Part shown: positions 1-64,000 of the stretch, in pieces | Layout: each line of letters starts with the position of its first letter | Numbering within the stretch: the stretch's first letter is position 1 | Assembly: GCA_001443005.1 (NCBI GenBank) | Contig: LEKQ01000007.1 | Span: 62,001-126,000, forward strand | DNA from: a bacterium GBS-1 | GTDB lineage: Bacteria; Synergistota; GBS-1 | Length of the DNA: 64,000 bases | Direction: 5' to 3' | Notes under the pieces: model-generated | Database searches by the model: none | What the model was told of the DNA's origin: nothing | What the model saw: only the letters and a program-made list of their open reading frames with translations | Position numbers and translations under genes: made by a program

Positions 1-692
1 AAGACCACTTGCGGATTCAGTGCTTTTTGGGAGGCTTACAACTCAGTGAGGCTTGGAGGATTATAGACCGGTTCGATTCTATTTTAGAAAAGCATATAGA
101 CTACGCTTTTGATGAGGAGTTTGGTTATCTAACTGCTTGCCCCACGAACGTGGGTACTGGAATGCGGGCTTCGGTCATGCTTCACCTACCGGGACTCGTT
201 CTCAGTAAGAAGATAGGCAGGGTTATAGAGGAGGTTTCTAAGATAGGTCTTACGGTCAGGGGAATTTACGGGGAAGGAAGCGAGGCTATGGGAAATCTAT
301 TTCAGCTTTCAAACCAGATTACTTTAGGCCTCTCTGAGGAGGAAATCATAGATAAGCTTGAGAAGATAGCCCTAAGGGTTATAGAGGAAGAGGAGTTGAC
401 ACGTAAGCATCTTTTTAAGACTAAGGGGATTGAGCTTGAGGACTCATTGTGGAGAGCCTATGGGATCCTGAAAAATGCTCGTTTGATATCCTCGAAGGAG
501 GCAATGGAGCTTCTCTCCAAGGTCAGAATGGGTGTGGATATAGGGCTTTTACCCTCCATAGATAAATATAAGTTCAACGAGCTCCTTATAAAAATCAGAC
601 CTGCTCATCTTCAGCTTTCGGTGGGTAGGGAGCTTTCGCCAGAAGAGCGAGATAAGATAAGAGCGGATTTGATAAGGGAAAGCCTAAATTAA
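1..692 (+). CDS. mcsB: Protein arginine kinase McsB, C-terminal part (5' truncated by window edge)
   Basis: The reading frame is open from base 3 (GAC CAC TTG CGG...), giving DHLRIQC at the edge, so the TTG at base 9 is internal and the gene begins outside the window. The ATP:guanido phosphotransferase C-terminal domain is clear: TACPTNVGTGMRAS followed by GLTVRGIYGEGSEA and SNQITLG, all hallmarks of McsB rather than of metazoan guanidino kinases. In Gram-positive bacteria McsB phosphorylates arginines on proteins, which ClpC then recognises and degrades. The next gene, 14 bases downstream, is clpC, which fits that partnership. The McsA activator, if present, would lie upstream, out of view. 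Confidence 0.93.
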   Translation, partial: DHLRIQCFLGGLQLSEAWRIIDRFDSILEKHIDYAFDEEFGYLTACPTNVGTGMRASVMLHLPGLVLSKKIGRVIEEVSKIGLTVRGIYGEGSEAMGNLFQLSNQITLGLSEEEIIDKLEKIALRVIEEEELTRKHLFKTKGIELEDSLWRAYGILKNARLISSKEAMELLSKVRMGVDIGLLPSIDKYKFNELLIKIRPAHLQLSVGRELSPEERDKIRADLIRESLN

Positions 693-706
693 GGAGGTGA
701 AATAGG

Positions 707-3172
707 ATGTTTTATAATTACTTTACCGAAAGGGCTCGCAGAGTTATAAGTAGCGCTGCTCAAGAAGCAAAAAGTTTAAATCACGATTACATAGGGACTG
801 AGCACCTCTTGTTGGGTTTAACGCGGGAAAAGGATAGCGTAGCGGCTAAGGTTTTGGAGAGCTTGGGTATAAGCTTGGATAAGGTGCGACAGGAGATAGA
901 AAGGATAATAGGAAAGGGTAAGGAAGAAGTAAAAAGTGAGCAGCTTCCTCTTACTCCGAGGGCGAAGCGCGTTTTGGAGCTGGCTTGGGCCGAGGCTCAA
1001 GCCATGGGGCATAACTATGTGGGGACGGAACATTTGCTTCTCGCTTTGATAAGGGAAGGAGAGGGGGTAGCGGCTCAGATTCTCATAAATCTGGGAGCCG
1101 ATTTAGAGAGCGTTAGAGATAAGATAATGGAGATATTAGGGGAGGAAGGCGAAAGGGTTAACCCATCTTTCTTGAAGAAAGGGGGATTTAAGAAGAGGGA
1201 TAGAAGTGCGACCCCGACCTTAGACGAGTTTGGGGTGGATTTAACCAAGCTCGCTGCTGAGGGTAAGTTAGACCCTGTCATAGGTAGGGAGAAAGAGATA
1301 GAGAGGGTCATAGAGATATTAAGCAGAAGGACGAAAAATAACCCTGTTCTGATAGGTGATCCGGGCGTTGGTAAAACCGCTATAGTTGAGGGGTTAGCGC
1401 AGAAGATAGTGGCGGGAGAGGTCCCGGAGGTCTTGAAGAATAAGAGGATCGTTCAGCTTAACATGGCTAACATAGTTGCAGGAACCAAGTATAGGGGTGA
1501 GTTTGAGGAGAGGATGAGGAGGATATTGAAAGAGCTTGAGAACGCTAAAGATGTGATTCTCTTCATAGATGAGCTTCACACTATAGTTGGGGCTGGAGCT
1601 GCTGAAGGAGCAATAGATGCGGGTAACATATTAAAGCCCGCGCTGGCGAGGGGAGATATTCAGGTAATAGGTGCTACCACTCTGGATGAGTATAGAAAGC
1701 ATATAGAGAAGGATGCTGCTCTTGAGAGAAGGTTCCAGCCGGTCATGGTTTCTGAACCTTCTGAGGAGGAGACCAAGGCAATCCTTTATGGTTTGAGGGA
1801 TAGATACGAGGCTCATCATAGGGTTAAGATAAGCGATGAGGCGATAGATGCTGCTGCAAAGCTCTCCTCTCGGTATATAAAGGATAGGTTTCTCCCTGAT
1901 AAAGCTATAGATCTTATGGATGAAGCTTCTGCTAAGGTTAGATTGAGGTCTACCTTCGAACCCGAGGATGTTAAGAAGCTGGAGAAGGATCTTGAGGAGG
2001 TGGTCAAGGAAAAGGAGGAGGCTGTTAAAAAGCAAGAGTTTGAGAAGGCAGCTCATCTTCGGGACAGGGAGAAAGAGCTTCGCACTAGGTTAGAGGAAGA
2101 GCGTAAGAAATGGTCTGAGGTCAAGGGTAAGGAGGAGCCCATCGTTACTGCTGATGATATAGCTGAAGTGGTATCAAGGTGGACTGGGATACCCGTTACG
2201 AAGCTTAGAGAGGAGGAAATGGATAAGCTCTCGAGGATGGAAGAGCTGATCCATAAGAGGTTGATAAATCAGGAAGAGGCCGTTAAAGCTGTCTGTAGAG
2301 CTATAAGAAGGGCACGCGCAGGACTTAAGGATCCGAAGAGGCCTATTGGCTCTTTCCTCTTCTTGGGGCCAACGGGTGTAGGTAAGACCGAGCTCGCGAG
2401 AGCTTTAGCGGAGTTCCTTTTTGGGACGGAGGATGCTATGATAAGACTTGACATGTCTGAATATATGGAGAAGCACTCGGTTGCCAGGCTTATAGGAGCT
2501 CCGCCTGGTTACGTTGGTTATGAGGAGGGTGGACAGCTTACCGAGGCGGTTAGGAGAAAGCCCTACTCCGTTATCCTCCTTGATGAAATAGAGAAGGCTC
2601 ATCCCGATGTTTTCAACATCCTGCTTCAGGTCCTTGAAGATGGAAGGTTAACTGACGGTAAGGGAAGAACCGTTGACTTTAGAAACACGGTTGTGATTAT
2701 GACCTCTAACGTTGGGGCTGAGTATATAAGGAGTCAGAGCGCTTTGGGCTTTACCAAAGGTGAAGAGGAGAGCTTTGATAGGGTGAAGGATAAGATCATG
2801 GATGCTGTTAAAAGGACGTTCAGGCCAGAGTTTTTAAATAGGTTAGATGAGATAATAATCTTTAGAATGTTGAGCCAAGAGGAGATAAAGAGGATAGTTG
2901 ACTTGATGATTGCCAAGGTGAACGAGCGTCTGAGGGAGCAAAAGATGGAGATAGAGATTACTGATAGGGCCAAGGAGTTCTTGGCTAAGGTGGGGTATGA
3001 CCCGATATATGGAGCGAGACCCTTAAGAAGGGCTATACAGAGGCATATAGAGGATCTAATATCCGAGGCTATCCTTAAGGGTGAGTTTAAAGAGGGAGAT
3101 AAGATATTGGTTGATACCGATGAGGGAGGCAATGAGATCAGGATGGTAAAGAAAGAGGGTGTTTCAGCATGA
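707..3172 (+). CDS. clpC: ClpC-type AAA+ unfoldase
   Basis: This 821-residue HSP100 protein unfolds substrates for a ClpP peptidase. In order it has two Clp_N repeats (residues 1-145), AAA1 with Walker A GDPGVGKT at 217-224 and FIDELHT Walker B, a coiled middle region with a UVR-like motif (about 430-470) typical of ClpC adaptor binding, AAA2 with Walker A GPTGVGKT, and a C-terminal D2 small domain. Length is normal for ClpC. The ATG follows a strong AAGGAGGTG Shine-Dalgarno (SD) at about 691. The gene sits directly behind mcsB, and its stop overlaps the next start (ATGA at 3169), so translation is probably coupled. No ctsR is visible in the window. Confidence 0.97.
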
Positions 3173-4041
3173 CGGGCAGTTACGCTGGCTGGTATTTCTT
3201 GAATAACCTGTTTTGGTTCATCCTACTTTTTCTCGCCTTGAGTCCAATGATCACACAATGGAACCTGGAGAGGATGAGGATGAGATTAATACAATCTTTG
3301 GAGAGAAGGAGAGGTAGCAGAGTTATCACTCTCATTCATAGGCAAGAGAGTTTCTCCCTCTTTGGTTTAGCCTTTTCAAGGTTCATAAACATTGAGGACT
3401 CTGAGCAGATATTAAGAGCCATAAGGATGACACCACCGGATATGCCCATAGATCTCATAATTCACACACCTGGAGGACTCGTCTTGGCTGCTGAGCAGAT
3501 AGCCTGTGCGTTGAAGAAGCACAAGGCCAAGGTAACGGTTTTTGTTCCCCACTACGCCATGTCCGGTGGAACGCTAATAGCCCTTGCAGCAGATGAGATT
3601 ATAATGGACGAGAATGCGGTCATGGGGCCTGTAGACCCTCAGCTTGGTCAGTATCCTGCGGCCTCCATACTTAAGGTCCTTGAGAAGAAGGATGTGAATG
3701 AGGTAGATGATCAAACTCTCATACTTGCAGACATAGCTAAAAAGGCTATAGATCAAGTTTATAATTTCGTCTATTGCTTGCTTAAGGATAAGATGGGCGA
3801 GGAAAAGGCTCGTGAGATAGCTCGCACGCTTACGGAGGGTAGATGGACCCATGATTATCCTCTGACCTATGAGGAACTGAAAGAGATGGGTCTACCTGTG
3901 TCTACTCATATACCCGATGAGATTTTTGAGCTGATGGACCTTTATCCTCAGACATCTCAGAGAAGGCCTTCGGTTCAATATATACCGCTTCCCTATCATA
4001 AAGAGGCTAACGGAGGAAAGGGAAGTAATGCCCAAATATAA
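3169..4041 (+). CDS. Membrane-anchored SDH-type (SppA/ClpP-fold) serine protease
   Basis: The 290-residue protein starts with a hydrophobic anchor (residues 8-28) and continues as a ClpP-fold protease of the SDH_sah family (formerly DUF114). The oxyanion region is [14 protein letters not shown], and the likely nucleophile Ser lies in [15 protein letters not shown], followed by [12 protein letters not shown], which is characteristic of this family. The role is inferred to be membrane-protein quality control; the substrate is unknown. It overlaps clpC by 4 bases (ATGA) and its 3' end overlaps radA by 14 bases, so it belongs to the same operon. The association with ClpC suggests a proteostasis block, but a direct partnership is inference. 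Confidence 0.85.
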
Positions 4042-5383
4042 GGTCAAATACATTTGCCAAAACTGTGGTTATGAGAGCCTAAAGTGGTTTGGTAGCTGTC
4101 CCCAGTGCGGTGTCTGGGGGAGCTTCGTTGAAAAGGCTCCCCCTTTAATTTTAGATCATACTGTTGCCGAAGGCTCTATATCCACCCTTTCCGAGGCTTT
4201 AGCTGGCGAAGAGGAGTCCAGGATCCTCGTTGGTATAGAGGAGTTCGATAGGGTTCTTGGGGGTGGATTGGTCAAGGGGTCCGTTTGTCTTTTAGGAGGA
4301 GAGCCTGGGATAGGCAAGTCCACCCTTCTTTTACAGGTAGCTGGTAGCTTATCAAGTAGGGGTAATAAGATACTTTACGTTTCGGCTGAGGAGTCCGTTA
4401 GGCAGGTGGCTTCAAGGGCGCGAAGATTGGGGATATTTTCTGATTCTGATAATATATATATGGTTTCTGAAAGCGATTTAGATCGCGTTTTAGAGATGGC
4501 TAGAGCTCTCCCCATAGATCTTATCGTAATCGATTCCATTCAAACGGTGAAGGTTTCCTCTATAGAAACTATACCTGGTTCTTTACCGCAGGTTAGGGAG
4601 TGTGCTCAAAGGGTGTTTTCCTTCGCTAAGGATAGGGAGATCCCAGCATTCATGGTTGGTCACGTTACCAAGGAGGGCGCTATAGCTGGGCCTAAGCTCT
4701 TGGAGCACCTTGTGGATGTTGTGTTGTACTTTGAGGGTGATAAGAGGACACAATATAGGGCTTTAAGGGCCGTTAAGAATAGATACGGTTCTACCCTTGA
4801 AGTTGGTATATTTGAGATGACATCCAAAGGTTTGGAGGAGGTTAAGGATCCTTCAGCTATCTTTTTGAGCGGATTGGATGGGGTGCCTGGGGCGGCTGTT
4901 GGAGTCGTTATGGAGGGAGAAAGGCCTTTAGTGGTGGAAGTTCAAGCTTTAGTTGCTCCGACCTTTTTCCCCTATCCTAAGAGGGTTGCACAGGGCTTTG
5001 ACTTCAATAGGCTTCAGCTTTTGATCGCTGTCCTTGAGAAAAGGGTGGGCATTCCTCTTGGCAAATATGATGTTTATCTTAACATCGTCGGTGGTCTAAA
5101 GTCGAGCGATCCAGCTCTTGATGTTCCGGTGTGTTGTGCTATATTTTCATCATATAGGGAGCTTTCAATAAAGGGGGATGGGGTATTCATCGGGGAAATC
5201 GGTCTTCTTGGGGAGGTTCGTCCTGTATCCTTCGTTTCTAGACGTCTAAGCGAAGCTCGTCGATTAGGGTTTAGGGTCGCCTATATCCCAAAGGTTGGAG
5301 AGGAGCTTAAAATAGGTGAAATGGAACTAAAAAGCTTCGTTTTTCTCAAGGAAATGTTTGAAAGCATGGAGGAGGGGAGATAA
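4028..5383 (+). CDS. radA: DNA repair protein RadA (Sms)
   Basis: This 451-residue RecA-like ATPase helps process recombination intermediates by branch migration. An N-terminal C4 zinc finger uses Cys10, Cys13, Cys24 and Cys27. Walker A is GEPGIGKST at 91-99, the RadA-specific KNRYG motif is at 250-254, and the C-terminal third is a Lon-protease-like domain whose typical IVGGLKSSDPA segment is visible. Length and domain order are normal. The ATG lies inside the 3' end of the preceding protease gene with GGAGGAAAGGGA as SD. The linkage clpC-...-radA also occurs in Bacillota (mcsB-clpC-radA), which supports vertical inheritance of the block. Confidence 0.97.
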   Translation: MPKYKVKYICQNCGYESLKWFGSCPQCGVWGSFVEKAPPLILDHTVAEGSISTLSEALAGEEESRILVGIEEFDRVLGGGLVKGSVCLLGGEPGIGKSTLLLQVAGSLSSRGNKILYVSAEESVRQVASRARRLGIFSDSDNIYMVSESDLDRVLEMARALPIDLIVIDSIQTVKVSSIETIPGSLPQVRECAQRVFSFAKDREIPAFMVGHVTKEGAIAGPKLLEHLVDVVLYFEGDKRTQYRALRAVKNRYGSTLEVGIFEMTSKGLEEVKDPSAIFLSGLDGVPGAAVGVVMEGERPLVVEVQALVAPTFFPYPKRVAQGFDFNRLQLLIAVLEKRVGIPLGKYDVYLNIVGGLKSSDPALDVPVCCAIFSSYRELSIKGDGVFIGEIGLLGEVRPVSFVSRRLSEARRLGFRVAYIPKVGEELKIGEMELKSFVFLKEMFESMEEGR

Positions 5384-5386
5384 AGG

Positions 5387-6718
5387 TTGAAGAAATTTGC
5401 GATGTTTCTTTTTTTTCTCTCCCTATTGTTGAGCTCTTTAACCTCATCTAGAGCTTACGGGGATTCCCTGACGATTTACAAGGCCGATATAAAGGGTGTC
5501 ATAAATCCAGTTACCTTAAAGTATATTTCAAGCGTGTTTGAAAGGGCGAAGTGGCCAGACTCGATAGTATTAATCACCATAGACACTCCTGGTGGGTTAG
5601 TTAGTTCCATGCGCTCTATTGTCCAGGATATACTTAACTCTTCTACTCCCGTGATAGCCTACGTTTATCCAAGGGGCGCTCGGGCTGCCTCTGCAGGGAC
5701 CTTTATACTTCTTTCAGCTCACATAGCTGCAATGGCTCCGGGAACGACGGTTGGGGCGGCTCATCCCGTCACTATAGGGGGAGGCGGTGGAGGGGAAAAG
5801 GAAGATAAGGTTATGGAAGGGAAGGTGGTCAATGACCTCGTCGCTCTGATAAAAGCTATAGCTAAGGAGCGGGGCAGAAACGAGAGATGGGCTGAGATGG
5901 CAATAAGAACTAGCGCTACACTTACGGCTGATGAGGCCCTCAAGGAGGGGGTGATAGACGTAGTCTCTTCAGACATCGAATCTTTAATTAAAGATGTCAA
6001 CGGTAGGAGCGTAAAACTCTCATCTGGGGAGGTAGTAAAACTTAGATTTGATAACTACAAGTTGGTTGAGGTTGAGATGCCTTGGTACCATAAGATTCTT
6101 CACCTGATAGGCGATCCTAATATAGCCTATATTCTTCTTTTTATAGGGTTTTACGCTTTGATATTCGAGGTAACTCATCCAGGGGCTATAATACCTGGCG
6201 TTATAGGGGTACTCTGCCTTATATTATTCTTTTTTTCCTTTCAAATATTACCCTTCAGTGTGGCCGGTTTGGTTTTAGTTTTTCTTGGAATCCTGTTTCT
6301 CGTTTTGGAGCTTTTTACAACTTCTTATGGCGTTTTAACAGTAGGTGGTGCTATATCTCTCCTATTAGGATCATTCATGCTTATGAGGCCGGGGGAGGAA
6401 ACCCCCTACCTTAAGATCTCAACCGGGTTAATAATAGGCATCGTCGCTGCTACGGTTGCCTTTTTCGGTTTTGCCTTGAGTTTGGCTCTTTATGCCCAAA
6501 GGAGAAAGCCTGTCTCTGGTAAGGAGGGAATGATAGGAGAAAAAGGCATAGCTAAGACTAGGATCTCTCCAACGGGAACCGTGATGGTTCACGGTGAGCT
6601 ATGGAAAGCTGTCTCATTAAGTGGTGACATAGAAGAGGGAGAAATGATTGAAGTTGTTGAGGTTGACGGTTTGACCCTGAAAGTTAAAAAAGCTGAGCAA
6701 AGGGGGGGAAAGGAATGA
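5387..6718 (+). CDS. nfeD: NfeD-family membrane-bound ClpP-class protease
   Basis: The 443-residue protein begins at TTG (SD GGAGGGGAG) with a signal peptide (residues 1-24). A ClpP-class serine protease domain follows: DTPGGLV, then [13 protein letters not shown] carrying the likely Ser nucleophile, and [10 protein letters not shown] with GVIDVV. A Gly-rich stretch (about 126-132) lies inside this domain. About four to five membrane helices come next (residues 245-375), then a C-terminal soluble OB-fold NfeD domain. Long NfeDs pair with stomatin-like proteins, in some organisms cleaving the stomatin C-terminus. The very next gene, overlapping by ATGA, is such a slipin, so the pair is almost certainly functional. 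Confidence 0.93.
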
Positions 6719-7470
6719 TTTACGATTTGGGTACTGTAATAGGCATACTGCTAGTTGTTGCTATAATACTTTCCTCTGCAATTAAGGTCGTTAGGGAGTA
6801 TGAGAGAGGCGTAGTCTTTAGACTGGGAAGGCTTATTGGAGTTAAAGGACCGGGATTAATCATTCTCATTCCCATAGTTGATAGAATGGTTAAGGTTAGT
6901 TTAAGGGTTATTACGCTTGATGTTCCTGTTCAGGAGGTTATAACCAGGGATAATGTTCCTATAAAAATAAACGCTGTCGTTTACTTTAGGGTGATCGATC
7001 CTATAAAGGCAGTAGTTGAGGTTGAAGATTACATAATGGCCACTTCTCAAATATCCCAAACGACGCTGAGGAGCGTGTCAGGGCAGGTTGAGCTCGATGA
7101 GCTTTTGGCCCATAGAGAGCGCATTAACCAGCGCCTTCAGAGTATAATAGACGAGCAGACTGATCCCTGGGGTATAAAGGTCAGTATAGTTGAGATAAAA
7201 GATCTTGAGCTTCCTGAGGGTATGAAGAGAGCCATGGCTCGTCAGGCTGAGGCTGAGAGGGAAAGGAGAGCGAAGATAATCAACGCTGAAGGTGAGTATC
7301 AGGCTGCTGAGAAGCTTGCTGAGGCTGCACGCATATTAGACCAATATCCTAAGGCGCTTCAGCTCAGGTTCCTTCAGACTATGAGGGAGGTTGCGAGCGA
7401 GCGTAATTCTATGGTAGTCTTTCCATTTCCAATAGAGTTCTTAGAAGCCTTTTCTAAAAGGAGGGAATAA
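6715..7470 (+). CDS. Slipin / stomatin-like SPFH protein
   Basis: The 251-residue protein has one N-terminal membrane helix (residues 7-23) and an SPFH domain: [23 protein letters not shown] and [16 protein letters not shown] helical [17 protein letters not shown] segment drives oligomerisation in this family. These proteins form large rings that organise membrane microdomains and partner with NfeD-type proteases. It overlaps nfeD (ATGA) and lies 3 bases before a small redoxin gene. Function beyond the NfeD partnership cannot be read from the sequence. Confidence 0.93.
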
Positions 7471-7473
7471 AAA

Positions 7474-7734
7474 ATGAAGGTTAAGGTTTATTCAACACCA
7501 ACGTGTCCCTATTGCCACATGGCTAAGAAGTATCTCTCTCAGAAGGGTGTGGAGTATGAGGATGTGGATGTGAGTAGGGATAGGGAGGCTGCTATGTATA
7601 TGATCATGAAGACGGGGCAGATGGGAGTCCCAGTTATAGAGATATGTGATAAATTCATCGTTGGTTACGATCCTCAAGCTATAGACGAGGCTTTAGAGGA
7701 GTGTGCTTCTCAAAGTGAGGGAGAAGCTTCTTAG
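7474..7734 (+). CDS. Glutaredoxin-like small redox protein
   Basis: The 86-residue protein has a thioredoxin fold of the glutaredoxin/NrdH type. The redox motif Cys11-Pro-Tyr-Cys14 follows KVYSTPT, with the cis-Pro segment GVPVIEI and the helix start YDPQAIDEAL. An additional CDKF cysteine and a Cys near the C-terminus are present. It resembles the standalone Uxx-star/YruB-type redoxins of anaerobes that work with thioredoxin reductase rather than glutathione. The start ATG follows AGGAGGG of the slipin 3' end. The 3' end overlaps the following HD-domain gene, consistent with the same operon. Confidence 0.88.
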   Translation: MKVKVYSTPTCPYCHMAKKYLSQKGVEYEDVDVSRDREAAMYMIMKTGQMGVPVIEICDKFIVGYDPQAIDEALEECASQSEGEAS

Positions 7735-8311
7735 GCTAGTTCCAGAGCTCGAGTGGATTAAGGATAATGGGCTAAGGGAGAAGGTAATATCTACATGGGT
7801 TGAGGCCTTAAGGAGGGGTGGATGGGAGCCCGAAGACATGCTAAATCTCCCATTTACGCTTCTTCTGGGAGATAGCCCTTCGAGCTTTTTGGAGCATATC
7901 AGAGCTGTAGTTCGTATGACAAAGCACGCTATAGATGTGATAAGGGAGATCTATAGGGATAGGGTCGAACTCAATGAGGATTATCTTATGGCAGGCGCTC
8001 TTCTTCATGATGTGGGTAAGCTTATGGAGTATGAGCTTAAGGATGGAAGATACGTTCAAACCAAGATAGGAGGGACGCTAAGGCACCCCTTCATTGGGGC
8101 TGCCTTAGCTTATTTAAATGGTCTACCCTCTGAGATAGTTCACATAATTGCCTTTCATTCCCATGAAGGGGATCATATTAATAGATCTTTAGAAGCGATG
8201 ATAGTTAATAAAGTTGATCTTCTGAACTTTGAATTATTCAAGGCTAAGGGAGAGGTGACCTCCGCTGGGCAAAACCGTAGTGGAAAAGATAGCGTCAAGC
8301 AAGCTTGGTAG
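7703..8311 (+). CDS. HD-domain metal-dependent phosphohydrolase
   Basis: The protein has about 200 residues with HD-superfamily metal ligands: an upstream His in TKHAIDVI, then LLHDVGKL, HPFIGAALA and the HIIAFHSHEGD histidines. The substrate is unknown; nucleotide or phosphoester hydrolysis is the family norm. The start could be GTG 7703 or GTG 7715. Both overlap the redoxin gene, and 7715 lies at a poorer spacing from GAGGAG (7695). The last 47 bases overlap the leuC-like gene if that gene starts at CTG 8265. The C-terminal tail beyond about residue 185 is not conserved-looking. Confidence 0.8.
   Translation: MLLKVREKLLRLVPELEWIKDNGLREKVISTWVEALRRGGWEPEDMLNLPFTLLLGDSPSSFLEHIRAVVRMTKHAIDVIREIYRDRVELNEDYLMAGALLHDVGKLMEYELKDGRYVQTKIGGTLRHPFIGAALAYLNGLPSEIVHIIAFHSHEGDHINRSLEAMIVNKVDLLNFELFKAKGEVTSAGQNRSGKDSVKQAW
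8253..8267 (+). promoter_or_regulatory. SD and CTG start of leuC1
   Basis: AGGTGA (8253-8258) sits 6 bases before CTG 8265. Translation from CTG gives LGKTVVEKIA, matching MGMTFAEKIL at the start of the paralogue at 10055, and makes the two proteins 421 and 420 residues long. A TGA at 8256-8258 closes the frame just upstream. The only standard alternative is GTG 8280, which has no SD and removes the conserved start. Confidence 0.7.
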
Positions 8312-9530
8312 GGAGGTTAAAGCTGGGGAAAGGGTCTGGTTGCCCCTTGATCTCGTAGTAATAAGGGATTTCGCTGGGCCTAACGCTATACTTCAATTTG
8401 AGGAGATAACAAAGGGTAGAGGAAAGGTATTTGACCCTGAGAGGATAGCCATAACCTTTGATTATCAGGTCCCTGCTAAGGATGAGAAGGTTGCGAATAA
8501 TCAGAAGATATGTAGGGAGTTCGCTGAGCGCCAAGGTATAAAGCACTTCTTTGATGTTAACGCTGGTATAGGTCAGCATGTTCTCCTCGAAAGAGGCTTA
8601 GTTACACCAGGAAGCGTGATAATAGGAACTGATAGTCATATGAACTTATTAGGAGCCGTTGAGTCGTTTTCCGTGGGGGTGGGAAACACGGATGTCGTTG
8701 CGGGCTTCATTCTCGGCAAGCTTTGGTTTAGGATTCCTCAAAGCGTAAAGATGGTGTTTAACGGCAGGCTCAGCTATCCAGTTACCTCTAAAGATTTGGC
8801 TCTCTTCTTTGTAAGCGAGATGGGAGGGGATGGTGCTAACTACCTCTCCGTTGAGTTTTACGGTGAAGTTATAGATAGCTTTTCACTCGCTGATAGGATA
8901 ACCTTATCGAGCATGGTTACGGAAACGAGCGGTAAGATCGGGTTTATGGTTCCTAATGATGAGGTTAAGGCTTTCCTTGAGGAGAGGGTAGGAAAGAGCG
9001 TTGAGATTATAGAAGCTGATCCTGATGCAGAATATCTTGAGATAAGGGAGTATGATGTAAGCGGCCTTGAGCCGCTTATATCATGTCCTCACGTTCCGGA
9101 GAACGTTAAAAAGGTTAGGGATTTGAGAGGGGTTAAGGTGGATGAAGTGTTTATAGGATCTTGCACTAACGGCAGGTATGAGGACTTTAAAGTGGCTTAC
9201 GACTATCTTTTGAGGGTGGGTAAGGGGTTCAATCCTCGTGTGCGAGTTATATTCACCCCATCGACGAAGGAGGTTGCCTTAAGACTTCTTAGGGAGGGTA
9301 TAGCTAGCGCTTTCGTTGAAGCAGGAGGGGTTTTCACCAATCCGGGATGCAGCTTGTGTACCATCGGTCACCACGGGATATTGGCCTCTGGAGAGGTTCT
9401 CTTAAGCACCTCCAACAGGAACTTTCAAGGGAAGCTTGGGAGGGGTTCCTATGTCTACCTTTCTAGCCCATTGACCGCTATCGCTTCTGCAATTACCGGA
9501 GAGATCACAGATCCGAGGGATCTGCTTTAG
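8265..9530 (+). CDS. LeuC-like aconitase-family large subunit, divergent paralogue 1
   Basis: The 421-residue protein (from CTG) has the fold of the large subunit of 3-isopropylmalate dehydratase or homoaconitase. The three [4Fe-4S] cysteines are present in GSCTNGR and NPGCSLCT, and IIGTDSH is recognisable. Several active-site positions differ from canonical enzymes and from the paralogue at 10055. Arg34 replaces His of the xHDG/N motif (IRDFAG), Tyr67 replaces His of DHxxP (FDYQVP), and GQH (103-105) replaces CHQ. It is paired with its own small subunit 13 bases downstream. The substrate is therefore unlikely to be assigned safely as isopropylmalate. No leuA or leuB is nearby. Confidence 0.85.
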   Translation: MGKTVVEKIASSKLGREVKAGERVWLPLDLVVIRDFAGPNAILQFEEITKGRGKVFDPERIAITFDYQVPAKDEKVANNQKICREFAERQGIKHFFDVNAGIGQHVLLERGLVTPGSVIIGTDSHMNLLGAVESFSVGVGNTDVVAGFILGKLWFRIPQSVKMVFNGRLSYPVTSKDLALFFVSEMGGDGANYLSVEFYGEVIDSFSLADRITLSSMVTETSGKIGFMVPNDEVKAFLEERVGKSVEIIEADPDAEYLEIREYDVSGLEPLISCPHVPENVKKVRDLRGVKVDEVFIGSCTNGRYEDFKVAYDYLLRVGKGFNPRVRVIFTPSTKEVALRLLREGIASAFVEAGGVFTNPGCSLCTIGHHGILASGEVLLSTSNRNFQGKLGRGSYVYLSSPLTAIASAITGEITDPRDLL

Positions 9531-9543
9531 GGAGGGAGCATTG

Positions 9544-10047
9544 ATGGCCCTTTTAAGAGGCAAAGCTTGGGTTTTTGGTGATAACATAGACACAGATCTC
9601 ATCTATCATGGTAAATATCTCCCCTTGACCGATCCTAGAGAGATGGCGAAGCATGCCATGGAGTACGTTCCTGGAATGGAAGACTTCTCTAAGAGAGTTA
9701 GCCCTGGGGATTTCGTCGTTGCTGGCAGGAACTTTGGTTCTGGTAGCTCGAGAGAACATGCCGTTTTATGTCTTAAGTATCTGGGTGTAGCCGGCGTTAT
9801 AGCTGAGAGTATTTCAAGGATATATTACAGAAATGCCATAAATAACGGCTTTCTTGTCTTGGAGTGCCCTAACATATCTAAGAAGGTTAAGACGGGGGAT
9901 GAGCTCGAGGTTGATCCAGAAAGTGGCCTCATTAGAAATCTAAGTAGTGGGGAGGAACTTTTTGCTCATCCCTTGTCTGGGCTTGAGCGGGAGATAATGG
10001 AAAAGGGTGGGCTTATAGAGCATATAAGATCTTTGATGGAAGGGTGA
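9544..10047 (+). CDS. LeuD-like aconitase-family small subunit, paralogue 1
   Basis: The 167-residue swivel-domain subunit contains WVFGDNIDTD, AGRNFGSGSSREHA and YRNAINNGF, all standard LeuD landmarks. The loop that sets substrate specificity in archaeal isopropylmalate and homoaconitate enzymes reads YLPL here (after YHGK), rather than the YLVY or YLRT known from Methanocaldococcus. GGAGGG at 9531-9536 favours ATG 9544 over TTG 9541. It should assemble with the divergent large subunit just upstream. The next large subunit starts 7 bases later. Confidence 0.88.
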   Translation: MALLRGKAWVFGDNIDTDLIYHGKYLPLTDPREMAKHAMEYVPGMEDFSKRVSPGDFVVAGRNFGSGSSREHAVLCLKYLGVAGVIAESISRIYYRNAINNGFLVLECPNISKKVKTGDELEVDPESGLIRNLSSGEELFAHPLSGLEREIMEKGGLIEHIRSLMEG

Positions 10048-10054
10048 AGACCTT

Positions 10055-11317
10055 ATGGGAATGACCTTTGCTGAGAAGATCTTGGCTAAGAAATCGGGGC
10101 TTTCTCAGGTTAAGCCTGGGGATGTGGTTACGGTTGAGCCCGATAGGGTCATGTCTCATGACAATGCTGCTTCTATAATTAAGCTCTTTAAGTCTATAGG
10201 GGTTGAAAGGGTATGGAATGCGGATAAGATAGTCATAATTCTGGATCATGCTGTTCCTGCGCCTACCGATAAGCATGCCTTAAATCATAAGGAGATAAGG
10301 GAGTTCGTTAAGGAGCAGGGGATCAAGAACTTCTATGATACGGATTCTGATGGGGGAGTGTGTCATCAGGTCTTCTGTGAGGAGGGGTTTGCCCTCCCAG
10401 GTCATTTGATTTTGGGGAGTGACTCTCATACTTGTACCTATGGTGCTTTTGGGGCTTTTTCCACGGGCATAGGAAGAAGCGAAATGGCTGCTATTTGGGC
10501 GGTGGGGCGTATATGGCTTCGCGTTCCCGAGAGTATAAGGATAGAGTTGGAAGGGGAGTTCCCCCAAGGCGTTTATGCTAAGGATCTTATCCTGAGGATA
10601 ATAGGGGATCTTGGAGCTGATGGGGCAGACTACAGGTCTGTTGAGTTCAGTGGTAGCGCCGTTAAGGATATGTCCATTTCCGATAGAATGACCCTTTGTA
10701 ATATGGTCATCGAGATGGGAGCTAAGAATGGCGTTATTGAGCCTGACGATAAGATCCTTTCCTATCTTGATGGAATAGCCAAAAGTGAGTTTGAGATAGT
10801 TAAAGCTGACCCAGATGCTTTCTATGAGAGGGTTTTGAGGTATGATCTATCGAAAATTGAGCCCCTTGTGGCTAAACCTCATGGCGTTGATAACGTCCTC
10901 CCGGTGAGAGAAGTTAGAGGGGTGAGGATAAACCAGGCCTTTATTGGGACCTGCACCAATGGGAGGATCGAGGATCTCAGAATAGCTGCAAGGTTGCTTA
11001 AGGGAAGGAGAATAGCGAAGGGGGTTAGGCTTATAGTTATACCTGCTTCCTGGAGAGTTTATAAGCAGGCTCTTAGGGAAGGAGTCTTGGAGATTCTCAT
11101 CGATTCTGGGGCTATTATAGCTCCTCCCGGATGTGGTCCCTGTATGGGGAATCACCTTGGGATTCTTGCCCCCGGCGAGGTCTGTATAAGCACTGCCAAT
11201 AGGAACTTTAAGGGTAGGATGGGAAATCCCGAGTCGGAAATCTATCTTGCGAGTCCTGCTACAGTGGCTGTTTCCGCATTAATGGGCTTCATAGCTGACC
11301 CGAGGGAGGTGCTTTGA
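10055..11317 (+). CDS. leuC: LeuC-like 3-isopropylmalate dehydratase/homoaconitase large subunit, paralogue 2
   Basis: The 420-residue protein has a full canonical active site: MSHDNAA, LDHAVPAP, GGVCHQVFCEEG and LGSDSHTCTYGA. The cysteine ligands are in GTCTNGR and PPGCGPCMG. It catalyses dehydration and rehydration of a 2-alkyl-malate-type acid. Isopropylmalate is the default call, but homoaconitate or dimethylmalate cannot be excluded because leuA and leuB are not in view. The ATG starts MGMTFAEKILAKKSG, the usual family beginning. Its stop overlaps the TTG of the small subunit (TTGA at 11314), so stoichiometry is probably coupled. Confidence 0.88.
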   Translation: MGMTFAEKILAKKSGLSQVKPGDVVTVEPDRVMSHDNAASIIKLFKSIGVERVWNADKIVIILDHAVPAPTDKHALNHKEIREFVKEQGIKNFYDTDSDGGVCHQVFCEEGFALPGHLILGSDSHTCTYGAFGAFSTGIGRSEMAAIWAVGRIWLRVPESIRIELEGEFPQGVYAKDLILRIIGDLGADGADYRSVEFSGSAVKDMSISDRMTLCNMVIEMGAKNGVIEPDDKILSYLDGIAKSEFEIVKADPDAFYERVLRYDLSKIEPLVAKPHGVDNVLPVREVRGVRINQAFIGTCTNGRIEDLRIAARLLKGRRIAKGVRLIVIPASWRVYKQALREGVLEILIDSGAIIAPPGCGPCMGNHLGILAPGEVCISTANRNFKGRMGNPESEIYLASPATVAVSALMGFIADPREVL

Positions 11318-11814
11318 TCTTGAGGATAAAGGGCAGGGTCTGGAAATATGGTGATGATGTTAATACTGACGTGATTTTCCCCGGAAAGTACACTTATACA
11401 GTTTCTGATCCTAATGAGATGGCTAGACATGCCCTTGAGGATCTGGATCCCTCCTTTGCAAAGGAGGCCAAGCCTGGTGATGTGATAGTTGCGGGTAAGA
11501 ACTTTGGCTGCGGGAGCTCAAGAGAGCAAGCTGCCACCTGCCTTAAAGCCCTTGGTATAGGAGCCGTGATTGCTAAAAGCTTCGCTAGGATATTTTACAG
11601 GAATGCCATTAATCAGGGTTTGCCTGTGGTGCAGTGTTCGGCCATTTATGATCTCATCGATAAGGGGGAGGAGATAGAGATAGATCTTGATGAGGGGAAG
11701 ATATTCTCCCAGAAGGGGGTTTTTAGCTTCCCTCTCTTACCGGAGTTCGTTCGGGGTATCATTGAGGATGGGGGGTTAATCCCACATATAAGGAAGAGGC
11801 TTGGAAAAGTTTGA
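11314..11814 (+). CDS. leuD: LeuD-like small subunit, paralogue 2
   Basis: The 166-residue partner of the preceding large subunit contains [30 protein letters not shown] and FYRNAINQG. The specificity loop reads YTYT, again unlike YLVY or YLRT and different from YLPL in paralogue 1, so the two pairs probably have different substrates. Translation starts at TTG 11314, overlapping the leuC stop. A 19-base gap with AAGAGGTGAGA separates it from the dihydrolipoamide dehydrogenase gene. Confidence 0.88.
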
Positions 11815-11833
11815 CCTAAAGAGGTGAGAAGCG

Positions 11834-13189
11834 ATGTATGATGCTATCGTTATAGGGGCTGGGCCAGGGGGGTATGTTTGCGCGGTGAAGCTGGCGCATC
11901 TTGGTAAAAAGGTCCTTGTCGTTGAGAAAGGAGAGTTGGGTGGGACTTGTACAAACTGGGGTTGCATCCCAACAAAGGCGTTGCTTTCCGGAGCTCAGCT
12001 TTTAGCAAGCGTCAAAGAGAAAGGGACGAGGCTTGGGGTTAAAGCTACCCCTTCCATCGACTTTAAATCCCTTAAGGACCACATGCAGCGAACCGTCATT
12101 ATGTCAAGGAAAGGGATAGAGTATCTCTTTAAGAAAAACGGTATAGACTTGAAGAGGGGAACGGCTTACTTTCTCGAGCCGTGGAAGATAGAGATAGAGG
12201 AAACGGGCGAGGTTTTGGAGGCTAAGAGCGTTGTTTTAGCGAACGGTTCAGTTCCTAAGCTATTTCCTCCGTTTAGCGAAGTTGATGGTGTGTGGACAAG
12301 CGACGATGTCTTCTCTATGGAAGAGCTTCCCTCTTCCATTCTCATAGTGGGAGGCGGAGCTATAGGGGTAGAGTTTGCGACGCTCTTTTCCATACTGGGG
12401 GTTGAGGTTACCCTGGTTGAGCTACTTGAGCATATTCTTCCCGCGGAGGACGATGACGTAGCCTCCGAGGTTAGGAAGTCCCTCCAGAAAAGGGGTGTAA
12501 AGATCTTCGAGTCTTCGAAGGTATCTTCCCTATCTAAGGGTTCCTCTGGATTTCTTTGGAAGTTGGAAACCCCTCGTGGTCTTGTTGAGGGAATGTCAGA
12601 AAGGGTTTTAGTTAGTGTAGGAAGGATTCCACGCATAGGTGAAGACCTAAAAGATGTGGGTCTGGAAATAGAGCGGGGGGTTAAGGTGGACTCTCGAATG
12701 AGGGCCAATATTCCTGGGGTTTATGCGGTTGGAGATGTTGTTGGAGGAGTGATGTTAGCTCATCTTGCCATGATGCAAGGGGTGATCGCTGCTTATAACA
12801 TTGCCGGCGTAGATAAGGAGATGGATTATACTGCTATACCCTCTGTAATATTCTCCCATCCAGAGGTGGGAGCTGTGGGCTTAAGGGAAAAAGATCTTAA
12901 GGGCACTGACTATAAAGTATTTAAATACCCCTTCTCTGCTAATGGAAGGGCGAGGGCTATGGAGGAGAGAGAAGGTTTCGTTAAGGTTATATCTGATGGA
13001 GATGGGAAAATAGTTGGGTTTTCAGCCGTTGGACCTATGGCTACGGAGCTTCTTATGGAGGGAGTTATAGCGGTTAGGTTTGGTCTAAGAGCTGAAGATC
13101 TATCTTTAACGATTCATCCTCATCCAACTTTGAGCGAGGCGGTTTTGGGTGCCTTTGAGGGGGTTGCTGATAGACCAATTCATCTTTAA
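11834..13189 (+). CDS. lpdA: Dihydrolipoamide dehydrogenase (class I disulfide oxidoreductase)
   Basis: The 451-residue FAD enzyme has the FAD-binding GAGPGGY at 8-14, the redox-active disulfide in GGTCTNWGCIPTKAL, an NAD-binding GGGAIGVEFA, AVGDVVGG and the catalytic HPHPTLSEAV of the dimer interface. These identify the lipoamide dehydrogenase branch; mercuric and glutathione reductases differ at the last motif. Its usual partners (2-oxoacid dehydrogenase E1/E2, glycine cleavage P/H/T) are absent from the window, so the lipoyl partner is unknown. It is the last gene of the hydro-lyase cluster. Trp in the CTNWGC motif is an uncommon substitution. Confidence 0.9.
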   Translation: MYDAIVIGAGPGGYVCAVKLAHLGKKVLVVEKGELGGTCTNWGCIPTKALLSGAQLLASVKEKGTRLGVKATPSIDFKSLKDHMQRTVIMSRKGIEYLFKKNGIDLKRGTAYFLEPWKIEIEETGEVLEAKSVVLANGSVPKLFPPFSEVDGVWTSDDVFSMEELPSSILIVGGGAIGVEFATLFSILGVEVTLVELLEHILPAEDDDVASEVRKSLQKRGVKIFESSKVSSLSKGSSGFLWKLETPRGLVEGMSERVLVSVGRIPRIGEDLKDVGLEIERGVKVDSRMRANIPGVYAVGDVVGGVMLAHLAMMQGVIAAYNIAGVDKEMDYTAIPSVIFSHPEVGAVGLREKDLKGTDYKVFKYPFSANGRARAMEEREGFVKVISDGDGKIVGFSAVGPMATELLMEGVIAVRFGLRAEDLSLTIHPHPTLSEAVLGAFEGVADRPIHL

Positions 13190-13247
13190 ATGGAATGTCA
13201 CAAATCACCTTCCATCTGCGTATATATAGGTGGGAGGTGGTGTTAAG

Positions 13248-13772
13248 TTGAGGAAGATAAGCGTTCCGCTCGTTATAGCTTTGGTGGTATTGGGAGTGGG
13301 AAGCGTAGCTTTAGCCTATTGGTGGTGGGGATCTCCTTATTATGGATGGAGAGGGCCCGGAGCTCCGATGAGGGAGACACCCTATGGTGGGAGAATGCAT
13401 CCTTTTCCAGGAGCTTCACCGTGGATGGGGTGTCCGTTTTATGGAACTCACATGGGCAAAGAGTGGAGCTTTCGAGGACATGGGTTTCCAGAAGCTCCAT
13501 ATGAGAGGAACCTTCAGATTCTTTCGAAGGTCGTAGGTATACCTTTGGAGAAGCTTCAAGGCGTCTTTGAGAAATACCCAATGCCGCCCAGGTCGATGCT
13601 AAGGGTTATAGCCTTGTCACAGCTTTTGAACAAGGATATCGAGGAAGTAGCTAAGGGATTTAAGGAGAATCCATTTGCCTATCTGTCGAAGAATAACGTG
13701 GACCCATCGGTTCTGACTAAAAAGTTGTGGGAGATAAAAAGTAAGCTCTTCGAGGAGAGGAAAGGACGTTAA
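13248..13772 (+). CDS. Small exported Gly/Pro/Trp/Met-rich protein of unknown function
   Basis: From TTG 13248 (SD GGGAGGTGG) the protein has 174 residues. A signal peptide or anchor covers residues 1-23 (LVIALVVLGVGSVALAYWWW). A Gly-, Pro-, His-, Met- and aromatic-rich segment follows (about 24-85, with a single Cys in WMGCPFYG), then a compact helical C-terminal half rich in Lys and Leu. I do not recognise a family. The His/Met/Cys-containing segment would suit envelope metal or redox binding, but this is speculation. It is followed by a perfect palindrome that likely ends the transcript. Confidence 0.7.
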   Translation: MRKISVPLVIALVVLGVGSVALAYWWWGSPYYGWRGPGAPMRETPYGGRMHPFPGASPWMGCPFYGTHMGKEWSFRGHGFPEAPYERNLQILSKVVGIPLEKLQGVFEKYPMPPRSMLRVIALSQLLNKDIEEVAKGFKENPFAYLSKNNVDPSVLTKKLWEIKSKLFEERKGR

Positions 13773-13782
13773 AGGCTCACAC

Positions 13783-13810
13783 GTGGTGAGGGGTATATAC
13801 CCCTCACCAC
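13783..13810. terminator. Perfect 28-base palindrome between convergent genes, probable bidirectional terminator
   Basis: The left half GTGGTGAGGGGTAT is followed directly by its exact reverse complement, with no unpaired centre. It lies between the 3' end of the exported-protein gene and the 3' end of the minus-strand cupin gene and includes the cupin stop codon. Only short T runs follow on either strand, so a cruciform or protein site remains possible. A second CTCAC (13776-13780) could compete for GTGAG (13786-13790). Confidence 0.65.
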
Positions 13811-14136
13811 TTTGGTATTATGCATAGGAATTCCAATGGTTCGTCGAAGGGGTTCTCAAAAGAGTGCTTCTCGTTAGGTGGTATATACGCAAAGCTACCC
13901 GCTTCTACGGTGTATAGGGCGTTTTCTCCACGGATTACGCCCTTCCCCTTAAGGATGAATATCTCGTGCTCCCAGTCATGGGAGTGGTAAGGGGTGCTTC
14001 CCTTGGGATTGATGCAGAAATAACGCATTATGAAGTTCAGAGCTCCTTCCTTTTCTCCTATGAGTATTTTGATAGTTGCGTTTTGGGCTTCGCTCATTTC
14101 CTGCGCTTCAATTTCGTCTACCTTCCTAACTATCAT
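13804..14136 (-). CDS. Single-domain cupin protein
   Basis: The 110-residue beta-barrel protein has cupin motif 1 (PYHSHDWEHEIFILKGKG) with HxH and downstream E/H metal ligands, and motif 2 (GSFAYIPPNEKHSFEN) with the final His. The family binds a metal and may be an isomerase, dioxygenase or sensor; no substrate can be read. ATG 14136 has GGGGGGATAAC as a rather distant SD. It is transcribed alone, divergent from the Ig-like secreted protein and convergent on the 28-base palindrome. Confidence 0.85.
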   Translation of the reverse strand: MIVRKVDEIEAQEMSEAQNATIKILIGEKEGALNFIMRYFCINPKGSTPYHSHDWEHEIFILKGKGVIRGENALYTVEAGSFAYIPPNEKHSFENPFDEPLEFLCIIPKW

Positions 14137-14164
14137 GTTTAAGTTATCCCCCCTTTATTAGGTG

Positions 14165-14173
14165 TGCTATAAT
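14165..14173 (+). promoter_or_regulatory. Extended -10 promoter of the Ig-like/sigma operon
   Basis: TG-C-TATAAT is a perfect extended -10. The expected transcription start is near 14180, about 30 bases before ATG 14211 and its AAGGAGGTG. No convincing -35 is visible. Confidence 0.65.
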
Positions 14174-14210
14174 GGGTTTAAACGAAGTTTCTTAAAAGGA
14201 GGTGAGAAGG

Positions 14211-15578
14211 ATGAGAGTAAGGCAAATTTTGTTTCTCTTACTGAGCGTGACATTTGTTGGAATTTCCTTTATTCCTGAGCCTGCCCTTTCCGTTCCCCCT
14301 CCTCATATGAGGGTCAATCCAACCTTCATGAACTTTAGGGAGATTTACGTTGGAGAGACTCGTGAGAACCACATTATCATAGAAAACCTTGCAGGCATAC
14401 GCGCCTGGGTTAGCATAAATCCGAACTCTCCGTTTATAACGGTCTATAGGAATAATTTTAACCTAAATCCTGGGGAAAGGGTTAATGTGAGGGTAGTTTT
14501 CAGGGCGCCAGATACACCTGGCATAAGAAGTGGAAGAATAGTTATCAACACTGCGGTGGGGATTTACTACGTTCCTTGGGAAGCTAGGGTCTTACCTCGC
14601 TCTTTACCTCCGCCTGAACCCCCGGCTCGAATTAGAATTAGCCCGCTTTCCTTGAACTTTGAAGGGGTTAACGTGGGAGAATTTAAGACAGTAGTGCTTT
14701 CTATTGCTAATGATGGATTGCTGCCCTTACATGTTAATGTGAATCCGGGGTCGCCTTTTATCAGCTTGTCTCATACAATCTTCAGTGTAGCTCCTGGTAG
14801 AGAGTTTCCCTTATATGTTACTTTTAGAGCTGAAGGTCTATCTCCTGGGGTGAAAAGCGGGAGAATAGTGATCAATGTTCATGGTAGAGAGTATCGCGTA
14901 CCTTGGACGGCTAGAGTCCTATCTTCTGGGGGAGGAGGACTACCTTTCCCTCCAGGGCCTAGTGGGTGGGTTTCGGATACGCTTGTTGATTTTGGTGAGG
15001 TAGGTCCTGGTGAGAGAACGAAATACGTGATATTATATAATCCCTATCCTTATCCCATTCAGGTTAGGATAAGATCTAGTGTCCCATGGATAAGGTTGTC
15101 CTATCCTTACGTTACTATTCCCCCGGTGGGTTCCTATAGGCTTCCAATCAGCATATATATAGATTACTTCCCAGAAGATGTTTTGGAGGGAGTTTTAACG
15201 CTGTACTTCCCTTGGGGAGCTTTAGACATTACTGTTAGGGTTAAGCGTCATCCTAGTTGGTATCCTTATCCAGACTTAGGAATTCATGTGGCTCCTACGC
15301 ATATTGATTTTGGCATCGTTCGTTACGGGACGCGCAAGGCTAGGAACTTTTTGGTCAGGAATAACTCTCCCTATCCAGTAAGGGTTAGGATTTTGGACAC
15401 AGCTCCATGGCTGAGGGTCTATCCCTATGAGGCCTATATAGGGCCTTTGAGCGCTCGCTCCTTTAGGGCTGAGGTTAACGGATCTCTGCTGCCAGTAGGC
15501 CTGAGGAGAGCTATGATATGGATAGATACTCCTCGAGGTAGGCTTAGCGTGAGCGTTTTGGCGAGAGGAGGTCCTTAA
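14211..15578 (+). CDS. Secreted protein with four Ig-like (ASPM/MSP/hydin-type) repeats
   Basis: The 455-residue protein has a signal peptide (1-27, hydrophobic core LFLLLSVTFVG) and four beta-sandwich repeats of about 100 residues at about 28-135, 145-240, 250-350 and 360-455. Repeats share a pattern of F near the start, VGE or VRYGTRK, N/I-rich strand, SPFI or APWLR, PG or GP, then GRIVIN...VPW. This resembles the ASPM-SPD-2-hydin and MSP fold. ATG 14211 is chosen over GTG 14202 because of the AAGGAGGTG spacing. It is likely extracytoplasmic and structural or adhesive. The following ECF sigma gene begins 5 bases later, so this may be a regulated envelope component. Confidence 0.75.
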   Translation: MRVRQILFLLLSVTFVGISFIPEPALSVPPPHMRVNPTFMNFREIYVGETRENHIIIENLAGIRAWVSINPNSPFITVYRNNFNLNPGERVNVRVVFRAPDTPGIRSGRIVINTAVGIYYVPWEARVLPRSLPPPEPPARIRISPLSLNFEGVNVGEFKTVVLSIANDGLLPLHVNVNPGSPFISLSHTIFSVAPGREFPLYVTFRAEGLSPGVKSGRIVINVHGREYRVPWTARVLSSGGGGLPFPPGPSGWVSDTLVDFGEVGPGERTKYVILYNPYPYPIQVRIRSSVPWIRLSYPYVTIPPVGSYRLPISIYIDYFPEDVLEGVLTLYFPWGALDITVRVKRHPSWYPYPDLGIHVAPTHIDFGIVRYGTRKARNFLVRNNSPYPVRVRILDTAPWLRVYPYEAYIGPLSARSFRAEVNGSLLPVGLRRAMIWIDTPRGRLSVSVLARGGP

Positions 15579-15583
15579 ACATC

Positions 15584-16171
15584 TTGGATCTGGTTTTTTC
15601 TTTAGGCGGAATCTTATCTAAGCTTGAAAGCTTAGATAAACTAAGCGATACAGAGATAGTTAGATTGGCCTTGGAAAAGGATGAGTATTTTGAATACCTA
15701 GTCTACAGGCACTATGGTTTCTTAAAGGCTCTTGTTTTTTCCTTAAGCTCATCTAAGGATGAGGCAGAAGAGCTCTTTCAGGAAGCCCTGTGGAAGCTTT
15801 ACAACTCACTGGGGACCTACAAATCGGAATATTCCTTTAAGACTTGGCTGAGGCGCTTAGTTCTAACCACTTTTATAAGTATGAAGAGGAAAGATAGAAA
15901 GACTTTGAGTGTAGAGGATCTTTCGGATAAGGGGATAGGGTTAAGTTCAGAAGGGCCCTCTGAGGAGGATTTGGACTTGGAGAGCGCCCTTAAGGAGGCG
16001 CTCTCCAAGCTTCCTAAAGATACGCGAGCGATTATATACCTAAGGTTTAAAGAGGGGTTGTCGCATGAAGAGATAGCTGAGGAGCTTAAGATGAGCGTTG
16101 AGGCGGTAAGGAAGCGCCTAAGTAGAGCGCTTAAGTTTTTAAGGGAAGTAATGAGCGATGAGAAGAGATGA
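15584..16171 (+). CDS. ECF-type RNA polymerase sigma factor
   Basis: The 195-residue sigma-70-family protein has region 2 at about residues 42-110 (KDEAEELFQEALWKLYN, FKTWLRRLVLTTFISMKRK) and region 4 at 140-192 (LPKDTRAIIYLRF, GLSHEEIAEELKMSVEAVRKRLSRALKFLRE). Regions 1 and 3 are absent, as in ECF factors. TTG 15584 has GAGGAGGT 11 bases upstream. The gene is sandwiched between the secreted Ig-like protein and a small membrane protein that overlaps its 3' end, the position usual for an anti-sigma factor. Confidence 0.92.
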   Translation: MDLVFSLGGILSKLESLDKLSDTEIVRLALEKDEYFEYLVYRHYGFLKALVFSLSSSKDEAEELFQEALWKLYNSLGTYKSEYSFKTWLRRLVLTTFISMKRKDRKTLSVEDLSDKGIGLSSEGPSEEDLDLESALKEALSKLPKDTRAIIYLRFKEGLSHEEIAEELKMSVEAVRKRLSRALKFLREVMSDEKR

Positions 16172-16538
16172 AGCGGAAAGGCTGTTTGAGATTCTAAAAG
16201 AAGGGAAGATCTCTAAAGAGGAGGCTGAGGTTATCTCGAAGCGACTTAAGGAGAACTTTCCGGATATCTGGGAGGAATATGTGCTATGGAAGGTTTTGTC
16301 GGAGAGCGAAAAGGAGATAAAGCTACCTTGGAAGGAAGCTTTGACAGAGAGGAAAAAAATAAGGAGGGAAGTTTTAGTTGCTTTTCTGTCATTGTTTCTT
16401 ACGTTTGTTTTTTTCTTATTCTTAATATGTCCTCCGCTCTTGGATTTTCCGGTCCCCAAGGGGTGGTTAATCCCCCGCTCCTTCCTTATCGCGTTCCTCC
16501 TCGCTTTTCCCCTTTCCTTATTTCTTTACGAGAGATAG
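16158..16538 (+). CDS. Candidate anti-sigma factor, membrane protein
   Basis: The 126-residue protein has a charged helical cytoplasmic N-terminus (1-70; RDEAERLFEILKEGKISKEEAE) followed by two membrane helices (about 71-93 and 105-122). It overlaps the sigma gene by 14 bases. No zinc-binding HxxxCxxC is present, so it is not a ZAS anti-sigma, but the location and the soluble-helix-plus-membrane layout fit an anti-sigma role. Function is inferred from context only. The stop TAG overlaps an ATA that may start the next gene. Confidence 0.6.
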   Translation: MRRDEAERLFEILKEGKISKEEAEVISKRLKENFPDIWEEYVLWKVLSESEKEIKLPWKEALTERKKIRREVLVAFLSLFLTFVFFLFLICPPLLDFPVPKGWLIPRSFLIAFLLAFPLSLFLYER

Positions 16539-16936
16539 GCTTCCTTCTTTGTTTGGGTGCTTTCATCCTGTCTCTCCTTCACCCTCGTTTGGTTTTTAGG
16601 GTTAGGAGCTCTCTAAAGAGAAAGGCCTTTTTAACGATTCTTCTGGGGACGTCTCTTTTTCTCCCTTTCTTTTTCATCCCTCATCACTATAAGGCCTTTG
16701 CCCTTGGTCTTATATTTATTCCCTCAGTGATAGGCTTATCTGGGTTCTTTTCGGCTTTGGGGGAGAAGATCTTATCTCTGTTCAAGTTTAGATGGCAGAG
16801 TGAGGTTTTGCTTATTTTTGTAGGTCTCTTACCATTCATTTTACTGCTTTTGCTTGCGAATCCTTTCTGGATGAGAGTAACCTTTAGTCTGCTGATAATA
16901 TATGGTTTGGGAAGCCTTGCTTCCACTATGATATAA
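16535..16936 (+). CDS. Multi-helix membrane protein of unknown function (start uncertain)
   Basis: From ATA 16535, which overlaps the upstream TAG as ATAG, the product is 133 residues with four strongly hydrophobic segments: GFLLCLGAFILSLL, FLTILLGTSLFLPFFF, ALGLIFIPSVIGLSGFF and LLIFVGLLPFILLLLL. TTG 16553 is the nearest standard start, but it has no SD and cuts the first helix. The frame stays open upstream to 16286, though that stretch competes with the candidate anti-sigma frame and looks unreal. A frameshift joining the two membrane genes is another reading. No family recognised. Confidence 0.5.
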   Translation: MGFLLCLGAFILSLLHPRLVFRVRSSLKRKAFLTILLGTSLFLPFFFIPHHYKAFALGLIFIPSVIGLSGFFSALGEKILSLFKFRWQSEVLLIFVGLLPFILLLLLANPFWMRVTFSLLIIYGLGSLASTMI

Positions 16937-16958
16937 TCTCTTTGGGAGAGTGATGTGA

Positions 16959-17705
16959 ATGCTTGAGGTAAAGGATCTTTGGGTTGAGGTTGGGGGTAAG
17001 CTTTTGCTTAAAGGCGTTAACTTGACCATAGGAGAGGGAGAGGTTCACATCCTCTTTGGCCCTAACGGGAGTGGAAAGACGACACTCCTTATGACCATAA
17101 TGGGGGCTCCTCAATGCAGGGTGGTTAAGGGTGAGATAGTTTTCGATGGTAAAGTTATAAACGATCTTCCCATCTGGGATAGGGCTCGTTTAGGAATTGG
17201 GATGGCTTTTCAATCTCCCCCTGCAGTTAAGGGGATTAAGCTTAAGGACTTAGTGGAGATCTTAGCGGATGGTAAAGATGGTTTTGATAACGAGCTTTAT
17301 TCCTTCCTAAAGCTTGAGGATCACATTTCAAGGGAGGTGAATAAAGGGTTTTCTGGAGGTGAGAGAAAAAGGTCTGAGCTTTTGCAGCTTTTTGCCCAGG
17401 ACCCAAAGTTTGTGATGTTTGATGAACCGGAGTCTGGCGTAGACCTTGAAAGCATATCTTTGGTAGGCGATGCTATAAATAGGCTTCTTGAGAGGGGACA
17501 TTGTGTGAAAAGGCATCCGAAGGGTTATAAGAAAAGCGGGCTGATAGTTTCTCATACGGGGTATCTCTTGGATTACGTTAAGGTTGATAAGGCTCATGTT
17601 CTTATAGATGGAAAGCTAGTTTGTGATAAGAATCCCTGGGATGTTCTGACGACGATCAGAGAACAGGGGTATAAGGGGTGTGAAGTATGCAAGGAGACGT
17701 GTTAG
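16959..17705 (+). CDS. sufC: SufC-type ABC ATPase for Fe-S cluster assembly
   Basis: The 248-residue ABC ATPase carries Walker A GPNGSGKTT (about 35-43), a SufC-type Q-loop GMAFQSPPAVKG, signature FSGGERKRSELLQL and Walker B FVMFDEPESGVD. The SGGE(R/K)KR signature and DEPxSGVD are typical of SufC. Its stop region overlaps sufB by 19 bases. With sufB alone downstream and no sufD, sufS or sufU, this is the minimal SufBC (SMS-like) scaffold found in archaea and many anaerobes. Confidence 0.93.
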   Translation: MLEVKDLWVEVGGKLLLKGVNLTIGEGEVHILFGPNGSGKTTLLMTIMGAPQCRVVKGEIVFDGKVINDLPIWDRARLGIGMAFQSPPAVKGIKLKDLVEILADGKDGFDNELYSFLKLEDHISREVNKGFSGGERKRSELLQLFAQDPKFVMFDEPESGVDLESISLVGDAINRLLERGHCVKRHPKGYKKSGLIVSHTGYLLDYVKVDKAHVLIDGKLVCDKNPWDVLTTIREQGYKGCEVCKETC

Positions 17706-18784
17706 CTGACGAGAGGACCAAGAGCTTAGGGTTTGACTTGGAGGGTAAGGATAAGGCAGGAAGCTTCGCTATGACCGATGATCAGATACTTTTGTCTTTG
17801 GTTAGGGAGAGCGGCCTTGAAGTTATGCCAATAGGGGAGGCGCTTGAGCGTTTACCAGAGGTTAGGGAGAAGTATTTCTGGAAGCTTATATCACCTGATG
17901 AGGATGAAATAACCAAGAGGGTTAATGAAGCTCCGCTGAGGGGGCTATTCGCTAGGGTTAAGAGGGGAAGAAGGGTGATCCTTCCCCTTCAAGCTTGTTA
18001 TATATTGCGAAGTGAGGCCTTTTCTCAAATAGTTCATAACGTCATAATCGCTGAAGAAGGAGCAGAAGTTCACTTAGTAACCGGTTGCTTTACATCCACT
18101 CATGTTTCTTCGGGTTCACATTTCGCTGTTACTGAAATATTCCTTGAGAAAAACGCCTTCTTAAGCTATAGTATGTTTCACTCCTGGGCACCTCAAGTTG
18201 AGGTCTTCCCTAAGAGTGCCGCTCTCATTGAAGAGGGGGCAATCTACGTTTCCAATTACGTTAGCTTAAGAGAGGTTAAGCAGATTAAGGCCTTTCCTAG
18301 GATGATAGTTAAGAATAATGCAGCTGCGAGAAGCTATTCAATCATATATGCTCCTAAAAACTCCTTTATAGATATAGGTTCTCATCTTGTCCTTGAGGGG
18401 GAAAACTCAAGGGGCGAGTCTATATCTAGGACAGTTAGCACAGGTGGAAAGGTTATAGCTCGTGCGAACCTTGAGGGAAAGGGTGCTAACTGCAGAGGGC
18501 ATGTGGAGTGCCATGGAGTTCTGCTTGAGAATGGAGGAGTGATAAGTGCTATTCCTGAGCTTACCGCCTTTCGAGATGACGTGGAGCTTTCCCACGAAGC
18601 CGCTGTGGGGAGGTTGAGCGAGGAAGAGCTGCTTTACCTTGAAGCCCGGGGCTTAAGTGAGGATGAGGCTAAATCCCTCATAGTTAGAGGGTTCATGAAG
18701 GTTGATATTCCAGGATTACCTCAGGAATTGAAAAAGGAAATGGATAAAATTATAGATATGACCATTGGAGGAAAGGAACTTTGA
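17687..18784 (+). CDS. sufB: SufB/SufD-family scaffold protein
   Basis: The 365-residue protein has the right-handed beta-helix core of SufB/SufD: VHNVIIAEEGAEVHLVTGC, AVTEIFLEKNAFLSYSMFHSW, then RGHVECHGVLLENG and the C-terminal ELSHEAAVGRLSEEELLYLEARGLSEDEA, which is diagnostic. It is shorter than the E. coli protein (about 495), as in minimal SufBC systems, because the N-terminal region is reduced. Cysteines in CFTS and ECHG could hold the nascent cluster. It overlaps sufC upstream and the epimerase gene downstream (TTGA). Confidence 0.92.
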   Translation: MQGDVLADERTKSLGFDLEGKDKAGSFAMTDDQILLSLVRESGLEVMPIGEALERLPEVREKYFWKLISPDEDEITKRVNEAPLRGLFARVKRGRRVILPLQACYILRSEAFSQIVHNVIIAEEGAEVHLVTGCFTSTHVSSGSHFAVTEIFLEKNAFLSYSMFHSWAPQVEVFPKSAALIEEGAIYVSNYVSLREVKQIKAFPRMIVKNNAAARSYSIIYAPKNSFIDIGSHLVLEGENSRGESISRTVSTGGKVIARANLEGKGANCRGHVECHGVLLENGGVISAIPELTAFRDDVELSHEAAVGRLSEEELLYLEARGLSEDEAKSLIVRGFMKVDIPGLPQELKKEMDKIIDMTIGGKEL

Positions 18785-19749
18785 TACTTGTCACCGGATG
18801 TGCTGGATTTATAGGTAGTAAGGTTACGGAACTTCTTTTAAAAGACGGAGCTGAAGTCTTCGGCATCGATGATCTAAATGATAGTTATGATGTTAGGATA
18901 AAGAGATGGCGTCTTTCCAAGCTATTAGATCATAGGGGCTTTAAGTTTAAGCAGATGGACATAAGTGAGTGGGAGGAAGTAGTTTCACTGTTTAGCTCTA
19001 ATCGTTTTTCTGCTGTTATAAACCTAGCTGCGAGGGCTGGTGTAAGAAGAAGTTTAGAGGATCCTTGGGTTTACCTTAGGACCAATGAACTTGGTAACTT
19101 AAACATATTGGAAGCCTGTCGTCGCTCAGGAGTTAGAAAGGTCGTTCTTGCGTCTACCTCGAGCGTTTATGGTTTAGAAGAGCTACCTTTTTGTGAGGAC
19201 GCTCAAGCGGATCGCCCCCTTTCTCCTTATGCTGCTTCTAAGAGGAGTGCGGAGTGCTGGGCATTCTCTTATCACCATCTATATAATTTAGATATAACTA
19301 TCCTGCGTTATTTCACAGTTTATGGTCCAGCAGGTAGGCCGGACATGAGCATATTTAAATTTATGAGGTTGATCTATGAGGGAAAGGATATAACGGTTTA
19401 TGGTGATGGAAATCAGGAAAGGGATTTTACTTATGTAGATGATATCGCTGGTGGAACCATTAGAGCTCTAAGACTTAGGGGTTTTCAGAGGATAAATCTG
19501 GGCAGTGATAGGCCGGTGAAGCTTAATTACGTTATATCCTTGATAGAGGATAGGATGGGCAAAAGAGCTAAGAGGGTTTATCTTCCACCCCACCCTGCCG
19601 ATGTTCCTAAAACATGGGCTAACATAAACCTTGCACGAGAGCTTCTTGGTTGGGAGCCTAAGGTGAGCATAGAGGAAGGGATCAAGAGGACAGTGGACTG
19701 GTTTATGAGCAATCTTGACCTAGTCCTTGAGGTGAACTTGCCTGAGTAG
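18781..19749 (+). CDS. NAD-dependent sugar-nucleotide epimerase/dehydratase
   Basis: The 322-residue extended SDR has NAD-binding GCAGFIGS at the N-terminus, a GIDDLNDSYDVRIKRWR segment typical of UDP-glucuronate 4-epimerases, the catalytic STSSVYG Ser and YAASKRSAE Tyr/Lys, and a GNQERDFTYVDDI segment. UDP-glucuronate or UDP-glucose 4-epimerase is the best guess; dTDP-glucose dehydratase is less likely. It starts at TTG overlapping the sufB stop, an odd neighbour for Fe-S genes, so the co-transcription may be incidental. No glycosyltransferase genes surround it. Confidence 0.85.
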   Translation: MILVTGCAGFIGSKVTELLLKDGAEVFGIDDLNDSYDVRIKRWRLSKLLDHRGFKFKQMDISEWEEVVSLFSSNRFSAVINLAARAGVRRSLEDPWVYLRTNELGNLNILEACRRSGVRKVVLASTSSVYGLEELPFCEDAQADRPLSPYAASKRSAECWAFSYHHLYNLDITILRYFTVYGPAGRPDMSIFKFMRLIYEGKDITVYGDGNQERDFTYVDDIAGGTIRALRLRGFQRINLGSDRPVKLNYVISLIEDRMGKRAKRVYLPPHPADVPKTWANINLARELLGWEPKVSIEEGIKRTVDWFMSNLDLVLEVNLPE

Positions 19750-19751
19750 AT

Positions 19752-20510
19752 ATGGGATGGATAAAGTTCTTGGGAACCGCTGGTTCAAGGTTCGTTGTCT
19801 TTAAGCAGTTGAGAGCTTCTGGCGGTATATGGTTGAACTATGGTGGTAAAAACATCCTCGTTGACCCGGGACCGGGGTGTCTCGTTAGGTGTGTAGAGAG
19901 TAAGCCTAAGCTTGATCCCATGACCTTAGATTATATCTTTTTGTCTCACAGACATCTTGATCATTGCGCCGATATAAATACCATGATAGAAGCTATGACA
20001 GAGGGAGGATTTTCTCCAAGAGGGGTTTTATTCGCTCCCCTTGATGCCTTAGAGGGGGAGGATAGGGTCATATTTAGGTATCTCAGAGGCTATCTCAATG
20101 GGGTAGAGGTTATAAGTGGGGGTAGCTTCGAGTTGGACGGCATAGTTGTGGATGCTATACCTCTTGTTCATCATGGTGTTCAAACCTTTGGTTTCAGGTT
20201 CTCATCTTCAGGCGAGCAGACTTTGTCTTTTATCATGGATACTAGATTTTTTAGCTCAATTCCTGAAAGGTTTAAGGCTGATATAATGGTGCTAAGTGTA
20301 ACGCTTCATAGAAAAAGAGAGGATATAGACCATCTTTCCTTAGATGATGCTTTTAATATAATATCTTTGGCTAAGCCCAAGTTAGCTATTTTGACCCATT
20401 TTGGAAGGGGGATGCTTCTTAAGAAGCCTTGGCTCATAGCCGAGGAGCTCTCTAAGAGCACAGGTTTAAATGTGAAGGCTGCTTCTGATGGGATGAAGGT
20501 GGATTTTTAA
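19752..20510 (+). CDS. Metallo-beta-lactamase-fold hydrolase
   Basis: The 252-residue protein has MBL motifs LVDPGPG, SHRHLDHCAD (HxHxDH), VHHG and ILTHFGRG. A Cys follows the Asp-His of the main motif. Layout and the leading FLGTAGSR place it in the RNase Z-like/arylsulfatase-like MBL group; the substrate is unknown. ATG 19752 is only 2 bases after the epimerase stop. The gene ends directly at a strong 17-base-stem hairpin. Confidence 0.82.
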   Translation: MGWIKFLGTAGSRFVVFKQLRASGGIWLNYGGKNILVDPGPGCLVRCVESKPKLDPMTLDYIFLSHRHLDHCADINTMIEAMTEGGFSPRGVLFAPLDALEGEDRVIFRYLRGYLNGVEVISGGSFELDGIVVDAIPLVHHGVQTFGFRFSSSGEQTLSFIMDTRFFSSIPERFKADIMVLSVTLHRKREDIDHLSLDDAFNIISLAKPKLAILTHFGRGMLLKKPWLIAEELSKSTGLNVKAASDGMKVDF

Positions 20511-20547
20511 ATATGGTGACCCCCTTTAAAAAAGGGGGTCACCATAT
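20511..20547. terminator. Strong bidirectional terminator hairpin
   Basis: ATATGGTGACCCCCTTT pairs perfectly with AAAGGGGGTCACCATAT around a 3-base AAA loop. T-rich sequence follows on the plus side (TCTTTTCGTTTT), and TTAAAAATCC flanks the other side. It separates the convergent MBL and MhpD-like genes. Confidence 0.88.
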
Positions 20548-20558
20548 TCTTTTCGTTT

Positions 20559-21413
20559 TCACTTAATGTTGAACTTCAAGCTTCCAAGATCTCCATAAAC
20601 AGCGACGTAGCTTCCAGGGTTAGCCGGAACCATCTTTGTCATCGTCCCGGTTATTATTATATGTCCTTTCTTTAGAGTTTCCCCTTGGGAGAGAGCCTTA
20701 TTAACCAACCATAGTAAGGAATTCAACGGGTTTCCTAGTACATTCTTACCCGAACCTAGGGCCACGACCTTTCCATTAAAGTAAAGTTTCGCTTCGACCT
20801 TCGCAAGGTCGACCTTAAAGGGATCAAATTCCTTACCTTTGATTACCAGGAAAGTTCCTGCATCATCAGCTATAAGATCACTTCCCTTTAATCCCTTAAG
20901 ATCAAATCTAATATCGGGTATCTCTATAGCTATGAAGCCAGATTTTATGTATTCCTTAAGCTCATTTATGTTCTTTATTGGATTGTTTATATCCTTTTTA
21001 AGTATGAAGCCTATTTCTACCTCTATCATGGGTTTTATGGCTCTTTTACTTACCTTTACATCTAGGTCTGGTTTCCTTTCCTCAAGGATCATGTAATCCA
21101 AAAGCACTCCATAGGCAGGCTCCTTCATGCCGAAGTTCTTTTGGCTTACAGGATCTGTAAAAGCAGCCTTAAATCCTCTGACCTTCGCGTTATGTAAGGA
21201 TTTTAACCTGTTTACCACTAGTTTCTGAACAGCGTAAGCCTTTTCTGGATCGAAGTCGGGGTATCTAACTGATATGTGAGGCAAGGGTTTGAGTGTTGCT
21301 CTCGCTATAATTACCTCATCAGCTATAGTCTTTATATTCACCTTTGCTAGAGAAAGCGGGGTAACGATAAGAATGATGACCGCCACTAAATACAATATCG
21401 CTTTCTTTTTCAT
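20559..21413 (-). CDS. Exported MhpD-like (2-keto-4-pentenoate hydratase/FAH superfamily) protein
   Basis: The 284-residue protein opens with a signal peptide (KKKAILYLVAVIILIVTPLSLA) followed by the MhpD/4-oxalocrotonate decarboxylase fold. It contains VRGFKAAFTDPVSQKNFG, PMIEVEIGFIL, IEIPDIRF, DDAGTFLVIKG, GNPLNSLLWLVNKALSQGETLKKGHIIITG. The acidic metal-site region (EVEIG, EIPD) is retained. Homologues are normally cytoplasmic enzymes of meta-cleavage pathways, so export is unusual, and catalytic activity may have been replaced by ligand binding. It stands alone, with its own extended -10 promoter and a shared terminator. Confidence 0.8.
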   Translation of the reverse strand: MKKKAILYLVAVIILIVTPLSLAKVNIKTIADEVIIARATLKPLPHISVRYPDFDPEKAYAVQKLVVNRLKSLHNAKVRGFKAAFTDPVSQKNFGMKEPAYGVLLDYMILEERKPDLDVKVSKRAIKPMIEVEIGFILKKDINNPIKNINELKEYIKSGFIAIEIPDIRFDLKGLKGSDLIADDAGTFLVIKGKEFDPFKVDLAKVEAKLYFNGKVVALGSGKNVLGNPLNSLLWLVNKALSQGETLKKGHIIITGTMTKMVPANPGSYVAVYGDLGSLKFNIK

Positions 21414-21455
21414 CTCTCTTCCCTCCTTTAAGAAAGGTTTAACTTTTCTAATCTT

Positions 21456-21464
21456 ATTTTATCA
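21456..21464 (-). promoter_or_regulatory. Extended -10 promoter for the exported MhpD-like gene
   Basis: On the minus strand, TG-A-TAAAAT ends about 43 bases before ATG 21413, and an AAAGGAGGG SD lies between. There is no strong -35. Confidence 0.5.
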
Positions 21465-21473
21465 CTTTTTAAG

Positions 21474-21503
21474 TTGTTATAGCCTTGGGTTTTATGCTAA
21501 AAT
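21474..21503 (+). promoter_or_regulatory. Sigma-70 promoter with extended -10 for the PsbP-like gene
   Basis: TTGTTA (21474-21479), an 18-base spacer, then TG-C-TAAAAT with the -10 at 21498-21503. The start codon at 21540 is preceded by AAGGGAGGAGGG. Confidence 0.6.
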
Positions 21504-21539
21504 TTTAATATAGGGGTACCAAGGGAGGAGGGTTAAGGT

Positions 21540-22676
21540 ATGTTTCGAAAGCTTAGGGTAATAGAGATAATAGCGGTTTTAATTTTTATTTTAGGATTGA
21601 GCTTTTTCGCATTTTCTCAGGAGTTAACCTCCAAGACCCTCTTAAAGGGTAGGGTTTCGGTGGAGGTTCCTACGACATGGGAGGTTGAGGAGATTGAAGA
21701 TAGCTTTGTGAGCTTGATGCCCTCTAGTCAAGAGAGAATAGGAGTTTTTATATCTTTGCTTGATCTTAATGCTAACTTAGAGGAGGAGAAGAAAAAGGCG
21801 TTAAGCGAGATAAAGGAAAACGTTGATGCTACTTCTGCTCCTATCATGGTGAATAGTGGTAAGGTTACGCTAGGGGATGACCTGGAGGCAATGGCTGAGC
21901 TTTCCAACTTCTCTACTGATAAAGGAGAGAAAGGAAATATCGCACTCTATTTTGGGAAGAGCAAAAATAGCGCTTTTATAATTGCGGTTTTGGGGGAGGA
22001 AAAAGACTTCGATCGTTTTAGGGACCTTCTCATGAGAGTGGTAGGTAGCATTAGGTTTATGGCTGTCCAACCGGCTTCAACACAACAACCAACTCCGACA
22101 CAGCAGCCTGTTCCAACGCCTCAACCTGTTCCAGCGCCTCAACCCACTCCAGCGCCTCAACCCACCCCAACGCCTCAGCCTATGCCAGAGCTTCAAGCAT
22201 GGACTACATATACGGATCCGAAGGGGTACTTCAGTATAGGCATTCCCCCTGGCTGGACATATAATCCCATGGCTAATTCTAATGTGCCTGTTGGAGTTCC
22301 TTATGTTAATTGCGTATATGTTGAAAACAGTATAATAGTTGCGGATTTTTCCGTGATTGTGGAAAACATACCGTTGGGTTATTCCCTCCAAGCATATGCT
22401 ATTGCTGTTGAGACTAACTCCCTATCTAGATTCCCCGGTTATAGGAAGTACTCTGAGAACTTGCTTAATATAAATGGAAGGTATTTCATCAAAAGGGTTT
22501 TTTCTGCTTATGTAAGTAGTCCCACAGGTGAGCAGATTCCACTGTATGCTGAGCAATACTACTACGTTTCTAAGAACTTAGCCTACGTGCTTAATTTGGA
22601 GGCTTCGCTTAAAGACTATCAGCGCTTCTTAGATACGTTTAACTCGATAATTAGTACTTTCCAGCCCCTGAAGTGA
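21540..22676 (+). CDS. Secreted protein with two PsbP/DUF1795-like domains and a Pro-Gln linker
   Basis: The 378-residue protein has a signal peptide (1-27). Domain 1 (about 30-175) runs from GRVSVEVPTTWEVEE to VVGSIRF, the pattern of PsbP/MOG1/DUF1795-type folds. A linker of PTPQPVPAPQP repeats follows (about 180-218). Domain 2 (about 222-378) reuses the same theme: YTDPKGYFSIGIPPGWTY ... DTFNSIISTFQP. Domain 2 is probably a diverged duplicate. Envelope location is certain enough, but function is unknown. It is the first gene of a three-gene run with its own promoter. Confidence 0.72.
   Translation: MFRKLRVIEIIAVLIFILGLSFFAFSQELTSKTLLKGRVSVEVPTTWEVEEIEDSFVSLMPSSQERIGVFISLLDLNANLEEEKKKALSEIKENVDATSAPIMVNSGKVTLGDDLEAMAELSNFSTDKGEKGNIALYFGKSKNSAFIIAVLGEEKDFDRFRDLLMRVVGSIRFMAVQPASTQQPTPTQQPVPTPQPVPAPQPTPAPQPTPTPQPMPELQAWTTYTDPKGYFSIGIPPGWTYNPMANSNVPVGVPYVNCVYVENSIIVADFSVIVENIPLGYSLQAYAIAVETNSLSRFPGYRKYSENLLNINGRYFIKRVFSAYVSSPTGEQIPLYAEQYYYVSKNLAYVLNLEASLKDYQRFLDTFNSIISTFQPLK
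22095..22184 (+). repeat. Five 18-base tandem repeats encoding a Pro-Gln linker
   Basis: Units begin at 22095, 22113, 22131, 22149 and 22167, with consensus CCARCGCCTCARCCYRYY. Each encodes six residues of the type P-(T/A)-P-Q-P-(V/T/M). The first copy is most diverged. The linker length could vary between strains by slippage. Confidence 0.85.
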
Positions 22677-22695
22677 GGGTTTTGAAGGTCAACCT

Positions 22696-23703
22696 ATGAG
22701 GATGGATAAGGGTTTATACTTTAGTGGTTTAGCGGTGGCTCTGATAGCGTTCCTTGTTTTTATGCAAGGTTACGCGCTGGGCGTTGTGTCCTTTGTCATA
22801 TATGTTGAAAACAGGAATGGGGGAGAGGTCAAGCTCCTTGAAGCGGGAGAGTGGATAAGGTGCGGTAGCGTGGTTGCTCCAGCCGTTGAGTTTAATAAAT
22901 CTCCCTTCACCGCGTCTCAATGGGGGAGGGTGAATGAAGTTGTCGCTTCCGCGGTTAACGCTATACATATACTTAAGGAAGAGGGACTTTTGAGCATCCT
23001 TCCTAAAGGGGTCGTTTCTTCTGGGGCTAGTCCGGGAAGCTCTATATTGACTGATATTCGTACCCAGGAAAGCATTTTTGGGGGAGGGTACTCTCCCTTT
23101 GTTGGAAGTGAGGTCTCCTGTGAGCCATCCAAGGGAATTCCAAGGGAGCTCAAAATAAAAGTTTTAAAAGATAGATGCGATGTGGAGGAGCTAATCTTTG
23201 AGAACAAAGTAGGTGGGAAAATAATTGCTGTGCATTTAAGCGGCGTGGAAAGGGTTGTGGGTAAGGTTATAAAGCCTGTTGAGGGTGTTGGGAGGTTTCT
23301 TGGAAGCGAATATACTGGGGTAGGGAGAGTTAGAGCTAATCATCCTGGGGTTATATGTGTATCAACCTCTCCTTTGGGGGAGATGGGTGGCTTTCAGATA
23401 ATTCCCTACAGACACTCCTTAAGTCCAGAGATGATTAAGCTGGCTTGGGGACTAACGCAGTGGATGATAGTAGATGCTGAACCTGGTAGCTATCCGCTTT
23501 TCTATGAGACTATCCTGCCTAACTGGAATCCTGTAGCTATAAGAGCTAAGGAGTGGCAGAAGCTTCTTTTAAGGAGGAGCTTGGTTATGGTTAAGTTTGA
23601 TGGTGACTCTGAGTGGCGCTTTCTACCGGCTTTCTCGGGCAGAGATGATCATGCTCTTAAGGGGCTTAGATATATAAAGATAATCTTGCCACTTGTAATA
23701 TAG
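22696..23703 (+). CDS. Exported protein of unknown function
   Basis: The 335-residue protein has an N-terminal signal or anchor (LYFSGLAVALIAFLVFMQGYALG). The rest is a soluble alpha/beta-looking region with a Ser/Gly-rich segment (SSGASPGSSILT), scattered cysteines (in WIRCGS, VSCEPS, DRCDVE, VICVST) that could form disulfides outside the cell, and a late aromatic region (LAWGLTQWMIVDAEPGSYPLFYETILP). I do not recognise a family. It lies 19 bases after the PsbP-like gene and 15 before the UPF0173 gene, so it is probably co-transcribed with both. Confidence 0.65.
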   Translation: MRMDKGLYFSGLAVALIAFLVFMQGYALGVVSFVIYVENRNGGEVKLLEAGEWIRCGSVVAPAVEFNKSPFTASQWGRVNEVVASAVNAIHILKEEGLLSILPKGVVSSGASPGSSILTDIRTQESIFGGGYSPFVGSEVSCEPSKGIPRELKIKVLKDRCDVEELIFENKVGGKIIAVHLSGVERVVGKVIKPVEGVGRFLGSEYTGVGRVRANHPGVICVSTSPLGEMGGFQIIPYRHSLSPEMIKLAWGLTQWMIVDAEPGSYPLFYETILPNWNPVAIRAKEWQKLLLRRSLVMVKFDGDSEWRFLPAFSGRDDHALKGLRYIKIILPLVI

Positions 23704-23718
23704 GAGGGGGTGTGCTGG

Positions 23719-24405
23719 ATGGTGAAGGTTAGATTTCTGGGGCATGCTGCGTTTTATATTGAAGGTGAGGGACTTAAAGCTCTCATCGATCCCTTCTTGA
23801 CCAATAACCCTCAAGCTACGGCTAAACCCGAGGACTTCAAAGATGTTAATTATATCTTCGTAACCCACGGGCACGGTGATCACCTAGGGGATGCCATAGA
23901 TATAGCAAATAGGACTAAAGCTACGATAGTAACTGTTTTTGAGTTAGCTAACTATTGTGCCTCTAAAGGGGCTAAGGTCCACCCTATGCACGTTGGTGGA
24001 AGAGCTTCCTTTTCATTTGGTAAGGTGAAGCTTGTACCAGCTTCTCATGGCTCTGGAATAGCTGAGGGTGATAAGCTCCTTTATGGTGGGAACCCTTGTG
24101 GGTTCTTAATAACCGTTGAGGGGAAAAAGGTTTATCATGCTGGTGATACGGGACTTGTAGCAGACATGATGCTACTTAGGGACGAGGGTATTGACTTGGC
24201 CCTTCTTCCTATAGGTGGAAACTTTACTATGGATTTAGATGATGCCTTGAAGGCGGTTGAGCTCATAAAGCCCAAAAAGGTGATTCCTATGCACTATAAG
24301 ACCTGGCCATTGATTGAGGCAGATCCTGAGAAGTTCGCTGATGGGGCTAAAGCCTTAGGGGTCACTCCGATTCTTTTGAGGCCGGGTGAGGAAGTTACCA
24401 TATAA
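23719..24405 (+). CDS. UPF0173-type metal-dependent hydrolase
   Basis: The 228-residue MBL-fold protein starts FLGHAAFYIEGEG and carries LIDPFLTNNP, the metal motif THGHGDHLGDA, ASHGSG, YHAGDTGL and PMHYKTWP at the end. These positions match the UPF0173 (YtkL-like) family, whose substrate is unknown. ATG 23719 is preferred to GTG 23710 because AGGAGGGGG is 9 bases before it. The gene ends in a classic terminator. Confidence 0.88.
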   Translation: MVKVRFLGHAAFYIEGEGLKALIDPFLTNNPQATAKPEDFKDVNYIFVTHGHGDHLGDAIDIANRTKATIVTVFELANYCASKGAKVHPMHVGGRASFSFGKVKLVPASHGSGIAEGDKLLYGGNPCGFLITVEGKKVYHAGDTGLVADMMLLRDEGIDLALLPIGGNFTMDLDDALKAVELIKPKKVIPMHYKTWPLIEADPEKFADGAKALGVTPILLRPGEEVTI

Positions 24406-24410
24406 ACTGA

Positions 24411-24443
24411 AAGCCTCAGCCTTCTACAGGGCTGAGGCTTTTT
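24411..24443 (+). terminator. Rho-independent terminator
   Basis: AAGCCTCAGCC pairs with GGCTGAGGCTT (11 base pairs) around TTCTACAG, and the arm runs into TTTTT. It lies 5 bases past the UPF0173 stop. Confidence 0.92.
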
Positions 24444-24454
24444 AATCCTTCTTA

Positions 24455-24542
24455 TGGTGCCGGAGGCGGGATTTGAACCCGCACGGGTGAAAAACCCACT
24501 GCCCCCTCAAGACAGCGTGTCTTCCAATTCCACCACTCCGGC
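24455..24542 (-). tRNA. tRNA-Leu(GAG)
   Basis: The minus strand reads GCCGGAG at the 5' end (24542-24536), paired with CTCCGGC (24465-24459), discriminator A and an encoded CCA (24457-24455). The anticodon arm CTGTC-TTGAGGG-GGCAG gives anticodon GAG. The T arm is GCGGGTTCAAATCCCGC. A long variable arm (TGGGTTTTTCACCC) marks it as class II. It decodes CUC and CUU. Confidence 0.96.
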
Positions 24543-24553
24543 TCGCAATCTAT

Positions 24554-24582
24554 ATTATATAACTTTTCCTTGTTTTTTTCAA
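24554..24582 (-). promoter_or_regulatory. Sigma-70 promoter of tRNA-Leu
   Basis: On the minus strand, TTGAAA (24582-24577), a 17-base spacer and TATAAT (24559-24554). Transcription would start about 5 bases before the mature tRNA end. Confidence 0.8.
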
Positions 24583-24670
24583 GGCCCTCACCTTGAAGTT
24601 TTTGGTCAGCTCTTTAAATCTTTCTTTTGATAAAAGGCAGGGTATTTGTAGGACAAGGAGCGTTGCTTTC

Positions 24671-24699
24671 TTGACAAAGTGATGGGGGTATATTAAAAT
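24671..24699 (+). promoter_or_regulatory. Sigma-70 promoter of rplM-rpsI
   Basis: A perfect TTGACA (24671-24676), a 17-base spacer and TAAAAT (24694-24699). It is the best canonical promoter in the window, consistent with strong ribosomal protein expression. Confidence 0.85.
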
Positions 24700-24709
24700 T
24701 AGGAGCGTG

Positions 24710-24738
24710 CCTAAAAGAAAAGAGATGTTTTAGGGAGG
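24710..24738 (+). promoter_or_regulatory. Leader hairpin touching the rplM Shine-Dalgarno
   Basis: CCTAAAA (24710-24716) pairs with TTTTAGG (24728-24734) around an 11-base loop. The GG of the right arm is the beginning of the GGGAGG SD (24733-24738). L13 represses its own operon in some bacteria, so an autoregulatory leader is plausible. With only 7 base pairs the fold is marginal. Confidence 0.4.
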
Positions 24739-24746
24739 AGATAAAG

Positions 24747-25190
24747 ATGCTAGGAAACAAAACATACATACCTAGGCCGAAGGAGATAGAGAGAAGGTGG
24801 TTCATAATCGATGCTACGGATAAGCCCTTGGGGAGATTGGCAGCGAAGATAGCTTATATCTTGAGGGGAAAACATAAAGCTATATATACGCCTCATCTTG
24901 ATACAGGCGATTACGTTATCGTTATAAACGCTGAGAAGATAAAGCTTACGGGGCAGAAGCTCACAAAGAAGGAGCTTTATAGTTATTCGGGTTATCCGGG
25001 TGGCCTTAAGGTGACCACCTATGAGAAGATGCTCCAAAAGGCTCCGGAAAGGATAATAGAGAGAACCGTTTGGGGAATGCTTCCGAAAAACAGATTGGGT
25101 AGGAAGATGTTTAAGAAGCTTAAGGTTTATCGGGGGGAGGAACACCCTCATCAGCCTCAAAAGCCCGAACCTCTGGAACTGGATCTATAA
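24747..25190 (+). CDS. rplM: 50S ribosomal protein L13
   Basis: The 147-residue protein contains [38 protein letters not shown] and the [22 protein letters not shown] signature, ending with an HPHQPQKP segment. Length and order are normal. ATG 24747 follows GGGAGGAGATAAAG. rpsI follows 15 bases later, the universally conserved pair. Confidence 0.98.
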
Positions 25191-25205
25191 GGAGGGAGAT
25201 AAGGT

Positions 25206-25601
25206 TTGGAGAACAAGTGGATTTATTATGGGACAGGAAGAAGAAAGACTGCGATAGCTCGCGTTTGGATGAAGCCAGGAGAGGGCAACATAGTAGTCAA
25301 CGGGAAGAGCTTGGATGAATACTTTCCAAGAGAAGCTTGGAGGATACATGCTCTTGAGCCCTTGAAGGCGTTAGGTAAGGAGAGAGAGTTCGATATCTAT
25401 GTTAACGTTAGAGGTGGAGGGCTTTCTGGTCAAGCAGGGGCTATAAGGTTGGGCATAGCGCGCGCCCTTTTGCAGTATGATCCAGAGATTAAGCCTGCTT
25501 TGAAGAAAGAAGGCTTCCTCACGAGAGATCCGCGCATGAAGGAGAGAAAGAAGTACGGAAGGATGAAGGCAAGAAGGCTATACCAGAGCTCAAAGCGTTA
25601 A
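25206..25601 (+). CDS. rpsI: 30S ribosomal protein S9
   Basis: The 131-residue protein runs from [15 protein letters not shown] through [40 protein letters not shown] and ends QSSKR, the conserved Lys-Arg tail that reaches the ribosomal P site. It starts at TTG 25206 with GGAGGGAGATAAGG as SD. The terminator lies 7 bases after the stop. Confidence 0.98.
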
Positions 25602-25608
25602 GGGTAAT

Positions 25609-27868
<2,260 letters not shown>

Positions 27869-27884
27869 GATATCCCTCCCTTCC

Positions 27885-28865
27885 TTAGCATATTCTTGGT
27901 AGAAGCTCACCTCTTGGTGGATCAAGAAGCCTTAACCCTCCAAAGCGAGTCTTAACTATTACTCTGCTTTTCTCATTTTGGCTGATTTCTCCTATTACCT
28001 TAAAGAGTTCCCCTCCGGGGTGCTTTTTAATGATCTTTAAGACCTCATCCACCATTTCTCTATCCACTACTGCGATGAATCTCCCCTCAGAAGCCAGGTG
28101 ATAGGGGTCGAAGCCGAATATCTCGCAGAAGTCGAGTACCTCTTTTCTGAATGGAACAGCTTCTTCGTCTATTATTATCTCCTTTCCCGTGGCTTTAGCG
28201 AGCTCATTTAGTGTAGCTGCTAAGCCTCCCCGCGTTGGGTCTCTCATCCACTTTACGCCACCTATCCTTGTGATGGCCTCCACGAGATCTAATACTGGGG
28301 CGCAATCGCTTTCGAAGCCTTCAGGTAGCTCTACATCATATCTTTCTCCCATCACAGCAAGAGAGTGATCGCCTAAGGGGCCACTGACCAATATCTTATC
28401 TCCAGCGGATACGTATTCTGCTCCAAGCTGGGGGTAAAATATCTCTCCCAAACCGCTTGTGATTATGAATATCTCGTCAACTTCACCCTTATTAACAACC
28501 TTGAAATCTCCAGTTATTATCGGAGCGTTAACCTCCCTTGAGACCTTTGCCATAGAGGATATAATCCTCTCGAGCTTCTCTTCAGAGAAGCCATCTTCCA
28601 CTATTATGGAGACGGCGATGGCCTTCGGCTTAGCTCCTGATACAGCAAGGTCGTTTACCGTTCCGGTGATGGATAGCTTTCCTATATCACCACCTCTGAA
28701 GAAGATCGGCTTCACGGTATAACCATCTATCGTTAAAGCAAGACCATTCATCCTTCCGCTATCTTCTAAGCGTTCCAAGATAGGATTTCTAAAGGCTGGT
28801 AGAAAAAGCCTTTCAATTATCTCCCTTGTTTTTTCTCCACCGCTCCCGTGATCCAGCTTGATCAT
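27885..28865 (-). CDS. hypE: HypE, carbamoyl dehydratase of [NiFe]-hydrogenase maturation
   Basis: The 326-residue PurM-like ATPase dehydrates the HypF-attached thiocarbamoyl group to thiocyanate, the CN source of the [NiFe] site. It contains DHGSGGEKTREIIERLFLPAF, IGKLSITGTVNDLAVSGAKP, RDPTRGGLAATLNELA, and ends exactly with PRIC, the conserved C-terminal Cys that accepts the carbamoyl. It overlaps hypD by 4 bases. All features point to an active enzyme. Confidence 0.96.
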   Translation of the reverse strand: MIKLDHGSGGEKTREIIERLFLPAFRNPILERLEDSGRMNGLALTIDGYTVKPIFFRGGDIGKLSITGTVNDLAVSGAKPKAIAVSIIVEDGFSEEKLERIISSMAKVSREVNAPIITGDFKVVNKGEVDEIFIITSGLGEIFYPQLGAEYVSAGDKILVSGPLGDHSLAVMGERYDVELPEGFESDCAPVLDLVEAITRIGGVKWMRDPTRGGLAATLNELAKATGKEIIIDEEAVPFRKEVLDFCEIFGFDPYHLASEGRFIAVVDREMVDEVLKIIKKHPGGELFKVIGEISQNEKSRVIVKTRFGGLRLLDPPRGELLPRIC

Positions 28866-29932
28866 GGTTCTATTAAACCTCCATATCTATAATAGGCTGC
28901 ACAGCTTCCCTCACTTGATATCATACAGGGGCCTACAGGCTGTTCCGGAGTGCAAGAATTCCCAAACAGGGGGCATTCGTAGGGGTATATCTGCCCTTTA
29001 AGGACCTCTCCGCACTTACACCCCGGGATATCCTTGACGCTTTCATCTTTTATCTTGAAGGCTATTTTGGCATCAAAATCTGAGAACTCTTCTTTTATCT
29101 TAAGGCCGCTTTTGGGGATTATACCTAACCCTCTCCACTCAGTGTCTTCTTCCTCAAAGACCTCTTTTAGTAGCTCCTGGGCTTTAATATTACCCTTTTC
29201 TTTAACCGCTCTTTTGTAAGCGTTAAAGGCCATATACTCTTTCTTCTCTGCCATCTCTATGAGCTTAAGCATCGCTATGATTATGTCTTCCGCTTCGAAT
29301 CCGGATATAACACATGGTATTTTGTGTCTTTTCGATATCTCCTCGTAAGGCTTTAACCCTATTATGGTGCTTACGTGCCCTGGGCAAAGAAAGCCATCTA
29401 AGGTTCTCTCAGAGGCTAAAATTTCAAGAGCAGGGGGTATAAGCTTATGAAAGGAGGCGAGGAAGAAATTTTTAAGATTCCTCCTCTTGGCTTCCTTTAT
29501 CGCCCATGCGCTTGATGGTGCTGTGGTTTCAAACCCCACCCCAAGGAACACTATCTTAAAATCTCTCTCCTTCTCTGCCAAGTCGATGGCTTCAACTACG
29601 CTATATACGCTTAAAATCCGTCCTCCCCGAGCCTTTGCATCTGCGAGGGTCATTGTTGGCCCGGGAACCTTCATCATATCTCCGTAGGTTAACACTATCG
29701 TTTTCTCAAAGCTCAATGCCAGATCAACGCCTATCTTTATAGCGGAAGCGGGTGTGACGCAAACGGGGCATCCAGGACCGCTTCTTAGCTCGACGTTTTT
29801 GGGAAATATACTCCTTAGCCCGAATCTGCATATGTTTACCGTATGAGTTCCACAGACCTCCATGAACCGAAGAGGGCGTGAGACGTTTAAATTCCTCAAG
29901 TCCTCTATAAGCTTAAGAGGTATAGCTCTCAT
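28862..29932 (-). CDS. hypD: HypD, [NiFe]-hydrogenase Fe(CN)2CO assembly scaffold
   Basis: The 356-residue protein has the three signature regions MEVCGTHTVNICRFGLR, SGPGCPVCVTP and GFETTAPSSAWAIKEA, plus the C-terminal cysteines for the [4Fe-4S] cluster (GCKCGEVLKGQIYPYECPLFGNSC). With HypC it carries the iron while cyanide and CO are added. It starts at ATG 29932, 2 bases after hypC, and overlaps hypE. Confidence 0.96.
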   Translation of the reverse strand: MRAIPLKLIEDLRNLNVSRPLRFMEVCGTHTVNICRFGLRSIFPKNVELRSGPGCPVCVTPASAIKIGVDLALSFEKTIVLTYGDMMKVPGPTMTLADAKARGGRILSVYSVVEAIDLAEKERDFKIVFLGVGFETTAPSSAWAIKEAKRRNLKNFFLASFHKLIPPALEILASERTLDGFLCPGHVSTIIGLKPYEEISKRHKIPCVISGFEAEDIIIAMLKLIEMAEKKEYMAFNAYKRAVKEKGNIKAQELLKEVFEEEDTEWRGLGIIPKSGLKIKEEFSDFDAKIAFKIKDESVKDIPGCKCGEVLKGQIYPYECPLFGNSCTPEQPVGPCMISSEGSCAAYYRYGGLIEP

Positions 29933-29934
29933 TC

Positions 29935-30162
29935 CTATCCCTCATTTTGGGCTTCCTCGATCTCCTTCCAAGCGTCAAGAATATCTTCTGCTTCTTCCAC
30001 GCTAAGCTTTTCTATCGCGAAGCCCGCATGGATCAGCACATAATCCCCAATCCTTACATCTTCAAGAAGGTCCAAACGGACCTTCTTCTTAATACTTCCT
30101 ATCTCGGCGATAGCTTCGTTTCCATCCACTCTTACTATTCTATGTGGTACAGCGAGACACAT
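29935..30162 (-). CDS. hypC: HypC, hydrogenase maturation chaperone
   Basis: The 75-residue protein begins MCLAVPHRIVRV, where Cys2 becomes the iron-binding terminal residue in mature HypC. It contains the small OB-like core KKVRLDLLEDVRIGDYVLIHAGFAIEKLS. It lies 3 bases after hypF and 2 before hypD. Length is normal. Confidence 0.96.
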   Translation of the reverse strand: MCLAVPHRIVRVDGNEAIAEIGSIKKKVRLDLLEDVRIGDYVLIHAGFAIEKLSVEEAEDILDAWKEIEEAQNEG

Positions 30163-30165
30163 ATT

Positions 30166-32409
30166 CTAAACAGCTCCTTTCCTTATCTTTTCCGCGCATA
30201 TCAAAAGCTGCCCCACAGCTATACCCTGATCGTTTGTTGGAACTTCTTTATGATGATAGACCATGAGCCCTCTTTTAGTCAAGCTTTCAACAGTTTTGTG
30301 AAGAATTATTTGGTTTTGGAATACTCCACCGCTTAAGACGACCTTTTCGATATGGGTTTTCCCTCTTATGATTTCTACCGCTTCAGAGATGCTATTGACA
30401 ATGTAGTTGTGGAATTTCATAGAGCATATCTCAACTGGTGTCCCTCGCATGACATCCTTTACGAGCTCCTCCCACATTCTTTTCCAATCTATTATTATCT
30501 CCCCTTTTTCCTCCCGGAGTTCTGCAGGATAAGCGCTCTTTTCATCTTCATTTGCTACACCCTCAAGCTCTATCGCTGCCTGGGCTTCGTAGGATATACT
30601 TTTTCTTATTCCTAGGAATGCGGAGACGGCGTCAAAAAGCCTCCCACACCCCGAAGATAGTGGAGAGTTTATCCCAAGCTTTAGCATCCTCAGTATCTCC
30701 TTAGCCTTTTCCTCAATAATTAAATCTTCCTTACCTATCTCTCTTAGGTAAGCTAAGGCGATTCTCCAGGGCTCCCTTATCGCTTTTTCTCCCCCGGGCA
30801 AGGGAATCGGCCTTAAATGAGCCACTCTTTTGAATTCAAGATAGTCTCCTATAAATATCTCTCCTCCCCATATGGTTTCGTCTATACCATATCCGGTTCC
30901 ATCGAGCACGATTCCTATGACCTTATCGCTTATGCCATTTTCCCACATGCAACTCGTCATATGAGCGTGGTGATGCTGGACTTTTAGGATAGGTAAGCCG
31001 GTTGCCTCCGCATATCTCGTTGAAAGGTAAAGGGGGTGAAGGTCGCAAACCACGTGTCTGGGGTTTAAGCTGAAAAGGCTTTTGAATCTCTCTATAAGGA
31101 GCTCATATCTTTCTAAGGTCTCTAGATCCTTTAGGTCTCCTATATATTGGCTTAAGATGATGGTATTTTTCCTGCTTAAGGCGAAAGAGGATTTCTCTTC
31201 TCCTCCGCAAGCGAGTATCTCTGGGAACTCTTCTTCTCCAACCAAAGGCAAAGGGGTATACCCTCGCGCTCTCCTTGTAACCATACCGTTGATAACTATA
31301 GAGTCATCGCAAGGAGTATATATCTCTCTGTTATGAATCAGGAAGAAGTCAGCTATGTTTTTAAGCTTTAGGAGAGCCTGCTCATTTTCGTAGATTATCG
31401 GTTCGTCTGAGAGGTTACCGCTTGTCATCACAAGCGCCTGGAAAGGCTCGGTTATTAGGTAGTGTAAGGGGGTATAGGGTAACATAAAGCCAACATATTT
31501 GTTATTGGGGGCTATGTTCTCGGGAAGGTTAGAGCTCTCTCTCTTTCTTAAAAGAACTATTGGCCTTATAGGGCTTAGAAGGAGTTCCCTTTCACCTTGA
31601 TTAACCTTAGCGAATTGACTGATTCTGTCTATGTTAAATGCCATAAGTGCGAAGGGCTTATGTGGTCTATTTTTCCTTCTTCTAAGCTCATTTATAGCCC
31701 TTTCGTTTAAGGCATCTACCGCTAAGTGGAAACCGCCAATACCCTTTATAGCAACTATCTTCCCCTCTTTAAGGAGTTTTATCGTTTTTTCTATGGGGTC
31801 TCCGTCGATCTTATTTCCGCGGTTATCAAGTAGTCTTAACTCGGGGCCGCATTCAGGGCAGGCATTTGGCTGAGCATGAAACCTCCTATCGTTGATATCG
31901 TTGTACTCCTTCTCGCATCTTTCGCACATCTTAAAGATCTTCATCGTAGTTTTTTCCCTATCGTAGGGAAGGTCAAGTATTATAGTGAAGCGAGGACCGC
32001 AATTCGTACAATTTGTGAAGGGGTAGCGATATCTCCTATCTTTATCGTTGAAGATCTCTTTTAAGCAGTCATCACATGTTCCAACATCAGGAGGAATCCA
32101 GAGGTTATCCCTGGCAGAATTCGCCTTTTTTTCGCTTTTGAGTATAATGAAAGAAGGTTTCTCCCCTTCATAATTTTCTTCTCTAACCTTTTCTATCTTT
32201 ACCACTCTTGAGAGAGGAGGTGGAGAAAGCTTAAGGTTGCTTATAAAAGCGTTGATTTCTTTCTCTTCGCCGATTAACCTTATCTCTACGCACTCACTTG
32301 TGTTTTTAACCCATCCTCCTATAGAGAGGGAATTGGCGAGCTTCGACACGTAAGGTCTGAAGCCTACCCCCTGAACTACGCCATATACCTTTAGTTCTAC
32401 GCTTTTCAT
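30166..32409 (-). CDS. hypF: HypF, carbamoyltransferase of hydrogenase maturation
   Basis: The 747-residue protein has an N-terminal acylphosphatase domain (YGVVQGVGFRPYVSKLA), two zinc fingers (CDDCLKEIF...CTNCGPRF; CERCEKEY...CPECGP), a YrdC-like domain (KIVAIKGIGGFHLAVDA, TSGNLSDEP) and a Kae1-like domain (VQHHHAHMTSCMWE, VLDGTGYG, LSGGVFQNQ). It makes the HypE thiocarbamate from carbamoyl phosphate. The ATG overlaps the psuG stop by 4 bases. HypA, HypB and any hydrogenase structural gene must lie elsewhere. Confidence 0.97.
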   Translation of the reverse strand: MKSVELKVYGVVQGVGFRPYVSKLANSLSIGGWVKNTSECVEIRLIGEEKEINAFISNLKLSPPPLSRVVKIEKVREENYEGEKPSFIILKSEKKANSARDNLWIPPDVGTCDDCLKEIFNDKDRRYRYPFTNCTNCGPRFTIILDLPYDREKTTMKIFKMCERCEKEYNDINDRRFHAQPNACPECGPELRLLDNRGNKIDGDPIEKTIKLLKEGKIVAIKGIGGFHLAVDALNERAINELRRRKNRPHKPFALMAFNIDRISQFAKVNQGERELLLSPIRPIVLLRKRESSNLPENIAPNNKYVGFMLPYTPLHYLITEPFQALVMTSGNLSDEPIIYENEQALLKLKNIADFFLIHNREIYTPCDDSIVINGMVTRRARGYTPLPLVGEEEFPEILACGGEEKSSFALSRKNTIILSQYIGDLKDLETLERYELLIERFKSLFSLNPRHVVCDLHPLYLSTRYAEATGLPILKVQHHHAHMTSCMWENGISDKVIGIVLDGTGYGIDETIWGGEIFIGDYLEFKRVAHLRPIPLPGGEKAIREPWRIALAYLREIGKEDLIIEEKAKEILRMLKLGINSPLSSGCGRLFDAVSAFLGIRKSISYEAQAAIELEGVANEDEKSAYPAELREEKGEIIIDWKRMWEELVKDVMRGTPVEICSMKFHNYIVNSISEAVEIIRGKTHIEKVVLSGGVFQNQIILHKTVESLTKRGLMVYHHKEVPTNDQGIAVGQLLICAEKIRKGAV

Positions 32410-33308
32410 CTTTCCTCTTTAATCTTTATCGCTATTTTAGCAGCCAAGGCTGCGTTAGATAGGATTATGCTTGCATTGGCTTCGACGCTTTTGCCCTTGC
32501 TTATTTGGGCAAGCTTGCCCAAAAGATATGGAGTTAAGGCCTTTCCCTTTATGTTAAGCTTTCTCGCTTCGTCGATTGCTTCCTTCAAGAGAGGCTCGAA
32601 TTCGCTTTTGTTCCATGATTCCTTTGGAGGAGGATTGGTGACGAGAACGCTCTTATTTATACCTAGCAGCTTAACCATTTTATATATCTGAGCTATCTCT
32701 CCTGGAGAGTCAACGCTGACGTCAAGCTTTACGCCACTGTTTCTGAAGTAGAAGGCAGGAAGCTCATCTGTTTTATAACCCACGACAATGACTCCCAAGG
32801 TTTCGAGTAGCTCAAGGGTCGCTTCGAGGTTAAGGATCGCCTTTGGGCCTGAGCATACAACGATACCTGGACCTTCTGCCAATACCGTTATATCATTGGA
32901 TATATCAAGGCTTTGATCTATATTCCTGTGAACACCACCTATGCCACCAGTTGCAAGGACTTCTATTCCAACCTTTCTTGCGCACCACAGCGTTCCACCA
33001 CTCGTTAAGGCACCGTTTTCCCTTCGAGCTATAGCGACTGGAATATCTCTTACCCCGGCCTTAGGGGTGTTTTTCCTGTTTCCCAAGATCTGGATCTCCT
33101 CTTCTGTGAGGCCGACCTTTATATTACCCTTTATTATAGCTATAGTTGCTGGTATGGCTCCATGCTCTCTTATCACTTTCTCTGCGAGGAGCGCGATTTC
33201 CACGTTTCGCGGATAGGGGAAACCGTGCGCTATGAGATTAGATTCTAAAGCTACTACTGCTTCCCCAGATTCTAACGCGCTTCTAACTTCATCCTTTATT
33301 TCCCAGAT
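32406..33308 (-). CDS. psuG: Pseudouridine-5'-phosphate glycosidase, starting at AUC
   Basis: The enzyme splits pseudouridine 5'-phosphate into uracil and ribose 5-phosphate. Family motifs are GAIPATIAIIKG, ALTSGGTLWCARKVGIEV, ATGGIGGVHRNIDQSLDIS, GYKTDELPAFYFRNS and KGKALTPYLLGKLAQI. The conserved N-terminus (VALES, IAHGFPYPRN) lies upstream of GTG 33203 in the same frame. That frame opens after TAA at about 33335 and contains no ATG, GTG or TTG before GTG 33203. AUC 33308-33306 sits 7 bases after GGGAGGTGA and gives the normal 300 residues. PsuK is not adjacent. It leads the hyp-nfn transcript, an unexpected placement. Confidence 0.85.
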   Translation of the reverse strand: MWEIKDEVRSALESGEAVVALESNLIAHGFPYPRNVEIALLAEKVIREHGAIPATIAIIKGNIKVGLTEEEIQILGNRKNTPKAGVRDIPVAIARRENGALTSGGTLWCARKVGIEVLATGGIGGVHRNIDQSLDISNDITVLAEGPGIVVCSGPKAILNLEATLELLETLGVIVVGYKTDELPAFYFRNSGVKLDVSVDSPGEIAQIYKMVKLLGINKSVLVTNPPPKESWNKSEFEPLLKEAIDEARKLNIKGKALTPYLLGKLAQISKGKSVEANASIILSNAALAAKIAIKIKEER

Positions 33309-33324
33309 AGCTTTTTCACCTCCC
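33306..33324 (-). promoter_or_regulatory. SD and AUC start of psuG
   Basis: On the minus strand, GGGAGGTGA (33324-33316), then AAAAAGCT-ATC-TGG-GAA, with AUC at 33308-33306. ATA (33299-33297) is the only other near-cognate codon near the SD. Confidence 0.6.
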
Positions 33325-33351
33325 TTTTCTTGCTTTTATTCTACAATGAGT

Positions 33352-33359
33352 ATTATAAT
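33352..33359. promoter_or_regulatory. Symmetric divergent -10 element (ATTATAAT)
   Basis: The 8-base sequence reads TATAAT on both strands: 33354-33359 forward, toward the MFS gene, and 33357-33352 reverse, toward psuG. Forward initiation would fall near 33366, only about 4 bases before ATG 33370. Reverse initiation near 33345 leaves a leader of about 37 bases with the psuG SD. No clear -35 on either side. Confidence 0.45.
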
Positions 33360-33369
33360 ATAGCAAGCC

Positions 33370-34554
33370 ATGGTCGTTTTATCTTTCCTCATATTTATAG
33401 CGGTTTTGGGTGTTGGAGTAGTTGTACCTGTGTTGCCTATCTATGCTGCCAAGTTCGGAGCTATGGGAATAGAGGTAGGTTTCGTTTTTTCCGCTTTATC
33501 TATTTCTAGGCTTATAGGAGTTCTTTTCATAGGAAGCATAGCTGATAGGCTTGGAAAGAAGAAATTTATAATTTTAGGGCTTTTTGTATATCTTATCTCC
33601 TCGATTTTATATATATATGCTGATAGCCTCATTAAGTTAATATGGGTGAGGGCTTTTCAAGGTTTGGGTTCGGCTATGATAGTTCCTCTTGCGATGGCTT
33701 ACGCAGGAGAGTTAGCTCCTTCGGGCAAAGAAGGGACGTATATGGGGATAGCTAATACCTTTTTCTTCCTTGGTCTGGGTGGAGGTCCACTTATAAGCGG
33801 CGTTTTGGTCAAAAGGTGGGGAATAGACTCTGCTTTCATTGGCATGGCCTCATTCACGTTGATAGCGCTTTTGCTTGCTGTTTTTCTTTTACCCTCTTCT
33901 GTCTCTTCCAACAGGTCTTTAAGAGGTAAGACCGATCTTTTAGGTGCCTTTAAAATAATATTTTTAAACCGATTTTATTTTAGCTTCTTCTTCGTTGGAT
34001 TTGCGATGGACCTAAGCAGATCTATCTTGATGACTTTCTTTCCGTTAATGGCTAACTCGAAAGGTATAGATTACGATGAAATAGGAATGATGGTTGGGTT
34101 CTTTCTTAGTATTACTGCGTTGGTTCAAGGTCCCTTTGGAAAGCTTGCAGATCGTCTTTCCAAAGGGAAAATTATAATCTTAACCAACTTTATCTATGGT
34201 GTTTTGCTTATCACTATTCCATTGATCATCAGTCGTTGCTTTCTACTTCTCACAGTGGTGCTTTTAGGAATATTTGCCGGTGCAGGATATCCCGCTTTAG
34301 CAGCTATAATGACCGAAACTGGAAGGGAGCGTGGTATGGCCTTAAGCATGTCTGTGCTTCAGGTAGCTAACAGCATAGGTATGTCCCTTGGTCCCGTCAT
34401 CTCTGGAGGGGCTCAGGACCTCTTTGGGTCAGTTGCTCCCTTTATAGTAGGTGCTTTAAGTTTATATATTGGAATCTTCTTGATCTTATCTTTACCCTCC
34501 CAAAAGTCTAGATATCACGAGGGCTATTCCTCCGCAAGCTGCGATAAGAAGTAA
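33370..34554 (+). CDS. Major facilitator superfamily transporter
   Basis: The 394-residue protein has about 12 hydrophobic helices and the MFS loop 2-3 motif (GSIADRLGKKKFIILGLFVY), repeated in weaker form in the second half (GKLADRLSKGKIIILTNF). The substrate is unknown; drug/H+ or sugar efflux types share this look. ATG 33370 follows a stop (TAG 33361) in frame and has no SD. With TATAAT at 33354 the mRNA would be nearly leaderless. Its last 63 bases overlap the convergent coiled-coil gene. Confidence 0.88.
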   Translation: MVVLSFLIFIAVLGVGVVVPVLPIYAAKFGAMGIEVGFVFSALSISRLIGVLFIGSIADRLGKKKFIILGLFVYLISSILYIYADSLIKLIWVRAFQGLGSAMIVPLAMAYAGELAPSGKEGTYMGIANTFFFLGLGGGPLISGVLVKRWGIDSAFIGMASFTLIALLLAVFLLPSSVSSNRSLRGKTDLLGAFKIIFLNRFYFSFFFVGFAMDLSRSILMTFFPLMANSKGIDYDEIGMMVGFFLSITALVQGPFGKLADRLSKGKIIILTNFIYGVLLITIPLIISRCFLLLTVVLLGIFAGAGYPALAAIMTETGRERGMALSMSVLQVANSIGMSLGPVISGGAQDLFGSVAPFIVGALSLYIGIFLILSLPSQKSRYHEGYSSASCDKK

Positions 34555-35412
34555 GAGATTTAAGGTTGCTTTTGAGCTTATGCCAGCTAATCTACTTTCA
34601 AGTCCGCTTATTTTGGGATCGAGCATATTTATATGTTCGGCTATCTTTTCCGCATTCTCTCTTAAGGAGGTTTGAATATCGATCTTTTGAGATTCGAGCT
34701 CTTTCTTGAGTTGGGAGACAAGGCTTTCCTGCTTACCTAGACTCTCCCTAAGGCTGTTTTCCATGTAACTGATTTTCTCGTCTAGCTTTTCCATCATCCT
34801 CATCTCTAACTCTCTTAGGCTTTTTTGAGATTCTCCGATCAAGTTCTGTACTTTCTTTAGCTCCTCTTCTATGGAAGATATTGCTTCCTTCTTGAACTGC
34901 TCTAGGCTCCTTTTGATATCATCTAATGGGGTTTTAAGGTCTATCCTTTCGAGGGTTTCATTGATCTCTACCTCTATTCTCTGGGATATTCTAGAGAAGG
35001 TTTCTTCCATCTCCTTAAAGCTCTTCTCTACCTTTTCTTTCATCTCTTCTCCGCTTCTTCGAAGGGAGTCCATGGTAGTTTTGATGCCTTCTATGGCTTC
35101 CTTGGAGGAACTTAAGACCTCCTCCCTTAAAGTTCTGTAATCTGCTTTCATTTCGCTGGCCAAAGCGCTTATCTCCCTACGGAATCCTTCAAAGCTCGCC
35201 TCAAGCCTTGCGGAGAGCAAGGTAAATTCATCCCTCAATAGCCTGTATTCTATCGAAGGTCTAAGGGTTTCTTGGATCAGCTCTCTAAATTCATCTGTTG
35301 GTAGTATCTCCTTAAGTGCTTTAATAACCAGGGTTTTTGTTTCTCTTTCCAAAGGTTTACTTTCTTCTAATGGTGTGAGTTTTTCAAGCGTTTCTCTCTC
35401 TTCCATTTTCAT
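34492..35412 (-). CDS. Tail-anchored coiled-coil protein
   Basis: The 306-residue, highly charged protein is mostly heptad-like coiled coil (about residues 50-275), with a single C-terminal membrane helix (LNLLLLIAACGGIALVISRLLGG). The cytoplasmic domain would project from the membrane. It looks like an organiser or tether rather than an enzyme, and no family can be named. ATG 35412 or 35406 both follow AAGGAGGGAG; the second has better spacing. The 3' end is antisense to the MFS 3' end over 34492-34554. Confidence 0.72.
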   Translation of the reverse strand: MKMEERETLEKLTPLEESKPLERETKTLVIKALKEILPTDEFRELIQETLRPSIEYRLLRDEFTLLSARLEASFEGFRREISALASEMKADYRTLREEVLSSSKEAIEGIKTTMDSLRRSGEEMKEKVEKSFKEMEETFSRISQRIEVEINETLERIDLKTPLDDIKRSLEQFKKEAISSIEEELKKVQNLIGESQKSLRELEMRMMEKLDEKISYMENSLRESLGKQESLVSQLKKELESQKIDIQTSLRENAEKIAEHINMLDPKISGLESRLAGISSKATLNLLLLIAACGGIALVISRLLGG

Positions 35413-35442
35413 CTCCCTCCTTTTTAAAAGCGCTTTAACCTA

Positions 35443-35451
35443 ATTATACCA
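35443..35451 (-). promoter_or_regulatory. Extended -10 promoter of the coiled-coil gene
   Basis: TG-G-TATAAT on the minus strand, about 30 bases before the start codon and its AAGGAGGGAG. Confidence 0.6.
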
Positions 35452-35496
35452 ATTTACCTCTTTATATGCTAACATCTTTTGCAGTATTATTTATGA

Positions 35497-35505
35497 TGGT
35501 AAAAT
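35497..35505 (+). promoter_or_regulatory. Extended -10 promoter of the Cys-rich/NifX-like genes
   Basis: TG-G-TAAAAT, with the start codon 37 bases downstream after TTGGAGGGAGG. TTGCAG at 35479 is only 15 bases from the -10, so the extended element probably dominates. Confidence 0.5.
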
Positions 35506-35542
35506 CTTCTGTGCAAGCTCTTTGGAGGGAGGTCGTCTTAGG

Positions 35543-35716
35543 ATGGTTAGGAAAAGAAGATGTGCTACCTGTAAGTACTTCGTTCCTGAAGATGTTCCCT
35601 GGGGGGAGGAGAGTTTAGGTCTAGGATATGGGACCTGTAGGCTTAAGGAGGTCTCTGTGAAGGGAACGGATGGATGCTCCTCTTGGTCTCCTAAGCATGG
35701 CTTGGAGGAGGAATAG
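35543..35716 (+). CDS. Small four-cysteine protein
   Basis: The 57-residue protein has RCATCKYFVPEDVPWG, then GYGTCRLKEVSV and DGCSSW. The C-x2-C-x(n)-C-x(n)-C-x2-W spacing resembles small Fe-S or zinc domains related to high-potential iron-sulfur type folds found in anaerobes. I cannot tell metal identity. ATG 35543 has GGGAGG at suitable distance; a longer in-frame start at 35522 covers the SD itself. It precedes the NifX-like gene by 30 bases. Confidence 0.7.
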   Translation: MVRKRRCATCKYFVPEDVPWGEESLGLGYGTCRLKEVSVKGTDGCSSWSPKHGLEEE

Positions 35717-35746
35717 GGTATCTATAGAATTGGGGGTGATATAGGT

Positions 35747-36286
35747 TTGAAGGTAGCTTTAAGCTCTATGGGAGAGGGATTGGATTCCCCCGTAGCTTTA
35801 GACTTCGATAGGGCTCCCTACTTTATAATTTACAAGCTTGAGGATGAGTCATATGAGGCGCTGATAAATCCTGCTTTTGGCATACCTAAGGGTTTTGGCG
35901 TTCAGACGGCCCAGACTCTTATAAGTAGGGGGGTAAATGCTGTTATAAGCGACGGTTTCGACCCTTGGGTATTTCAGATGTTTAGATTTAGCGGGGTGGA
36001 GCTTTTTAGGATTAAAGGAACAACGGTTAGGGAAGCTATAGAGAGGTTCAAGAGAGGTGAGCTTAAAAGATGGGAGCCGGATACGGGTGCCTTTTGGAAG
36101 GCGTTCTTCCACTTAGGTGGATGGTACGGCGGTTTCCCCTTCTTTAAGAGTTTCTTCTTCGGTTGGGAGCCCCCTTTTGATTGGAAAGCGGTTAGAATAG
36201 CTCAACTTGAAGCCATGATAAGTGCTTTAGAGTCACAAATCGCCATTCTTAGAAAGGAGCTTGAGGATCTAAAGAGAGAGGGCTAG
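35747..36286 (+). CDS. NifX/NifB-C-terminal-like (dinitrogenase Fe-Mo cofactor) domain protein with a coiled tail
   Basis: The 179-residue protein starts at TTG (SD GGGGGTGAT). Residues 1-110 are the NifX/NafY ribonuclease-H-like fold, seen as MKVALSSMGEGLDSPVALDFDRAPYF, INPAFGIPKGFGVQTAQTLI, VNAVISDGFDPWVFQMF and GTTVREAIERFKRGEL. A Phe/Trp/Gly-rich linker (110-150) follows, then a short coiled coil (ARIAQLEAMISALESQIAILRKELEDL type, 150-178). Homologues in anaerobes without nitrogenase are thought to bind Fe-S or metal clusters. No nif genes are nearby. Confidence 0.82.
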   Translation: MKVALSSMGEGLDSPVALDFDRAPYFIIYKLEDESYEALINPAFGIPKGFGVQTAQTLISRGVNAVISDGFDPWVFQMFRFSGVELFRIKGTTVREAIERFKRGELKRWEPDTGAFWKAFFHLGGWYGGFPFFKSFFFGWEPPFDWKAVRIAQLEAMISALESQIAILRKELEDLKREG

Positions 36287-36322
36287 GGGACGAAAGTCAC
36301 TTTTCAACCTCTTTGACAAAAG

Positions 36323-36331
36323 TGTTATAAT
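36323..36331 (+). promoter_or_regulatory. Extended -10 promoter of the NtrC-like regulator
   Basis: TG-T-TATAAT puts the transcription start near 36338. That is past ATG 36336, so the protein must begin later, at GTG 36372, which has GGAGGGGTAGG before it. Confidence 0.6.
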
Positions 36332-36371
36332 TGTTATGTGCCTAAAATTCGGCATATATGGAGGGGTAGGG

Positions 36372-38075
36372 GTGGAAAAGCTTACGCTGCGTAATCTTTT
36401 GAGGTTATTTTATAGGTTCATGGTTGATTTTATTCCCGTTGTCAATGGAAGTGGGGAGCTTAAGGGGGTTCTTTTAAAGAGCAGGCTTGTTAGCCTAACT
36501 GGTGGAGACCTAAAGGACATAGATAGGTTGTTAACGGAGGATTTTGTTTCTTCCTTTCTTGATAACCCTGATGAAGTTAAGGTTTTTTTGCCTGGGATTG
36601 TTGACAGAAGGGATGTTAAGATACCTGTTCTAACTGAAAGCGGGGAGTTGTACGATTTTTGGAATGGTGGAGACCTATTAGAGGCTTTTGGTGGTAAAAA
36701 GGTCTTGCCTGTGTCTTTTTTCGCTTCCTTTTTAGATAGACTACCTTACGCTATAGGTTTGTTTAACGATAAGGGAGATTTTATATATTTCAATGCTCTA
36801 TTTAAGAGAATGCTCGAAAATAACGAGGTTAAGGAAGAACATATGAAAAGGATGAGGAGCTTTGACAAAGGTCAGTCGCAGAGCTTGGAGCTATTATGGG
36901 ATGGTAGAAAGTGGAGTGGTTCGCTTATTCCTTTCTATGATGGAAATCGATTAAGTGGAGGAGCCTTTTTTTGGGAGGATGTTACCGAGATAGATAGAAT
37001 TTTGTCTAGGGCTATCAAGCTCGCTGCTTTTCAGAGATCTTTTGAGAGGATCTTTAACTTTATCCACGAAGGGTTTTGGTGTGTAGATAAATTGGGAAAG
37101 GTGATATATTGTAACTCCTCTTTTGAACGAATTTTTGGCTTTTCTTCCGCGAGGGGGAAGCATGCTGAAGAGCTTTTTGGTGAGTCTTGGAGGAGCTTTC
37201 CCATATATGTAAGCTTAGAGAAAGGAGAAGAAGCCTTTAAGGATAAAGCCTTTGGGGATGTGGGAGGAAGAAGGCTGTGTTTGACAAGGTGGGCTGTGCC
37301 TATAGTTGTTAATAACGTTGTCATTGGGGCGATGGAGATAGTCGTGAATGAGCCATTTAGGGATACCTCTGAGGTCGAGAGGTGGTTAGAGCTTGGGAAA
37401 CTTTCCCGAGAGGCTTTAACTGAGGGAGTTAAGGCCATTAAGGAGGGAAGCGTCTTCATCTGGGGACCGCCGGGTGTGGGGAAAACGCTCTTGGGTATGA
37501 ATATATTGGGAGGGGAAAGAATCGTATTTATAGATGGGGTACTCCCAAAAAAGTTAGATGATGGGGTCTTATTCGTTGAGAATCTCGAATCCTTCGATCC
37601 TTCTGAAAAGGAAAGGATAGTTGAGTTGATAAGTTGTAGGAGAAGCGTTGTTACCTCAAGACTTCCTGTGGGTCTTTTCCCGGGCCTTTCAGGGTCTCTC
37701 TTTAGAGCTGTGATATACCTTCCACCGATCTCTGAGAGGTGGGATGAGGTTGAGAGCTTTTTGAAGTTGCGCTTTGGAGAGAAGTTAAGTGAAAGAGGGT
37801 TTTTCGATCGTATTCGGTTAATGGAGTTCAAGGAAAACTTTAGGGATCTTTCTAGGTTTGTGGAGAAAGTTATAAGTGGGGAGAGCTCTCTCGAAGATGT
37901 CTTAGGAGAAGGGTTTTCGCTTAAAGCCGCTTTGGAGAAGAAGGAGCGGGAGCTTATAAGCAGCGTTTTATCTCTATGCGGTGGTAATATAACCAAGGCG
38001 GCTAAGATGCTTGGCATCCCTCGTCAAACCCTTCAATATAAGATTAAGAGGTTCGGTTTAAGGGGGGCAAGTTAG
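36372..38075 (+). CDS. Degenerate NtrC-like transcriptional regulator (CBS-like, two PAS, short AAA+, Fis HTH)
   Basis: The 567-residue protein starts with a CBS-like region (about 1-105; DFIPVVNGSGELKGVLL and IPVLTESGELYDFW). Two PAS domains follow (SFFASFLDRLPYAIGLFNDKG; FIHEGFWCVDKLGKVIYCN). Next is a shortened AAA+ core with Walker A WGPPGVGKT but no GAFTGA loop and no arginine-finger YRL block; LPPISERWDEV recalls LPPLRERxEDI. It ends in a Fis-type helix-turn-helix (GGNITKAAKMLGIPRQTLQYKIKRFGL). Without GAFTGA it should not remodel sigma-54 RNA polymerase, so it probably acts with sigma-70, as TyrR does. Targets are unknown; the downstream DUF4416-purB operon is adjacent. Confidence 0.83.
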   Translation: MEKLTLRNLLRLFYRFMVDFIPVVNGSGELKGVLLKSRLVSLTGGDLKDIDRLLTEDFVSSFLDNPDEVKVFLPGIVDRRDVKIPVLTESGELYDFWNGGDLLEAFGGKKVLPVSFFASFLDRLPYAIGLFNDKGDFIYFNALFKRMLENNEVKEEHMKRMRSFDKGQSQSLELLWDGRKWSGSLIPFYDGNRLSGGAFFWEDVTEIDRILSRAIKLAAFQRSFERIFNFIHEGFWCVDKLGKVIYCNSSFERIFGFSSARGKHAEELFGESWRSFPIYVSLEKGEEAFKDKAFGDVGGRRLCLTRWAVPIVVNNVVIGAMEIVVNEPFRDTSEVERWLELGKLSREALTEGVKAIKEGSVFIWGPPGVGKTLLGMNILGGERIVFIDGVLPKKLDDGVLFVENLESFDPSEKERIVELISCRRSVVTSRLPVGLFPGLSGSLFRAVIYLPPISERWDEVESFLKLRFGEKLSERGFFDRIRLMEFKENFRDLSRFVEKVISGESSLEDVLGEGFSLKAALEKKERELISSVLSLCGGNITKAAKMLGIPRQTLQYKIKRFGLRGAS

Positions 38076-38077
38076 CC

Positions 38078-38935
38078 TTGGGGGTGGAGTACGCACCTTC
38101 TCCGGTTAAGCTTTTTATAGGCGTGCTTTATAAGGAAAGGGAGAACTTAGAGTCAATAAGAGATACTCTTATAGCTGAGTTTGGCATCATAGATTACGAG
38201 AGTGAGGAGATAGAGTTTAAGTGGACGAACTACTATGAGGATGAGCTAGGTTTTCCCTTAAAGAGGGTCTTTTTATCCTTTTCTCCGCTCGTCTCTCCAG
38301 ATCAGATAGTAGAGATAAAAAGGATTACTAACAGGATAGAGGGGGAAAAAAGGAAAGTGAACCTTGACCCAGGCTATATAGAAGGGGGAAAGTTAGTCCT
38401 AGCCACAACTAAGGATCAGGCCCATAGGATATACTTAGGGAAGGGAATTTATGCTGAAGTCACCTTGAGGTTTAGGGATGGGCATTTTATCCCCTTCGAT
38501 TATACTTATCCCGATTACAGAAGCGAGGAATATCACGCTATATTCAGTAAGATAAGGAGCAAGTATCTTGAGGAAGTTAGGGGGAGATTTCCCCCCACGG
38601 CTAAGCTCACTACGAGGTGGGCGCTAAAGAGCATATTTGAGAGCTTTAGTGGGTTGAGGGCTCTCGTGGTTTTTAAGGAGAAAAGAGATATAATAGATAT
38701 AGTTAGATCGTTGGTTAAGGTCAAGGAGGGTTGTGGGGTTTTGGCCCTTGCCGTTAAGGGAGCGAGGGGGGAAGCGGAGGCGCTTTCGCATATAGATGTC
38801 GTTGACTACGTTTTCCCCTTTAAGGGGGCTTTAGGTGAGGTCGTTGCCTTTCTGAAGCCCGATTTGTTATTTTTGAGTGAAGATATAGATTTGAAGGAGA
38901 TAGGCTTTTACGAAGGGAGGGTTGTAAGATTATAA
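38078..38935 (+). CDS. DUF4416 protein with a C-terminal extension
   Basis: The 285-residue protein matches the DUF4416 pattern over about residues 8-175: PVKLFIGVLY, the YYEDELGFPLKRVFLSF segment, NLDPGYIEGGKLVLATTKDQAHRIYL, YAEVTLRF and FDYTYPDYRS. The extra 110 residues (about 176-285) look like an alpha/beta domain (LRALVVFKEKRDIIDIVRSL, PDLLFLSEDID) that I do not recognise. Function unknown. TTG 38078 or GTG 38084 starts are possible with AAGGGGGG upstream. Its last 7 bases contain the proposed AUU start of purB. Confidence 0.75.
   Translation: MGVEYAPSPVKLFIGVLYKERENLESIRDTLIAEFGIIDYESEEIEFKWTNYYEDELGFPLKRVFLSFSPLVSPDQIVEIKRITNRIEGEKRKVNLDPGYIEGGKLVLATTKDQAHRIYLGKGIYAEVTLRFRDGHFIPFDYTYPDYRSEEYHAIFSKIRSKYLEEVRGRFPPTAKLTTRWALKSIFESFSGLRALVVFKEKRDIIDIVRSLVKVKEGCGVLALAVKGARGEAEALSHIDVVDYVFPFKGALGEVVAFLKPDLLFLSEDIDLKEIGFYEGRVVRL
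38915..38931 (+). promoter_or_regulatory. SD and AUU start of purB
   Basis: GGGAGG (38915-38920), 8 bases, then ATT (38929-38931), inside the end of the upstream gene. From ATT the protein begins (M)IKRYFLPEMERIW, matching the MIxRYxxPEMxxIW family opening. ATG 38956 removes nine of these residues and has no SD. Confidence 0.8.
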
Positions 38936-40236
38936 AAAGATATTTTCTCCCAGAGATGGAAAGGATATGGTCTGAAGAAAATAAGTTCAGTAAATGGCTT
39001 GAGATAGAGCTTCTCGTCGTAGAAGGGTGGGCGAAGATAGGCGTTTTTCCAAGCGATATTCCAGAGAGGATGAGAGAGCGAGCTTCCTTCAATGTAAAGC
39101 GCATAGAGGAGCTCGAGGAGCTTTACAAGCATGATGTCATAGCCTTTATTAAATGCGTTGAGGAGAGCATAGGGGAAGAGCTTTCCCCATATCTTCACTA
39201 TGGACTAACCTCCTCCGATGTTATAGATACTGCGAACGCTTTGCTTTTAAGGGAAGCTCTCCATCAGATAAAGCTTAAGGCTGAAGATTTAGGGGGGGTT
39301 CTTTTTGAAAAAGCTTTAGAGTTCAAATACACGCTTCAGGTGGGTAGGACTCATGGGGTTCATGCTGAGCCCATAACCTTTGGGTTAAAGTTCTTGGGCT
39401 TTTATAGTGAGCTTTTAAGAAATATTAGGAGGCTTGAGCTCGCTGAGGAGGAGATATCCTATGGTAAGATTAGGGGTGCGGTTGGAACTTACTCCATGCT
39501 TGATCCTCGTGTGGAGGAGTACGTTTGTAGTTCGCTGGGGCTCAAGGTGGAGCCTGTTTCTACTCAGGTAATCCCTCGAGACAGATATGCCTTCTTATCA
39601 TCGGTATTAGCGCTTTTTGGCGCTTTCTGTGAGAGGGTTGCCCTTGAGATAAGACACCTTCAGAGAACCGAGGTTGGAGAGGCCTACGAGCCTTTCTATG
39701 AAGGGCAGAGGGGATCTTCAGCGATGCCTCATAAGAGGAATCCTGTATCCTGTGAGAGAATATGTGGGCTTGCTCGCTTTTTAAGGGGCTTTTTGTCTCC
39801 TTCTTTCGAGAATATCGCCCTGTGGCATGAGAGAGACATATCTCATTCATCCTTTGAGAGGTTTTCCCTACCTCAAACTACGAGCGTATTGTTTTATATG
39901 ATAAACCTACTTAAAAGGATAGTTGAGGACCTTGAGGTTCATCCTGAGAAGATGAGAGAGAATCTTAACTTGACGAAGGGGTTAATTTTCTCAAGTGAGG
40001 TCTTAACGAAGCTTCTTTCGAAGGGGGTCCCCAGGGATAAAGCCTATGACCTAGTTCAGAGGGTCTCTAAGCTTTCTTGGAAGGAGGGGAAGGAGTTTAA
40101 AGAAGCTCTGCTTAGTGATCCAGAGGTGAGCTCCCTTTTGACCCATGATGATCTTGAGGAATGTTTTAATCTTGAGAACCTTCTTAATAAAGTCAATATT
40201 ATCTTCTCGAGGTTTAAGGAGATGCATTTAGCATGA
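38929..40236 (+). CDS. purB: Adenylosuccinate lyase, starting at AUU
   Basis: The 435-residue fumarase/aspartase-superfamily enzyme acts twice in AMP synthesis, releasing fumarate from SAICAR and adenylosuccinate. Motifs include HYGLTSSDVIDTANALLLREA, VGRTHGVHAEPITFGLK, the signature loop GSSAMPHKRNPVSCERI with the catalytic Ser, and WHERDISHSS. AUU 38929 gives the conserved N-terminus and a length close to B. subtilis PurB (431). It overlaps the upstream stop (TAA 38933) by 7 bases, so initiation is probably by coupled or SD-directed reinitiation. No other pur gene is in view. Confidence 0.93.
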   Translation: MIKRYFLPEMERIWSEENKFSKWLEIELLVVEGWAKIGVFPSDIPERMRERASFNVKRIEELEELYKHDVIAFIKCVEESIGEELSPYLHYGLTSSDVIDTANALLLREALHQIKLKAEDLGGVLFEKALEFKYTLQVGRTHGVHAEPITFGLKFLGFYSELLRNIRRLELAEEEISYGKIRGAVGTYSMLDPRVEEYVCSSLGLKVEPVSTQVIPRDRYAFLSSVLALFGAFCERVALEIRHLQRTEVGEAYEPFYEGQRGSSAMPHKRNPVSCERICGLARFLRGFLSPSFENIALWHERDISHSSFERFSLPQTTSVLFYMINLLKRIVEDLEVHPEKMRENLNLTKGLIFSSEVLTKLLSKGVPRDKAYDLVQRVSKLSWKEGKEFKEALLSDPEVSSLLTHDDLEECFNLENLLNKVNIIFSRFKEMHLA

Positions 40237-41366
40237 GGAGGATAACCCTTCCACGTATGGGTTATAGTTATATAGGTTTTAGAGCTGTTTTCGACGCTCT
40301 AGGACACGAGTTCGTCGAGCCTCCCCCTATAACGAAAAGGACTATAGATCTTGGTGTTAAATATGCTCCGGAGTTTGCCTGCTTTCCATTTAAGATAACC
40401 TTGGGAAGCTTGATAGAGGCTCTTTCAACCGGAAAGGTTGATACTATAATAACAGCTGGGGGGATAGGCCCCTGTAGGTATGGTTTTTATGGCGTGATGT
40501 ATGAGAAGATACTAAAGGAGGAGTTGGGGTTTGATTTTGATTTTATCTTGCTTGATCCTCCTATAAAGCCCTATGGAAATATGAAGAAAGTATGGGATAT
40601 AGTTTTGAAGTGGAAGGGGGAGCTATCTTGGAGGGAGTTCATCCTTAGGCTTACGAAGGGTTTTAAGCTTGCCTGGAGAAAGTTAAAGAAGGTTGAGGAT
40701 CTTGAGGCCTTAATACTTAAAAAGCGTGCATGGGTGAAGGATATTTCCAAGGTTGAAGACCTATTTAATGAGGCTATAAGAAAAATTAACCTTTCCATGG
40801 ATTTAGATGAAGTAGATGCTATATATAAGGAGGCTAAGGATAGCATAGAAGCCATACCTGACGATAGGGGTGATGTTTTGAAGGTTGGAATAGTAGGGGA
40901 GATATACACGATATTGGAGCCCTTTTCCAATCTCAATACGGAGAGATTGCTTAACGAGCGTGGGGTTGAGATTGAGAGGTCAGTTTGGACTACGGAGTTC
41001 ATCGAATATAACGTCTTTCCTGGTCTACCATTTCCCTTAAAGCAGATGGTTGGCTGGAAGGGTAAGGATGATATAGTTAAGTATTCTAAACCCTTCTTAA
41101 ATGAGTTCGTTGGAGGACATGGTAGGGAAAGCGTTGCCCACACCGTTATGTTTAAGGAAAGGGGTTTCGATGGAGTTGTTCATATCCTTCCTTTCTCTTG
41201 TATGCCTGAGGTTGTAGCTCGAGGTATACTTGAGAGGGTTGGTCGTGAGTTGGACTTTCCCATCTTAAGCTTATCCTTTGATGAGTTCACGGGTGAGGCT
41301 GGGCTTATAACTCGCATAGAGGCCTTCATTGACCTTTTGAGGATGAGGAGGAGAATGGCTGCTTGA
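40233..41366 (+). CDS. DUF2229-type 2-hydroxyacyl-CoA dehydratase-like protein A
   Basis: The 377-residue protein begins RITLPRMGYSYIGFRAVFDALGHEFV. Cysteines lie in FACFPFK, GPCRYGFY and PFSCMPE, and the ending FTGEAGLITRIEAFIDLL is a motif shared with the next gene. It corresponds to the DUF2229 part of large acyl-CoA dehydratase activase-related proteins, here free-standing. The Cys set could ligate a [4Fe-4S] or double-cubane cluster. It overlaps purB (ATGA), the next paralogue (TTGA), and is part of the three-gene BadF/DUF2229 module. Confidence 0.78.
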   Translation: MRRITLPRMGYSYIGFRAVFDALGHEFVEPPPITKRTIDLGVKYAPEFACFPFKITLGSLIEALSTGKVDTIITAGGIGPCRYGFYGVMYEKILKEELGFDFDFILLDPPIKPYGNMKKVWDIVLKWKGELSWREFILRLTKGFKLAWRKLKKVEDLEALILKKRAWVKDISKVEDLFNEAIRKINLSMDLDEVDAIYKEAKDSIEAIPDDRGDVLKVGIVGEIYTILEPFSNLNTERLLNERGVEIERSVWTTEFIEYNVFPGLPFPLKQMVGWKGKDDIVKYSKPFLNEFVGGHGRESVAHTVMFKERGFDGVVHILPFSCMPEVVARGILERVGRELDFPILSLSFDEFTGEAGLITRIEAFIDLLRMRRRMAA

Positions 41367-42343
41367 AGTTTGGTATCCCGAGGGGCTTGTATTATGAGCC
41401 TCTTTTAACCGAATGGAAGGTTTTCTTGGAGGATCTTGGTCATAGTGTGGAGATCTCTCCTCCCACTAACAAGTTGATATTGGATGAGGGGGTTAAGGAG
41501 GGGGTTAATGAAGCTTGCATATCCTTGAAGCTATCGATTGGGCATGCCATGTATCTTAAGGATAGAGTGGATTGCATATTTGCTCCAAGGCTTATGAACA
41601 TGGATAAGTATAAAAGGATAACCCTTTGTCCGAAATTTAGGGGTTTGCCAGACCTGTTTAGGGTTTTCATTCCCAATGTCTTATCGTTAAACGCCTATCT
41701 TGGAAGCTTTGAGCGAAGGCTATCCTTTTATTCTAAAGTTGGAAGGGAGCTTCGGGTGGGCTTCTTAAGGGTTCTTAGGGCTTATAGAAGGGCTCGCTTA
41801 GCTTCGAAGAAGGTAAAGGAGCTTCAGCGGGATGGGTTTTTGCCAGATGAGGCCAGGGCTTGGGTTTTAGGGGGATCTGAGCCAAGCTTCACCTTGAAGA
41901 GAAAGGATGAGGCTCTTCCGATCATAGCTGTCGTAGGCTATCCTTATATAATTTACGATGACTACGTGAGTCACTCACTATTAAAAAAGCTCGTTAACAT
42001 GGGCTTCAACGTAGTTACCCCTGAGATGATGGACGATAAGGAGATAGAGGAAGCTTTAAGGTATCTTTGGAAACCCCTATTTTGGTCTCAAAGCAATAAA
42101 GTAGTGGGGGCGGCTTTCAAATTGCTTCGTAAGCCAGAGATCGATGGGATGATTCATGTGTCTTCCTTCTCCTGCGGGACCGATGCTTGGGTGGGTAGTC
42201 TCATAGAGCTGGAGGCGAAGAAGTTCGAAAAACCTTTAATGAGGATAGTGGTAGATGAACATACGGCAGAGGCGGGGCTTGTTACTCGTCTTGAGGCCTT
42301 TACCGATTTGGTTAGATGGAGGAAAGGGAGGGCAGTGATATGA
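41363..42343 (+). CDS. DUF2229-type 2-hydroxyacyl-CoA dehydratase-like protein B
   Basis: The 326-residue protein starts at TTG with the canonical DUF2229 beginning KFGIPRGLYYEPLLTEW. Candidate cluster cysteines are in NEACISLK, DCIFAPR, LCPKFRGLP and SFSCGTDAW. It ends with HTAEAGLVTRLEAFTDLVR, the same motif as the upstream paralogue, so the two probably form a heterodimer like the HgdA/HgdB arrangement. It overlaps both neighbours by 4 bases. Confidence 0.8.
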   Translation: MKFGIPRGLYYEPLLTEWKVFLEDLGHSVEISPPTNKLILDEGVKEGVNEACISLKLSIGHAMYLKDRVDCIFAPRLMNMDKYKRITLCPKFRGLPDLFRVFIPNVLSLNAYLGSFERRLSFYSKVGRELRVGFLRVLRAYRRARLASKKVKELQRDGFLPDEARAWVLGGSEPSFTLKRKDEALPIIAVVGYPYIIYDDYVSHSLLKKLVNMGFNVVTPEMMDDKEIEEALRYLWKPLFWSQSNKVVGAAFKLLRKPEIDGMIHVSSFSCGTDAWVGSLIELEAKKFEKPLMRIVVDEHTAEAGLVTRLEAFTDLVRWRKGRAVI

Positions 42344-43335
42344 GGGTTTATCTAGGGATAGATATAGGTTCTGTTAGCACAAAGTTGGTAGCCATGTCAG
42401 ATAGTTATGAGGTTCTCTCTGCGGTTTACCTTAGGACGGCTGGAAGACCTATAGCTGCTCTTTTAGAGGGACTGAGGATGGTGGAGAAAGATATAGGGAA
42501 TGCGGAGGTATGTGGGGTTGGAACCACGGGTAGTGCTCGATTCCTTGCAAGCGTTGTAAGTGGCGCTGATCTCGTTAAGAATGAGATAACCGCTCATGCT
42601 GTTGCTGCTATTCATGAGCTTCCAGATGTGAAGACCGTTTTCGAGATAGGCGGTCAAGACTCTAAGATAATCATCATACGTGAAGGAGTGGTTGTGGACT
42701 TCGCTATGAACACCATCTGCGCTGCTGGGACGGGCTCTTTTCTTGATCATCAGGCTCAAAGGTTGGGAATAGAAATAGAGCGTTTTGGTGAGTATGCTCT
42801 GAAAAGCAAAAATCCCGTCAGAATAGCTGGTAGGTGCACGGTCTTCGCTGAATCGGATATGATTCACAAACAGCAGATGGGGTATTCCATAGAGGATATA
42901 ATAGCTGGATTGTGTGAGGCTCTTGTTAGAAACTATCTCGCAAATGTGGCTAAAGGAAAAGACCTTAAACCGCCTTATGTCTTTCAGGGAGGGGTTGCAG
43001 CGAACCTTGGTATAAGAAAGGCCTTTGAGAAGGAAATAGGTTTTCCCGTTTATGTTCCTAAGTATTTCCACGTTATGGGTGCCCTTGGTATGGCTATCTT
43101 GGTCAAGAGGTATGTAGAAGAAGAGGGAATAAAGACATCTTTCAGGGGGTTTAGGATAGTTGAGGATAGGTTTACAAGCAAGTCCTTCGAATGCAGCCAT
43201 TGTCCCAACGGGTGCGAGGTTGTCGTCATCTATAGGGGGTCAGAACCCTTAGCCTGTTGGGGGGATAGATGCGGAAGGTGGCAGGATAAATTCGGGAGGG
43301 GTAGCGTAGTTGGAGAACTTAAGGAAGTTGCTTGA
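42340..43335 (+). CDS. BadF/BcrA-type ATPase (acyl-CoA dehydratase activase-like)
   Basis: The 331-residue protein begins LGIDIGSVSTKLVAM, the actin-fold ATPase phosphate-1 motif. The activase [4Fe-4S] cysteines are in NTICAAGTGSFLDHQAQRL and AGRCTVFAESD, which dimers use to bridge one cluster. GGVAANLGIRKAF is the adenosine motif. A C-terminal Cys-rich tail (CSHCPNGCEVV, then ACWGDRCGRW) adds five or so cysteines not found in HgdC. ATG 42340 overlaps the upstream stop (ATGA). It should transfer one electron with ATP hydrolysis to the DUF2229 pair; the substrate is unknown. Confidence 0.87.
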   Translation: MRVYLGIDIGSVSTKLVAMSDSYEVLSAVYLRTAGRPIAALLEGLRMVEKDIGNAEVCGVGTTGSARFLASVVSGADLVKNEITAHAVAAIHELPDVKTVFEIGGQDSKIIIIREGVVVDFAMNTICAAGTGSFLDHQAQRLGIEIERFGEYALKSKNPVRIAGRCTVFAESDMIHKQQMGYSIEDIIAGLCEALVRNYLANVAKGKDLKPPYVFQGGVAANLGIRKAFEKEIGFPVYVPKYFHVMGALGMAILVKRYVEEEGIKTSFRGFRIVEDRFTSKSFECSHCPNGCEVVVIYRGSEPLACWGDRCGRWQDKFGRGSVVGELKEVA

Positions 43336-44164
43336 AAGCGTAAAGGAGCTTTTATTAGAAGAGTCTCTACCGCCGGAGAACCTATCTCTTGATGTAAACG
43401 ACGTCACGATATTTGGCAGGTTAGCGGTTCTTCCTCCGAAGGGGAAGCTCTTCATAATAGGTGACCTTCACGGGGAACAGGATTCCTTACAGGAGATCTT
43501 AAGCTTCTTATCTGATAGATTTAAGGAAGATAGGGATTTTATCGTCTTTTTGGGGGATTACGCTGATCGGGGGACGGAAGGGTTAGAGGTCTTTGAGGAG
43601 CTCTTTGAGCTAAAGTTGCGTTTAGGGAAAAGACTCGTTCTCCTTAGGGGGAATCATGAAAGCATAGAGATGAATAGATTTTATGGCTTTCTCTCCGAGC
43701 TCTATTGGAAACTTGGTCCCGATAGTCAAGAGTTTTACTCTAAGCTTTTGGAGATATACGACATTTTACCCTTAGCCGCTTACGTTCCTGGTAAACTTAT
43801 AATGGTTCACGGTGGAGCAACGGTCCCACCAATTACGCTTAAGCAGATTGCCGAAGGTAAGGAAGAGTTTCAGCTCCTGTGGAATGATCCCTTGGATGAT
43901 GACTACATGCCGAGGGGTGGAGAAACCAGGGGCTTTTCTGAAGAGGAGCTCGATCTATTTCTTGAGACTGTGAAGGCGAAGGTCATGGTAAGGGGGCATC
44001 AATTTGTTGGGTATAAGGGGCATAAGATCTTCGGAGACAAGCTTATATCTCTATTTTCAGCGAGATATGGCTATGAGGATGCGCGTATCGCCATTTTAGA
44101 GGTAGATCTGGAGAAGGAGATTAAAGATGTTTTTCAGCTTATAGAGGGATTGCACCTTATCTGA
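43310..44164 (+). CDS. PPP-family metallophosphoesterase (Ser/Thr phosphatase-like)
   Basis: The 284-residue protein has the PPP catalytic series IIGDLHGEQ, VFLGDYADRG, LLRGNHE, then MVHGGATVPP and VRGHQFVGYKG. These are the GDxHG, GDxxDRG, GNHE and histidine metal ligands. Bacterial PPP enzymes dephosphorylate Ser/Thr or Ap4A; the substrate is open. TTG 43310 with GGGAGGGG gives a 25-base overlap with the activase gene. An ACT regulator gene follows 16 bases later. Confidence 0.88.
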   Translation: MENLRKLLESVKELLLEESLPPENLSLDVNDVTIFGRLAVLPPKGKLFIIGDLHGEQDSLQEILSFLSDRFKEDRDFIVFLGDYADRGTEGLEVFEELFELKLRLGKRLVLLRGNHESIEMNRFYGFLSELYWKLGPDSQEFYSKLLEIYDILPLAAYVPGKLIMVHGGATVPPITLKQIAEGKEEFQLLWNDPLDDDYMPRGGETRGFSEEELDLFLETVKAKVMVRGHQFVGYKGHKIFGDKLISLFSARYGYEDARIAILEVDLEKEIKDVFQLIEGLHLI

Positions 44165-44180
44165 AGGGGGGCAGGGATAA

Positions 44181-44453
44181 TTGTCTAGGGCGGTTATAAC
44201 GGTCATGGGAGTAGATAGGGTAGGGATAGTGGCTGGAATATCAAGTTTGCTTGCTCAATATAACGTTAACATTGAGGACATAAGTCAAACCATAATGCAG
44301 GGAATATTTGTCATGGCCATGATAGTTAATGTATCTCAGTTGCCCTGTAGCTTTTCTGAGTTTAAGAAAGCGTTGGAGGAACGTGGTAAGGAGTTGGGTG
44401 TGGAGGTTTGGCTTCAGCGCGAGGAGATCTTTAGAGCTATGCATAGGGTATGA
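44181..44453 (+). CDS. ACT-domain protein (UPF0237 type)
   Basis: The 90-residue ACT protein contains AVITVMGVDRVGIVAGISSLLAQYNVNIEDISQTIMQG and ELGVEVWLQREEIFRAMHRV. These are UPF0237 landmarks, and the gene is nearly always next to the PFL/UPF0210 gene, as here (9 bases). It probably senses a small ligand and regulates the partner. Starts at TTG. Confidence 0.93.
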   Translation: MSRAVITVMGVDRVGIVAGISSLLAQYNVNIEDISQTIMQGIFVMAMIVNVSQLPCSFSEFKKALEERGKELGVEVWLQREEIFRAMHRV

Positions 44454-44462
44454 GGTGATAAC

Positions 44463-45833
44463 ATGAAGAGGGGATTCGTTTCCTTGAACGAGATAATGGA
44501 GACCATAGAGATGGTTAGGAAGGAAAAGTTAGACATAAGGACGATTACGCTTGGCATCTCTCTCTTGGATTGCTGCGGACGTGACCCTAAGGAGGTCATG
44601 GAGCGGGTCTATAATAAGATAGTTAAGGTTGCATCTAAATTCGTTGACGTGGTTAGAGAAGTAGAGGAAGAATATGGTATTCCCATAGTTAACGCTAGGA
44701 TCTCCCTGACGCCTATATCCTTGGTAAGCGCGGGGTTTGATGAGGGGGCTTTTGTGGAGCTTGGTAGAGTTCTTGAGCTCGCCGCTAACGAGGTTAAGGT
44801 GGACTTCATAGGAGGGTATGGTGCTTTGGTTGAGAAGGGCATGACCCCTTGGGAAGAGAGGCTGATATCTGTTATTCCCTATGTTTTATCTTCAACTGAG
44901 AAGGTTTGTTCCTTCGTCAATGTGGCATCTACAAAGGCTGGTATAAATATAGATGCTGTTTTACTCTGCGCTAAGGTTATAAAGAGATCAGCGGAATTAA
45001 CTTCCTCTAGAGATGGTATAGGGGCAACCAAGTTTGTCGTTTTCGCTAATGCTCCGTCTGATAACCCCTTTATGGCTGGAGCCTTTCATGGAGTTCAGGA
45101 GGGAGAGACGACGATTAACGTCGGGGTGAGCGGTCCAGGGGTTATACGAGCCGTGGTGGAGGATTTGAGGGGCATGGATTTTAGAAACTTAGCCAATGAG
45201 ATAAAGAGGGCCGCTTTCAAGATAACAGCTGCTGGGGAGTTACTGGGTAAGGAGATAGCAAGGAGACTGGGAGTTACTTTTGGTATAGTTGATCTTTCCT
45301 TGGCTCCTACACCCAATCCTGGTGATAGTGTAGCGGAAATCATAGAGGCTATGGGGATAGAGAGATGCGGATTGCCTGGGACGATCGCTGCTTTGGCTCT
45401 CCTTAACGATGCGGTCAAAAAAGGTGGGGTTATGGCTTCTTCCTCGGTGGGGGGGTTAAGTGGGGCCTTCATTCCTGTGAGTGAGGATGCTGAAATGGCA
45501 AGGTGCGCTCTGGAGGGGAGCATAAACATAGGCAAGCTTAAGGCGATGACCTGCGTTTGCTCCGTTGGTCTTGATATGATAGCCATTCCTGGTGATACCC
45601 CTATTGAGGTTATAGCTTGCATTATAGCTGATGAGATGGCTATAGGCGTCTTTAACTCTAAGACCACTGCAGTGAGGCTGGTTCCGGTCCCGGGTAAGAA
45701 GGTTGGTGATAAAGCCCACTGGGGAGGGCTTATGGGGGAAGCCCCTATAATAGGGGTTGATAGTGGCAGAGTTGATGCTTTTATAATGAGGGGTGGAAGA
45801 ATACCGCCTCCTCTATTTAGCTTTAACAATTAA
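44463..45833 (+). CDS. PFL-fold UPF0210 (DUF711) family protein
   Basis: The 456-residue protein begins with the family pattern SLNEIMETIEMVRKEKLDIRTITLGISLLDC and includes PIVNARISLTPIS, IGGYGALVEKGMTP, GINIDAVLLCAKVI, NAPSDNPFMAGAFHG and LSLAPTPNPGDSVAEI. It has the pyruvate formate-lyase-like barrel, but no glycyl-radical motif is visible, so it is not a classical PFL. The catalytic role is unknown. The upstream ACT gene suggests ligand control. Confidence 0.92.
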   Translation: MKRGFVSLNEIMETIEMVRKEKLDIRTITLGISLLDCCGRDPKEVMERVYNKIVKVASKFVDVVREVEEEYGIPIVNARISLTPISLVSAGFDEGAFVELGRVLELAANEVKVDFIGGYGALVEKGMTPWEERLISVIPYVLSSTEKVCSFVNVASTKAGINIDAVLLCAKVIKRSAELTSSRDGIGATKFVVFANAPSDNPFMAGAFHGVQEGETTINVGVSGPGVIRAVVEDLRGMDFRNLANEIKRAAFKITAAGELLGKEIARRLGVTFGIVDLSLAPTPNPGDSVAEIIEAMGIERCGLPGTIAALALLNDAVKKGGVMASSSVGGLSGAFIPVSEDAEMARCALEGSINIGKLKAMTCVCSVGLDMIAIPGDTPIEVIACIIADEMAIGVFNSKTTAVRLVPVPGKKVGDKAHWGGLMGEAPIIGVDSGRVDAFIMRGGRIPPPLFSFNN

Positions 45834-45846
45834 GGGAGTGGTAAGT

Positions 45847-47550
45847 GTGTTTAACGGGGTTAAGATAAAGGAGTACATGAGTTTCGATCCGAGGGATATG
45901 ATAGAAGATAGATCTCATCTTCTAGGTGAGGGACATATAGGTGGCAAGGCTAAGGGGTTGCTTTTCGCCAAAAAGGTTCTTGAGAACCTAGAGGAGATAC
46001 CGCCATGGCCTGTTTATATCCCTCCAAGTAGATTTGTAACTACTGAGGTCTTTGATGAGTTTATAAAGCTTAATGCTTTGGAAGAGGTTATAGAGAAGGG
46101 TGATTGGGAGGAGATTAGGGAAGCCTTCACGAGGGGCTCCTTACCCGAATTTGTTGTTGAGGACTTGAGAAGATGGGTTTGCGAGATGGATTACCCCTTG
46201 GCTGTTAGGTCATCTTCCCTTCTTGAGGATAGCCTTAAGTATTCTTTCGCTGGAAAATACCTGACTCTATTTGTGTCTAATCGAGGGAGCGTAGACGATA
46301 GGGTAAGAGAGCTCACCTCCGCTATAAAGAAGGTTTACGCGAGCACCTATGGACCTCCTGCTCAGGAGTATAGGAGGAAGCGTTCTCTAACGGGTGAGAA
46401 GATGGGAGTGATAATTCAGCAGCTTATAGGTAGGGTTAGAGGAAAAGAGTTCTATCCAGAGATTGCTGGTGTTGGTTTTTCCCGCAATTACAGACGCTGG
46501 ACAGAGAGAATCCGTATAGAGGATGGTGTCGTTCGAATTGTTTTTGGTTTAGGGACGAGGTGCACTGGAAGAAATTACGCTCGCATTTTCTCTCTTACCA
46601 ATCTAGCTCTTAGACCAGAGGGGAACAATGCTTACGAGATTATGAGATACTCTCAAGAAAGCTTCGATCTTCTCGATCTTGAAACAGGTGAGTTCAGATC
46701 CTATAACATAAACAATAGGAAAGATCTTATAAGATATCATTCCAATTTTGATAAGCTGGCTAGTCTGTTTTCCTTTGATTCGGAAATCATAGTTCCTTTT
46801 TCTCACTATAATGATGGTAAGATAATTTTCACCTTCAATGATTTTCCGAGAGCTTATCCCAACTTTTTCAGACTGATAGGCTTCCTCTTCAGGCTCTTCG
46901 AAAGAGAGATGGGGGTTCCAGTCGATATAGAGTTTGCTTCGGAGCCTCAAGAAAACTTCTTTGCTTTAGTTCAGTTGCGCCCCCTTTCTAGCTATGAATC
47001 TTATAGGCCTGTAGCTGTTCCCAAGGATATTTCTGATGAAAGAATAATACTTAAGGGGAACAGAATGTTGACGAATGGTGTTCTGAAGAATATCCGCTAT
47101 ATAGTTTATGTGGATCCTTGGGAATACATGAGGAAGTTCGATCCATATAGCTTGGCTCGTGAAATAGGAAGGGTAAACAAGGCTCTCGCGGGGGAGAAAT
47201 TCATATTGGTAGGCCCTGGTAGGTGGGGGAGCACCAATCCTGTTCAAGGGGTTCCTGTGGAATACAGTGAGATATCGAATTGCGGCGTTATAGTTGAGGT
47301 AGGAATACTCGAAAAAGGGTTAACTCCTGAACTTTCTTACGGTACGCACTTCTTTGCTGACCTTGATGTGGATGGAATACTTTATCTTCCGGTTTTCTTA
47401 GGAGTTGATGGTAATGTCTTTAACAAATCCTGGTTTGAATCACATGAGTATGAAAGTGGAAAACACCCAGCTTTAAGGGTATATAAAGGGAGGTTTTCGG
47501 TTTACTTAGATGGTCATAAGGTTATAGGCATTATAGTTGACGATTCTTAG
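45847..47550 (+). CDS. PEP/pyruvate-binding (PPDK N-terminal) domain protein without phosphotransfer domains
   Basis: The 567-residue protein carries the ATP-grasp pyruvate-phosphate dikinase N domain: HIGGKAKGLLFAKKVL, PLAVRSSSLLEDSLKYSFAGKYLT, YASTYGPPAQEYRRK, MGVIIQQLIGRVRG and FALVQLRPLSS. The phosphohistidine and PEP-barrel domains of PpsA/PpdK are missing. In their place is an unknown C-terminal domain (about 400-567) with GPGRWGSTNPVQGVP and HFFADLDVDGILY. It may phosphorylate another target, but that is inference. GTG 45847 has AAGGGAGTGG upstream. The gene ends 1 base before the convergent ECF gene. Confidence 0.8.
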   Translation: MFNGVKIKEYMSFDPRDMIEDRSHLLGEGHIGGKAKGLLFAKKVLENLEEIPPWPVYIPPSRFVTTEVFDEFIKLNALEEVIEKGDWEEIREAFTRGSLPEFVVEDLRRWVCEMDYPLAVRSSSLLEDSLKYSFAGKYLTLFVSNRGSVDDRVRELTSAIKKVYASTYGPPAQEYRRKRSLTGEKMGVIIQQLIGRVRGKEFYPEIAGVGFSRNYRRWTERIRIEDGVVRIVFGLGTRCTGRNYARIFSLTNLALRPEGNNAYEIMRYSQESFDLLDLETGEFRSYNINNRKDLIRYHSNFDKLASLFSFDSEIIVPFSHYNDGKIIFTFNDFPRAYPNFFRLIGFLFRLFEREMGVPVDIEFASEPQENFFALVQLRPLSSYESYRPVAVPKDISDERIILKGNRMLTNGVLKNIRYIVYVDPWEYMRKFDPYSLAREIGRVNKALAGEKFILVGPGRWGSTNPVQGVPVEYSEISNCGVIVEVGILEKGLTPELSYGTHFFADLDVDGILYLPVFLGVDGNVFNKSWFESHEYESGKHPALRVYKGRFSVYLDGHKVIGIIVDDS

Positions 47551-47551
47551 C

Positions 47552-48049
47552 TTACCTGTTTCGTAGCTTAGCCTCTTCCTCTATAACGTTTCTTTGCAAT
47601 ACCTTAACCAGAGGAATAGCTACGAGTACTCCCACTGAACATTGAATCACATCTGTGATAGCTTCCACAGGCATAGCTCCCAATCCGTAAAGAAAGCCAG
47701 CGCTTAAGCTATAGCCGGATATCATAACGCTAGCCCCTACTATTAAAGCTAGAGTTCTGTTCTTCTGTCCTATTCTTCCGACGAGGAATCCTTCGATTCC
47801 CTTAATTATCAGCGTGAATGGCGCCCATAAGGGGTATCCGAGAATTATGTCTGCTAAGGCTGAACCAAGTCCTCCTGCTATCCCTCCTGCGATGCCCCCG
47901 AAGAGCAAAGCTATAGTGTAAATGACACCCTCTCCCAAGTTGAAGTATATCCTATATCCAGGGATAGGGATGTGAATGAGCGTGGCTACACACACAAGTG
48001 CACTAAATAGTGAGAATAAAGCAATTTTTTTACTTTTGTTTATGCTCAT
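47552..48049 (-). CDS. ECF transporter S component
   Basis: The 165-residue membrane protein has about six hydrophobic helices and the S-component pattern: ALFSLFSALVCVATLIHIPIPGYRIYFNLGEGVI, GGIAGGIAGGLGSALADIILGYPLWAPFTLIIKGIEGF and LVKVLQR near the end. It should bind a vitamin-like substrate and work with EcfA/A'/T encoded elsewhere. The substrate cannot be deduced. ATG 48049 follows AGGAGGTGATAGAA and lies inside the MFS 3' end (20-base overlap). Confidence 0.86.
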   Translation of the reverse strand: MSINKSKKIALFSLFSALVCVATLIHIPIPGYRIYFNLGEGVIYTIALLFGGIAGGIAGGLGSALADIILGYPLWAPFTLIIKGIEGFLVGRIGQKNRTLALIVGASVMISGYSLSAGFLYGLGAMPVEAITDVIQCSVGVLVAIPLVKVLQRNVIEEEAKLRNR

Positions 48050-49166
48050 TTCTATCACCTCCTAGCTTTATTATAACAGAAAAGCTCATTAATCCAAATA
48101 TGGTTGCCAGTATAAAGGGTATGTTTAGGTTTTGACCCTCGAAGATATTTAGTAGCAACGGAGAAAGTGAGCCGATGCTACCAGTTACGAAGCCAAACAT
48201 CCCAAGACCTTTTGCTCTGATGCTTTCTTCAAATATGCTACTTACGAATATTGGATAGGCTATATATGCCATTTCAGCGAAGATCGCAGATCCTACAAGC
48301 AGAATTAAAGATCCCTTTATCATTACCCATCCGAGTAGTAATAATGGGTGAAGTAGGGAGGTTACCGCCCAAGCTTTGGCTGAATCCATATGATCTGCCA
48401 TTTTACCGAAAATTAGGGAAGCTATGGCGCAAGCTATCCCCATTTGGGTGAAAACAAGGTTTATCTCTTTCTGGGAATAATTTAGGATCTCTTTCTGAAA
48501 GAGAGATATATAAGGGCCATTTATGGTTAATGAGAGGCTCAGGAAGAAGAAGCTTCCCCCGATGAAGGTCAATGTCTTTTTCCTGTCAAGGTTGATACGT
48601 ATATGCTTTGGATCCACTTCCTTCGCTTTTAAGGTCTCTTCTAAGAACAACCAGCGTATTATTCCCACTACTAGAGCTGTTATAGAGTATATCTTTAAAA
48701 GTCCGCTAATGCCTATCTTCTCAAAGAGTAGAGCACCTAAAAGCGGTCCCAACGCCAACCCCAAGTTGTATGAGAAGCTCGTCATTCCAAAGGCTAATCC
48801 CCTTGCGTTTTGTGATTCAAAGGTTAACGCGTATATGGCTGGAGCCTGGATTGAGCTCGAAAACGGAGCTACTGCGTAAAATAAAGAGGCGCTTAGCCAA
48901 TCCTTGGAGTAGATTATTCCATAACCTGAAAGGGCGTAAAGTAGCGTTGTTCCAACAACTATAGGCTTTCTACCAAACTTGTCACTTAATATTCCTCCTA
49001 GGACCTGAGCTATGTAGAAGGTGAGGTTGAAAATGAAATAGAGAACGTTAATTGTTCTATCAGAAGCCCCTATCTCTTTAAGATAGATGGGAAATAGGAA
49101 ATACCATGAAAATATGGAGCAAACTAGCGGACCTATGGTTGCTGTTAGGACGATGACATTTTTCAC
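48030..49166 (-). CDS. Major facilitator superfamily transporter
   Basis: The 378-residue protein has 10-12 hydrophobic helices. GGILSDKFGRKPIVVGTTLLYALSG is the MFS GxxxDxxGRR/K loop, weakly echoed by FGKMADHMDSAKAW in the second half. Substrate unknown. It starts at ATG 49166, 9 bases after the ThDP enzyme stop. There is no SD stronger than a few A/G bases, as if translation depends on the upstream gene. Confidence 0.87.
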   Translation of the reverse strand: MKNVIVLTATIGPLVCSIFSWYFLFPIYLKEIGASDRTINVLYFIFNLTFYIAQVLGGILSDKFGRKPIVVGTTLLYALSGYGIIYSKDWLSASLFYAVAPFSSSIQAPAIYALTFESQNARGLAFGMTSFSYNLGLALGPLLGALLFEKIGISGLLKIYSITALVVGIIRWLFLEETLKAKEVDPKHIRINLDRKKTLTFIGGSFFFLSLSLTINGPYISLFQKEILNYSQKEINLVFTQMGIACAIASLIFGKMADHMDSAKAWAVTSLLHPLLLLGWVMIKGSLILLVGSAIFAEMAYIAYPIFVSSIFEESIRAKGLGMFGFVTGSIGSLSPLLLNIFEGQNLNIPFILATIFGLMSFSVIIKLGGDRNEHKQK

Positions 49167-49175
49167 AACAAAATA

Positions 49176-50900
49176 TTATACTACATAGTTCAATCCCTTA
49201 TCCTGGGCTTTTCTTATCCAGGATGGGACAGGTGGAACGAGTTCGTCTTCGGACGGAACGTCTAATTCTATAAAGCAGGGGGCTTTTTTCTTTAAGCATT
49301 TTTCAAGTAAAAGTTTAAATTCCTTAACCCCATCGACCTTATAGGATTCTATGCCGAAGGCTTCGGCTATCTTGTAGTATTCTATACTCTTAAACTCTGT
49401 GGAGAAGCTTTGAGATTCATAAATGAGCTTCATGGTTGCCTTTATCCAACCAAAGCTGTCGTTCCTGAAGAGGAATATCTTCACGTTAACATTGTTTCTT
49501 ACGATCGTCTCTAACTCTCCTAAAGTGAAGCCTAGGCTTCCATCACCGGTAAGAGCAAGTATAGGTATATCTGGTCTGGCATAGTAAGCTCCTATAGAGG
49601 CTGGTATAGCATATCCTAGTGCTCCTAAGGAGAAGTTGAAGAGGGTTTTTCTTCCAGCTTTTTTAACCTTGAAGAAAGCCGATGTGTATATTGCGCTTGT
49701 CCCAGGGTCTATAGCGGCTATGTAATCCTCCTCTAAGGTCTCGTTCATTACCTCTATGATGGATAGTGGGTTTAATCTTTTGTTTCCCTGAAGCTTAGAT
49801 ATTTCCTTCAGACTTTCGCTATATTCTTTGAAGCTCTTAATGAGGGAGAGGACCCTTGGATTCTTCGTATAGTCGTTGAAGTGCTTCTCCTTCGTCCTTA
49901 ATATATCTATCATAACCTTTAGTGAAGACTTAGCGTCGCCTATGAGTACGACATCTGTTATGTAGTTGTTCGATACCTCGATCTCGCTTATATCAAGATG
50001 TATCAGCTTTTTATCAGAGTCAACGCTTGGAAGCGTCCATCCGTCTGTAGCCACGTAATCGGTGTTGCAGCCTATGAAAAATATTACATCTGCTTCTTCA
50101 ACAACTTTGTTCGATAGGGGAGTTCCTCCCCGGTTACCTATCACACCGATGGATAGAGGGTGTCTTTCGGAAAAGCTTCCCTTTCCGGAGATCGTTGTTC
50201 CGACGGGGATTCCCAGCATTTCTGCAAAAGTTTCCACTTCTTTCCACGCTTGAGAGAAAAGGACCCCTTGACCACATATAATTAAGGGTTTTTCGCTTTT
50301 TAAAAGAAGGTCAAGGGCTCTTTCGATATCTCTTACTTCAGCACAAGGTCTGTGCCCAGGGTACTTTGAGAACTCCCTTTGAGCTCTTAGGTCTGTGTTA
50401 GTGGCATCATTTTCAAGCACGCTCATAGGGATTCTAACGTGAACTGGTCCCGGTCTTCCGGTGGTTGCCAGTCTAAAGGCTCTCCTTATTATGAAGGGAA
50501 GATCTGATGCGCTTAAAGCGGTTAAACTATCTTTTGTTATCGAGTCAAAAAGGGGTGTTTGCTCAAACCCCGTGAGCATGTTTTTTCGTTCGGTGTTCAG
50601 CGGGACATCGGTGGTGAAGGCTATAATGGGCGTTGAGGACTTATAAGCTTCGGCGATCCCCGGGATTATGTGGGTTGCTCCAACGCTCGGCGCTTCACAT
50701 ATCCCGGGCTTAAAGCTTACCTTAGCATAGCCATCTGCCATGAAACAGGCGCTTCTTTCGTCCCTCGTTAAGATATGTTTTATCTCTGGGAAGTTGAGCC
50801 ATTCGGTATAAAGGGATATGGAGGTTTCTCCGGGTAGTCCAAAGACATGTTTCACTTCATACTCCCTGAGCATCTCTAGGATAATGCGTTTCCCCTTCAT
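49176..50900 (-). CDS. ThDP-dependent acetolactate-synthase-like enzyme
   Basis: The 574-residue protein has the three-domain ThDP layout. The N-terminal pyrimidine domain includes VFGLPGE and the activating Glu in TRDERSACFMADGYAK. A middle FAD/ADP-like domain has KPLIICGQGV and GVIGNRGG. The C-terminal pyrophosphate domain has GALGYAIPASIGAYYA and the metal-binding GDGSLGF...RNDSFGW. It is close to IlvB/PoxB/oxalyl-CoA decarboxylase-type enzymes, but the substrate is not clear. No IlvN partner is adjacent. It lies 13 bases downstream of glgC, in the glycogen operon. Confidence 0.88.
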   Translation of the reverse strand: MKGKRIILEMLREYEVKHVFGLPGETSISLYTEWLNFPEIKHILTRDERSACFMADGYAKVSFKPGICEAPSVGATHIIPGIAEAYKSSTPIIAFTTDVPLNTERKNMLTGFEQTPLFDSITKDSLTALSASDLPFIIRRAFRLATTGRPGPVHVRIPMSVLENDATNTDLRAQREFSKYPGHRPCAEVRDIERALDLLLKSEKPLIICGQGVLFSQAWKEVETFAEMLGIPVGTTISGKGSFSERHPLSIGVIGNRGGTPLSNKVVEEADVIFFIGCNTDYVATDGWTLPSVDSDKKLIHLDISEIEVSNNYITDVVLIGDAKSSLKVMIDILRTKEKHFNDYTKNPRVLSLIKSFKEYSESLKEISKLQGNKRLNPLSIIEVMNETLEEDYIAAIDPGTSAIYTSAFFKVKKAGRKTLFNFSLGALGYAIPASIGAYYARPDIPILALTGDGSLGFTLGELETIVRNNVNVKIFLFRNDSFGWIKATMKLIYESQSFSTEFKSIEYYKIAEAFGIESYKVDGVKEFKLLLEKCLKKKAPCFIELDVPSEDELVPPVPSWIRKAQDKGLNYVV

Positions 50901-50913
50901 CTTTTTCCCTTAC

Positions 50914-52197
50914 CTATATAGCTACTTCTTCCCATCCATAGCTGTAATACTTTCTCTCTGATCTCAGGAAGATAGATGGCATTGGAACGACAACTATACC
51001 ACTTTCGTCTAGGTAAAATCGTTTTGAATCGGCCTCAGGGTCGTAGCCTATTACGGTTCCCGGTGGTATATATACGTTTGAGTCCACTATCACCCTTTTA
51101 AGCTTGCATTTTTCACCTATTATTGCCATCTTACCTATTATGCACTCCTCAACGATGGCTCCTGGGTTGATTATGCAGTTTCTTCCGAGAACCGACCTTA
51201 TTACCGTTGCTCCTAATATTCTGCTTCCTTCAGCTTGTAGAGTTTCTAAAACGAGTGGTTTGTATCCATCTGCGGGGTATATGTAGGCTGGAGGGTCTCC
51301 GTAGCTCACCGTTCTTATTGGCCACTGGGAGTTATAAAGATTTAAATCTGGATTGGGATTAAGAATGTCCATATGGGCTGTCCAATAGGATTGTATTGTT
51401 CCCACATCTCTCCAGTAAGGGCGGTCGTTTCCGGGAAGCTTATTGGTTGTGAAGTCGTAAGCGAACACCTTGTATTTCTTATAAGCCTTTGGGAATATAT
51501 CCTTACCGAAGTCATGAGAGCTTGAGGGGTCATGAGCATCCTCAAGAAGTAGCTCTTCTATAACTTCCCGCTCAAATATATAGTTTCCCATAGAGGCTAA
51601 GCAGAACCCTTCTTTATTGGGTATCTCAGGGGGGTCTGGAACCTTTTCGAAAAATCCTATGACCCTATTCTTTTCGTCCACTTGAATGACGCCGAACGAT
51701 TTAGCCTCTTCCTTTGGGACAACGGTAGCACATATGGTGATGTCTGCCCCCTTCTTAAGGTGAAACTCAAGGAACTGTCTTATATCTATCTTGTAGACAT
51801 GGTCTGCAGCGAGTATTATTATCCTGTCCGCATCGAAGGTAGTTATTAGATGAATGTTCTGATATATGGCGTCAGCTGTTCCCTTATACCAGTGCTCTCC
51901 AGTCCACATCTGAGGTGGTACCGTCGTTATAAATATATCTCTGTCTCGAAGTGCTCCTCCTAGTTGCCATCCTCTTAATATATGTTCGTTAAGTGACTGG
52001 CTCTTAAATTGAACCAATACATATATTGAAAAGAAGCCCGAGTTCACCAAATTGGATAGAGCGAAGTCCACGATTCTATACTTGGCTGCGAAGAATACAG
52101 CGGGCTTCGTCCTATATCTAGTCAAAGGATAGAGCCTTGTTCCTTTCCCACCGGCTAAAACCATGGCCAAAACCCTTCCATAGTCCCCGTATATCAA
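50914..52197 (-). CDS. glgC: Glucose-1-phosphate adenylyltransferase
   Basis: The 427-residue enzyme makes ADP-glucose from ATP and glucose 1-phosphate. It contains AMVLAGGKGTRLYPLTRYRTKPAVFFAAKYRIVDFALSN, YKGTADAIYQNIHLI, SMGNYIFERE and a left-handed beta-helix C-terminus (GRNCIINPGAIVEECIIG). It starts at TTG 52197, overlapping the glgA stop (TTGA), so translation is coupled. Confidence 0.96.
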   Translation of the reverse strand: MIYGDYGRVLAMVLAGGKGTRLYPLTRYRTKPAVFFAAKYRIVDFALSNLVNSGFFSIYVLVQFKSQSLNEHILRGWQLGGALRDRDIFITTVPPQMWTGEHWYKGTADAIYQNIHLITTFDADRIIILAADHVYKIDIRQFLEFHLKKGADITICATVVPKEEAKSFGVIQVDEKNRVIGFFEKVPDPPEIPNKEGFCLASMGNYIFEREVIEELLLEDAHDPSSSHDFGKDIFPKAYKKYKVFAYDFTTNKLPGNDRPYWRDVGTIQSYWTAHMDILNPNPDLNLYNSQWPIRTVSYGDPPAYIYPADGYKPLVLETLQAEGSRILGATVIRSVLGRNCIINPGAIVEECIIGKMAIIGEKCKLKRVIVDSNVYIPPGTVIGYDPEADSKRFYLDESGIVVVPMPSIFLRSERKYYSYGWEEVAI

Positions 52198-53654
52198 GGG
52201 TTAATCCCTCCTCCTAAAATCTTCTCATAAACCTTCAAGTATAAATCTATCCTACTTTCCCAAGAGAAATCTAATGCCATCGCTCTCTTTATGGCTTCTT
52301 TGAAAGCCTCCTGTTTGTTCTTGTAAAGCTCTATGGCTCTTCTAATGGATTGCAAAAGCTCCTCAGAGCTATAGCCCTTGAAGAGGAATCCCCAGCCTCC
52401 ATCGCTTATATCCTTTATGGTATCTTTAAGACCTCCCGTGCTCCTCGCTATGGGGAGTGTTCCATACCTTAAGGCTATCATCTGAGATATACCACAAGGC
52501 TCAAATAGAGATGGCATGAGAAGGAAGTCAGACCCTGCGTAGACCCTTCTTGATAGAGGCTCATCAAAGCGATCTATGAAGCGGTAAGAAGATGGGAATT
52601 TCCCTTCCATGGTTTTCAACGTGGATGTTATCTTTGGGTCTCCACTTCCAAGTATTACAAGCTGGCACCCCAGGCTTAATATCTCCGGTATTATGGGTAT
52701 GAGTATGTCGAAGCCCTTCTGCGAGACTATCCTTGAGATCATGCTTATAAGCGGCTTTCTGATATCCCTTTCGAGGGAAAGCTCCTGAATTAACCGCTCC
52801 TTGCATTTCTCTTTACCCTCGAGGTTATCGCGAGAATATCTAAAGGGTATCTCTTCATCCTTGGATGGATCCCATCTCTCTTGATCTATGCCGTTCGTTA
52901 TACCAAAAAGCTTATGCTTATTAGCTCTGACTACACCGTCAAGGCCAAATCCCAGTTCCGCTTCCTGTATTTCTTCTGCATAGGAGGTACTCACGGTTAT
53001 CAATGCGTCTGAGAGTTGGATCCCACCTTTAAGGAGGTTGACCTTTCCCCAGTACTCAAGGTAGTTTATGCTAAAGCTCTCAGAGGAGAGATGCCATCTT
53101 TCTATCACATCGGTCTCGTAGATTCCCTGATGAGCTATGTTATGTATAGAGAGGACGATAGGAGGAAGTTTAATGTTTCTATAGAACTTGTGGAATCTAC
53201 CGAAGATGGGCACGAAGCAGGTAGCCCAGTCGTGAATGTGAATTATGTCAGGTTCCCAGGCTAATAGCTTTCTTCTTAAGCTTTCTATGCATCCTAAGCA
53301 GAAGAGAGGGAAAGTTATATCATAAAGAGGATTTCCTCGTTCGGGATAGGGTGGGCTTTTCTCAATATCTTCTCCTTCTATTAGGTATATCTTAAGTCTT
53401 TCCTCCCAAGATAACTCATAAATAGAGAGCTTATAGCATTTCCATTCTAGGGGTACGCAGAAATCCTGGATCCTTCTCACGGAAAGGCCGTTTCTCCTTA
53501 TGTTTTCGCTAGCTAGTTCATTTAAAGGGGTAATCACTATAGCATCTGCTTTTCCCTCTTTTATCAAGGCCTTGGGTAGCTCCAGTGCCACGTCACCAAG
53601 GCCACCGACTTTATTCAATGGATGGACCTCAGGCGAAATATGTAATATCTTTAT
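52194..53654 (-). CDS. glgA: Glycogen synthase (GT5), starting at AUA
   Basis: Transfers glucose from ADP-glucose to the non-reducing end of a glucan. AUA 53654-53652 gives (M)KILHISPEVHPLNKVGGLGDV, the conserved GlgA N-terminus including the ADP-glucose-binding KxGGL, and 486 residues, a normal length. TTG 53618 is the first standard start but leaves only two residues before that Lys. Other motifs: HIHDWATCFVPI, SIHNIAHQGIY, ITNGIDQERWDP, PSLFEPCGISQMIALRYGTLPIARSTGGLKDT. AUA overlaps the upstream branching-enzyme stop as ATAA, echoing the ATGA overlaps elsewhere. Confidence 0.94.
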   Translation of the reverse strand: MKILHISPEVHPLNKVGGLGDVALELPKALIKEGKADAIVITPLNELASENIRRNGLSVRRIQDFCVPLEWKCYKLSIYELSWEERLKIYLIEGEDIEKSPPYPERGNPLYDITFPLFCLGCIESLRRKLLAWEPDIIHIHDWATCFVPIFGRFHKFYRNIKLPPIVLSIHNIAHQGIYETDVIERWHLSSESFSINYLEYWGKVNLLKGGIQLSDALITVSTSYAEEIQEAELGFGLDGVVRANKHKLFGITNGIDQERWDPSKDEEIPFRYSRDNLEGKEKCKERLIQELSLERDIRKPLISMISRIVSQKGFDILIPIIPEILSLGCQLVILGSGDPKITSTLKTMEGKFPSSYRFIDRFDEPLSRRVYAGSDFLLMPSLFEPCGISQMIALRYGTLPIARSTGGLKDTIKDISDGGWGFLFKGYSSEELLQSIRRAIELYKNKQEAFKEAIKRAMALDFSWESRIDLYLKVYEKILGGGINP

Positions 53655-55348
53655 CGAGGCTTTGGTCTCCAGAGCCTGTGGTCCACCTCCTGGAATACGT
53701 TATCATCCTGGATGATACATTCGATCTCCCTTAAATCTTGACTTGAGGGAGTTAATCCCGAATCTATGGATTTGGCTAATTCATAAGCTTTGATGAACAA
53801 CCTATAGTGCCTTTCAAACCTTTGTTCCGCGTAGTCTCTAGCCTGCCATGTGGTGTAAAGAAACTCCCAATCTGAAGATTCAAGTAAGAGAAGCTCAATG
53901 CCAGCTTGCTTTAGGATCGCGTAGTGTAATTCGTTTTTGGGTTCCATTATCGATAGCTCATGAACCATCTTATCCTCACATTCATATATCTTTTCCCACA
54001 TCCATTTGGTTTCGTTGTTAAACCATATCCTGTGGTCTCCCCCCGCTCCCCAGGATCCCTCCCAAAGGTGAGTTATATCTATCCTCTCATAAGCCTTAAG
54101 AAGGTCTCTTCCAAGAGCCGAGGTTATTAAGCTTGAGGAGCCTATTAAGCTGAAGACCTCCTTTAACCAATGGATCCCTTCGTGCCACCAGTGCCCGAAG
54201 AGTTCCGCATCGAAAACCTCGGCGAATAGGGGAGTGAAGTTGAATTTTGAGCAGATCTTTTCGGTCCTCTCCTCGAGCATATTGACAAAGGTCTTGGCAT
54301 GCTCTCTTACAGCCTCCATGGCCTTATCTGGATCGTAATACTCCTTTGCATCTAGTCCAAGCTTTCTATCAGTGACTCTCCAGAACCTGTGTCCTCCGGG
54401 GAAGGCTCGCTTATGGAATTCAAGATACCTTCCATTTCCAGGAAAGCCCATATCTCGACTCCATACCCTTGAAGTGCCTATGGGATCCCTTATGAAAAAG
54501 ATTATTCCGTTTTCCTTACCTGGAGATACACAATAATAGGGCTTTAAAGAGACAACTTCCCTAATATGATCCTGATCTTCCGCTATTTCTTCCCTTTCTC
54601 CCCATACTCTATTGCCATAGGGGTACTCTAAGGATCCAACCTTCTTCTGCCCCGTCAAGAGATGATGGTCAGTGTAAGAGAAGCTTATACCATTTTCATT
54701 GAGGATCATCTCAAGTCCCTTTCTAAGATAGGGTTCGCCTCCTAAGGGGGGAGTCCATTCATAAGAGGCTCTATAAGCGCATTCAGGTAGCCAGAACCCC
54801 TTTATCTTTATTCCCTTGAAGTGGCGATTTGAAACCGATAGACCAACCTTCACTTGGGTTTCCACACACTCGTCGAACCTCAATAACGGGAGATAGCCGT
54901 GTGTAGCGGAGCACGAAAGAACCTCTATGAATCCATCTTCCGCAAAGGATCTAAAGGCTCCTACTAGGTCTCCACCGATGCTGTTTAGGAAGCTCATCCT
55001 CCTATTGTATAGATTTATCCAGTGTTTGGCCAAGCTGGAGCGTATTGGATCTTTGCTTCTATATTCCTTTTCTTCCTTACAAGCGTATCTTATCTGATCT
55101 TCTATGTAGCCTTCGAGCTTCTTGAGAAACTTGGGTGAAGATATCTGCTCAAGGAGTATAGGGGTTAGATTGATCGTTATCTTTAAGGGATAGTTCAGAT
55201 TTTTAATCTCGGATATTAGTTCCAGCAGAGGAATATAGGTTTCCCATGTGGTCTCCTCTAGCCAAACCTCACCATGTGGCCATGTTCCATGATTTAATAC
55301 GTAGGGTACATGGCCATGTAAAACTAGATGAAAATAACCTTTTTTCAT
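53651..55348 (-). CDS. GH57 glycogen branching enzyme
   Basis: The 565-residue protein has GH57 region 1 as LHGHVPYV, the nucleophile Glu189 in GFWLPECAYRASYEW, and the acid/base Asp380 in EVFDAELFGHWWHEG, the set diagnostic for GH57 1,4-alpha-glucan branching enzymes (Thermus and Thermotoga type). LWEGSWGAGGDHRIWFN in the C-terminal region adds support. It creates alpha-1,6 branches in the glucan made by GlgA. ATG 55348 has AAGGAGGGAAAGC. Confidence 0.92.
   Translation of the reverse strand: MKKGYFHLVLHGHVPYVLNHGTWPHGEVWLEETTWETYIPLLELISEIKNLNYPLKITINLTPILLEQISSPKFLKKLEGYIEDQIRYACKEEKEYRSKDPIRSSLAKHWINLYNRRMSFLNSIGGDLVGAFRSFAEDGFIEVLSCSATHGYLPLLRFDECVETQVKVGLSVSNRHFKGIKIKGFWLPECAYRASYEWTPPLGGEPYLRKGLEMILNENGISFSYTDHHLLTGQKKVGSLEYPYGNRVWGEREEIAEDQDHIREVVSLKPYYCVSPGKENGIIFFIRDPIGTSRVWSRDMGFPGNGRYLEFHKRAFPGGHRFWRVTDRKLGLDAKEYYDPDKAMEAVREHAKTFVNMLEERTEKICSKFNFTPLFAEVFDAELFGHWWHEGIHWLKEVFSLIGSSSLITSALGRDLLKAYERIDITHLWEGSWGAGGDHRIWFNNETKWMWEKIYECEDKMVHELSIMEPKNELHYAILKQAGIELLLLESSDWEFLYTTWQARDYAEQRFERHYRLFIKAYELAKSIDSGLTPSSQDLREIECIIQDDNVFQEVDHRLWRPKPR
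53652..53670 (-). promoter_or_regulatory. Coupled stop/start (ATAA) and SD of glgA
   Basis: The UAA of the branching enzyme (53653-53651) overlaps AUA (53654-53652). GGAGA (53670-53666) lies 11 bases upstream of AUA, a rather long spacing, so coupling to upstream translation is likely. Confidence 0.65.
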
Positions 55349-55359
55349 GCTTTCCCTCC

Positions 55360-57348
55360 TTAAGCTTTGGTTAATTTGACGTGAATCGTTAAATCATTTT
55401 TATCTTCTAAGGGACTTATGGCTATTTCCGTCGCTTGATATATTCTATCGAACCCATTTTCGCTCTGGGATAGGGTATAAATCGGGCTTAGCTTTGCTTG
55501 GAATGGGAAATCTGCGCTCACAAGGATCTTTAGTGAAGAAATCTTGTCCTCTATCTCAAAGCTTTCTCCTTGAATTGCTAAGTTTTCTCCTAGATGAAAA
55601 GATCTCTCACTAAACTTAAGAAGGGCGTAATTACTCTCTATGGATGTTAGTTTTATATTAAAAAGCATCTTTAGTCTTGGGGAAGGGTCTCCATCAAAAA
55701 GATATATTATTTTTAATCCGTTGTCAAGCAATACTATCCTTTTTTTAAGATCTATCTTTCCTAAGTTAGGGAAGGTCTTTTTAAACTCGACCTCGAAAGC
55801 GGTTTCGTTATCCTCAACTATTTCAAACCTCTCATTGATCAGGTTTATCCAGCTTTTACCGTTATCGAAGCTTATCTCTTCATAACCAAAGGAGCGTTCA
55901 TGCTCATCGAATACTAGCTCTTCGGCCTCAATCTTGTATATCCTTTCATGTATAGTGGCTATGCTATCTTGCGCTATATCTTTTCCTTTTTCACTTTCTA
56001 TCTCTTTAAGCATATGATAGTGCTCTCTTCTTCTTGATAGGGTATCAACCAAGTTATGTTCACAGGGATGGAAGGAGATCTCTCTTATAGAGCCACCTAA
56101 TGACGGTTTGATTGTGCATGTTATGTTCTGTGTGGAAAGGTAAACTTCCTTTGAACCATCCATATCTATGTCTTCGATTATCTTAAGCTTTCTTTCCCCC
56201 AGCGCTAATCTTTCCGCTTTAGATAGCTCCTTAAAGATGCTTCTTCTAAGGTGTGGGAAGTATATGCCTCCAAATATTCCGTGCCAGTAAGCATCGTTGC
56301 ACTGACCTTTGTAAAGGTGTTTTCGCGCCCTTTCCTTAAGCTCTCCTTCTGGCATATCCTCTACGAGCTTGCTTATTAGGTACATCTTCTTATGCATATA
56401 GTTTGACTCTGGGTACTTGGTGAGAAAGCCTTTCCATATGCCACCTCTTATGAAGTTCTTATATTTTTGAAAACTTTCTTTCTCTTCGAGAAAGGAGACG
56501 AGCTCCCTAAACTGAAGAGCCTTGCTTGAAGGTAAGGACCATTCCCCCATTTCGAAATAGCTCGCTGTTGGGAGATAAGCTAAGCCTAAGGGGTTATTTT
56601 TCTCTATGTACTCTGATGGTAAGAAGCTTTGAATGACCCCTTCTTGGATTAATTTAAAGAAGCTCCTGAGCCATCCTCGATCATATACCCATTCGTAGGT
56701 CTCCGGCCATAGCCCGAACTTCTCATAATCATCAAATATTATTCCTACTCCCTTTATTGAGCTTAGCAGCTCTAGTACCATTTCGACCTTCTTAAAGGGG
56801 ATATAATATCTTAGCTTTTGGCTAGTAGGAAATAGAAATAGTTTGTATCCATTGTGCTCGGTGCAGAAATAACCGTTTAGACCATCTTCGTCAAAGCCAG
56901 CGCAGAGGAAGTGATAATCGTCTAAGAAGGCATATTTTATCCCCGCCTCGCTTAAGATTTCTGGAAGGCACGATTCCCAAACTCTCTCGGTTACCCACGC
57001 TCCCTTTGGTTCTTCACCGAATAGCTCTCTTAGGAAGCTTGAGAAAGCCCTAACTTGACCTATCGCGTCTCTCTTAGGTATGGAGGAGAGTATGGGTTCG
57101 TAAAACCCTCCACCCAGTATTTCGGCTCTTCCACTTTTGATGAGGTCCCTTAACAGCTCTATGAAGAAGTTTTTTTTCTCAACGGCCCACTCTAATAAAT
57201 ATCCTCCTATGTGAAAGGCCATCTTGACGTTTGGGTATTCCAAGAGAGTTTCTAGGAAGGGTATGTAGCAGGTGTTGAAGGCCTTCTCTATAATTTCATC
57301 AGGATTCCCTACGGGTTGATGGGCGTGAACACCTAAGATGATTCTCAT
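55360..57348 (-). CDS. GH57 4-alpha-glucanotransferase/alpha-amylase with DUF1925/DUF1926-type C-terminal domains
   Basis: The 662-residue protein has region 1 in GVHAHQPVG, nucleophile Glu121 in GAWVTERVWE and the acid/base region Asp206-Asp207 in IIFDDYEKFGLWPETYEW. This is the T. litoralis 4-alpha-glucanotransferase subgroup rather than branching enzymes. The C-terminal half is beta-sandwich-like. It likely shortens or shuffles maltodextrins made when glycogen is mobilised. ATG 57348 follows GGGGTAAGCC, a weak SD, and the gene is 13 bases downstream of glgP. Confidence 0.9.
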   Translation of the reverse strand: MRIILGVHAHQPVGNPDEIIEKAFNTCYIPFLETLLEYPNVKMAFHIGGYLLEWAVEKKNFFIELLRDLIKSGRAEILGGGFYEPILSSIPKRDAIGQVRAFSSFLRELFGEEPKGAWVTERVWESCLPEILSEAGIKYAFLDDYHFLCAGFDEDGLNGYFCTEHNGYKLFLFPTSQKLRYYIPFKKVEMVLELLSSIKGVGIIFDDYEKFGLWPETYEWVYDRGWLRSFFKLIQEGVIQSFLPSEYIEKNNPLGLAYLPTASYFEMGEWSLPSSKALQFRELVSFLEEKESFQKYKNFIRGGIWKGFLTKYPESNYMHKKMYLISKLVEDMPEGELKERARKHLYKGQCNDAYWHGIFGGIYFPHLRRSIFKELSKAERLALGERKLKIIEDIDMDGSKEVYLSTQNITCTIKPSLGGSIREISFHPCEHNLVDTLSRRREHYHMLKEIESEKGKDIAQDSIATIHERIYKIEAEELVFDEHERSFGYEEISFDNGKSWINLINERFEIVEDNETAFEVEFKKTFPNLGKIDLKKRIVLLDNGLKIIYLFDGDPSPRLKMLFNIKLTSIESNYALLKFSERSFHLGENLAIQGESFEIEDKISSLKILVSADFPFQAKLSPIYTLSQSENGFDRIYQATEIAISPLEDKNDLTIHVKLTKA

Positions 57349-57361
57349 AAAGGCTTACCCC

Positions 57362-59113
57362 TTATAATCCAAAGCTTTCCGATACCAGCTTTGGTCTTCC
57401 ATAGGCTCTTTCTACATATTCTCTTAACATTCTATGTGTGTTAAAGTAGGAACCATTGAGTGCGATGGAATATTTCATCATCTGAATCCATCTATCCCTT
57501 TTCTCATAGTAGGTGGGAATCACTTCGTTCTCTAACTTCTCGTACAGACTCTCGGCATCTAAGGTTTCGTCGTATCCTATGAGGTCTACCTCGTTTGGTG
57601 AGGGGCCTATGGCCCAACCGGTGAATCCCTCTCTGCACCCCTCTATCCACCAACCATCGAGAACGCTAAAGTTTAAAACGCCATTTACCGCTGCTTTCAT
57701 CCCACTTGTTCCGCAAGCTTCAAGTGGCCTCTTGGGGGTATTAAGCCAGACATCCACCCCTGCCGTAAGCAGAGCTGCTAGATCCATGTTGTAGTTCTCC
57801 AGAAATACAATCTTAATAGCTCCGGAGAGCTCTGAGGCCATCTTTATTATCTTCTGTATTATCTTTTTCCCATCCTCATCCTGAGGGTGAGCCTTCCCCG
57901 CGAATATGAATTGAACCTTACCAGCACATATGTTTACAAGCCTCTTTACATCGCTAAATATGAGGTCTAACCTCTTGTACGCTGTGGCGCGTCTTGCTAT
58001 TCCTATTGTGAGAATATCCGGGTCCAGCTCTACTCCGGTGTTTTCAAGGACATGCGCGAATAGCTTTAGCTTTGCAGCTTGATGAGCCTTCCAAAGTTCT
58101 TCATCGGGGATTGAAAAAGCCCTCACCAATCTGGTTGGGTCATTTTCCCATCCCCTTATATACCTTGAGAAGAGGTTCTTCATCCCTGGGCACACCCAGG
58201 TGGAGGCATGTATTCCGTTCGTTATGTAATCCACATTTTCGACGTTAAATAACTTTTTTGTAACCTCTTTGTGCTTTTCGCTCACGGCGTTTACATATCT
58301 GCTATACTTAAAGGCAAGGTCTGACATTACAACTCCCTCACCTCCAACCATGTTCTTTAAGTGATCTGGGAAGGGTGGCTTCATAACCTTGTCTATCAGA
58401 TCGTAAGTGAAGATGTCATGTCCAGCAGCTACAGGCGTGTGGGTTGTAAAGACACACTTTTCTCTTATCTTGTTATAATCCTCATATCCTTGTTCTCTTA
58501 AGAGTTCTAGGGTTATGAATGCTGCATGCCCTTCATTTAAGTGAAACGTCTTTATATTGTTATATCCTAAATCTCTTAGCATTCTCAATCCCCCTACGCC
58601 TAATATTAACTCTTGACATAGGCGGTAGCGTAAGTCACCGCCATAAAGATACCATGAAAGCTTTCTGTCATCTGGATGATTAGCTTCATAGTCGGTATCT
58701 AAGAAGTATACTGGAACCTTGTATCCTGTGGCTCCCACTATAGTATACTCCCAAGCCCTTATTCGAACCACTCTTCCTTCTATCGTTACGCTGACTTCGT
58801 TCGGCAAAAGATGAAGCCTTTCCTCGGGATGCCATACCTCAGGGAGCTCTCGCTGTAATCCGTTTTTATCTATCTCCTGTCTAAAGTAACCTTTCCTGTG
58901 AAGCAGTGTTACTCCAACCATCGGAATGTTCATATCCGCAGCTGACTTAAGTGTATCTCCTGCTAATATTCCAAGTCCTCCTGCATAGGTTGGGATCTTC
59001 GGGTCAAGACCTATTTCCATTGAAAAGTAAGCTATAGACCTGAAGTAAGGTTCCGTTGCCCAGATATCCATCAGAGATTTCCCAAGGGTGGTCTTTCTGA
59101 AGCTTTGATCCAT
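57362..59113 (-). CDS. glgP: Alpha-glucan phosphorylase (short GT35)
   Basis: The 583-residue protein releases glucose 1-phosphate from alpha-1,4-glucans. It contains AYFSMEIGLDPKIPTYAGGLGILAGD, HLNEGHAAF, TTHTPVAAGHDIF, YITNGIHASTW and the PLP Lys473 in EACGTSGMKAAVNG. At 583 residues it lacks the long N-terminal regulatory region of animal-type enzymes, as in Thermotoga and archaea, so allosteric control is probably simple. ATG 59113 lies 3 bases after the upstream GH57 stop. Confidence 0.96.
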   Translation of the reverse strand: MDQSFRKTTLGKSLMDIWATEPYFRSIAYFSMEIGLDPKIPTYAGGLGILAGDTLKSAADMNIPMVGVTLLHRKGYFRQEIDKNGLQRELPEVWHPEERLHLLPNEVSVTIEGRVVRIRAWEYTIVGATGYKVPVYFLDTDYEANHPDDRKLSWYLYGGDLRYRLCQELILGVGGLRMLRDLGYNNIKTFHLNEGHAAFITLELLREQGYEDYNKIREKCVFTTHTPVAAGHDIFTYDLIDKVMKPPFPDHLKNMVGGEGVVMSDLAFKYSRYVNAVSEKHKEVTKKLFNVENVDYITNGIHASTWVCPGMKNLFSRYIRGWENDPTRLVRAFSIPDEELWKAHQAAKLKLFAHVLENTGVELDPDILTIGIARRATAYKRLDLIFSDVKRLVNICAGKVQFIFAGKAHPQDEDGKKIIQKIIKMASELSGAIKIVFLENYNMDLAALLTAGVDVWLNTPKRPLEACGTSGMKAAVNGVLNFSVLDGWWIEGCREGFTGWAIGPSPNEVDLIGYDETLDAESLYEKLENEVIPTYYEKRDRWIQMMKYSIALNGSYFNTHRMLREYVERAYGRPKLVSESFGL

Positions 59114-59116
59114 TTT

Positions 59117-61528
59117 TCACACACCTCCCACTTTCTTTTGGACTAACTCTTCTGAGAAACCGAGGTTAATTAAAATATCCTTAAACCCCTCGCTTAGCTG
59201 TGGAAGGGATTTAAGAGCTTGATAGGCTTTATTCTGCATAGACCAGATGTTTAAAGCAAATTTAATCTTTTGGGTTATCTTCAGTATATCCCCTATCTCT
59301 TTAAGAAGACTCTCTTTTCCATCTTTGATGTAAAGATCCATCAGCTCTATATAGCGTTTTTCGATAGTGGAAATCAGTGAACTTATATCAGGTTTTGCTC
59401 CCATCGATGCAGCTTCATCCATTACGGATAGTACAAGCTGTACATAGTTTGATGATATGGGTTGCGATGCGAGGCTCGTTAGGGCTTCGTTTAGCACCAT
59501 TTCGAAGAACATGTCTGTGGAGGCTCTTATAATAGGAGGTATCTCTATATCTGCTTTCTTTAAAGTCTTAGATATGTCTTTGTTTCTCCTGTATATGTCT
59601 GTGGCTATATCTTGAAGCTTTTCTTTGAGCTTTAAGATGTCTTGCTCAAGGATTCTTTCTCTATAGTCCGTTGGTAAGTCTTTCAAGGTTATTATTGAGT
59701 GAGGTTTAAGGCTCTTTATACATTCTAAGGCTTCTTCCTCACGACAGGGCCCTAATGTCATCTGAAGAAGCCTTTCGTTTATCCTTCTCATACCCTCGTT
59801 GTTTGTATCAATCAGGAAGGAGTATCTGCTAAGGTCCTTGAGCTTTAGGTTTATGAAAAATGAGGAGAAGCTCCTTTTGACTCTTGTATCTTCCGCTTGG
59901 ACCTTTCCCGATTGCAGGGAGTACTCTCCTATAGAGGGGAAGTAGAAGGTACTACATTTAACCTCTATAGCTCCAATCTTGAAGCTATCCTCATTAGCTT
60001 TTGCAAGGAGGCTTGCCGTCGCAAGGATCTTGTCCCTGTCGTAAGTCTGGGGTAGGACAAGCTTTTCATATACCACCTCTCCGTTGGGAAACTCGACCCT
60101 ATTGCCCGGTGCTTTTCTTAGTATATCCTTGAATTTTTGCTCCAAATTTATGCCCGTTATTTCTCTGTATATGGAGATGCATCTTGATGCATAAAGAAGA
60201 ATTTGGACCGTTTCTATCCCTGATATATCGCTAAAGAACCAACCGCAGGATGTTTGAGAATACATCTTCATTCTCTCTAGCTCGAGTAACATTAATCCTA
60301 GGTCTGCATCTTTATTCGGATTGTGTAGGTGCTCTTCGAGGAAGCTGCTTGGGCTTTTTTCCCCCTCTAAGACATCTATATACTCGTTTAGAGCTAATTC
60401 TGGGTCCTTGAAGGCTTTCTCAGATAGGCTTTCAAATAGAGCGTCGCTTTTAGTTACTAGGAAGTTTATGGCTTCCCTTAGAGGTGCTCTCCACTTTTGA
60501 TGCCAGTTTGGCTCTCCACCGGTGCTACAGCCGCAGTCATCCTCCCATCTCCTGATACCATGAGCGCATGACCATGATGTGTTTTCTCTAATCTTTGCTT
60601 CCCATGGGGGGAGCTTTTCGAAGATAGAAAGGACATATTCAAGGGGGGCTATCTTAAGGATACCCCTTTCCTCTATAACCTTTATGGCTCTTGATAAGGC
60701 CATTTCTCCAAACTTATGATGATGCCCAAAGGTTTCCCCATCACAGGCAAGGAGTAAAAGACCCACCCTTTCCTTGATTAAATTAGATGCTTCATTGATT
60801 ATCCTTTCTGCCATCAGATCGCCGTTCTTAAGGAGTCCGCCAAAGGATAGCTCTCCCGAAAGAGGGCGGTGAAAGAAGAAAACCCATATGAATCTTTCTC
60901 CGTCTAAGCTTACCTTGTATGGCCTAGTTACATCTAATGAAGATTCATCTACGTTAATCCATTTCCCATCTGGAGTCTTAACCTCTTCACACTGGTGGGC
61001 TCCGAGGATCACGAATCTTATACCGTTTTCCGCGAGGCACTTAAGAGTCTTAAGATCGACTGCTGTTTCAGGTAGCCACATACCTTCAGGTCTTCTACCG
61101 AAGAGGTTCTGAAAAGACTTTATACCCCAAACCGTTTGGGTTTTTATGTCTCTTTCATTTGCGAGGGGCATTATTATATGGCTATGAGCTTGAGCTATGG
61201 CGTTTCCCGACCCAAACTTCTTTACGTTTTGCTTATCCGCTTCTTTTAGGCTTAATAGGAACTCCGGGTGCTTCCTTCTAATCCAGTTGATTAAGGTGGG
61301 ACCAAAGTTGAAACTCAGGGTATTATAGTTGTTCATTATCTCCTTTATCTTTCCCTTGCCGTCAAGTATTCTGGATGCGGAGTTGGGTAGATAGCTTTCG
61401 TGAAATATCCTCTCGTTCCAATCGTGGTAAGGGGAAGCGCTTTTTTGCCTGAAAACCTCTTCGAAGTATGGGTTTTCCCGGGGTGGTTGATAGAAGTGAC
61501 CATGAATGCATAAAAACCTATCACTCAT
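59117..61528 (-). CDS. GH57 DUF3536-type glycoside hydrolase
   Basis: The 803-residue protein has GH57 region 1 as HGHFYQPPRENP, the likely nucleophile Glu154 in GMWLPETAVDLK and the acid/base-type DGETFGHHHKFGEMAL, then a SWSCAHGIRRWEDDCGCSTGGEPNW segment unique to the DUF3536 group. A long alpha-helical C-terminal half (about 350-803) follows, not found in characterised GH57 enzymes. Activity is unproven; alpha-glucan cleavage is inferred from the operon. The SD is a weak GGAGAAAAAA before ATG 61528. Confidence 0.86.
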   Translation of the reverse strand: MSDRFLCIHGHFYQPPRENPYFEEVFRQKSASPYHDWNERIFHESYLPNSASRILDGKGKIKEIMNNYNTLSFNFGPTLINWIRRKHPEFLLSLKEADKQNVKKFGSGNAIAQAHSHIIMPLANERDIKTQTVWGIKSFQNLFGRRPEGMWLPETAVDLKTLKCLAENGIRFVILGAHQCEEVKTPDGKWINVDESSLDVTRPYKVSLDGERFIWVFFFHRPLSGELSFGGLLKNGDLMAERIINEASNLIKERVGLLLLACDGETFGHHHKFGEMALSRAIKVIEERGILKIAPLEYVLSIFEKLPPWEAKIRENTSWSCAHGIRRWEDDCGCSTGGEPNWHQKWRAPLREAINFLVTKSDALFESLSEKAFKDPELALNEYIDVLEGEKSPSSFLEEHLHNPNKDADLGLMLLELERMKMYSQTSCGWFFSDISGIETVQILLYASRCISIYREITGINLEQKFKDILRKAPGNRVEFPNGEVVYEKLVLPQTYDRDKILATASLLAKANEDSFKIGAIEVKCSTFYFPSIGEYSLQSGKVQAEDTRVKRSFSSFFINLKLKDLSRYSFLIDTNNEGMRRINERLLQMTLGPCREEEALECIKSLKPHSIITLKDLPTDYRERILEQDILKLKEKLQDIATDIYRRNKDISKTLKKADIEIPPIIRASTDMFFEMVLNEALTSLASQPISSNYVQLVLSVMDEAASMGAKPDISSLISTIEKRYIELMDLYIKDGKESLLKEIGDILKITQKIKFALNIWSMQNKAYQALKSLPQLSEGFKDILINLGFSEELVQKKVGGV

Positions 61529-61551
61529 AGTTTTTTTCTCCCTTCATCTAT

Positions 61552-63024
61552 CTAATCTTTTAATAGAATAAGAGCGTAGCTAATTTCCCTTTCTTTTCCG
61601 TCTGAGGGGATGTTATATAGCCTTCCATTAAAGTAGAAAGTGCTTGAGCCTCCTCCATCAAGGTTGAGGGCGTTTTTAAGCCCCATGTTTTTAAGCAGCA
61701 TCTTTAACTCTTCTATTGTTAGTCCTTCGCTGCGGTTTGGGTTTCTCCCATCTATTACCATTAGTATGAGGTTCCCATCATCTGTTTCTCCTATTATAGT
61801 TCGCGGGTGCTTTTTATTTAAAAGGCTTTCGTTGAAATTCTCGTCGTAATTCGTGATCTTTCCATCGTATATTAGAGTTGGCCCTCCTTGGATTAGAAAT
61901 CTTACTTCCCTCCAAATGGGCGAAGCTTTCTCCGGGATTAGGAATGCTTTTACCGCAAGTCTTTCTCCGATAACAAGGTTTGAAAGATACCTTCCCTTCT
62001 CTCCATAGCCTATTACTATAAACCCATCGTTGGGTATCGGTTCCCTTTCGCTGCTTTCCCTCAAAGAGGATATTCCCCCCTTCCTTACTGTAACCACGGT
62101 TCCGTTACCTTTGGTATCCACATAGTCTCCGTAAAAGGAGGTATATAGTATTAACTCATCCCCTACGGGTTTTCTATTAAGGCCATCTATCTTAATTACA
62201 AGTCTGCTTTCTTGGCTTTCTAACGCTCCTTCCCATTCCGTTTTCCCAAATATGAACTTTCCTCTTTCGTTCCATCCAAAGCATCCCCTCTGAAGAGTAG
62301 GTTCACTTATTAGAACTCCATCGATCATCAGGGCTCCCACGGGTTCTCCATCTATCTTGAAGAAGCCTCCGTTAATACCCAGAATGGCGTTTTTTCTCTT
62401 GCAAATGTCACTTAGCTTTTCCCTATTTTGAACCTGGTTTCCCGCAAGCTCTATCTCTAACCTAAGACTCTTGGACTTGGGGTTGAATTTAGCATAGCAA
62501 ACATATAGATTGGGGTTTAGGGTCCTTTCCCAATGTAGCTCTAAATCTTTGTTTACCCTTTTGCTGAATCTTATCCTTCCTCCCTTGGTCTTGAGCGATA
62601 AAGCCCTCTCGATTAGAGCCTTAGCTTCGATGGTGTCGAGTTTTCCTCTCAAAACTTTAGGGTTCATCCATCTTTTATTTTCAACTAAAGGTGGATTGAT
62701 TAAGCTTACCAAATTTAGAGCTCCTATTATGGGTTTTGGTAGTTCTTTATCGTTTATTAGGTTAGCGTCTTGGAGGAGACCTGCTTCAAATCCTAAGCCC
62801 AGTGCCTCAATCACTAGATATAGAGCTTCTGCTTTGGATATGGGGGAGTTTTTAGCATCCTTCAGCGCTGATTTAGTTAAAGGAAGGTTAAGGTGGAGAT
62901 TTGATACCGCAAGGAGATCTTTAGTGAACTGGTGCCATGTTATGGGTTTAGATTGGGATGAACTTTCAGATATAAGTATTATGAGAAGTGCTATAATTAA
63001 GGGTAGCCTTTTAAGGAGTTTCAT
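61552..63024 (-). CDS. Exported phosphodiester glycosidase (DUF2233/NAGPA family)
   Basis: The 490-residue protein has a signal peptide (LLKRLPLIIALLIILISESSS). A short N-terminal region follows, then a DUF2233 domain (about 185-490) with ILGINGGFFKIDGEPVGALMIDG, IQGGPTLIYDGK, HPRTIIGETDDGNLILMVIDG and a final LDGGGSSTFYFNG. These match the phosphodiester alpha-N-acetylglucosaminidase fold used on polysaccharides. ATG 63024 is 7 bases from TATAAT and has no SD, so the mRNA is probably leaderless. It leads the glycogen block. Confidence 0.85.
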   Translation of the reverse strand: MKLLKRLPLIIALLIILISESSSQSKPITWHQFTKDLLAVSNLHLNLPLTKSALKDAKNSPISKAEALYLVIEALGLGFEAGLLQDANLINDKELPKPIIGALNLVSLINPPLVENKRWMNPKVLRGKLDTIEAKALIERALSLKTKGGRIRFSKRVNKDLELHWERTLNPNLYVCYAKFNPKSKSLRLEIELAGNQVQNREKLSDICKRKNAILGINGGFFKIDGEPVGALMIDGVLISEPTLQRGCFGWNERGKFIFGKTEWEGALESQESRLVIKIDGLNRKPVGDELILYTSFYGDYVDTKGNGTVVTVRKGGISSLRESSEREPIPNDGFIVIGYGEKGRYLSNLVIGERLAVKAFLIPEKASPIWREVRFLIQGGPTLIYDGKITNYDENFNESLLNKKHPRTIIGETDDGNLILMVIDGRNPNRSEGLTIEELKMLLKNMGLKNALNLDGGGSSTFYFNGRLYNIPSDGKEREISYALILLKD

Positions 63025-63031
63025 ATTTATT

Positions 63032-63040
63032 ATTATAACA
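63032..63040 (-). promoter_or_regulatory. Extended -10 promoter giving a leaderless mRNA
   Basis: TG-T-TATAAT on the minus strand ends 7 bases before ATG 63024. Expected initiation is at the A of the start codon or one base before it. Confidence 0.65.
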
Positions 63041-63064
63041 TTTCCTACTTTAGGAGGGGTTAAG

Positions 63065-63358
63065 TTGAAGGCTTTCCTGATAGTAGGGAGTTCAGTTTTG
63101 GAGGAGGATATAAAGGCTCTTCTGGAAGAGGTTGGGGTAGATGGTTACACTCAGTGGAGCCTGGTCAAGGGGATGGGGGGAAGAGGATTGCATTTAGGAA
63201 CACCTATATGGCCCTCTTTGAATGAAGTCTTTCTCGTTGTTGTAAACGAAGAGCTATCTGAAGCTTTTCTGAATGGATTGAGGGAGATGCGGGATAAGAA
63301 AGAGGTTAGGGAAGAGGGGTTGGAAGTCTTCTTCTGGGAGGTAGAAAGGCTTAGGTGA
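63065..63358 (+). CDS. Small PII/CutA-like protein
   Basis: The 97-residue protein begins at TTG 63065 with AGGAGGGGTTAAG as SD. The sequence runs KAFLIVGSSVLEEDIKALLEEVGVDGYTQWSLVKGMGGRG, then VFLVVVNEELSEAFLNGLREMR, an alpha/beta ferredoxin-like plan resembling PII-like nitrogen regulators, including a flexible Gly-rich loop. No PII Tyr51-type motif is evident, so a ligand or partner cannot be named. The frame is open further upstream only because it is antisense to the DUF2233 gene. Its stop overlaps the HAD gene (GTGA). Confidence 0.72.
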   Translation: MKAFLIVGSSVLEEDIKALLEEVGVDGYTQWSLVKGMGGRGLHLGTPIWPSLNEVFLVVVNEELSEAFLNGLREMRDKKEVREEGLEVFFWEVERLR

Positions 63359-64000
63359 GGTATAAGCTAGCGGTCTTTGATCTCGATGGGACCCTATTGA
63401 ACTCCAATAAGGTTTTGACTCCAAAGGTGCTTGAGAAGCTAAGGATAGCTCGCTCCTGCGGCCTTTGGGTTACTGTATCTACGGGTAGGACCTTTCCTTC
63501 AGCTAAACCCTACGTTGAAGCCATAGATATGGATGGGCCCGTTTCCTTTCAGAATGGTGCTTTAATACTTTCCTTGAAGCCATTGGAGATATTCAGATTA
63601 GTTATTTTTCCTAAGGATTCCCTTAAGGAGGCTCTCCTTGTCGTCAAGGAGCTCGAGTTATATCCTATGCTCTTTTCTCCCTTCTTTGATCCTCCTTATA
63701 TTCTCATGGAGAGGACTTTCCCCAAAGAATCACCCTTCAGATCCTACTTTGAGAAGGCCCTTAGCAATGCGATACTTTTAGATGATATAGGGGAAGCTAT
63801 GAGACTTAAGTTGGCTTTTAATGAGCTTGTGGTTGTTGGGAAGATCGATAGGGTTAGGAAATTCATCGCTCAATTAGAGGGTAGAGAGCTTAGCTTCGTG
63901 TTTAACTCCTTCGTGGGGGATGAGGCCTTCCTTGAAGTTTACGGCCCAGATTGCTCTAAGGAGCGCTCCCTTATCTTCTTCTCTGAGTTTTATAACATAT
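63355..64000 (+). CDS. HAD-family (Cof-type) phosphatase, 3' truncated by window edge
   Basis: The visible 215 residues start at GTG 63355 with RYKLAVFDLDGTLLNS, the HAD motif I DxDGT. Motif II is VTVSTGRTFPSA (Thr/Ser in STGR). A Cof-like C2 cap is inferred from the later alpha/beta region (about 80-190). The frame is open to the last base. Its substrate is unknown; sugar phosphates are common for this subgroup. The start overlaps the PII-like stop. Confidence 0.88.
   Translation, partial: MRYKLAVFDLDGTLLNSNKVLTPKVLEKLRIARSCGLWVTVSTGRTFPSAKPYVEAIDMDGPVSFQNGALILSLKPLEIFRLVIFPKDSLKEALLVVKELELYPMLFSPFFDPPYILMERTFPKESPFRSYFEKALSNAILLDDIGEAMRLKLAFNELVVVGKIDRVRKFIAQLEGRELSFVFNSFVGDEAFLEVYGPDCSKERSLIFFSEFYNI

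Follow-up and report, generated by a model that had tools for sequence, protein, structure and literature searches.

A probable CUG start for glgA within the 3' end of the branching-enzyme gene, and apparent use of rare start codons in core genes of a Synergistota family

The window, a 64,000-nucleotide stretch of one contig of the Synergistota bacterium GBS-1, carries on its minus strand a glycogen synthase gene, glgA, between a branching-enzyme gene and a glgC-like gene. The genes and the sites around the glgA start are as follows (SD, Shine-Dalgarno sequence; G002 and G003 are two genomes of the same family).

50914 to 52197, minus strand: glgC-like gene, downstream of glgA, with a TTG start within a TTGA overlap on the glgA stop
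52194 to 53672, minus strand: glgA, glycogen synthase (GT5), from the proposed CTG to stop TGA; TIGR02095, 471 bits; PF08323
53616 to 53618, minus strand: TTG, first canonical in-frame start, rejected as the main start; TTA in G002, CTA in G003
53652 to 53654, minus strand: ATA, proposed earlier as the start and now read as an internal codon (Ile 7); conserved in G002 and G003, with a weak SD
53670 to 53672, minus strand: CTG, proposed start and first codon of METKASIKILHISPEV..., based on the aligned codons of relatives and an SD score of 22
53684 to 53691, minus strand: SD AGGAGGTG, 8 bases, perfect, within the branching-enzyme coding sequence, with GGAGG as the core at a spacing of 13 nt from the CTG
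53651 to 55348, minus strand: GH57/BE_C branching-enzyme gene, upstream of glgA, overlapping it by 22 bases if the start is the CTG

GlgA matches TIGR02095 from end to end, with residues 1 to 479 on profile positions 1 to 477 and a score of 471 bits (cut-off, 328.45). The minus-strand frame with KILHISPEV and KVGGL that the original prediction had begun at the ATA is confirmed. From there the frame reads (I)KILHISPEVHPLNKVGGLGDV, the next codons being AAG ATA TTA CAT (KILHISPEV...KVGGL), and in alignment with bacterial glycogen synthases of solved structure the ATA falls at residue 1, which made AUA a reasonable choice from a single sequence. The upstream in-frame stop sits 15 codons before the ATA, and there is no ATG, GTG, or TTG between this stop and TTG 53618. 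The latter is indeed the first standard start, as had been noted, and a protein begun there keeps just Met-Asn ahead of the conserved Lys and loses beta strand 1; without the first 12 residues counted from the ATA, the TIGR02095 score is 453.5 bits. No canonical start codon yields the full conserved GlgA domain. The earlier claim of a non-standard start therefore holds, and it is strengthened by the relatives.

We searched 61 genomes for GlgA. In two other family members, G002 and G003, glgA lies behind the branching-enzyme gene, and within the family the comparison of glgA start sites covers just these two and the window genome (G000). The three genomes represent three genera or species, and GlgA identity to the window is 61% in G002 and 63% in G003. 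In a gap-free alignment, the window reads CTG-GAG-ACC-AAA-GCC-TCG-ATA-AAG, G002 reads CTG-GAG-AAA-GAA-GAA-GTA-ATA-AGA, and G003 reads TTG-GAA-ACC-CAA-AGA-GCA-ATA-GAA. The codon exactly six before the ATA, and in frame with it, is thus CTG in the window (53672-53670), CTG in G002, and a standard TTG in G003. In G002, an in-frame TAA lies two codons ahead of the CTG and excludes any earlier glgA start. Outside the family, the ATA position is internal in 24 of 27 loci, with the likely start about 5 to 10 codons upstream (e.g., G011, ATG-GGC-CTC-AAA-AAT-TCC-ATC), and is itself the likely start only in G047, G023, and G034. The original prediction had ended the gene at 53670, which is not the ATA (53654) but the last base of the in-frame CTG, a codon it had not considered; the agreement is perhaps an accident.

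Family member G001, which is 96% complete, gave no full GlgA match in the 61-genome search, a distant glycosyltransferase (E 1.1e-5) being its only hit. The glg operon of G001 may have been lost or may be unassembled. A wider contig scan for more glgA relatives returned nothing beyond the G003 locus and one unrelated glycosyltransferase.

SD strength was scored by simple pairing to the 16S tail, GGATCACCTCCTTT; the tail of the window genome contains CACCTCC. CTG 53672 scores 22 at a spacing of 13, TTG 53618 scores 13 (GAGGT, spacing 8), and the ATA scores 11. Internal codons of the window genome have a median score of 8, a 75th percentile of 11, and a 95th percentile of 15; 0.17% of them reach 20, and fewer than 0.2% reach the 22 of the CTG. 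The aligned NTG codons score 22 in the window, 22 in G002, and 16 in G003, with the SD 13 nt before the codon in all three, and the counterparts at the same place are GAGGGGGTGG in G002 and GGGGTGG in G003. Strong SDs at starts in the window genome exceed background 8.6-fold at spacing 13 and 41- to 56-fold at spacings 7, 9, and 10. Compared with the peak at 7 to 10, a spacing of 13 is therefore usable, at the edge of the range and not ideal.

Both the SD and the NTG lie in branching-enzyme codons (Glu-Val and Leu/Phe-Trp), and this constraint accounts for part of their conservation. The TG of the glgA NTG is the beginning of the branching-enzyme Trp codon (TGG), and the first base of the glgA start is a branching-enzyme wobble base (CTC, CTC, and TTT in the window, G002, and G003). 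In the two genomes with Leu, silent changes to ATG or GTG at the glgA start are possible, yet they are absent.

In the RNA from 53622 to 53712 (minus strand), GGUGGACC of the SD region can pair with a downstream GGUCCAU (z -2.06), and such a fold could couple glgA to branching-enzyme translation. The hairpin is not conserved, z being about -0.1 in both G002 and G003. A regulatory hairpin hiding the glgA SD, suggested by the value in the window and not seen in the two relatives, was rejected. No Rfam family matches the glgA start region.

Based on sequence, conservation, and SD statistics, from which we infer initiation, yield, and coupling, it is likely that glgA starts at CUG 53672-53670. The 8-base SD AGGAGGUG, located in the last part of the branching-enzyme coding sequence, would place the 30S subunit at this CUG. 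The most likely mechanism is SD-led initiation in which the initiator fMet-tRNA would pair with the second and third positions of the codon and tolerate a first-base mismatch, as it does on GUG and UUG. The predicted N-terminus is fMet-Glu-Thr-Lys-Ala-Ser-Ile-Lys-Ile-Leu-His. The weak codon and the 22-base overlap would probably limit the yield of GlgA and make it depend on translation of the branching-enzyme gene. Two published observations count against a CUG start. Wild-type initiator tRNA starts poorly on CUG in Escherichia coli, and the first base pair is loose in structures (PMC11497404). The SD-led CUG of Caulobacter dnaA forms a complex in vitro and is silent in vivo (PMC8443254). The spacing of 13 nt, the branching-enzyme constraint on the SD and NTG, and the normal-looking initiator tRNA and IF3 of the window genome also weigh against it.

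The original prediction instead made AUA 53654 the start. Ribosomes finishing the branching-enzyme gene would then reinitiate within the AUAA overlap, and the N-terminus would be (M)KILHISPEVHPLNK. The codon aligns with residue 1 of solved GlgA, and ATA 53654-53652 does overlap the stop TAA (53653-53651), as had been described. The upstream stop is overlapped in this way in all three family genomes (ATAA in the window, ATAA in G002, ATAG in G003), and four-base overlaps favor reinitiation (PMC10666635). However, the overlap is not special: genome-wide, 65 in-frame four-base overlaps precede the first canonical start of the following gene, and of these 22 are TTAA, 11 are ATAG, and 9 are ATAA. 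Such overlaps are common by chance, and the ATAA is therefore no sign of a start. The window does contain 6 ATGA and 4 TTGA overlaps, but the likeness that had been drawn between these and the ATAA does not follow. The SDs of the ATA are GGAG, GGAG, and GGA in the window, G002, and G003 (scores of 11, 11, and 8), none of them extended, whereas the AUA starts of Staphylococcus aureus depend on extended SDs. Comparison of the codon in related genomes finds ATA in all three family members, with ATG there only in the distant G047 and G023, but the protein fold calls for this Ile of beta strand 1 in any case. In G003, with its canonical TTG upstream, AUA is not needed. With these weak SDs, chance-level overlaps, and CTG, CTG, and TTG six codons upstream, AUA is not supported as the start. 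Because AUA starts exist elsewhere, those of S. aureus having extended SDs and roughly 10% of the efficiency of AUG (PMC13009471), we retain it as an improbable rival. It is easy to mistake an AUA that overlaps a stop codon for a start.

Initiation at TTG 53618, which would give a protein without the first beta strand, i.e., without KILHISPEVHPL, is more improbable still. This TTG is canonical, its SD is GAGGT at spacing 8 (score of 13), and it is the choice of gene finders limited to ATG, GTG, and TTG. Nevertheless, TTA stands in its place in G002 and CTA in G003; the residues that it would cut are conserved throughout the phylum and in proteins of known structure, and the profile score drops by 17.5 bits. 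Fusion of GlgA to the branching enzyme by ribosomal frameshifting is hardly credible: the two frames overlap and both enzymes belong to one pathway, but by eye the overlap holds no slippery sequence common to the three genomes, the hairpin is unconserved, and an SD plus NTG is present instead.

The CUG start that we favor for glgA may be one case of a lineage habit. We surveyed the window genome, stitched to 1.81 Mb, less 72 kb of contig C1, for genes of at least 150 amino acids without an SD-supported canonical start (325 genes), and counted the codons behind strong SDs further upstream. CTG is the most enriched codon, with 7 cases against an expected 0.95 (Poisson p 6e-5, uncorrected for the 61 codons). 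In the same survey of G002 (597 kb), CTG is again first (3 versus 0.30 expected), and glgA was recovered unprompted. Among the seven CTG genes of the window genome are hisB, map, polX, a moeA-like gene, and a leuC-like gene (window 8265). The glgA gene of the window is absent from this set because its TTG 53618 narrowly clears the SD threshold. As classes, ATT, ATC, and ATA show no significant enrichment, so claims of starts at these codons rest on individual genes. UUG is common in the window genome: crude gene calling puts it at 441 of the 1601 leftmost starts. For HisB, the leuC-like protein, Map, QueA, UvrC, PurB, PolX, MoeA, and PsuG, family profiles match residues encoded ahead of the first canonical start. 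The candidate rare starts located individually are the following.

8265 to 9530, plus strand: leuC-like gene (aconitase family large subunit), CTG 8265-8267, SD GAGGTGA at 8252-8258
32406 to 33308, minus strand: psuG-like gene (PF04227), ATC 33308-33306, SD AGGGAGGTGA at 33326-33317
38929 to 40236, plus strand: purB, ATT 38929-38931, SD AGGGAGG at 38914-38920; TIGR00928 from residue 1
C1:98519, minus strand, outside the window: hisB, CTG
C1:120280, minus strand, outside the window: polX, CTG
C1:250745, minus strand, outside the window: map, CTG
C7:8856, plus strand, outside the window: queA, ATT
C14:89183, minus strand, outside the window: uvrC, CTG or ATT

The start codons of orthologues served as the out-of-family control. 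The hisB codon is CTG in all four family genomes (G000, G001, G002, and G003), with an SD spacing of 10, and the hisB start is ATG or GTG in 26 of 26 outside relatives read. CTG is likewise found at polX in 4/4 family genomes, with in-frame stops close upstream; the polX codon in G010 is ATG. Codons at other genes vary within the family: map has CTG, CTG, and TTG in G000, G001, and G002; the leuC-like gene has CTG, CTG, and GTG in G000, G002, and G001; and queA has ATT, ATT, and ATA in G000, G002, and G003. Both purB (ATT) and psuG (ATC) keep codon and SD in G002, and the first canonical start of psuG is 35 codons inside. These sequence comparisons suggest that several core genes of the lineage start at CUG or at one of a few other rare codons. 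The habit would consist of SD-led CUG, and more rarely AUU, AUC, or AUA, starts in conserved genes (hisB, polX, map, the leuC-like and moeA-like genes, queA, uvrC, purB, and psuG), with codons that swap with UUG and GUG between genera.

At C7:157621 (plus strand, outside the window), a frame opens with ACG right after an in-frame TAA, behind AAAGGGGGAGGG, and the TAA-ACG and SD-like run are also present in G002; an ACG start is possible for this gene. The IF3 gene, infC (C1 around 545829-546083, minus strand, L144), has an ATT 8 nt behind a GGAGG and an ATG 2 nt behind the same GGAGG, and it probably starts at the ATT. The infC gene of E. coli likewise starts at AUU.

An altered initiator tRNA or a missing IF3 was considered as the source of relaxed starts and rejected: the initiator tRNA of the window genome looks normal, with three G-C pairs and C1-A72, and IF3 is complete. 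We judge the chances to be evenly balanced that core genes of the family regularly use CUG as a fourth NUG start maintained by selection (with AUU and AUC occasional), start-codon discrimination being relaxed by another component of initiation, IF3 and initiator tRNA being apparently normal. If this is true, annotated N-termini in genomes of the family are systematically wrong; gene finders limited to ATG, GTG, and TTG would truncate GlgA by 18 residues, PolX by 67, and PsuG by 35. The CUG codons of hisB and polX in 4/4 family genomes are natural test cases for initiation on a codon that is poor in E. coli. The conserved CUG/AUU/AUC pattern in the family is a more valuable result than the glgA start alone. 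Our literature search found no paper joining Synergistetes with CUG starts.

The window glgA shares with canonical glgA of the E. coli and Agrobacterium type (PDB 2qzs and 1rzu) a full-length GT5 enzyme with a K-x-G-G motif. In contrast to these, it would add six N-terminal residues including the start, a CUG start, and a 22-base overlap with the branching-enzyme gene. Unusual start codons are reported for Deinococcus deserti (Baudet et al. 2010, Mol Cell Proteomics 9:415). There too, several rare-start genes were reportedly overlooked by gene finders. Starts in D. deserti reportedly come from proteomics, whereas those of the window lineage come from comparative genomics only, with conserved CUG in hisB and polX. 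The AUU and AUA starts of S. aureus (cvfC1, ccpN, citZ, and infC; PMC13009471) and the AUU starts of E. coli infC and pcnB resemble the proposed glgA start in having a non-canonical codon, a strong SD, conservation among relatives, and probably a lower yield. They differ in that the window glgA would use CUG, within an overlapping upstream gene, and in that the window lineage appears to repeat CUG in metabolic and DNA-repair genes.
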